In this document: piece after piece, positions 1 to 64,000 of the stretch | Layout: the number at the start of each line of letters is the position of its first letter | Numbering within the stretch: position 1 is the first letter of the stretch | Assembly (NCBI RefSeq): GCF_000003815.2 | Contig: NC_049981.1 | Span: forward strand, 18,151,041-18,215,040 | From: Branchiostoma floridae | Lineage: Eukaryota; Chordata; Leptocardii; Amphioxiformes; Branchiostomatidae | Reading direction: 5' to 3' | DNA: 64,000 bases | Position numbers and translations under genes: made by a program | The notes under the pieces: generated by a model | Seen by the model: the letters and a program-made list of their open reading frames with translations, nothing else | What the model was told of the DNA's origin: nothing | The model's database searches: none

Positions 1-22
1 TGCACTGATGTGTTGTATACAG

Positions 23-3000
23 GAGGTGGTGAGCCATGCCCTGGCCGGTAAGATGAAGAAGGGAAGTGTTGAGCCGCCGGCTGCTCAGTTCTGTGCCTAT
101 CTCAACGTCAGCATCTGTCCCACCACTGAGGAGAATGATCATGTATGTTCTTTCTGATATTTCCAGTAAATATACCCAATAAACATAACTGTGCCATGAT
201 AACGTTCCATAAGGGTGTTGTGGACTTTTTGTCCAAACATGCTGTTTCAAACTACACATGCCCCACTGGGTTCCTCTTTTGCACCCTTAATCAACTTAAA
301 TTAAGTGCCTAAAATACAAAAATCCCTACGAAGTAAAACAAGCGCTGGATCGGAACACTGTGCAACCTGGCTCAGAAAAGTTTTTCACTCACTGTGAATA
401 AAACAAGAAATTCATTAAAAATTTTGAATATATGAATGCAAGATCTTTAACCTCTTGTTGTAATTAGAATAAATTTAGGGTTTATTGTAAGTGTCGGTTG
501 ATATCAATTGATATGATGGAACAATATCTGGCTATTGTTTCCTGTCTTCACAGTTTTCAGTGACCGTGTACAATCCCCTGGCCAGGCAAGTGACTGGACA
601 CTACCTCCGCCTACCTGTCAATGGTCAATCTTACACTGTCACGGCACCTAATGGCAAACCAGTCAAAACTCAGGTATCTAATACTTAAAACTATCTGTAC
701 AGGGCAGTCTCTAGCTGTAGTTATTTTTTCCATCCCACTCATTGCTTGGGAATAGGGTTTACTTGAGCTGGCTTTCCTGAGGATGATTTTGAGGCAAGCT
801 TGGAGCAATGGTGGGAAGGTCTATAAGGAAAGCTAGCTTGAAAAGCTGTCTTCACATATAGCAGATCTGATTGGGACATGTCGCATCTAGATGTCACAAA
901 ATTCAATCAGTCATTTAAGTAGCCGCACAGCGTAACTTTCACACGGTGGGAGAGCCCTGAACTATGACGAAATATGTAAAACAAGTGAGAACTTAACTTA
1001 GAGGTACATGTATAACATTTACATTGTTGTATTTACATGTAGTATAGTATAGTGTGCTTCTCAGTTTTAAGTTTAGCTTTCCTTTAAGTGATGACTTGCT
1101 TATCGGCTCTTCCCAGATGCTGAAGGTAACTCAGCAGACTGCGAAGGTGAGGGGACCTCGTGGTAATGCCACCAGTGAACTGGTCTTCCCTGTGACTGTG
1201 GAAGCTCTGGGCTACAGTACTTACCTCATTTCTAGGGCTACAAGGACTACAAGTAAGGAGCAACTTTTTATGTTTACCCCTGGCAAAGGTTTTTGCTTCA
1301 TTTAGTCTTCCTCCATTCCAAACAAATGTAATGACCTTGACCAGATGGCTGTCACCTTGGTAACTAGTAAAGTAGTGCACACTCTGTGGTTCCCATCAAC
1401 TCATGGATGGTTCTTGTCTTTCCAGGGAGCCTGTTCATGCCTCAGGCAGAGACTAATGTGATTTCAATGGCGATCCCCCAGTCACCCAGGATGAGGGAGG
1501 ATATTGAGATTCATAATGAGGTATGATTAACTTTTAGATATTGGAGTTTAATTTTTCACAACCAGCTTACATTTATTTTTCTGGATAAGAAAGTCAACCC
1601 CTTTGATGTACCAGGATCAGAGGGGTATACTACATTTTCAGACATGTTTGGATAGTGCTCTCACCGCAAAAGTGCCACCTACATCGCTACATATACAGTA
1701 GTAACAAAAAGCAGCACACCAGTCAGAAGCTTTGAGAAAGTGTCAGACATTGATGGTGTCAGACAGTGTGTGTTTGCTCACTAATGTTTCCCTTTCCCCC
1801 CCAGCACCTGAGTTTGATATTTGACACCACCACTGGTCATCTAAAGACTGTGACAAACCTGAAGAACAAGTTGATACTAAACGTGCAGCAGGCCTTCTAC
1901 TGGTACAACTCCAGCACAGGGAACAACCAGGACAGCACCCAGAGGTCGGGAGCCTACATCTTCCGTCCTAATGGCACCGAACCGTTCCCAATACACACAA
2001 AAGGCTCTGTCATCACCAAAGTGGTCAGTCACTTTCTCCTTTGTGTTTATCAGATCATTACCAAGTGCTGTTGTATTTCTGCAAGCTAACATGATGATAT
2101 TTGGTGCCTAAACATGTCCCTTTACTCTGAAAAGGAAAAAGATTCTAGTAGGTTCTACAATTTCTGTTTGATAGTAATCATTGAGAATGTAGTGCGACTG
2201 TGAGAGGCAATATTGCTTGTTGGGAATTTTAATGTCTGTTTTCTAATACTTTTTGGCTTACAGTGTATTTTTTTCTCATTTTACAGCTGCTTTGTACAAT
2301 TTACAGTATGGTCAGAAAAGGTTTTTTCGATTGGACGAACGTTGATGCACGAACAGATGTCATCCATATAGTCAACATGGCCTTAGTGTAAAACTGTTTG
2401 TTTGTGTTGCAGGTGACAGGAGCATTGGTGCAGGAGGTTCACCAGGTGTTTAGTGACTGGGTCACGCAGGTGATACGTCTGTACGATGGACAGCTCCACG
2501 CTGAGCTGGAATGGACAGTCGGACCAATCCCCTTCAAGGACAGCCTCGGCAAGGAAATAATCACCCGTTTTGACTCCGACATGCAGACTGACAAGTATGT
2601 GAGCTACGATTGTGTTAATATGATATATTTGTCAGTGTTTTCTGTGTTTCTCATGGAAAAAAGGAATCTACCAAGTTGTTCAGCATAGAAAATAAAAAAA
2701 GCAAAAGCAAAAGTGCAACTGCAACTGAGACTAGGCATTGACATGTATACATATATGTGTTTGCGTGTGTTTATAAGTGTGTGTGTGTGTGTTTATATAT
2801 GTGTGCGCTTGTATGTTTCTCTGTTCTGTAGTTTCTGCTTGTTCTGTCAGAGGGCACTTATAATTGCCATCAATGGGATGAAGTCTGTTATCTCTGATTG
2901 CCTTTACAATCATGAATAATGTGTGTGTATCTTCTATAGGAAGTTCTACACAGACTCTAATGGGCGCGAGATCCTAGAACGTGAGCTGAACCACCGTCTG

Positions 3001-6000
3001 ACCTGGAAGCTGAACCAGACTGAGCCGGTTGCAGGGAATTATTACCCTGTTAACAGCAGAATCTTCATCAAGGTGAACTACATGCAAAGTTTTATCTCAT
3101 TGAAATTTATTTTTCTTCTCTTGCGTAATGGTCACCACATAACAAGTCCAAGTTTAAAAGAACTTTCGTTTTTTTCTAGTGGTTGATAAGGTTTTTTTAA
3201 ATTCTTTCAGGACAACAGCAGACAACTGACAGTCCTGACAGACAGATCCCAGGGTGGCGCCAGCCTGAAGGACGGTTCTCTGGAACTTATGGTCAGGGTT
3301 TCTGCTTTCTTAAACCACAACTGTTACAATGTTACAGTGAATTCTTTTAGTCCTCTGACATTCTTTTAAACTCCAGCAAAGGTTTAATATGGCTTGTTAT
3401 AAGCTGGTTGCACCTGTATCTTAATATTTAAGTACAAGTACCTTTAATGAGGCCTAGTGAAAAAGTTGCCAAAGTCATCCTACAATTACATTTTAGACTG
3501 AAATGCATCAGGCACTGCTATTTTCAACATCATACTGTGGGTAACAAAACATGGACGTGAAAGCATAGTAATTGTAATACCATCTACATCAGCTTTGCAA
3601 AGACTCTAGCTGCTCAATTCAAGACTATGATTGAAGGATATGGGTGGATGGAGTGAGAGAGTCATGTACATTGTACATCCGTGCAGCCAGCACAACGGGA
3701 TGATGATGAATACATTTGACAAGCACAAGTTTATTGGTTAACTGAAAACACAAATTTTTTTGCCTGGGACTTGGTGTTTTACCATACTTGATTACTTGCT
3801 TAGAACATCCTCTAAGTGTCTATTCCCTTTTCCTATGTAGGTTCATCGCCGTATGTTTTATGATGACAACTTTGGTGTTGGGGAGGCCTTGAATGAGACA
3901 GGTAGTTGAACTTAGGAAAATTTGTTAACTTGATTTTAGTAAATCAAATCCCTCATTGTTACTTTATCAGTTGTATTGTATCCTGCTGTAGAATACATTT
4001 ACTGTTTGCGGTCTTTCTTAGTGTTCACGGTGGTTTTGAGTTTGCCAAAGTGCTATAGTCTTTTACTGCTACATTAATGGAAACACTGGCACTTTTGCAG
4101 ACAGACAGTCGTAAACTGCCTTCTTGTGACTCAGAAGGGGTGCTACACACAAAACACATTGTGAACATTTCTGCATTGTGAACAATTATATTAGGACCAG
4201 GAGTATTTTTAATGAGAGACATATGACAAGTCCATGTATTTCTTCTGCATGAGCAGGAGTGTTTGGAGAGGGCCTGGTGGCACGAGGCAAACACTACCTG
4301 ATGCTGGAGTCCCCTGCAGACTCTAGCCAGCTACATCGGAACCTGGGAGAACAGCTGTACATGGCACCTGCCGTCAGCTTCACACCCAACACTTTCTCCA
4401 CACAGGACTGGAGCAACAACTTCAATATGGCTGTAAGAAATCTACACAGACTATAACGCTAGTTTACCTTTATCCATGGGATAACCTATATCCGTTGAAT
4501 TTAAAAACAGAGTATTAACTTAAGGAGATATCAACTTGACAGATGGTGGTTACAAACTGCAATATTTTGAAGAGCAGTTTGAAACGACCATCTTTCAAGA
4601 ACCTTTAGACTAAGTTTGATTCACAACATTGTCACTCACCCGACATGCACACTACTGGAAAGGGTTGCAGTCCTTAAGACAGGATATTAAGCCATAGTTC
4701 ATTTTGCTTATTGAATAGAGCTAGGGGATTTCTCCCTTCACAATGAACCTGTATGTACTGTTTGTAGCATCTGTCTTCTCTGTCATAACCAGTGGAAAAA
4801 TAGCTCTTCATCGAGCTTAACTGATTCAAGATCACTTCCGATCACTTTCTGTAAACTCAAAAATGCTGGTTGTTGTTTTTCAGTACACGGCTCTGAAGCG
4901 TGAACTGCCGTCCAGTGTCCACCTGCTGACGCTGGAGCTGGCTGAAGAAGACACAGCGCTCCTCAGGCTGGAGCATCAGTACCAGGCAGCTGATGGGGGG
5001 ACACCTCAGACAGTCTCTCTACAGGTATCTACTACAACACATTGACATATCATTGTGTGGTATAATGGTTAGTGTTTGGCATGGAGGGACCTGGTTCGAT
5101 GCACAATTAAGAAATTATTGAACATCAAATCTTACAAATACTTCCAGTTCTTGATACCTGCCGCCAGGTTATCAAGATGATTTCTGCAAGTGACGTCATA
5201 GTTAACACCGTAGCCAGTTAGGAACCCGGTACCTCAACTTGCGAAAATGTTCTTTTGAGAAGCAAACAATCCATATTCATCGTTAAGTACTTTTTCAAGT
5301 TTTCATAATGTTTTTTTTTTTGTATATAGCAACTGTTGGATTTTAGTGTCATTGGTGAAATGGGCACTTAAACTTTGTCAGTTCATCTTCATTCTACCCT
5401 ACACAATGTGCATTCACCTTTAAATTCTGCTTTTTCCCAGGGTCTGTTTGAACCATTTGAGGTTGTGACATCCAGCGTGGAAGAGCTGACACTTGGTGCC
5501 AATGTTCATGCAGAGAAGTTACATCGTCTGTCTTGGAACACTCGTGAGTCAACCTTCATGAAGTTTTGAAGCCTAAATTCCATGTTCCTATCTACCAACA
5601 CTGATTGAGTTTTGATTTCACTGTGTTGTTGTCGTTATATGGCTCCTAGATGAAATAAATGACCATCCTACAACAATGACAGTGACGATGCTGTTGATGA
5701 TGATGATGATGATGATGACAATAATCATGATGATATTGATGATCATGATTATGATAATGATAATCATTATGATGATAATGCTGATCATGTTTTTGATGAT
5801 GATGATGATGTTGCTGTTGATGATAACACTGATAACGCAGTCAATGATGATGATGATGACAATGGTATTGTTGGGGATTGCTATTGATCTTGATGATGAT
5901 AGCAGTGATGACAAACAATGATGATGGTGATGTAGATGATGATATTGTAGATGATAAGAAGAAGATGCTGATGATGATGTGTCATTTTTTTACAGAGGAA

Positions 6001-6111
6001 GGTACCACAGGGAATGTATCCCAACGCTGCTGGGACCCGAGCTCTGCCACTGTCAGCCTGAAGCCCATGCAAATCTGCACCCTTCGTTTCCATGTTAAAC
6101 GCAGGTGGTAA
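23..6111 (+). CDS. MAN2B1: Lysosomal alpha-mannosidase, C-terminal 560 residues (5' part outside window)
   Basis: This glycosyl hydrolase family 38 enzyme trims alpha-linked mannose from N-glycans in the lysosome. Thirteen exons are visible: 23-142, 554-673, 1117-1252, 1426-1520, 1805-2023, 2413-2594, 2940-3072, 3211-3291, 3841-3901, 4257-4432, 4884-5024, 5441-5543 and 5996-6111. All have AG/GT borders and phases that join without a break into 560 codons plus TAA at 6109. Family landmarks in order are [84 protein letters not shown] and [11 protein letters not shown]. Human MAN2B1 is about 1011 residues, so roughly the first 450, with the catalytic aspartate, lie before base 1. What remains is the beta-sandwich half of the GH38 fold. 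The last intron ends in a GAT microsatellite just before the final acceptor. MAN2B1 is preferred over MAN2B2 on the strength of these motifs. Confidence 0.95.
5050..5100 (+). repeat. tRNA-like head (possible SINE remnant) in MAN2B1 intron
   Basis: TGGTATAATGGTTAG resembles a tRNA A box and is followed about 30 bases later by GGTTCGATGC, which resembles a B box. No cloverleaf closes around them, so this is a relic of a tRNA-derived repeat or a coincidence, not a tRNA gene. Confidence 0.3.
5108..5375 (+). repeat. Dispersed duplicate, copy 1 (MAN2B1 intron)
   Basis: About 265 bases that match 7715-7985 in order, though diverged. Shared blocks include AATCTTACAAA, AGTTCTTGAT, AATGTTCTTT, AAACAATCCA, CAAGTTTTC followed by TAATGTTT, and GGGCACTT against GAGCACTT. 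The matching downstream copy carries no exon, so this is a repeat and not a duplicated gene end. Confidence 0.6.
5690..5981 (+). repeat. GAT/ATG trinucleotide microsatellite, imperfect
   Basis: A run of GATGAT and related triplets nearly 300 bases long with interruptions. It ends within about 15 bases of the acceptor of the last MAN2B1 exon. The open frames across it (Met/Ile or Asp runs) are an effect of the repeat and not coding. Confidence 0.9.
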
Positions 6112-7714
6112 CCGCACACAAGCTTTCACTTCAATATGGTATAGTTTCAGGGAGACATTAAGAAAAAGATCCTACTGTAAGTTCATTTACATTTGCAGTT
6201 GTTTTATTCCGCAGTAGAAGGAAAAAGAAGGATACTTTTCGTAGAGCTCTATTTTCACAGTTGAAACAATTCTATATTTAAGTAGACATACAAAGTACAT
6301 GTAGACAATTTGCAGTGTATTGAATTTGCGCTGGAGCTGTCACAATAAGATAACTGTAAAAACTTAAAGATTTACAGCATAGCCGAGGTGGTTCATTGCA
6401 GGGAGTTTGCAGAAGAATTGATTAGGTTGTGCTGTCTCTCAAACTCATGATGGAGCGGTCAGAGGAACTAGGTAACCAGGCAAAGTTTGAAACAAACTGT
6501 ATAACCAGAATACATAGATAGTGGTTTGACCTCCACCTATTGAGGTACACAATGCAAAAGTTACTCAAGCACCTGGATTAGTTTTACAAATGGTCAGATG
6601 TTTCAGATAGCGTCCGCTATCTTTCGGCAGGGACTGCAAAAGAGTTTTAAATACAATAGACATTTAACGAAAACTATAAATTGATATGTAGATGAGGGAA
6701 GACAGTTGTAGGACAGTTCAATCAAAGGTATTATGGCACAGTGCATTAGAAGCCTTGTACTTCTGGTTCCATAGTACAATCATCAGGTTAGACATGAAGG
6801 GTTGGAAATACCCAGTTGCCCAGTTGCAACATACAACCATATTTAGGATATTTTCCTCTGTGCGTAAATCTTTAAGCAATCTTGGAACTTATTTTACTTA
6901 ACTAAATTTAAACATATTCAAAGCCTTTAAGTGTTAGAAATCACTTGCTGAGCTTGAATTGTACTGTTAGGGCCTTGCACGTGTGGCAGTCTGAAATGTT
7001 AACGGGAAACCTAGCATATGGCTAAGCCAACTTGATAAAGGTATCTCGAATCTGCATGTTGTAGTTGTGGTAACGTGACATTGCATATAGAAACAGATAT
7101 CGAAAATATCTGGCAACAAGATACATGTGTGAAAGACAGTGGAGTTAGCACTCCAGACAGTCCAGGAATATGTGTTGTACAAATTCTTTTTTTCCATATT
7201 ATAGATATCTATAGCTACAGCGTGTAGGGCCAAACGTAATGTGTAAGATCAACACATTCATAGGAATAGACAGTGCTTTTAAAAGTGATTTGCTTATAAG
7301 AAGATCACACATGCAAACTATCTGCTGTTAGACAGTACAGATGTAGATATATATGACAACATGCAGCACATTTAGTCTATCTATAAAATACCATAAACCC
7401 ACAATCAATGTGGGAAAGCTGCTAAATATATTGTGTTCGGTTTTTTTGCACTCTCAGAGGGCAATCTACATGTATTAATCATACTTTGATGTAAACCCTT
7501 TATTTATAAAGTAACATGTAGACTGATTGCTATATTTCTCACTTCGCTGCATAATGATAAAGGACAGTATGAGAAAATTCTGCATAGATTTTCAAGTGCT
7601 TGTGTTACCAATGACACTAAAAACAACAGTCCCTGGTTATAAGAAACCATTGTATATAAAGTATTATTCACTGAGCATTGACCTTTGTCACTATAAACAC
7701 CCTTCTGATGTTAT

Positions 7715-7985
7715 TGAACATTGAATCTTACAAACCATACTTCTAGTTCTTGATTCCTATTGCCTTGACATCATATAGAAAACAAAGCAGCCAGGAACTG
7801 GTATACCACGACTTCTGATAAATGTTCTTTCATAAACAAACAATCCACAGTCATTGTAAATTACTTAGTACATACAGTTGCAAGTTTTCCTAATGTTTGC
7901 TTTTCTGCTTCTCAGTATAATGATACTGTTCTGGCTAAACATAATCAGGAAATGTTGAAATTTGGTGACATGAGCACTTTTGAAT
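7715..7985 (+). repeat. Dispersed duplicate, copy 2
   Basis: Diverged second copy of 5108-5375, in the same orientation. It contains no trace of the MAN2B1 exon that follows copy 1. Confidence 0.6.
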
Positions 7986-9244
7986 TAACATGCTTGCTTT
8001 TGAATTAGTTCTTAGTATGATATGTACAATGTACTGACATTTAGATAAACAAGGCATCAGATTACCTTTACCTGCTTATGCTATGATGCTGTGTGTGAAG
8101 GTTAGGATTTTGACAGGTGTTTAAATATGAGGTCATGTGAACCTTAGTATTGAAAATAGACTGATTGCTCTGCTGTAGTTTTCAAACATGACTTGCCCTT
8201 GTCAGAGGTCTTTAACTTGTGACAAGGGCAACTGGCCTTGAATGAACCTTAACTTCTGATTGATATGACCGTATTTAGTCAATCAAATTGATTCCAGTGC
8301 TGCTAGAAGTTTGACAAATTTGGTGATAAAAGAAGAGAGACTCGACCTGTGGTGTGGTGTGTCTTATTTTAGGACTTGAACCAATGACACGAGGAATAAT
8401 CCTTAGTACCCATTTCAGCAAGTGTGATGGGTTCTGCATGTGCTCAAGGTGTGGCTGTCCTCAAACAGAAAGTCCATTGTGATGTCCCGTCCCTGCATTC
8501 TATAGTTCCAAGAAATTGTTGTTGCCAAACCCACTTTGTTACGTGTGTATACTGGGTCTCTCCTGTCCAAACTGGCAGCTACAATATGGATGGATGTGAG
8601 GTTTAAAGTCTGCATAAACCCCGGGAAGTGGTGTGTAAACAATGCTGTCTCCAAGACCTGTCCCTCTGTCCCATGGACAGAAATTTGCTTGTTGGAGCGG
8701 ATCTCAGTCTAACAAGATCAGAACTTCATGACATGCAATTGATGAAAATGTTTTTGTTTAAGCTTAAAATGACTGAGTCATCAACAAAAATTAACAACAT
8801 GTGCTCGCAAACAATGAGTTGGGCAGAAAATAATCTAAGGTAGGATGCAGCCCTGATTCCAGGTTTAAAGTCTGCATCACTGCATGAAGAGTGTATAAAC
8901 ATTACATTCAAATCAAAGTCTTAAAGGGATTTACTAAATCATTTAGGCATAGATTCAGAGCATTATTGAGTTTTGGGGCTTTTGCATATGACCATATTTA
9001 GCACTACTGCTTGTTCCTTACATTTCATGTACAGAATGTAACTGTGTGTGGGAGCTTAATGTGGATTAACATTCCACACTAAAGAATGCATGCTTTCAGT
9101 CACTAGGATACCAATTGGGATAAGGGCTGACTTCTAACCTCGGTCCATGAAAATAGAGGTATTGTTTGGGTACATCTGTATGTCTGTTCCTAGTGACCTG
9201 GGGGTAAAGGGGCTGGGTAGGTAGGCAGGAATGTCAGTGCATGC

Positions 9245-9245
<1 letters not shown>

Positions 9246-9292
<47 letters not shown>

Positions 9293-9353
9293 ATGTGTGT
9301 GTGTATGTGCATGTGTGAGTGTGCGCGCATGTGTGTGTGTGTGTGTGTGTGTG
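9246..9353 (+). repeat. GT dinucleotide microsatellite
   Basis: Two long GT runs separated by ATGTGCATGTGTGA-type units. The minus-strand open frames made of Thr-His repeats across it are artefacts of the repeat. Confidence 0.95.
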
Positions 9354-10837
9354 TTTGGGTAGGTCTTGGATGAGCAAATTAACAACAAAGTTGATTATGG
9401 ATAGCCTTTTTAGCATACATCTAGGAGTGCCAGCATTTACTTTGGGAGAGATGTCATTTGGCAATTGTAAACATGGGCCAGGTCCTCCAATGTTGGGAGA
9501 AGTGCAGCAAAACTCCCTCTCCCAGCTTAAGAGAACCAGGCCCATTTTGAAAATTGCAAGTCAGCAGAGGAAGAAATAAATACAAGCTGTCCTAGATGTC
9601 TTCAAAGGAGGCAAGATTATAAACATCCCAGCAGCTTCCCATGTTGACCCTGCCTGTTGAAAACTTTTTGACTTTAAGTCATACATCATTAGAAAAAAAA
9701 ACTTGAGAATATTTGTGGAAGTAAGATGTCAGTTATAAAATAATCTTGAAGAAGAGTGGCTCAAGACATGAGTCAAGTAAAATAATCGTGAAAAATTTGC
9801 AACAAGAAAGGCATTAAAAATGGGTATATTGGTCCAGATGAGGGTGGAGTGGAAGTGAGGAAATAAAGTTGTCGTTTGTAGAAAAATAGTTTATAACTTG
9901 AGATATTTGGAACATGACACAAGGAAAACTAGTATAAAATGAACTACTTTAATTAATACTGTACAAAACATAGAACTTTTACTTCGAACAATGTTCTTAC
10001 GTCTGACTTTACAATGTCATGATACCAGGTAGTAGAAAATAGACAGATGATGACCTGGATTTTGGTTGCAGTATACATTGTATCTACTGGTAACATAGTT
10101 TTACATACTTCAATACATGGTATCAAACAGACAACAAGGTATGAGTAATATTATGGCAAACATCTAAAAAAGCTGTGATATTAATAATGATTATAATTAT
10201 AGTAATAAATAAAGAGTATCTGTCCTTAGATTGAGGAACTATGCACATTAAAAGCAGGGATTATCATTCAAAATGTGTCCCATTCATACTGTACCACCAG
10301 TGGGAAGTACTGGTACTCGTCCAGTCAGAGCATTTCAGAGCTTACCCTGTCAACATCATAAAAATCAGATTTTGGAAACATAAATGTCATGTGTTGGGAA
10401 CATTTTGTCATTTGGGCTATATGTTTGTTATAGGCAATACTGAAGTTTTCTGCCACAACATGTGTCAAAAGGCTAGCTTTGAACAGCTGTGAGTACCAGA
10501 TAGAAAAAGAATTTGCCACAATCTTTTGGCATTTTTTTCTTCTCCAATCACAAAGGAAAAACAAGAAGATAAGTAAACAAAATAAATAATAAGTGTAATA
10601 AATAGTACAAACTTCCAGCACACAGAAGCAATGTTACAGAGGGGCCTTATGGCCAGACCAAACAAAATACATTTTAATACTTGGTACAGAGCACCAGGCT
10701 CAATAAAAAAATAGACTACAGTACAGTCCTGTACCCTGATGCTGTTGGACATGTGTAGTTTAACCACACAAATCATAGCCTTTCCCATTCATTTTCTATC
10801 CAAAAGTTTCTGTCACGATGTTCAACACCTTGTATGG

Positions 10838-13800
10838 CTATACAGTTGTCATGTATTCCACCAGCAAAGGTGGGTTGACCTTTTCTGATATCTGGCTCCT
10901 CACCCCAACTGAATGTGTGCCATTTAGCAGTATGTGTGGTCTTTGCCTCGCCTGTCTCCGTCTTCTGTATCTATTAGAATAGGAGAAAAAAGTCAGAGTA
11001 CATTTTGTAACTTCAACCTGTTCTTGTTGCTCACCTTGTAGTGCCTAGTGATACATAGGGCAGCAGGTTTCCTTACTGTTTCTGTGACGGGGTAATTTTT
11101 TACAGGGAGGGGGTTACCCCAAGGTTAACAAAGGTGAACTAGCATTAAATTCACTCAATTTTGTGTCACCTAGATTTTGAGGCACAGACTCATAGACCAT
11201 CAAGTGTTTGCGCTTTCTTTGTGAAGTCCTTGCAGTTGAAACATTAGGCCATGTTGATTCGATTATATGGATGACATCCTCTGGGAACCCCAAAACTGAT
11301 GCAAGCATGAGAATAAAAAATATTTGTTGCAAAAAAACAGTTGCCTTCATTATGAAGTTCAAGTCATAGAGAATAGTCTACAGAACAGTAGATTCTTGTT
11401 CTTTCATATCTTCTTTGACTTTGAATTAACTTTGGGCATTGCACATGTAGCTGGTGATGTCAATGCTATCACAACAGTTCAGCACTTGCACGGTTCAGCC
11501 CTTAGGATGATTCAGCACCAGGTCCAGGATGACTTGGGTTATGGTTGTACTATAGTTAAGGTTAGGGTTATGACAGACACTAGAAACAGCCCTAGGCCTG
11601 GTGCCAAAGTTATTTGGTAAGTGGCCAAACTGTTCAGGTGCTTAAACCTCCAATATTTGATGTCCACACTTACCTTCGTATACAGATGATAAGCAAGATG
11701 ACTAGCAATAGGACCAACAGGGATACGAAGATGGCACCGACAATTACAGCCACCGGTACATCCACCAAGTCATTGGCAACTTGTTGCTCCACAAGTGCAT
11801 GGTTACACCGAGGCCCCCAGTAGTCTGTTGGACATCTGGCAAAGAACATAATCTAAAATGAATTCATTTGGTCACACAGGCAGAAATCATACAAATTGAA
11901 GCACAACTGTACGACATATGCTGAATCCGTACTATCTAACTACTCACAGCGTGTTGTAGCAGGCCATTATATACCCCTGGCCAGAATCTACCTGGATATA
12001 TTTTGGTCAAGGGTACATTCTGGCCTGCTGCAGGTGGATTGACACTGTGGTTGCCAACAGCTTGACCACAAGAAGCTACACTGTCTAGCTGTTCCTTATG
12101 GAACATGTACAATTCAGATGTAAAATAAACTTTAAAACAAAACAGCAAACTAGGAAATGGACTGATTCAGTGCTCTCAAAGCAGAGGTTAGGCTCTAGCT
12201 GTCATTTCTGTGGCATTTGTCAGGCTTTCTTTTCTGTCTGGTTTTCTTTTAACGAAAACACCTCACCTATGATTATTGGTGTAGCTAAACCCCAATATTT
12301 GTCTATTATTTATTGTTTGCTTCAGGGTCAAAGGCCCATACACACATAACGTTACAGACCTAAAATAAGAACGTAAAAGAACAGGCTGTTGCTGGTTGCA
12401 AAATGATGATGTAAAGGGCATCAGGACAAGCTACTCGGAGCCTTTGTAAAGTACCTGGCACTGTGATTGTGCCAAAGCTGGGTGCAATACACCGCCAGAG
12501 CAATGTGACAAGAAGAGGGTACGCATCACCTCAGCAGAGCAGTATTTGAATGTTTGGATTAATGAGTTAGCTTTTGTACACAAGTGACAAGTTAGTTTAC
12601 GGATGGAGACATCATGGGAGACATCATGAGGTAGACTGAGAGAACATAAGGCAAAGGCAATCACCAAAAGCAACTACTGTGACAAGGAAAATACATGTCA
12701 ATTTATCTTCTGACAATATGCACATTATTAATAGGGATCATAGTCATTTGGAAATGAAGGTAGGTGACCAAGACAACATAAGGCAAAGGCATGCCATAAA
12801 GCTTCACTGAGGTGATGTTCCAAATAAGCAACTTAGGTGACAAGGAAAATACGACTTCGGTGACAAGGAAAATACAAACAATTTGCCTTCTCAATACGCA
12901 CACTATTGATAGGGATTGTAGTCCTTTTGAAGGGACAATAAACATCAGTCCCATTATCAAATGAGAGCCACACCTTGAACACATTAATTAAAAGACTTGT
13001 CACACCTAGCAACAAAAGTGAGGGTACCCCCTGGTGTGCAATGGGCTTGGCTGCTTGTCAGTCCATTGAACAACAAGAAAAAGTACAAAATGGTCAACAG
13101 CATCCGGCAAAAACCTTATATACATTCGTCAAAATTGTTTCTGGTGTGATTTTTTATCAATAGGTTTGTATACTAATGTAACAGTAATTGTGATTAAGTT
13201 CACGGGATTAATTTTGTGGAAGGGAAGAAATGTTTGCGGTGGTTTTAAGTTTGCAGCTGGAACAAGGTAGGCAGGCAGGAGTATGAACAAGCATTTTTGC
13301 GGTCATTGCAAAAACTGAACATTAAACCCCACAAACTTAAGTCCACTGTAAATGCATTCAAGTTTGCTTTAATTTGATTTGATTCGTGGTAGGGAGAAAT
13401 TGAGTGTTCGGTAAAGTTTTAAGTTTACAGTTGAAACAAGGTGGTAAGCAGGCTGAAGACAACAAGCCTTTTTGAGAACATTGAACCACTGCAAACTATA
13501 TCATTTGATTTCTCACTATGGGATGGCAAACACTAAGGCTGTGGCAAATTCCCTGTCAGTGTCAAACAATGAATTCGTGATTTATTCTCTATATTGTTAT
13601 TGACTCAGGTGCCAATCTGTCTAATGAATAACTTATGACTGGTGCATGTTCCACATGCCTCACCCAGAAGTAAGGTGCACAACTCAAATTTTGGGGACTA
13701 ACTATGAAGTGTAAAGCTTATATAAACAACCACAATTCAAATCATTATGATCATCACTAGGTATTACCCAGTAATGTTACTAAGGTGAGGAAAACTGTGA

Positions 13801-16800
13801 CCTGAGGTGTGCAGATCAACTTGCCCCGGTAAAAGTCAAACATTTTGACATTAAGTCAAACATTTTGACAATTTTATGGCATGAGGAACTCCCACATACA
13901 TGTAGCTCTAGTCTAATCACAGTTGCTCACCCTTGTTTCTCTGGTCATTTACCTACTGATTTTCAAACAGATTTGGTTGTTATCGATAAAAGATTTCATA
14001 CTAGAATCTATGTAGAATGCATAGAATGCTCCAAAATTTGAGTTTGACATGTTACGTCACTATAAGAGATCACAGTCATCATTTGATGGATGGTGATATC
14101 AAACTGTTGGCCCAGTATATGATGGAGCTAAGGCATAAACCTCGGGCAGTAAGTCTTTGCACATAAAAGAGCCCAACATAATTAAAAGAGTATGGTGTAA
14201 TGACTTAGTGGGTATGATTGAAAATGCTTACCGTGGCAAGGCCGCTGTACAATTACACCAATAGCCCTGAGATTCTACCGGGAGTCCCTCAAAAGGGATT
14301 TTTTCAGATTTTGGCCGTCAATATTACAAAGTGTCATCATGAAGGGGACCTAGAGTTACATTGGTCATTTTGTATCTTTCTTATATTGCAACAGGATGAG
14401 GAGAAAATGTTGGCAAACGATTCTACAGCATTTGCTTAGCCTGAAAAAAGGCCAGTGTTGACAGGGTCGGTCTGATAACTGGTAACAAGATTTTATTCCT
14501 AGGCCTGAATTGTGAGTGACAGGCCTAAGGCATTCACTGACTGATACACCCTGTGTCAGTTGTGATAGGGATGTCAGTTGAGTTCGTTCCAATTAGTTTG
14601 TAAGTGGGAGACTCAAGTTCACTCCTGGGAAGGGCATCTCAGCTTGCACCCCTCTTTTGGAAGGGACATAGAATGGGGGCCCTGACTCCTGTTGTATAGG
14701 AGTTGCTTCAAGCACATTAAAGGGGATGGCTAAAAAAAAAACCTGTAAAAATATACATGTACTCTGAGACTGAAACAAGGGTCTGTCAGAAACAGTCGTA
14801 CTGGTACATGTACTTACAAACACAATGCTTCGTCTGCCTCCGCTATGTACTCACAGATCCCCCGCAGACAGTAGCCGGTAAACCTGTCCGGGCACTCGTC
14901 ACCATCAGCATCACGTTCTGCCCGTGACGCTGTTCCTGCAATGGACAAACAAGTCTCGTGTTACACCACTTCTGCCTTCCATTTTTACATTACAAACTGC
15001 AGATGTACACCAAGACAGGCAAACTGACAAAACTGATATTACAATACAGTAAATGCAGGAATGTTTGCGGAGGTTTTACGTTTGCAGTTTTTGCGGTCAT
15101 CGCAAATTCAAAACCACCACAAAAATTTTGTTCTCTCTTCTCCCAAAGTGCTGCCTTATTGAAGCAATTGGCTCCCTGTAAAGGTGCCGGTGTTTTAATT
15201 GCTGTACAATACGTGACTATTGTGTGAACTCAGAACCTAGTGACCACAAACACTCGATTTTCTCCTTACAGCGGAATTAAATCCCCACGAACTTGCATGC
15301 ATGTACATTACCTCCGTTTCCACAGAGGTGACAAGGCAATTAGAGATGGCAGACTTCACCCCATTATCTTTATCACTTTACATGACATTATGTGTTTCTG
15401 TAATCCCTAATCAGAGATGGCAGACTTCACCCCCTTACCCATACTGATATGTGATCCTTCCCGACCCACTGACAATAGTGGCAGCACTGATGTTTCACAG
15501 CTGCATTATGTTTTGGTATTGTAGAAACACAGGAAGACAGACAGACACACAGGCAGATAGACAAGCCAAAAATAATGCTTCCCTTTCTTGTGGGTAAGTA
15601 AACAAAGGAGTCACCAACAATTCTTTTTGTTTTCAATTGCATACCCGGCAAACCACCTCAAGGCGTAACACACCAGGTTTGCACAAGCTGCATATCCATA
15701 CAGATTTATTTGATCTACTGTCACCGGAACAGACCCCTACTTTTCTTGTGTGGTGGGTTCTTTGACCTGCTTGAGGTGTGGCTCTCCTCAAACACAGGAC
15801 CTCCATTTAACACCCTATCCAATCACAGCTAGGTACTCATTTTCACCTGAGTGAAGTGAGGGAATTCCTATTAAGTGCCTTTCCCAAGGGTACAATATCA
15901 CTGGGGCATGTCAGGAGATTTGAACCCAGGACCTCCAAGATCTGGGCCAACCACTATACAGCTTTGCCACACCAATTCCACTCAATTCTTCACATACTGC
16001 CAAGGTCACAACCTGTAAAGCAGGGGGCCAGGGTTTACCAAATACCGAGTGACAGGTCACTTGATGCGTAACCTTGCAATAAGCAGGTGTCTATCCCATG
16101 ACACGCCTACACGTATGAGTCATGGACTAATTTCAACCCAAAATTGATGTTCTTTGGATAACGCTTCAGTCCCCCTGTTGAAATCCAGTCAACTGTAAGT
16201 ACCAAACAAGTGAATGCACATTCCGACTCGAAAATCTAGTGCACAGTTTTGTCACACTTCTTTTACGTGGGTCTTTTGAAAAAAAAAAGCTTGCCAAACT
16301 TATAATGGTCCAATGTGACTGCCTTTTCGTGGACAGTGAATGTTATAGCCGTTGTTTTTTTTTGTTTTTTTTTCATTTGGTAGATTCCCTGACACAAATT
16401 TCCTACTTAAGTTGTAAGTAAGCATGGTTCTATTTTATCAGAGTTTTTTTTAATAGTCACTTTCTAAATGTTTCCAAAATATCGAAATGAATTAAGATAA
16501 ATTCATTCTCTATTTTTTGAAAGATGCAGAGCTATTGTGACTTTGATATTCTTTTATTCTAATACAAACTTATTACAAATATTATTTAAAAACCCTCTTT
16601 GTGACTTTGAATGGACTCTTTAAAAATTCATCACAGCTTTTTTTTTTCCATTGAAGTAGTAGATTCATTCGGGTGTTAGTTTCCCCATGACACAAATTTC
16701 CAATAAAAGTTTTAGTGGCCTCTTTTTCTTTTTTCTGTTCACAGTAAAAAGTTGTAACCTACACAGTCTTATCTTTCCAAGACACGATAACATGCCTTCT

Positions 16801-17970
16801 GTGTGTCCAGCCACCCCTTGTATACATGCGTCAACACCTGACGTCAGAAGCACGTGTGCCTTCAAACCCTTTCTTTCCAGGTGTGAAAATGTCTGTCGTT
16901 TCACGTTTGCCAAGCAAACCTCTTCGTAACAAAGGGCTAAGGAATCCGCTAGACAAACATTCCTTCCTTGGCTTCGTCGCTTGAACTTCGCATTGGGTTA
17001 CACATATACATGTACAGTGGCTGTCAATACCTCCTGTTGTAGTGTAAACATTTGTCTACAAACCTTATACACACGACTTATTTTTAACAATTTATAAACA
17101 GCGTGCTCAGAATAGCAGGTGGTTGGTCCTACGGAAACGACCAGGTTTTGCAACGTCATAGTTACGTAATTACGAAGTCTTACGATAATCACAGATAACG
17201 TACCCCCTCAAATGGGTCTACGAAAACAACCGACTTTCCATGAGCATGTACTCTGGATTGCTACAGAAACAAATGTAGAAATCAGCTAAGCAGGCTAGAT
17301 GGCTTTTTAGATGAGTTAGTCTAAATGACATCCTATTCAGTTTCCCGGGGCTACCATATATTCGCTCTTTCAAACTATTTGACTCCGGGCTAGAGACGTT
17401 AGTCGGCATGGTTTGAGAATGTACGGAACTCTATGAATGGCTAACACCTCTGGCAAATTACTCACCCTATTTGGCCATTCTAGGCTACTTGTATTTGGTA
17501 GAAAACCCAGGACTCGGGGGCCACTTGAGAAAAACGGTATTGCATATTAAGGCAAACGTGAACTCTATTTACAAAACCCTTGTGGCCTGGTCTTGTTTGG
17601 CACATGTATATGCCTAACGTTATATCGTTACTATACGGTAAACCGGATACCCAGTATGTCCGAGAGAACGCGGTGTGTGGGCCTATTGGGGGCGTTTCCA
17701 GTGGCCTTGTACACGTGTGCTTTGTTTTAACGGCTGCTTCAAACTAGTCCAACCACTCTGTCATTTCAACACATTTTAAGCGAGTTGCTAGACACGGTGG
17801 GTAAGGGAACACGGCGCTCCGTAGCGACCCACTTGTTACCAGGCGATATCATCTTAAACACGGACTACGAACACTAGCCGCACACACCTGTAGTGGTCGT
17901 CTCACCTGCGACACTTACCTGGCATGAGACAGAGCGCAAGAAGCAAGATTTGGTCCGATGTGGTCCGCAT
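10838..17970 (-). CDS. EGF-family transmembrane ligand precursor 1 (154 aa)
   Basis: Four exons on the minus strand, in reading order 17970-17919, 14935-14818, 11835-11674 and 10970-10838, with TAG at 10840-10838. Phases 1, 2, 2 join exactly. Residues 1-18 form a hydrophobic signal peptide (QILLLALCL). A single EGF module has cysteines at 32, 40, 45, 56, 58 and 67; the spacing 7-4-10-1-8 is that of TGF-alpha. Arg66 precedes the sixth cysteine, as the receptor-contact Arg does in EGF. Residues 83-109 are one transmembrane helix. The tail is basic (RRYRRRRQARQR) and ends in TTV. The intron between exons 2 and 3 splits the module between cysteines 4 and 5, as in vertebrate EGFR-ligand genes. ATG at 17970 is chosen because a signal peptide follows at once and a TATA-like site lies 67 bases upstream; the frame is open further upstream. 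By inference it is shed by a metalloprotease and activates an ErbB-type receptor. Confidence 0.85.
11015..11105 (-). repeat. SINE fragment, (AAC)n-tailed tRNA-derived family
   Basis: Tail-side part of the family best seen at 40180-40400. It carries the shared blocks TTGTAGTGCC, ACATAGGGCAGCAGGTTTCC and TTTCTGTGAC. It lies in the last intron of EGF-like gene 1. Confidence 0.6.
12644..12930. repeat. Imperfect tandem duplication in intron of EGF-like gene 1
   Basis: CATAAGGCAAAGGCA occurs at 12644 and 12777. GACAAGGAAAATAC occurs three times, and the block CACAxTATTxATAGGGAT occurs at about 12721 and 12899. Two diverged copies of 130-180 bases are present, the second with an internal insertion. 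Confidence 0.6.
13215..13500. repeat. TTTGCGGTGGTTTTAAGTTTGC repeat family, two adjacent copies
   Basis: Two copies (about 13228 and 13408) contain GGTxxTTTTAAGTTTxCAG, then AACAAGGTxGxxxGCAGGC. Related units lie at 4010-4065, 15058-15115, 49620-49700 and 61250-61285, often next to a terminal motif close to ACTGTAAATGCA. This looks like a short non-autonomous DNA element. Confidence 0.5.
15047..15290. repeat. Copy of the ACTGTAAATGCA / TTTGCGG repeat family
   Basis: Begins with ACAGTAAATGCAGGAATG, then TTTGCGGAGGTTTTACGTTTGCAG and a partly inverted CGCAAATTCAAAACCACC. It ends near ATTAAATCCCCACGAACTTGCATGCA. Intronic in EGF-like gene 1. Confidence 0.5.
15735..15995 (-). repeat. tRNA-derived SINE, minus strand
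   Basis: On the minus strand a B-box-like GGGTTCAAATCTCC is followed by CTTGGGAAAGGCACTTAAT and CCTCACTTCACTCAGGTG. The last block matches the core of the SINE copies at 42636 and 63415. The end of the element (TTGAGGAGAGCCACACCTCAAG) is shared with fragments near 8440 and 62900. Confidence 0.55.
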
Positions 17971-18036
17971 GGAGGAAAACACAAACAGCGATGTGACTTG
18001 TTCGGAACCGCGTGCTTTAACTGAAGGGGTTGAACT

Positions 18037-18043
18037 CTTTATA
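18037..18043 (-). promoter_or_regulatory. TATA-like element upstream of EGF-like gene 1
   Basis: TATAAAG on the minus strand, 67 bases before the chosen ATG at 17970. Initiation about 30 bases downstream would give a short leader and would leave the more upstream in-frame Met codons outside the message. Found by eye only. Confidence 0.4.
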
Positions 18044-19082
18044 CAGACCGATCCGGTACAGGTGCCATGGAAAGTACACAAAACACAACAACAGTTTGTG
18101 GTGAGGGTCACGGAGGAGGGGCAACACCTATTTCCGGTCGTAGAGCTCACAAGTCCACACACGGACACACATGGTACATTTGTGGACTTCTGCCAAATAT
18201 GGCGGCATATCAAATGACAAACGATGGGCGTTCCTCTTGGAGATTGTTTTATTCTTATCAATTGACCTGAGACTTATTGTAGCGGTCGGGCGAGTGGGTG
18301 GCGCGGCACAAAGGTGAGGCCGGATGCACGCGTGTGACCCATGCTAGTCTGACGGAAGGAGTTAAAATTCTCCAGATAGTATACTCTTAATGACACACAA
18401 CGTTACGTGCTGCTTAACACAACATGAACGCTGAATTTGGGGGACAGAATTAGAAAAAGTATATGATTTTCACTTGTGGAATGGTGTAAGTGCATTGAGA
18501 CACTTGTTAGTAAACCTGACGGAAGACACCAGCACACGTCAATGCACTGCCCATGTTTTCAGTGTCACTTGCAAAGTAATGATAATGATGATTAAAAGTT
18601 TGGCAGGAATTCATTAAACTTTGTGCTTTATAGTTATACCTCTAACCTTATTTTGGCGAGGCTCAGGACGTATTGATTACCACTCATAACTGCCTTGAGC
18701 ACGAGAAAAAATGCACGCACAACCGTTTATATGCGTCTTCTTGGCCACTTTTAACACGACTAGCCTGTACGAGTCTGACTTTTTTTCTCCTGGCATATAA
18801 CACAAACCCTCTGGCATGCAAAAAGATCTTGGTGACCAAAAGGTATAAACTAGGTGCACAGCTTCAATTTCTGTACCCACTGTAACCCAGTATTTAGGGT
18901 CCTCTTGAGGTTAAACTACAATCAAGCAATTTACCAATTGTGCTATGAATATACTATAAAGTCCTTACGCTAGATTTATATTTGTCTGGTATATTTATCA
19001 GACCTGCTCAACAATCACTGGTAACTTACTAAATTACTACCCTACCAACCCACTAAAAGAGACAAACTACGTGCGGAGTGAC

Positions 19083-19239
19083 TAGCCTCTACCAGGCTCC
19101 GTGGTTCGGTGGTCTAATTGTAGAAACAGGTTTGGATAATGGTCCTACTCGGCCGGCTGACTCCCCTAGCGTACTATTGACTCTATTTGTCCAATTTCTA
19201 CAATTAGACCAACCGAACCACGGAGCCTGGTAGAGACTA
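19083..19239. mobile_element. Fold-back MITE with 9-bp target-site duplication (Mutator-like size)
   Basis: A left arm (19087-19127) is the reverse complement of 19195-19235 apart from about two changes. Termini are TAGCCTCTACCAGG and CCTGGTAGAGACTA. The element is flanked by perfect direct repeats CGGAGTGAC at 19074-19082 and 19240-19248. Nine-base duplications are typical of Mutator-like transposases, so this is probably a non-autonomous element of 157 bases. It has no coding capacity. Confidence 0.8.
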
Positions 19240-21450
19240 CGGAGTGACCGCTAGGGCGACCCGCGGCTTAAAAGGGATGAGCACCAGGGTCGATATAGAC
19301 CTGATGTCACAGACAAAGTTATTTTTATCAATGGATTGAACCAGAGACGTTGGTCCTGGATTCGAATTTTATCTAGCTACCTTTCTTTTGCCCTTGCCTT
19401 TACACGGATTAACACGGCTTTCCTGACTCCACTCACATGGGTACTGACTTGAAAAGGAGAGGTTGGGCCATGCATTGCCACATTGTCTTTTTCTGTCTCA
19501 AAGAAAATCAAAAAACACACGATAGGGTGAATTACCCTTGGGGTTTACACAACCTGCGTTATTCAATATAAGTTATATTGCAACTGGATAGATTTTGGAA
19601 ACCTACCTTGTGTTTGGACATTTGGATGACCATTTCTAGAAGTTATCCAGTTCCTTCCGTAACACTTTTGTTGTTGCACGGATGTCTAACCTTCATCGAC
19701 GAAGCTGTGTTGTTATTTTGGGGCATGGTTGATCTGTTCTCTGCCAGGCACAAGTTAATATAGCAAATGAAAGGTCATCACTGCGCCGCGCCTGTTTGTG
19801 ACTGTTGGCGAAGGACAGTCGCTTCAAATGGCAATTCGAAAAAAAAGACATGTAAGAAAGAAACGTAAGAATAAAAAAATGTAACGTACTAGACGCCAAC
19901 ATGTGCCAAAATGGGAGCCAATGGACACCACTGGGATATATCGATGAATCTGAGATACAGATTACACCATCACGTCCTCACAGATAAACATATTCAAGTC
20001 ATAGTGTATCATATATAATTTGCCCGAAATGCACACTTTTATTATTGCAAATCTCTTTTCGGTTCAGTTCAGTCCATCCTCCGAGAGGTGAGACCAGGAT
20101 TTCCAAACCAGCATGACAGAGCAAAGCTCGTCGACCTGATCTGAAGTCCTGTGTCCTCCATAAGTAACTTCCTATTAAATTTGCAACAAACTTATTATTG
20201 GTGTCAAGGAAGGGCGACCACACCACCCACGACGCTCGTCCGTTTGCCATTAGCGTTATATATTTGTTTTAAATTCAGTGGCATTACTGCGATTTCCGAT
20301 GACCTACTCATCTGGGCCTCAGTGGCAAATGCGTCATACGTCAGTTTGAGCTGCAAGGGAAATTTTCGAAAGTTTTTATTTTTTGACGCCAACAGTAGCC
20401 CGTGTACCATTATCCTTTGAACCACTGGCTCAATTTTTCGATTGCTAACGTCGTTAACTAACGAAAGAAAAGTTCGGCCCAGTGGTTACAATGGAGGATG
20501 GTACCCAGGCTACGCTGACGCTAGGCCAATGAGTACGCTTTTAGCTCTGGTCGCAATCCACTACCTGCCACGTTGTTGCCGATACATAAGCTGAACAAAC
20601 CCGATCTACAGACTCGATAAACCCATATCTAAGGTAGCAAATCTCGTCTGTCAAACCCTCAGGCGTCCTGGGCTCGCCTTTAGTAACTCATGGTTTATAA
20701 ATAGTACAACAACAACTTCTATAAAAGCGCGTTTATTGTCCTGAGCGGTGGGCTTCGTGACTTGCACAAATCTTCCAGCACATGTTTTGTGTAAATCATT
20801 CTGTGTACCTTTCTACTGTATAGGCGAAAGGAATGTAATATAAAACAATGTAACAAAACTGTGCGATGTTTAGTGGGGATATGTGCCCAAGGGGGAAAGG
20901 CTCATGTGAAAAGAATTTGATCCTAGTGAGGGATCGCGTATGCTTTTCGGGGCAAGAGTCATGTCATTTTCGTGGGTGCACAGATCCTTTAAATGTATGT
21001 GTCGGCGAATGCGTAAAGTCCCCACTCGGAAGTCACCGACTTTGACAAAGGGGAGAATATTTCAACGAACTGACTCAATAACCCCTGGCCAGAGATATTG
21101 TGTAAACCCAGGCTACTTTGGGACATTCCTTGGACAAATTATTTATGCCTTCTTGCTTGTGGCCAAACGTGTCCACATATTATTGCATTGACGCAATGGT
21201 ACCCGCCTTTCTAAAAAGACAGTGACGTGAATGGTTTCACCACGCTTTTCATGGTAGGGATTAGGGAAGAAAATGCTGTATTTCTGGCTACCCAACCGAT
21301 CCTAGACTTTTTTTTGGATCGACTGATCAACAAGGGACACAAAATTTTCGATCTGGCATCTGAGTAATAAAATTCAAGACAAACATCCTGTATTCCACGG
21401 TCTGTTAACAGATATTATAAAGGGCAATGAACAATTAACGTTAAAATGTG

Positions 21451-21531
21451 TAGTAAGCATTGTACATCTTTGCTCAGTGATTGTGCAATGATTGCACAAT
21501 CACTGAACAAAGAAGTGCAATGCTTTACTGG
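21451..21531. repeat. 81-bp near-perfect hairpin
   Basis: AGTAAGCATTGTACATCTTT pairs with AAAGAAGTGCAATGCTTTACT across an inner perfect stem, CAGTGATTGTGCAAT/ATTGCACAATCACTG, with a one-base centre. No clear target duplication was seen. Probably a miniature inverted-repeat element. Confidence 0.65.
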
Positions 21532-22544
21532 TACTATATACAATGTATATCTTTATGATTACAATGTGACGTTCAACATATCAGTGTCCTGAAAAATCCT
21601 TACTTTACCGATCCTACAACGTGTCAGGACCGTAATCAGAAACACAACATGTATTTTCCGCGGCCTAGTGCAAATACGTCAGAGGAAGGGGGGAGTTCAT
21701 GTGAAAGGTTTTGACCTAGAAGGACGGTCACGGTCATGGTCATGGGAGGGGCCTAACCCCTTCCTTATTGCACGATACTCAACACTTGGAGAGTCATGTT
21801 TCCCAATTTAGGAGACTCGGAGACTATTGTATAAAGGTATGAGTCACATTTTCGGTTATTCACCTCACTTCATCTGTAAAGGAGGAACTGTTGGGTCTCA
21901 GAGATCAAAATTGGCTACATGGTCCAGGCGATTGGTGCAAAAACAGTAATTTTAAGTTGGTCAGATCTAGACGAACTTTACCTTCTGATAGACTTCCAGG
22001 GGTGTCCTCATTTGAAATCAACACTGTCGGTCGTAAAAATCTGAACAACAAATTCAGATATTTGAGTCTCATTCTCAAAAAAAAATATGCATCTGTGCTA
22101 AATTTCATCTCATTTGATGAAGAAATGAGCCAATTATTACACCAACGGCATTACTTTTTGACTCCCCTCGTACTGCATCCTGTTTCCGTATCAGGGTATA
22201 TTCTATCAATCTTTATTGCTCAACGACTGTAGTGGGTGCAATGTATGGCAAATTCTAGGCAGTAACGTTACATACATAAGAAATCAAGACTAATATCTAC
22301 ACAATAGCTTATAACAGTAACTATATATGTGACTAAAGACTAGGTAATGTGCTATTCTATCTGAGTGGTCATTTTACAGTAATGGTCATGGCTTACATGG
22401 CGTACTACAGGACACAAAGTTAGCATAAATTGCTTGTGTCAGAGATGATGCGTTTTCGTTTCAGAAGAGCGTTAAATGGAGATACTGTTTTGGGTGTATC
22501 GTGATCTCTGTGCGTGTGTGTGTTTCCGGATTTTGTAGTCAGCA

Positions 22545-22690
22545 TAACTCAAGAACCTCTTGATGGATCATAATGATATTTGGTATGTGGGTAGGTGTGT
22601 AGACAAAGGTCAAGGTCGATATTGGGTCCCCTACTAGTATATGACCTTGGTACTGCAGTAGAACTTCCGTTTTCTGTCCTTTTGACCTGG
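22545..22690 (-). repeat. Repeat family A copy
   Basis: Shares TTGATGGATCATAATGATATTTGGTATGTGGGTAGGTGTG-type blocks, then GACCTTGGTACTGCAGTAGAACTTCCG, with six or more loci in the window (25225, 30850, 39215, 49185, 55265, 62145). Confidence 0.6.
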
Positions 22691-23889
22691 CCATGCTATG
22701 GTCTTGATTTTTGGTGGCAGGTAGCTTGTGTGAGGCCCCTAGCAACTTGCTCTGGAACTGCCGGGGCGTTTTCGTCAAAATCTTCCAACGGAACAAAGGA
22801 ACACAAGGATTTCCATGATATTTAGTATGCATGTATGCAAATATACGCAATGAAGTGTTAATTGTGCAAATTAGGACTTAATTTGCATATCTATTGAGGA
22901 AAATCTATCTTTATAGTGTTTTCCATGATAGGACTCAAATACATGTATCGTATGTAGCTTGTGGCAGGTGAAAGATGAACATATACCAAATGTGACAATA
23001 AATTGCTGATTTGCATGATTAAAGTAATAGAGCACATTTCTAAGTAGTGAACTTTGATGATTGGATTGTCTACATTGTGACCTGTGTAAGTTAGTTAAAG
23101 GTTTCCAAAACCAAGGGTAGGTTATGCATATGTGACAGTCATTTCCATAATCAGAATATTTCATTGAGATATGAAGTCTCCGAACTCTTGTTACGGGGTG
23201 GCGTTTCTAGCACTTCCCCTTTGTTGTGCTTGAGACACCTCTTTGGACTCGGCACTAAAAAGACGTACAGAATGCCCCCAAACGTTATATTTACATTGTG
23301 TACTTTTCGTTAAATGTCAAACAGTAACGACCAGACAGTCAATTAAGAAGCCAAATCTTTTCATCATGATTTGCAACATTTATCAATAATACTGATACAC
23401 ACTGTACATATTTCTCACATTGTTGTCTCAAGTTTACAAATAAGTTAGGGTTAAATATGTATATATAACCATATGTTGAATTTTTACAAATGTACTATGA
23501 ATTTTTACTAGAAATAGTAAATGAAACGATGACATTGACGTTTTTTTTACTAATCCATTTCTTAAAAACATATTTACATAGCGTATAGGTACACGCGTCT
23601 AGAAAACGGACGGACGTTTTTACATGTTTGCTGCAAAAATTAGTTTCGTTTTTCTACGTTTCTCCCGAAGAGCTTCGGTTGTCAAATGGCAGAATTTGCC
23701 CGCAAGGAATCTGCTAGTTACAAGCTTGAAGATGAAGATGGTCGCCAAAGATGATGATCAACGAAGATGATCTGAGGATAGAAACGAAAACTACGATGAG
23801 TCCAACGGATTTATAGGATGAAACATGGAAAGAATATCTGTTATAGATGCATACATGTTTATACACAATTTTTTTTTAAACAAAATTGT

Positions 23890-24155
23890 TGTGTGTTGTT
23901 CACCTTGCAGTGCCTGCTAGTGGCACATAGGGCAACAGGTTTCCATGATGTTTCTGTAACAGGGACCGTTTTACAGAGAAGGCCTTCCCTTTAACTTGCA
24001 TGCTTTAGACCCCCCGTTAATTTTACGCTCTTTCCAAAAGACGGATGCACCAAGGCGCTCATCCCAGGATTTGATTTGGGGTATCCCAATTACCAACAAG
24101 TGTAACCAGGAGCTAAACTGTGAAGCTGCTACCGTTGAGTTATAGGGATATCACT
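23890..24155 (-). repeat. tRNA-derived SINE, (AAC)n-tailed family
   Basis: On the minus strand it reads from TATAACTCAACGGTAGCAGC (A-box-like head) through CAAATCCTGGGATG to a tail side with GGGCAACAGGTTTCC and GTTGTGTGTTGTT. Same family as 40180-40400. Confidence 0.6.
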
Positions 24156-24226
24156 TTCTGTTTTCGGACAAAATGACAGTGAAAATATCGTAGAATAGCC
24201 TTACCTGCTACGTGTAGTATAGTCCA

Positions 24227-26964
24227 CTATACATCTTGCGTGAGTCTGTCTGTAGACTGCCCTTTCTCCAGGTGGGTGTGAGCCGGACCCGCACTGTCGG
24301 ACTCTCTTCGACATCTCCTGTTCAGAAAATGCAGAAATCGTTTAAATCAGCAACTTGCCATGATCAAGACAGTTTCTGTTAATCATGAAAACTAATTGTT
24401 TAAAAGATGTTTTCTGTGATAAAGTTTCTGCAAGTGATTTAAATAGATTTGATCTATTTGGTGAGAATTTACCCCGAATATTGCGTGTTTGTTTCTTTTA
24501 AGTCTGTTACATGTCTGTCTATGTGTATTTTTATTTAACCCTGGCCTTTGGCTGAAATGGTGTAAATCAATAAACATAACGCAACCCCTGCCTCTAATGT
24601 CTAATGTGTAATGAGTATTGTGGGGAATACTGGGATAGTTGTAATTTCTCCTCCTGCCTCAGCCCACTCCATTATTTTTTCTTCAAAAACCCGAGGACCA
24701 AGATACTGAACTGGAAAAGCCTAACGGAAAGTATAGGTTCGCCCCTGAGGCGTGGCAAAAAGGTTCTCTCGGCCTCACCTGACTAGAAGTACGATCCCTC
24801 CGACCAGCAGTAGTGTCAGGAGTGCAGACAACACGCCGATGATGATGTAAGTGTCCCTTAGTTCCGTCTTCTGTCCCGCCTGGGAGAACGGGATGTGGTA
24901 CTGACACCGCTGGCCCCAGTACATCTCCAAACACCTGAAACGTCACGGGATGGTAAGAATACACAAAACAAGCTCCATTGTACCAATATAAGGTTTTTAT
25001 CTAGTACTTATATGTCGAAAATTCAATTTACTATGTTAATCTATTACGTAACACACAAGATCCATTATCGAACTTGACCTTATTTTCCCGACCCCTTGCT
25101 ACCTAGTTAACTTCCAGCCAAAACTTCTAGATATACGCAATAGCATAACGACATACAAACACAACGGCGCAGAAAATACATCGTAATCTGGAGTCTCTAA
25201 ATTACTAACAAAATTATTGCCTTCGCCAAGAAGGTTATGCTTAAGTGCCATTTAAGAAGATGGATCCTTATGATACTTGGTAGGTGCGTAGGGGCCAAGC
25301 TCGATAATGGGCCTTCTAGCGGCTTCCTACGGTACTGCAGCAGATCTTCCGTTTTTCATATCTTATTCTATCAGTCACTGTTCTCACGTACCGACAGGAT
25401 GCCTCTTGAAAAGCGGCTAGGTACAGACACTCTCCCCCGTGTAGACAGAACCCGTCATACCCCAGGGGAGGCGAGCCCGTGGGGCAGGGGATCCTGTGTG
25501 TGGTGTGAGCCTCCGTGGTTGACATGTTGTTCACCTGTAGCTCCTCCCCTGGGACTGCCGCGGACATGGTGGGGACTGCCGCGGAGATGGTGGGGACTGC
25601 AGTGGACACGGTGGATGTCACATCTGAAGCGATACCATCGGGCATGACGATAAGGCAGGCTTCAAGTGATCAAATTATGGAAACAAATTAAATTTTTCTT
25701 CGATCAAATTCGACCAGGCCAGCCTTGCCATCGAAACGATGAAGGGTAGCCCATGCAAATATTATTTGAGCAACAAGTCATTAATACAAATGGCATAAGA
25801 CAGCAATACATTACAGACAATTCTCATCTAGGAATTTTCTTTCTGTCATCCGCATTGACATTCCTCAATAAATAACAGTATACATTTAAAACATGGAATA
25901 ATCCTAAGACTAACTGACAGCTTGTACCAACATAGATGAACAACATGATGTGATATGTTATGCATTTTTTATCAATTACGCATATCGTATATCAGATCAG
26001 ATCATACGACACCATACTGTACCATATGATGTGATGTGATGTGATGTGATGTAGTGCGATATGATATGATATGATATGATAGGTAATTACGATCTTCTTC
26101 TTGGTTCTATATCTTACGATATGTGTATCATAACATATCATATTACGTTGTCCTATGTCGGTACTAGCTGTAGTCTTAGCTTAGACAAACACCGGTAATT
26201 GGTGCATTTATAAAGACTCTGCTATCCTAGCCAAAAAAGGTAAGCCATTCCACCCAGCCATACCAAAGGAAGGAGGATTTCCCTTGTTTTGTACTATGAT
26301 GTCATAAATGGAATGCGAAGATCACACCTATGTCTGACTCGCACAGTAAAAATGTTGAAAATTCCATTTTTACCGTTGCATTCTGTCGGTTATATAGAGT
26401 GTATTTCTGTAGTATTAAAACAACGTTTAGAGTTATATCTACTGTTTGAAAAGCAAAGTTTGTTTTTGAAGTGTATTTTACGTTTCCACCAATCACAACG
26501 TTTGAAGTACAGTTGTCGAAACCAAACTGCCGCAGCTGGTACCTGTAAATTGACTTTTGGCCTAACTTCCATTGGGTATGGTATTGTCACCATATGAAAT
26601 TCTTTGAAGGTGTAGCCTAGTAAACTGGCAACCAAGTTAGGTATCAGCCAAAATGTAGTGAACGTTAGATCTAAACTTACGTTACCCGAACCGTACTAAG
26701 TTGTTACGTCAATGACGGATAGACCCCCAAGAAGTAATGTGATACACAAGCAAAGTAACAATTACTCAAGCAACTGGATACCGATATAGTAAAGTTTTCT
26801 GGTCGACCATATCCAGTTTCTTGAGTATAAACTGTCACCTTGAGTAAGAAATCGTATGCTATTAGAGCCTTTGCCTCACCTTGTGACAGCACCACAGATG
26901 ATGTCGCTATCCACAGCGCCACACACGTACTTAATAAGCGGTGTACACTTCCTGTGTTAAACAT
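24227..26964 (-). CDS. EGF-family transmembrane ligand precursor 2 (187 aa)
   Basis: Four minus-strand exons: 26964-26880, 25623-25392, 24934-24779 and 24317-24227, ending in TAG. Phases are 1-2-2, as in the neighbouring EGF-like gene. Residues 1-28 are a signal peptide. Residues 33-72 are a Ser/Thr/Pro/Ala stalk with heptads AVPTISA and AVPTMSA from a 21-bp minisatellite, likely O-glycosylated. EGF cysteines are at 75, 88, 94, 105, 107 and 116 (spacing 12-5-10-1-8). Loops 2 and 3 match EGF closely (FCLHGGEC, Arg115 before Cys116, then QY), but the first loop is five residues longer than usual. A helix at about 135-157 spans the membrane; the tail RRCRRE ends in TQDV. The intron again splits the module between cysteines 4 and 5. 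The exon 2 acceptor could instead lie 30 bases upstream, which keeps the frame and adds ten residues. By inference this is a membrane-tethered, sheddable ErbB ligand. Confidence 0.83.
25225..25360 (-). repeat. Repeat family A copy
   Basis: Contains CTTATGATACTTGGTAGGTGCG, CTTCTAGCGGCTTCCTACGG and TACTGCAGCAGATCTTCCG-type blocks shared with the other family A copies. Intronic in EGF-like gene 2. Confidence 0.6.
25552..25601 (-). repeat. 21-bp coding minisatellite
   Basis: Two 21-base units starting at 25552 and 25573, differing at one base, plus a third partial unit. They encode the AVPT(I/M)SA heptads of the stalk of EGF-like protein 2. The unit is a multiple of three, so copy-number change would keep the frame. 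Confidence 0.8.
26024..26080. repeat. Pentanucleotide microsatellite (ATGTG/ATATG)n
   Basis: Runs of GATGTGATGTGATGTG grade into GATATGATATGATATG. Intronic in EGF-like gene 2. Confidence 0.85.
26760..26830. mobile_element. Short copy of MITE family B
   Basis: Inverted ends ATTACTCAAGCAACTGGATA and TATCCAGTTTCTTGAGTATA enclose about 30 bases. Fuller copies lie at 34628, 50493 and 50865. Confidence 0.7.
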
Positions 26965-27145
26965 CTTCCTTTATCAATAACAGCGATTGTAGGAACTCCC
27001 GGAATGTGACACGCGAGGGATAATATACACACACCCTCTCGTAGTAGTAGCAGAGTTGTACAGGCAATAAGAAATCTGTGCGATCAGAACGCTGGAAGAT
27101 GCGGGAAACCTTATGACATGTGTGAACGTTGTCCGGAAAACGTAG

Positions 27146-27153
27146 CTTTTATA
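27146..27153 (-). promoter_or_regulatory. TATA box candidate for EGF-like gene 2
   Basis: TATAAAAG on the minus strand, 182 bases before the ATG at 26964. It is a good consensus match in an otherwise GC-moderate stretch. The other EGF-like gene also has a TATA-like site in its upstream region. Confidence 0.45.
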
Positions 27154-27361
27154 CCTTGTGCTACCGGCGGCTTGACATAGCACGACAATTAGTGGTGACG
27201 AAAAGAGAAGGATTCAAGCCTTTTCCCACGTAGATCCGCCCATTTCCGACATATTTACCCTGCGGCTGTATTTACCTGTGACGTCGGAGGCGAGACCTTT
27301 GTTTCCCCGACATTCCAGCCTACAGGTGTGTTCACAGGTCTGACCCCGGAGTTGTTACCAT

Positions 27362-27755
27362 ATAAGGCTGTCTATTTGTGGAGGGACGTCGTGTGTTTCT
27401 TTTCAAGTGGGGTCATGGCTGGTCACTGATCGCTTGTTCCTCAAATGAAGGGGGAGGGGCAACAAATATTCATGTCACTCATAAAGAACTTGACTGTCCC
27501 AAAATAGCACAATCACTGTTGCTAGCCTGCAATTTGGTTGATCTTGGATTTTATTTGACCATAAAGCTATCTGTTTGTAGAAGTCCGTCGAGCATTTCTG
27601 TCAAGTGGGGTCATGGTTAGTTATTCAACTTATTGATCACTTGTTCCTCAAATAAAGGGGAGGGGCAACAATTGTTAATGTCACTCATTAGTAGTCCCAA
27701 AAATAGCACACTTGGTGCGTTACTGTAAACAGTCTGTAATCAAGTTGATTGAGAT
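27362..27755. repeat. Tandem duplication, unit ~199 bp, two diverged copies
   Basis: Copies begin at 27362 and 27561. Shared blocks are TCAAGTGGGGTCATGG, CTTGTTCCTCAAAT, GGGGAGGGGCAACAA and ATGTCACTCAT. Confidence 0.8.
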
Positions 27756-27987
27756 GGACTAAGATGAATTTATTTCATACACATGTTTTAGAAGAGATGA
27801 GAAGCATGTAGATTACAGAGTTATTACTTATACAATGAACTTCATTGTAGTGAATTGAATAATCATAAAGCTACAGCAAACATATATCATACGATGTAAA
27901 GGAACTTGTAACAATTGTATTGTAAAGGAGAGCCAAGATAAAGTACATACTATTTCCATAGGTATAAAAAAAAGTATTCAATACTCT

Positions 27988-28113
27988 ACTCTCCAAGCAG
28001 AGGCTGATTGAGAAATCGTGACCTTTTTCTTGTATGCCGTCTGGTGACAGAAAAAGACGACATATAACATGTATAAGCAAAGGGGTTTCCCCATCAACCT
28101 CTGCTTGGAGAGT
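27988..28113. repeat. Fold-back element with ACTCTCCAAGCAGAGG ends
   Basis: ACTCTCCAAGCAGAGGCTGA at 27988 is mirrored by CAACCTCTGCTTGGAGAGT ending at 28113. The same end motif recurs at about 55785 and, inverted, at 57150-57170. Confidence 0.65.
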
Positions 28114-29041
28114 ATCAAAACGCTGCTATATTCCCCGAATGCAATCTCAGCCTATCATATGGCTTAATACGGTGCACCTGACAAGGCATAACAAAAGTTC
28201 GGTTTCAAAAATAATTTCAGAGGTGATAAGGAAATCTCAGCTGATTATGTATCCGTTGATACATAATCTTTTTTTTTTGTGGAAAATAACTTCCCTTTCT
28301 AGACTTAAGTATTCCTCTGTAAGAAAATAGCCCACGTAATATACACGCGTAAGGGGGGCGTATGAATGCCCCACTCCACAACAACAAACCCACGCAATGC
28401 CGCGTAAGTTCAGGAGATCAAACTGCGACATGAACAGTACTTGACATAGTATCAGTATTACACAGATCCAGTCAGTTTTTGTAGCCTAAACAGGTAATAC
28501 TTCGACTTACTACAGCATACCTTTGCGGTGTAGTAAGTTCAACGCCAACGGATCGTGTATCGTCTGCGCCTACTTTGATTTTGAACAATTTCGAAAGTTG
28601 CGCTTCTCGACTGAGTAACGTTAATAACGTTATTTATTCAAACTTATGTTTAGATGCTATTCTCCGGCAGGTAGGGGTTAGGCTCCGACTTGTTTCGGAC
28701 GTCTATAGTGCGTTTTCATAGTGCTCTTAAATTATTTTGTACTGGTTGAGATTGGCCAAGTAGATTAAATAGTATGGCAGGTGGCCAATGTGCGACCCAT
28801 GGGGCCTGGTTAGCCTCCTTCACCGGCCTCTCTGGGGGCATTGGTGTAAGTTGTTGGGAGGGGGGTGCGTGGTAGGTCGATTCGCGATTTTTAACTGAGA
28901 TTTATAGTACCACACTTTTTGGATAATCCAACACTTTTTCTGCACCACTGGTCGTCTCACATACTGTGCTAATTGCCTAGGGGATTAGAGAGGATTAAGA
29001 CACAAACACCCAATGTCATAAAAGTAAACAACAGTTTAATG

Positions 29042-29255
29042 CTTTCCATAACTGTAACAAAGAACCAGATATTCAGAAAATAACAAGGTTAACGCTTTCC
29101 ATAACTCACAATAACTTAGAACCAGGTCTTCAGAAGATAACAAGGTTGCTTTCTATAACTGTAACTTAGCACCAGGTCTTCAGAAAATAACAAGGTTACT
29201 GCTTTCTATAACTGTAACAAACAAAGAACCAGATCTTCAAAAAATAACAAACTCA
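29042..29255. repeat. Four-copy tandem repeat, unit ~53 bp
   Basis: Each unit reads CTTTCxATAACTxxxAxxAA, then GAACCAGxTxTTCA and AAATAACAAGGTT. Degenerate AATAACAAA echoes continue to about 29470. No gene is evident. Confidence 0.8.
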
Positions 29256-29929
29256 GTGCAATATTTTCTACCGAGAAACAGTGCCAACAGAAAACGACAT
29301 GGGTAGTGCCGTCAAACTAAACTAAACTAAACAAAACAGTTTGGTTCTCTCTACAGGAAATAACAAAACAGTGGCAGTGCCCCTTCAGAAAGTATGAAAC
29401 AAAACAACTGGATTTTCCCTACTTGACTATTGGAAACAGTACAGAGAATAACAAACCAAAATAACAATCAAAACAGATCCTCGAGTAAATTTTGACTCAC
29501 AGTTCGTGATAAGAAATCCCAGTTCAATGTCACAGTTCAAAAGCGTAGAGAAATCCTCGGGTCCATTCCAACGTGCTGCAGAAACTGGTCCCCAAAGTTG
29601 AGACCCTCATCAGGTTCAACAAATAGTCAAATCCTAAGTCGAAGTTTAAATCCATGGTACTTAACACATCACGCTCCCTCAAAGTGTCCTTCCCATGTGA
29701 GACTGGGAGCAGACTGCTGAGCTCAACAAGCAGAAAAAGTGTGGCAATTAAAATTATTGCCATGGCGACGGTTTTATTGTTTATAAATATTAAGGATTGT
29801 TGTTATCAATGGGTTTTAATAGTCGTATTCCATTCGCCTGGCGATTAATGTTTAGAGAGGATTGCTGTCAAAAGGGGTTCTCTTGTGAGTGAAGGGTGAA
29901 CTAATAATGTGAATGCTTCTCATCAATTT

Positions 29930-30840
29930 TACAAATCAGACCTTCATTTACATAAATCATATCATCAGTTGATCGTCTTCTCTAGCTAAATAACAATATG
30001 CTAGAAATATCAAAGTCTTAGCAAAGAAAGCTATTGTAGTATTTTCTAATAATTTATGTAAATGAGACCCTAATTTACTTGATGTATGTCTAATAACGTT
30101 CAAATATCGTAGTTGCCAAATGTTGCAAGAATGAAATTATCATCATCAACCACTTTGATATTATAACAATTTCTCAATGATTATGCAAATTAGATAACAA
30201 TTTGTATCATTTTATGTCTATCTATATTTCTCTATTTTTAAATTGCATATGCTATATGTTTGACTGAGTGTCCTATTACGCGGCTATGAATTGATAACTG
30301 ATGTAGAGTCATACGCGCACTTACGCCTCTTGATACGGCCGTTTTTCATGGTCCGGATGCGGCGCACCACTTAGAGCAAGTCACACATGTTGAACTAGAG
30401 TTCCACGACCCCATACCTTCGTCATTAATTATGCAAATAAGGCTCTCATTTGCATAAATTATATAACTTGATCATCTCCTTCACCAAACAGACGTGCGCA
30501 ATATATGTTAAGAAAGGAGGATTTTGTCGCTTTTTCTGATAATTTATGCAAATAAGGACCTCATTTGCATAATCAATATTCAACGATGTTCACCTGTACA
30601 TAACTTCCAAATGCTACAAGTATGAAATTCCCGCCATTTACCACAATGACATGAAAGCATTTTCTCATTAATTATGCAAAATTAGGTCTTTATTTTGCAC
30701 AATATATATCTATCAATATTCTCTTTTTAAGTTACAAAGGTCACATGTTGCAATGGTCCTATAATTGAACTGAGCATGTTTAGACGATTTTCCAATCAAT
30801 TATGCAAATTAGCTTGCAATCTGCATAATTGATATAGAAT
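29930..30840. repeat. AT-rich zone with repeated ATGCAAAT palindromes
   Basis: At least four spaced units pair TTATGCAAATxAG with CTCATTTGCATAA (about 30175, 30427, 30541, 30667 and 30797). ATGCAAAT is also the POU/Oct octamer, but the repeated palindromic setting points to a decayed transposable element. A similar pair is at 50320-50440. Confidence 0.55.
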
Positions 30841-30849
30841 TATATGAAG

Positions 30850-31210
30850 CTTCATCTGTGACCTATCCACATACTAAAAATCATAACAATCCGTCAACCC
30901 CTTCTTGAGTTATTCCCTTTCAAAGTCTGACACTACACCTGTCCTGCAGTTCCAAAACAAGCCGCTAGGGGNNNNNNNNNNNNNNNNNNNNNNNNNNNNN
31001 NNNNNNNNNNNNNNNNNNNNNNNNNNNNNNNNNNNNNNNNNNNNNNNNNNNNNNNNNNNNNNNNNNNNNNNCGCTGCAGTACCGTAACAGGACGCTAGGG
31101 ACCCAAAAATCTAATCGTTTCCAGGTCTCAACAAGACCTACTCACATACCGAATATCAATACAATCCATCCAGGCGTTCTAGAGTTATGGTGGTCTTCTA
31201 CAAACAGACA
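30850..31210 (+). repeat. Repeat family A, two part copies joined across an assembly gap
   Basis: Left of the gap: CCACATACTAAAAATCATAACAATCC and GCAGTTCCAAAACAAGCCGCTAGGGG. Right of it: GCTGCAGTACCGTAACAGGACGCTAGGG, then CACATACCGAATATCAATAC. Both flanks carry the same sub-motif, so the gap sits between related copies. Confidence 0.65.
30972..31071. other. Assembly gap (100 N)
   Basis: Exactly 100 N, a conventional placeholder, so true length is unknown. It lies inside repeat family A. Confidence 0.99.
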
Positions 31211-31405
31211 CACATACAAACGCTACCCAAAATGTAACGTTCTTTAATGGCGATGTTAACTATCACATCGCTATCTCACAATCCCACATGTTATACATCA
31301 TTTAAGCTCAAACAATGCTTGTTTCACACATTAGTTTGCATTTTTGAAACAAAGATATCAAAGGTGAAGAAGGCCGCACCAAACTTTCCAAACTCCAAAC
31401 GAACG

Positions 31406-31946
31406 AACCCGGAAGTGATTTCCACGACTCACGGGTTATTTTCCGAGGAACATATTTCAACCATCCTTTATCCCCTGTTTCAAATGTTTACATTTCCATG
31501 ACCACCATACTACATACTACAATTCTGGTACGTCTGAAGTACTAGGCTTTTCTCAATTTTGCACGGCGATCAATCGAAAATCGCCTCGCGAGAATACACT
31601 GCTGTGCACACGTATATGTGCCCTGGTACCTGGTACTGGAAAGCATACCCGTGGAGGTAATGGTTCAGTCCGGTATGATGCGCGGCAAAACCCGGAAGTG
31701 ATTTCCACGACTCACGGGTTATTTTCCGAGGAACATATTTTAACAATCCTTTATCCCCTGTTTCAAATGTTTACATTTCCATGACCACAATACTACATAC
31801 TACAATTCTGGTACGTCTGAAGTCCTAGGCTTTTCTCAATTTTGCACGGCGATCAATCGAAAATCGCCTCGCGAGAATACACTGCTGTGCACACGTCTGG
31901 AAAGCATACCCGTGGAGGTAATGGTTCAGTCCGGCATGATGCGCGG
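31406..31946. repeat. 283-bp tandem duplication with embedded ETS-like sites
   Basis: 31406-31688 is repeated from 31689 with few substitutions; copy 2 lacks about 22 bases after CACACGT. Both copies carry CCCGGAAGTGATTTCC (ETS-type core), TTTTCCGAGGAA and TCGCCTCGCGAG. It could be a duplicated promoter segment of KAT6, or two alleles placed side by side by the assembler. Confidence 0.85.
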
Positions 31947-32033
31947 CATGATGCGCGGAAAAAAAATTCCTGAGATGCCTGTACAGTTTTTAGAATTCTT
32001 TGCAAATGGTCGCTCACTATACTATTAGGCTCG

Positions 32034-32067
32034 CCAATCAGGCGTCGCCAAAAAATTTAGCGGGAAA
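32034..32067 (+). promoter_or_regulatory. CCAAT box and E2F-like site upstream of KAT6
   Basis: GCCAATCA at 32033-32040 is followed by TTTAGCGGGAAA at 32056-32067. They lie about 450 bases before the first visible KAT6 exon border, just before the second gap. Motif inspection only; the transcription start is not known. Confidence 0.35.
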
Positions 32068-32202
32068 TTTGGTAGACCTAGACGACCACACACAAATCTG
32101 GTGCCAGGTGCCATAAACCACACCATGTGGTAAAGGCAAGGAGAGATCCATTGTTTATTTGTTTGCTAGAGAGATACAGTGTGCTATATCAGGTCATTTT
32201 GT

Positions 32203-32302
32203 NNNNNNNNNNNNNNNNNNNNNNNNNNNNNNNNNNNNNNNNNNNNNNNNNNNNNNNNNNNNNNNNNNNNNNNNNNNNNNNNNNNNNNNNNNNNNNNNNN
32301 NN
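32203..32302. other. Assembly gap (100 N)
   Basis: Exactly 100 N, 204 bases before the first recognised KAT6 exon. It may hide a non-coding first exon or promoter sequence. Confidence 0.99.
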
Positions 32303-32559
32303 CGGACATGTTGTATGGGATTGCTTTTGTCATTTCAGATGGTGACGTAACAATGTGTATTAGGGAGCTTTGGCGTAAGCCTCCAGCGTCAAACCTCAGC
32401 ACGTAAAAGAGTAGAGGTTACATGGTTTGCTTGGCCGCAGAGCTGCATTGCACCACTAGCTACCTAAAGTAAAGAGCATAAACTTAACCTTCCCTTCTGA
32501 TTCCAGGTGCGGAAGTGCAATGTGACTTTGCCAAGTACCATGTCACTGTGTGATTGACC

Positions 32560-48326
<15,767 letters not shown>

Positions 48327-49954
48327 CTTAGGTCTGGGTGTGAAGACCAACTATCGGGGTTTTAGGAAAACTGGAGAGACAAAGGACTTATGTCTGCTGA
48401 CTTTTCTCTCCACTATTTGTAGGAATTGTCTGCTTTGTTACTCTTGTATGTTTTATTCTATTTCAAATGTATCTTGATGAGAGAGCTGCAAGTGATGAAA
48501 GATTTGATTGAGACGGTAATGTCAACTTTCACTCGATGTACATGTAGTCTATTGTTGAAGACTTCTCTTTTTGTATAACATTAAAATATTTGTGTATAGC
48601 TTACCTACCTTTCACATTTGATTTTAAAGTTTTTTCACAAGTTTCAGGGACATTTGCTAATTTTCACCATGTAGTATGGCATGATTGACATGTAAAACAT
48701 GGTAGATAGTGGAAGCTGTTTAAACTCGTTCATAAATGGAGCATTCCATTAATACTCTGTCAACATGATGTACCATATCTTGCTGTTTATACACGATAAT
48801 TAAGGTCTCATTGAGAAGTGACTGCTCGCAAAATTAAATGTGAAATGCAATGTTGCAAGTCTGTTGACTTCTGGTCATCTATCAAAATACAAGAACTCCA
48901 TTTGCTTTAGAACTAACCACTAATCGACTTGTTTTTAGTCTCTCCAAAACATCTGTTAAAACTGACAAAAGTGTTTTTGGAAAAATGAAGTCAATGATAG
49001 ACCCAAACTTATTCAGGAAATAAAATGATGTGCCAAACTCATACAGTTTTTAGGGTTGTTGTCTGCAGAGAGAACAGTGAATGTTTACATTGTCTCTGGA
49101 TTTTCTTTGGCTTCTTGCTTGGCTGCTTGCACCAAACAGGCTATCTACCAACCAAAAATAAAAACCCATCATGTCCAGGACAAAGGTTTATAAAACTGAA
49201 AGTTGTGCTGCAACCTACATCTTTTTAAGATGTACCCACATACCAAATATCATCACAATCCCTGAAGAGGTTCTTGCACTGACCACAAATGCACAAACAA
49301 TCCCACAGAGACAAAGAACTATTTTTCATGGAGGTAACAAGGTCCGGACCATCTAGAGTATCAAAATCATCCCGATGCCAAAGTGAAATGGACACAAAAG
49401 CTATCGAATTAGTATGTCTTTGCTTCCCTACTGGACCTGAGTCAAATAAAGGTAGTCAATCATAGCATTTTGACTATGGGGATTTACTTGGTTTAGGACC
49501 CCAAAGTGAGAAGCTTTGACATTTCAAAATGTGTACTGAAAGGTACAAAATTGAATATCGTTGAATTCAGGGTACAGTCTACAAGCCATAGTTTTCTTTA
49601 TTTGTATGTGTCTTTAGAAACATCGCAAACTCACTACCACTGCGAACACCCCATTATTTCATTACCGCGAAATTAAATCCCTGCAATTTTAAATGCATTT
49701 ACAGTACTGTGTCCTACCAAATAAAACCATCTGATCCATGTACAAGTAATGCATCCAGGGATACAACATTCCTGCTATACTATGGGCCTCCAATTTCAAG
49801 TTAGAGATTCTAAAGTCTAAAAAAAAAACATGTAAATATGGCAGGTTCAAAGGTGGTAGATTTATTAAGATGACAGTTCATGACATTTTATGCCATTATA
49901 ACTGAAAACACTTAGGACAACATTCCTGTTCTAATGTTGCAGTAACATGCTTTT
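48327..49954. other. Convergent 3' region of KAT6 and ADK
   Basis: Holds both 3' UTRs. Plus-strand signals ATTAAA (48580-48585), AATAAA (49019-49024) and AATAAA (49445-49450) could end KAT6. Minus-strand AATAAA at 49866-49861 and 49602-49597 could end ADK. A family A repeat (49185-49345) and a TTTGCGG-family copy (49620-49710) lie between. Confidence 0.55.
49185..49345 (+). repeat. Repeat family A copy
   Basis: Contains CCCACATACCAAATATCATC, ACAATCCCTGAAGAGGTTCT and the family end TTTTTCATGGAGGTAACAAG. Confidence 0.65.
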
Positions 49955-57298
<7,344 letters not shown>

Positions 57299-58997
57299 TG
57301 TTGAGTGAGAGTACAGCAGTTGCCAGCGCCCAAGCTCTGTTCTTTGTGCAGCAAACCTCCCCGGTTTGCCTGACAGCGGAGTGGACGATTTTCTGTAGGC
57401 GTGGGCAAATATACCAGATATGGCAGATGCCACTCAAAGATAGGTTACCTTAATAAATATTAATAGTTTATCTAGTCAAGAGCAGTGTATCTACTGCCGT
57501 AGATGTAAAAAAACACTAAAGCATTGTAATTCATCGGTATTTATTGCAACTTTACCAAGCTTATATATTTTACGCTTTTATATTTTGTCAAGTCGTTGTG
57601 TCATTTATTTAATATATTCGAAACACCCCCTTATAATAGTGGTACCACTCAGGAATAAAGGTTAAAGGTTACGAGTCACGAATGATCAGCTCGCAGATCG
57701 AGCGAGAAGTAGAGCTGCTTTGTTTTGTCAAGGACGCAATTGACACCACACCTTCATTCAGGTGAGGTAGAGGTTAAAGGTTATATTGTAACGTTACCTT
57801 TGTTAAGACATATCTACCAACATTCACGCCACCTGCCGCGTATGAACGGAAAAACTGGTCCCCGTAAACCGAAGCTATCCTCTACGAGGGAAAATGGAAG
57901 ATATGTTTCCCCACCCCGTATGTAACGTTACACCAAAATTGCGTTGAAAAATAGATATTTCACACACCAAACAAGCCTACAGAACTCCGAAAGATTTAGA
58001 TTTTTTTCGGGTAGGAAAAGTTATTACAGAGTCTGCTGTGCATAATATATGCCGGGCTTGGGCTTGACGCCATCTTGAAAAATAGCAACATTTGCATAGA
58101 CATGATATATTGACGTTGAAGATCGGCGTTTAATGTCATAAGTAGCGTTTATCAGTTTCCCGGTATAGGACTGGATTTACGGTATATGGTAACAAATTTA
58201 CCAATTGTTCAAATGTTTTGTTCCCTTGAACTACTCTACCGATAATAGCCTCACTTACGCCAAGCGCCAAGAAACCGGAAATCCTATACGGCTATATTTC
58301 TGCTCCTTGTTCTGCTCTTTAGAAACCAACAACGGCGAACTGTAAATGACACAAAGATATGCATTATATATATAATAAGCACTTTACCTTGCGTGGTTAT
58401 TGAATATAAAGCAGACTCTTCTCCCGAATATATAAGATCTGGTACAATAACACATGGCATAGCAGGCAAGTCAGGTCACGGTGCTTGTTGAAGGTGAGGC
58501 ATCCAGGTGGACGGTATTTGCTACAGAATTCTATTCAGCAGTATAAAAACTAATGTGACATGTAATAGGACTGGTGTTTTCAATGCCATTCCACCATTCT
58601 GACACACTGGTTCACATGATGTCATGTAGCTTAATATGATTGGATAACTTTGAACTTTGAACTACAGCCTTTGTTTAGGACAAAAGCTTGACCTGCAGTG
58701 GCCAAAATTACCTCTTGGCATTGGTAGGGCTGTAGTATCTGTCTTAATGAACCTTTGAGCTTAGAGGTCCTGAACTGGCTGATTACTGGCATCACTAGAT
58801 GAACTGTGGCTGTACACATAAAGTTAGACTAAATTGTATCATCAGGTACAGCATCCACTTAAGAGGTCTAGGGACAGGTGTAAAATTGAGCTGAAGAACA
58901 TCTTGAAACATTTTTCAGTCAGTGTCTAACATATCTTATTGGTCAATCTTCTTGTTTGATCTACAGTTTCTAAAGGTCACCTAGAACACGTGAAACC
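57299..58997. other. Shared upstream region of ADK and RABGGTB
   Basis: The two start codons point away from each other across 1.7 kb. Several CGTTAC and CpG-containing stretches occur at 57.7-57.9 kb. No TATA box is evident near either start. No ORF of interest. Confidence 0.5.

Positions 58998-64000
<5,003 letters not shown>

Follow-up and report, generated by a model that had tools for sequence, protein, structure and literature searches.

Two neighbouring probable ErbB-ligand genes beside KAT6 in the amphioxus Branchiostoma floridae, and further genes of their kind in the same genome

Structure of the two genes

The window, a 64,000-nucleotide stretch of the Branchiostoma floridae genome (C3:18151041-18215040), contains two genes, A and B, that were rebuilt on its minus strand. 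Each consists of four coding exons with GT/AG borders and a continuous reading frame, and the intron phases are 1-2-2 in both (Table 1). By hydropathy, each product is hydrophobic at its N-terminus and contains one strong membrane segment; a single six-cysteine module lies about 20 residues ahead of the membrane helix (EGF module at residues 32-67 in A and 87-128 in B). The eight exons and the hydropathy bear out the preliminary description of this locus as two minus-strand genes, each encoding a signal peptide, a single EGF module, one transmembrane helix and a short basic tail; its attribution of the DNA to an invertebrate chordate was also right. The lengths that it gave, 154 and 187 residues, hold for A, and for B only with one of two candidate acceptors of exon 2: an AAG acceptor (start 25659) yields 199 residues and a CAG acceptor (start 25623) yields 187, a difference of 12 in-frame residues.

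Table 1. Positions of the genes and exons. Rows without a contig name refer to the window (position 1 is C3:18151041).
Feature	Position	Strand	Description
Gene A	10838-17970	-	154 aa
Gene A exon 1	17919-17970	-	ATG and hydrophobic leader (predicted signal peptide), phase 1 end
Gene A exon 2	14818-14935	-	EGF loops A and B (cysteines 1-4), phase 2 end between cysteines 4 and 5
Gene A exon 3	11674-11835	-	EGF loop C (cysteines 5-6, GPRC), stalk, transmembrane helix, phase 2 end
Gene A exon 4	10838-10970	-	Basic cytoplasmic tail, C-terminus MTTV, stop
Gene B	24227-26964	-	199 aa, or 187 aa with the alternative exon 2 acceptor
Gene B exon 1	26880-26964	-	ATG and hydrophobic leader (predicted signal peptide), phase 1 end
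Gene B exon 2	25392-25659	-	Pro-region with 21-nt tandem repeat, then EGF loops A and B; phase 2 end between cysteines 4 and 5
Gene B exon 3	24779-24934	-	EGF loop C (GQRC), stalk, transmembrane helix, phase 2 end
Gene B exon 4	24227-24317	-	Short basic cytoplasmic tail, C-terminus TQDV, stop
KAT6-type MYST acetyltransferase gene	32554-48326	+	Pfam domains between 32554 and 41675
Adenosine kinase gene	49955-53118	-	Two exons identified (49955-50236, 52900-53118)
C5 first half	C5:14191019-14191107	+	Split-module reading
C5 first half	C5:14196442-14196530	+	Split-module reading
C5 first half	C5:14199709-14199800	-	Split-module reading
C5 first half	C5:14203195-14203274	+	Split-module reading
C6 first half	C6:9491125-9491216	+	Split-module reading; gene locus 9491125-9491423

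ErbB ligands follow the spacing C-x7-C-x4/5-C-x10-13-C-x-C-x8-C with G-x-R before the last cysteine. The spacing is 7-4-10-1-8 in A, which fits this motif throughout, and 12-5-10-1-8 in B, which fits except in the first interval; G-x-R precedes cysteine 6 in both. The signature 4/5-10-1-8 with an arginine before the sixth cysteine, as first proposed for the pair, is therefore present in A and B alike, and it is in the first loop that they part, with x7 in A and x12, five residues longer, in B. After cysteine 6, A has leucine at +4 and valine at +5, and B has isoleucine and proline, so that neither carries leucine at +5. That leucine is important in EGF and TGF-alpha; amphiregulin and the neuregulins also lack it, and it is therefore not a defining feature of the whole ErbB-ligand family.

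A 21-nt tandem repeat (three copies, 25551-25614) in exon 2 of gene B encodes a repeated AVPT(I/M)SA in the pro-region. Both cytoplasmic tails end in valine, as does that of TGF-alpha, where the residue is used for trafficking. One TATA-like box per gene is found on the same strand within 400 nt upstream, 73 nt before the ATG of A and 189 nt before that of B, which lends weak support to the gene models because the background is 0.27 such boxes per kb and strand. ATTAAA occurs 159 and 884 nt past the stop of A, whereas the 1.2 kb that follow the stop of B contain neither AATAAA nor ATTAAA. Regarding the earlier statement that no intact gene separates the two, one frame between them (22539-22877) was put to Pfam, and had no match; a frame at 56594-56944 likewise had none.

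Relationship to known ErbB ligands

Both products were searched with phmmer against 177,635 PDB sequences, a comparison that covers relatives with a structure. A had 33 matches at E <= 10. TGF-alpha was the best (1.5e-8) and an ant venom EGF-like peptide the second (6.6e-7), followed by epiregulin, epigen, amphiregulin, EGF, betacellulin and HB-EGF (1.2e-4); apart from the ant peptide, all of the best 21 are ErbB1-type ligands. The weaker matches include a short EGF (4.6e-3), unrelated membrane segments (from 0.09), neuregulin 1 (0.21) and an isolated EGF-repeat construct (5.5), and no protein named Notch is among the 33. B had 43 matches at E <= 10, the best five being EGF or EGF/TGF-alpha sequences (4.5e-10 to 1.3e-9). 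Next came epiregulin (3.2e-5), amphiregulin (4.5e-5), HB-EGF (1e-3), heregulin (5.7e-3), and epigen and betacellulin (both 9e-3), after which the non-ligands protein kinase C gamma (0.03) and mussel PVFP-5 (0.041) stand slightly ahead of TGF-alpha (0.051) and Spitz (0.07); the first Notch, Notch 1, appears at 0.17. Searched without the other exons, exon 2 of B already has EGF as its best PDB matches (3.3e-4 to 4.1e-4), and joining the exons improves the best EGF match to 4.5e-10. Under the Pfam EGF model B scored 18.1 bits, below the 21.5 cut-off, and A was unlisted. An Ig I-set domain ahead of the EGF module was looked for, and the Pfam matches of A and B (E <= 1) include no Ig family.

According to the available text of Stein and Staros (PMC1618406), the mark of an ErbB ligand is that its module is spliced between cysteines 4 and 5 and lies close to the membrane. 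Both gene models have a phase-2 intron at that point. The same text reports this exon split in mucins, meprins and IMPG2, which are merely candidate ligands. The exon split and the best PDB matches (TGF-alpha for A, EGF for B) nevertheless uphold the original assignment of the pair to the ErbB-ligand type. The grouping with Notch/Delta-type proteins that had been set as the refuting result did not appear in the PDB searches, and on these matches both a structural EGF repeat and a Notch/Delta relative were rejected.

Vertebrate TGF-alpha, the best match of A, has the same 7-4-10-1-8 spacing, and its precursor is presumably built like A: a signal peptide precedes the single EGF module, and a transmembrane helix leads to a short tail ending in valine. 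It differs in having leucine at +5 rather than +4 after cysteine 6 and in having six coding exons instead of four. Vertebrate EGF is closest to the module of B, with which it shares x5 between cysteines 2 and 3 and CQY after the C5-C6 interval, whereas B has five extra residues in its first loop; vertebrate pro-EGF contains many EGF repeats, and B, at 199 residues, a single module. Drosophila Spitz, an ErbB ligand with a transmembrane segment, is a weak match to B (0.07), is unlisted for A at E <= 10 and, unlike A and B, has no intron between cysteines 4 and 5, as stated in the available text of PMC1618406.

To judge from the DNA, A and B are very probably two ErbB-ligand genes of amphioxus, a reading to which we assign a probability of about 0.87. 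They are well-supported and ordinary in kind, further members of a known family, and their interest lies in their position and in the larger complement to which they belong.

Further split-module genes in the genome

The pair stands out from chance in a scan for split modules, which looks for a first half ahead of a phase-2 donor and for a second half that follows a phase-2 acceptor and contains both GxRC and a membrane helix. In the strict form of the scan, any first half that contains over five cysteines (a simple repeat) is left out of the count. It found two first halves and two second halves in the window, exactly those of A and B, compared with 11 first halves and no second half in 1.28 Mb of shuffled sequence (20 block shuffles). 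A looser scan of the window returned an additional 12 first halves, all in simple repeat, and two second halves attributed to chance. To look for a third ligand close by, the split-module scan covered the window, 50 kb upstream and 40 kb downstream, and gave no further second half; the upstream stretch has two overlapping first halves without a second half.

The whole genome (513,431,437 bases in 431 contigs; the chromosome assembly is described in the available text of PMC7269912) was then searched, with match counts that are lower bounds. The search with A gave at least 10 matches, four of them its own exons and the six others at E 0.027 or worse; one of these six is an exon of a gene on C5. 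With B there were at least 18, four of them its own, and 6 of the 14 others (E 0.018 to 2.2) lie at ligand-type loci, with four matches on C5, one on C6 and one in A. Such E-values alone prove nothing, and five further genes were accepted because their loci show the split module, the spacing and the membrane helix. At least five more split-module genes are thus present, four on C5 and one on C6, making at least seven with A and B. The split-module scan read one first half and no second half at each of two places on C15, and no half module at a C16 locus (E 0.54).

In each of the five C5/C6 genes the second half lies 0.2 to 0.9 kb downstream of the first. The C5 cluster spans 13 kb (14191019-14203999) and has one of its four genes on the opposite strand. 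All five share with A and B the phase-2 intron between cysteines 4 and 5, the C-x8-C ending in GxRC, and a membrane helix behind it. They differ in the interval between cysteines 3 and 4, which is 13 or 14 residues in four of the five and 10 in A and B. A genome search with the C6 module gave at least 13 matches (two of its own, two on C5 ligand genes and nine others); a minus-strand frame near the C6 gene is presumably P4-type ATPase-like. A profile of all seven modules had 52 PDB matches at E <= 1, the first unrelated protein appearing at 4.1e-4. Its best 28 are the ant peptide and 27 ErbB ligands, counting EGF/TGF-alpha chimeras, and here neuregulin 1 (1.8e-9) ranks above TGF-alpha (8.8e-8).

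The seven genes bear on how A and B are related. Trees were built from about 45 residues per module, with the human and fly modules typed from recall, and are poorly supported. With the five C5/C6 genes included, A grouped with TGFA and BTC (0.81) and B with the C5/C6 genes (0.91); a second tree of this set gave neither A nor B a resolved place (28). In an earlier tree, built without the C5/C6 genes, A again joined TGFA and BTC (0.82), and B stood close to Spitz and EGF (0.20). A 2016 survey (PMC4914847, available text) likewise finds the signal in EGF-type ligands too small for deep trees. With trees this unstable, a duplication of one from the other is not shown. The old tandem duplication that was first proposed is not established: the exon split is common to five more genes, and these poorly supported trees do not show A and B to be sisters.

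ErbB receptors in the same genome

The Pfam model GF_recep_IV matched eight places in the genome at E <= 1, on C1 and C18; as a control, it gave a below-cut-off match in 1 of 14 control genomes. The C18 exon encodes ErbB domain IV (best match the EGFR chain of 3ltf, 9.7e-13; ErbB4, 3.7e-11). It occurs at two places about 445 kb apart on opposite strands (C18:10639431 and C18:10194749), with identical protein and 83% DNA identity over 963 aligned bases, and represents either a duplicate receptor or an unmerged haplotype. At C1:17307182-17307526 are repeated cysteine-rich units like ErbB domain IV, with LET-23 as the best match (2.3e-20); this ErbB-like frame may belong to a receptor paralogue or to another protein. 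The preliminary description spoke of a single ErbB receptor in the species. One EGFR is indeed counted for B. floridae in the available text of the 2016 survey (PMC4914847), but with the second copy of the C18 exon and the ErbB-like frame on C1 a single receptor is not confirmed.

Proposed mode of action

A and B would each be made as a type I membrane pro-ligand, routed into the secretory pathway by the signal peptide, with the single EGF module held outside the cell on a stalk of about 20 residues and the tail inside. The stalk would most likely be cleaved by a metalloprotease, freeing the module. The freed module, or the anchored form on an adjacent cell, would then bind an ErbB receptor and cause its dimerisation. 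The predicted anatomy, the exon split, the best PDB matches to EGFR-type ligands and the ErbB-type receptor exons can be read from the genome itself, whereas the expression, shedding, binding and signalling of A and B are inferred.

Neighbourhood of the pair

The pair lies between a lysosomal alpha-mannosidase gene and a KAT6 gene, beyond which follow adenosine kinase (ADK) and a prenyltransferase beta subunit. The KAT6 gene is recognized by Pfam domains (SAMD1-like winged helix, linker-histone-like, and MOZ_SAS at 5.3e-12). Long frames from 45560 to 48326, without a Pfam match, were joined to it by position and are taken to resemble KAT6. A run of N (an assembly gap or masked) lies just upstream of KAT6, at about 32200-32310. 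The adenosine kinase match is at 1.4e-26; the prenyltransferase beta subunit was identified by Pfam, and we take it to be RABGGTB-like.

In human, ADK adjoins KAT6B in a gene list for 10q22 (PMC4256931), and KAT6A is at 8p11-12 and KAT6B at 10q22 (PMC12678635), in the available text of each. Laisney and colleagues, in the accessible text of their 2010 paper (PMC2834686), trace the EGFR ligands of human chromosomes 2, 4 and 5 back to a single gene of a proto-chromosome; in their model the EGFR ligand was lost from the fourth copy of this proto-chromosome, on chromosome 10; the neuregulins (NRG1-3) are in regions derived from the same proto-chromosome. They found no clear EGFR-ligand orthologue in Ciona or amphioxus, and for this reason the number of EGFR ligands before the duplications was left open. 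A ligand pair beside KAT6 and ADK is what the 2010 model leads one to expect at an unduplicated locus. It is one microsyntenic link, on which the mannosidase and prenyltransferase neighbours have no bearing.

A larger reading is possible, though we consider it rather unlikely: the C3 pair may be the surviving unduplicated chordate EGFR-ligand locus with its ancestral neighbours KAT6 and ADK, its TGFA-like and EGF-like genes pre-dating the vertebrate genome duplications, human 10q22 being the copy that lost its ligands and the vertebrate EGFR ligands descending from two genes. A literature search on KAT6B and ADK deletions found no paper.

Alternative readings of the pair

The same neighbourhood could be read differently. 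NRG1 lies at human 8p12, and A and B could be pro-orthologues of the neuregulins, of neuregulin type but lacking the Ig domain, and their linkage to KAT6 would then parallel that between NRG1 and KAT6A on human 8p. The shared proto-chromosome of NRG1-3 (Laisney 2010, PMC2834686) and the position of KAT6A (PMC12678635), both as given in the available texts, agree with this, as do the x5 between cysteines 2 and 3 of B, a spacing that neuregulins have too, and the rank of neuregulin 1 over TGF-alpha in the seven-module profile. Taken singly, however, the genes point elsewhere, with neuregulin 1 at 0.21 for A and 0.0057 for B against 1.5e-8 and 4.5e-10 for the best EGFR-type ligand, and with no Ig domain among the Pfam matches of either (E <= 1). 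The trees are too weak to decide, and we regard neuregulin origin as improbable.

A and B could also be single-EGF membrane proteins that are not ligands, carrying modules like those of mucins or IMPG2 and serving in adhesion or as decoys. The exon split is not exclusive to proven ligands (PMC1618406, available text), loop A of B is elongated and the +5 leucine is missing from both proteins. Against this, true ligands are the best PDB matches of the genes singly and of the seven-module profile, and ErbB receptor exons are present in the genome. In size and architecture, moreover, A and B presumably resemble TGF-alpha, and a non-ligand role appears quite improbable. That one or both are non-expressed relics is very improbable, given that despite the missing AATAAA/ATTAAA within 1.2 kb past the stop of B, the frames are open through all eight exons, whose borders are canonical, the genome search met each gene's exons once (counts being lower bounds) and TATA-like boxes, a weak sign, lie ahead of both.

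Significance for the EGF ligand family

The available text of the 2016 survey (PMC4914847) lists five EGF ligands in B. floridae, four EGF-like and one neuregulin-like, and some of the seven genes were therefore probably counted there; that text, supplements aside, gives no loci, pairing or synteny for them. Our literature search, with most subscription journals outside its reach, found no paper on these loci among the records listed.

With the pair located, together with its neighbourhood, the four-gene cluster and the single gene, synteny and expression can be tested in one animal. The amphioxus complement also offers an independent example in which ligands have multiplied and receptors are few. 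If the larger reading of the locus is true, human 10q22 (ADK-KAT6B) would be the ligand-less copy that the 2010 model requires, and the vertebrate EGFR ligands would stem from two genes, not one. The neighbourhood of the pair hints at the origin of the human EGF-type growth factors.
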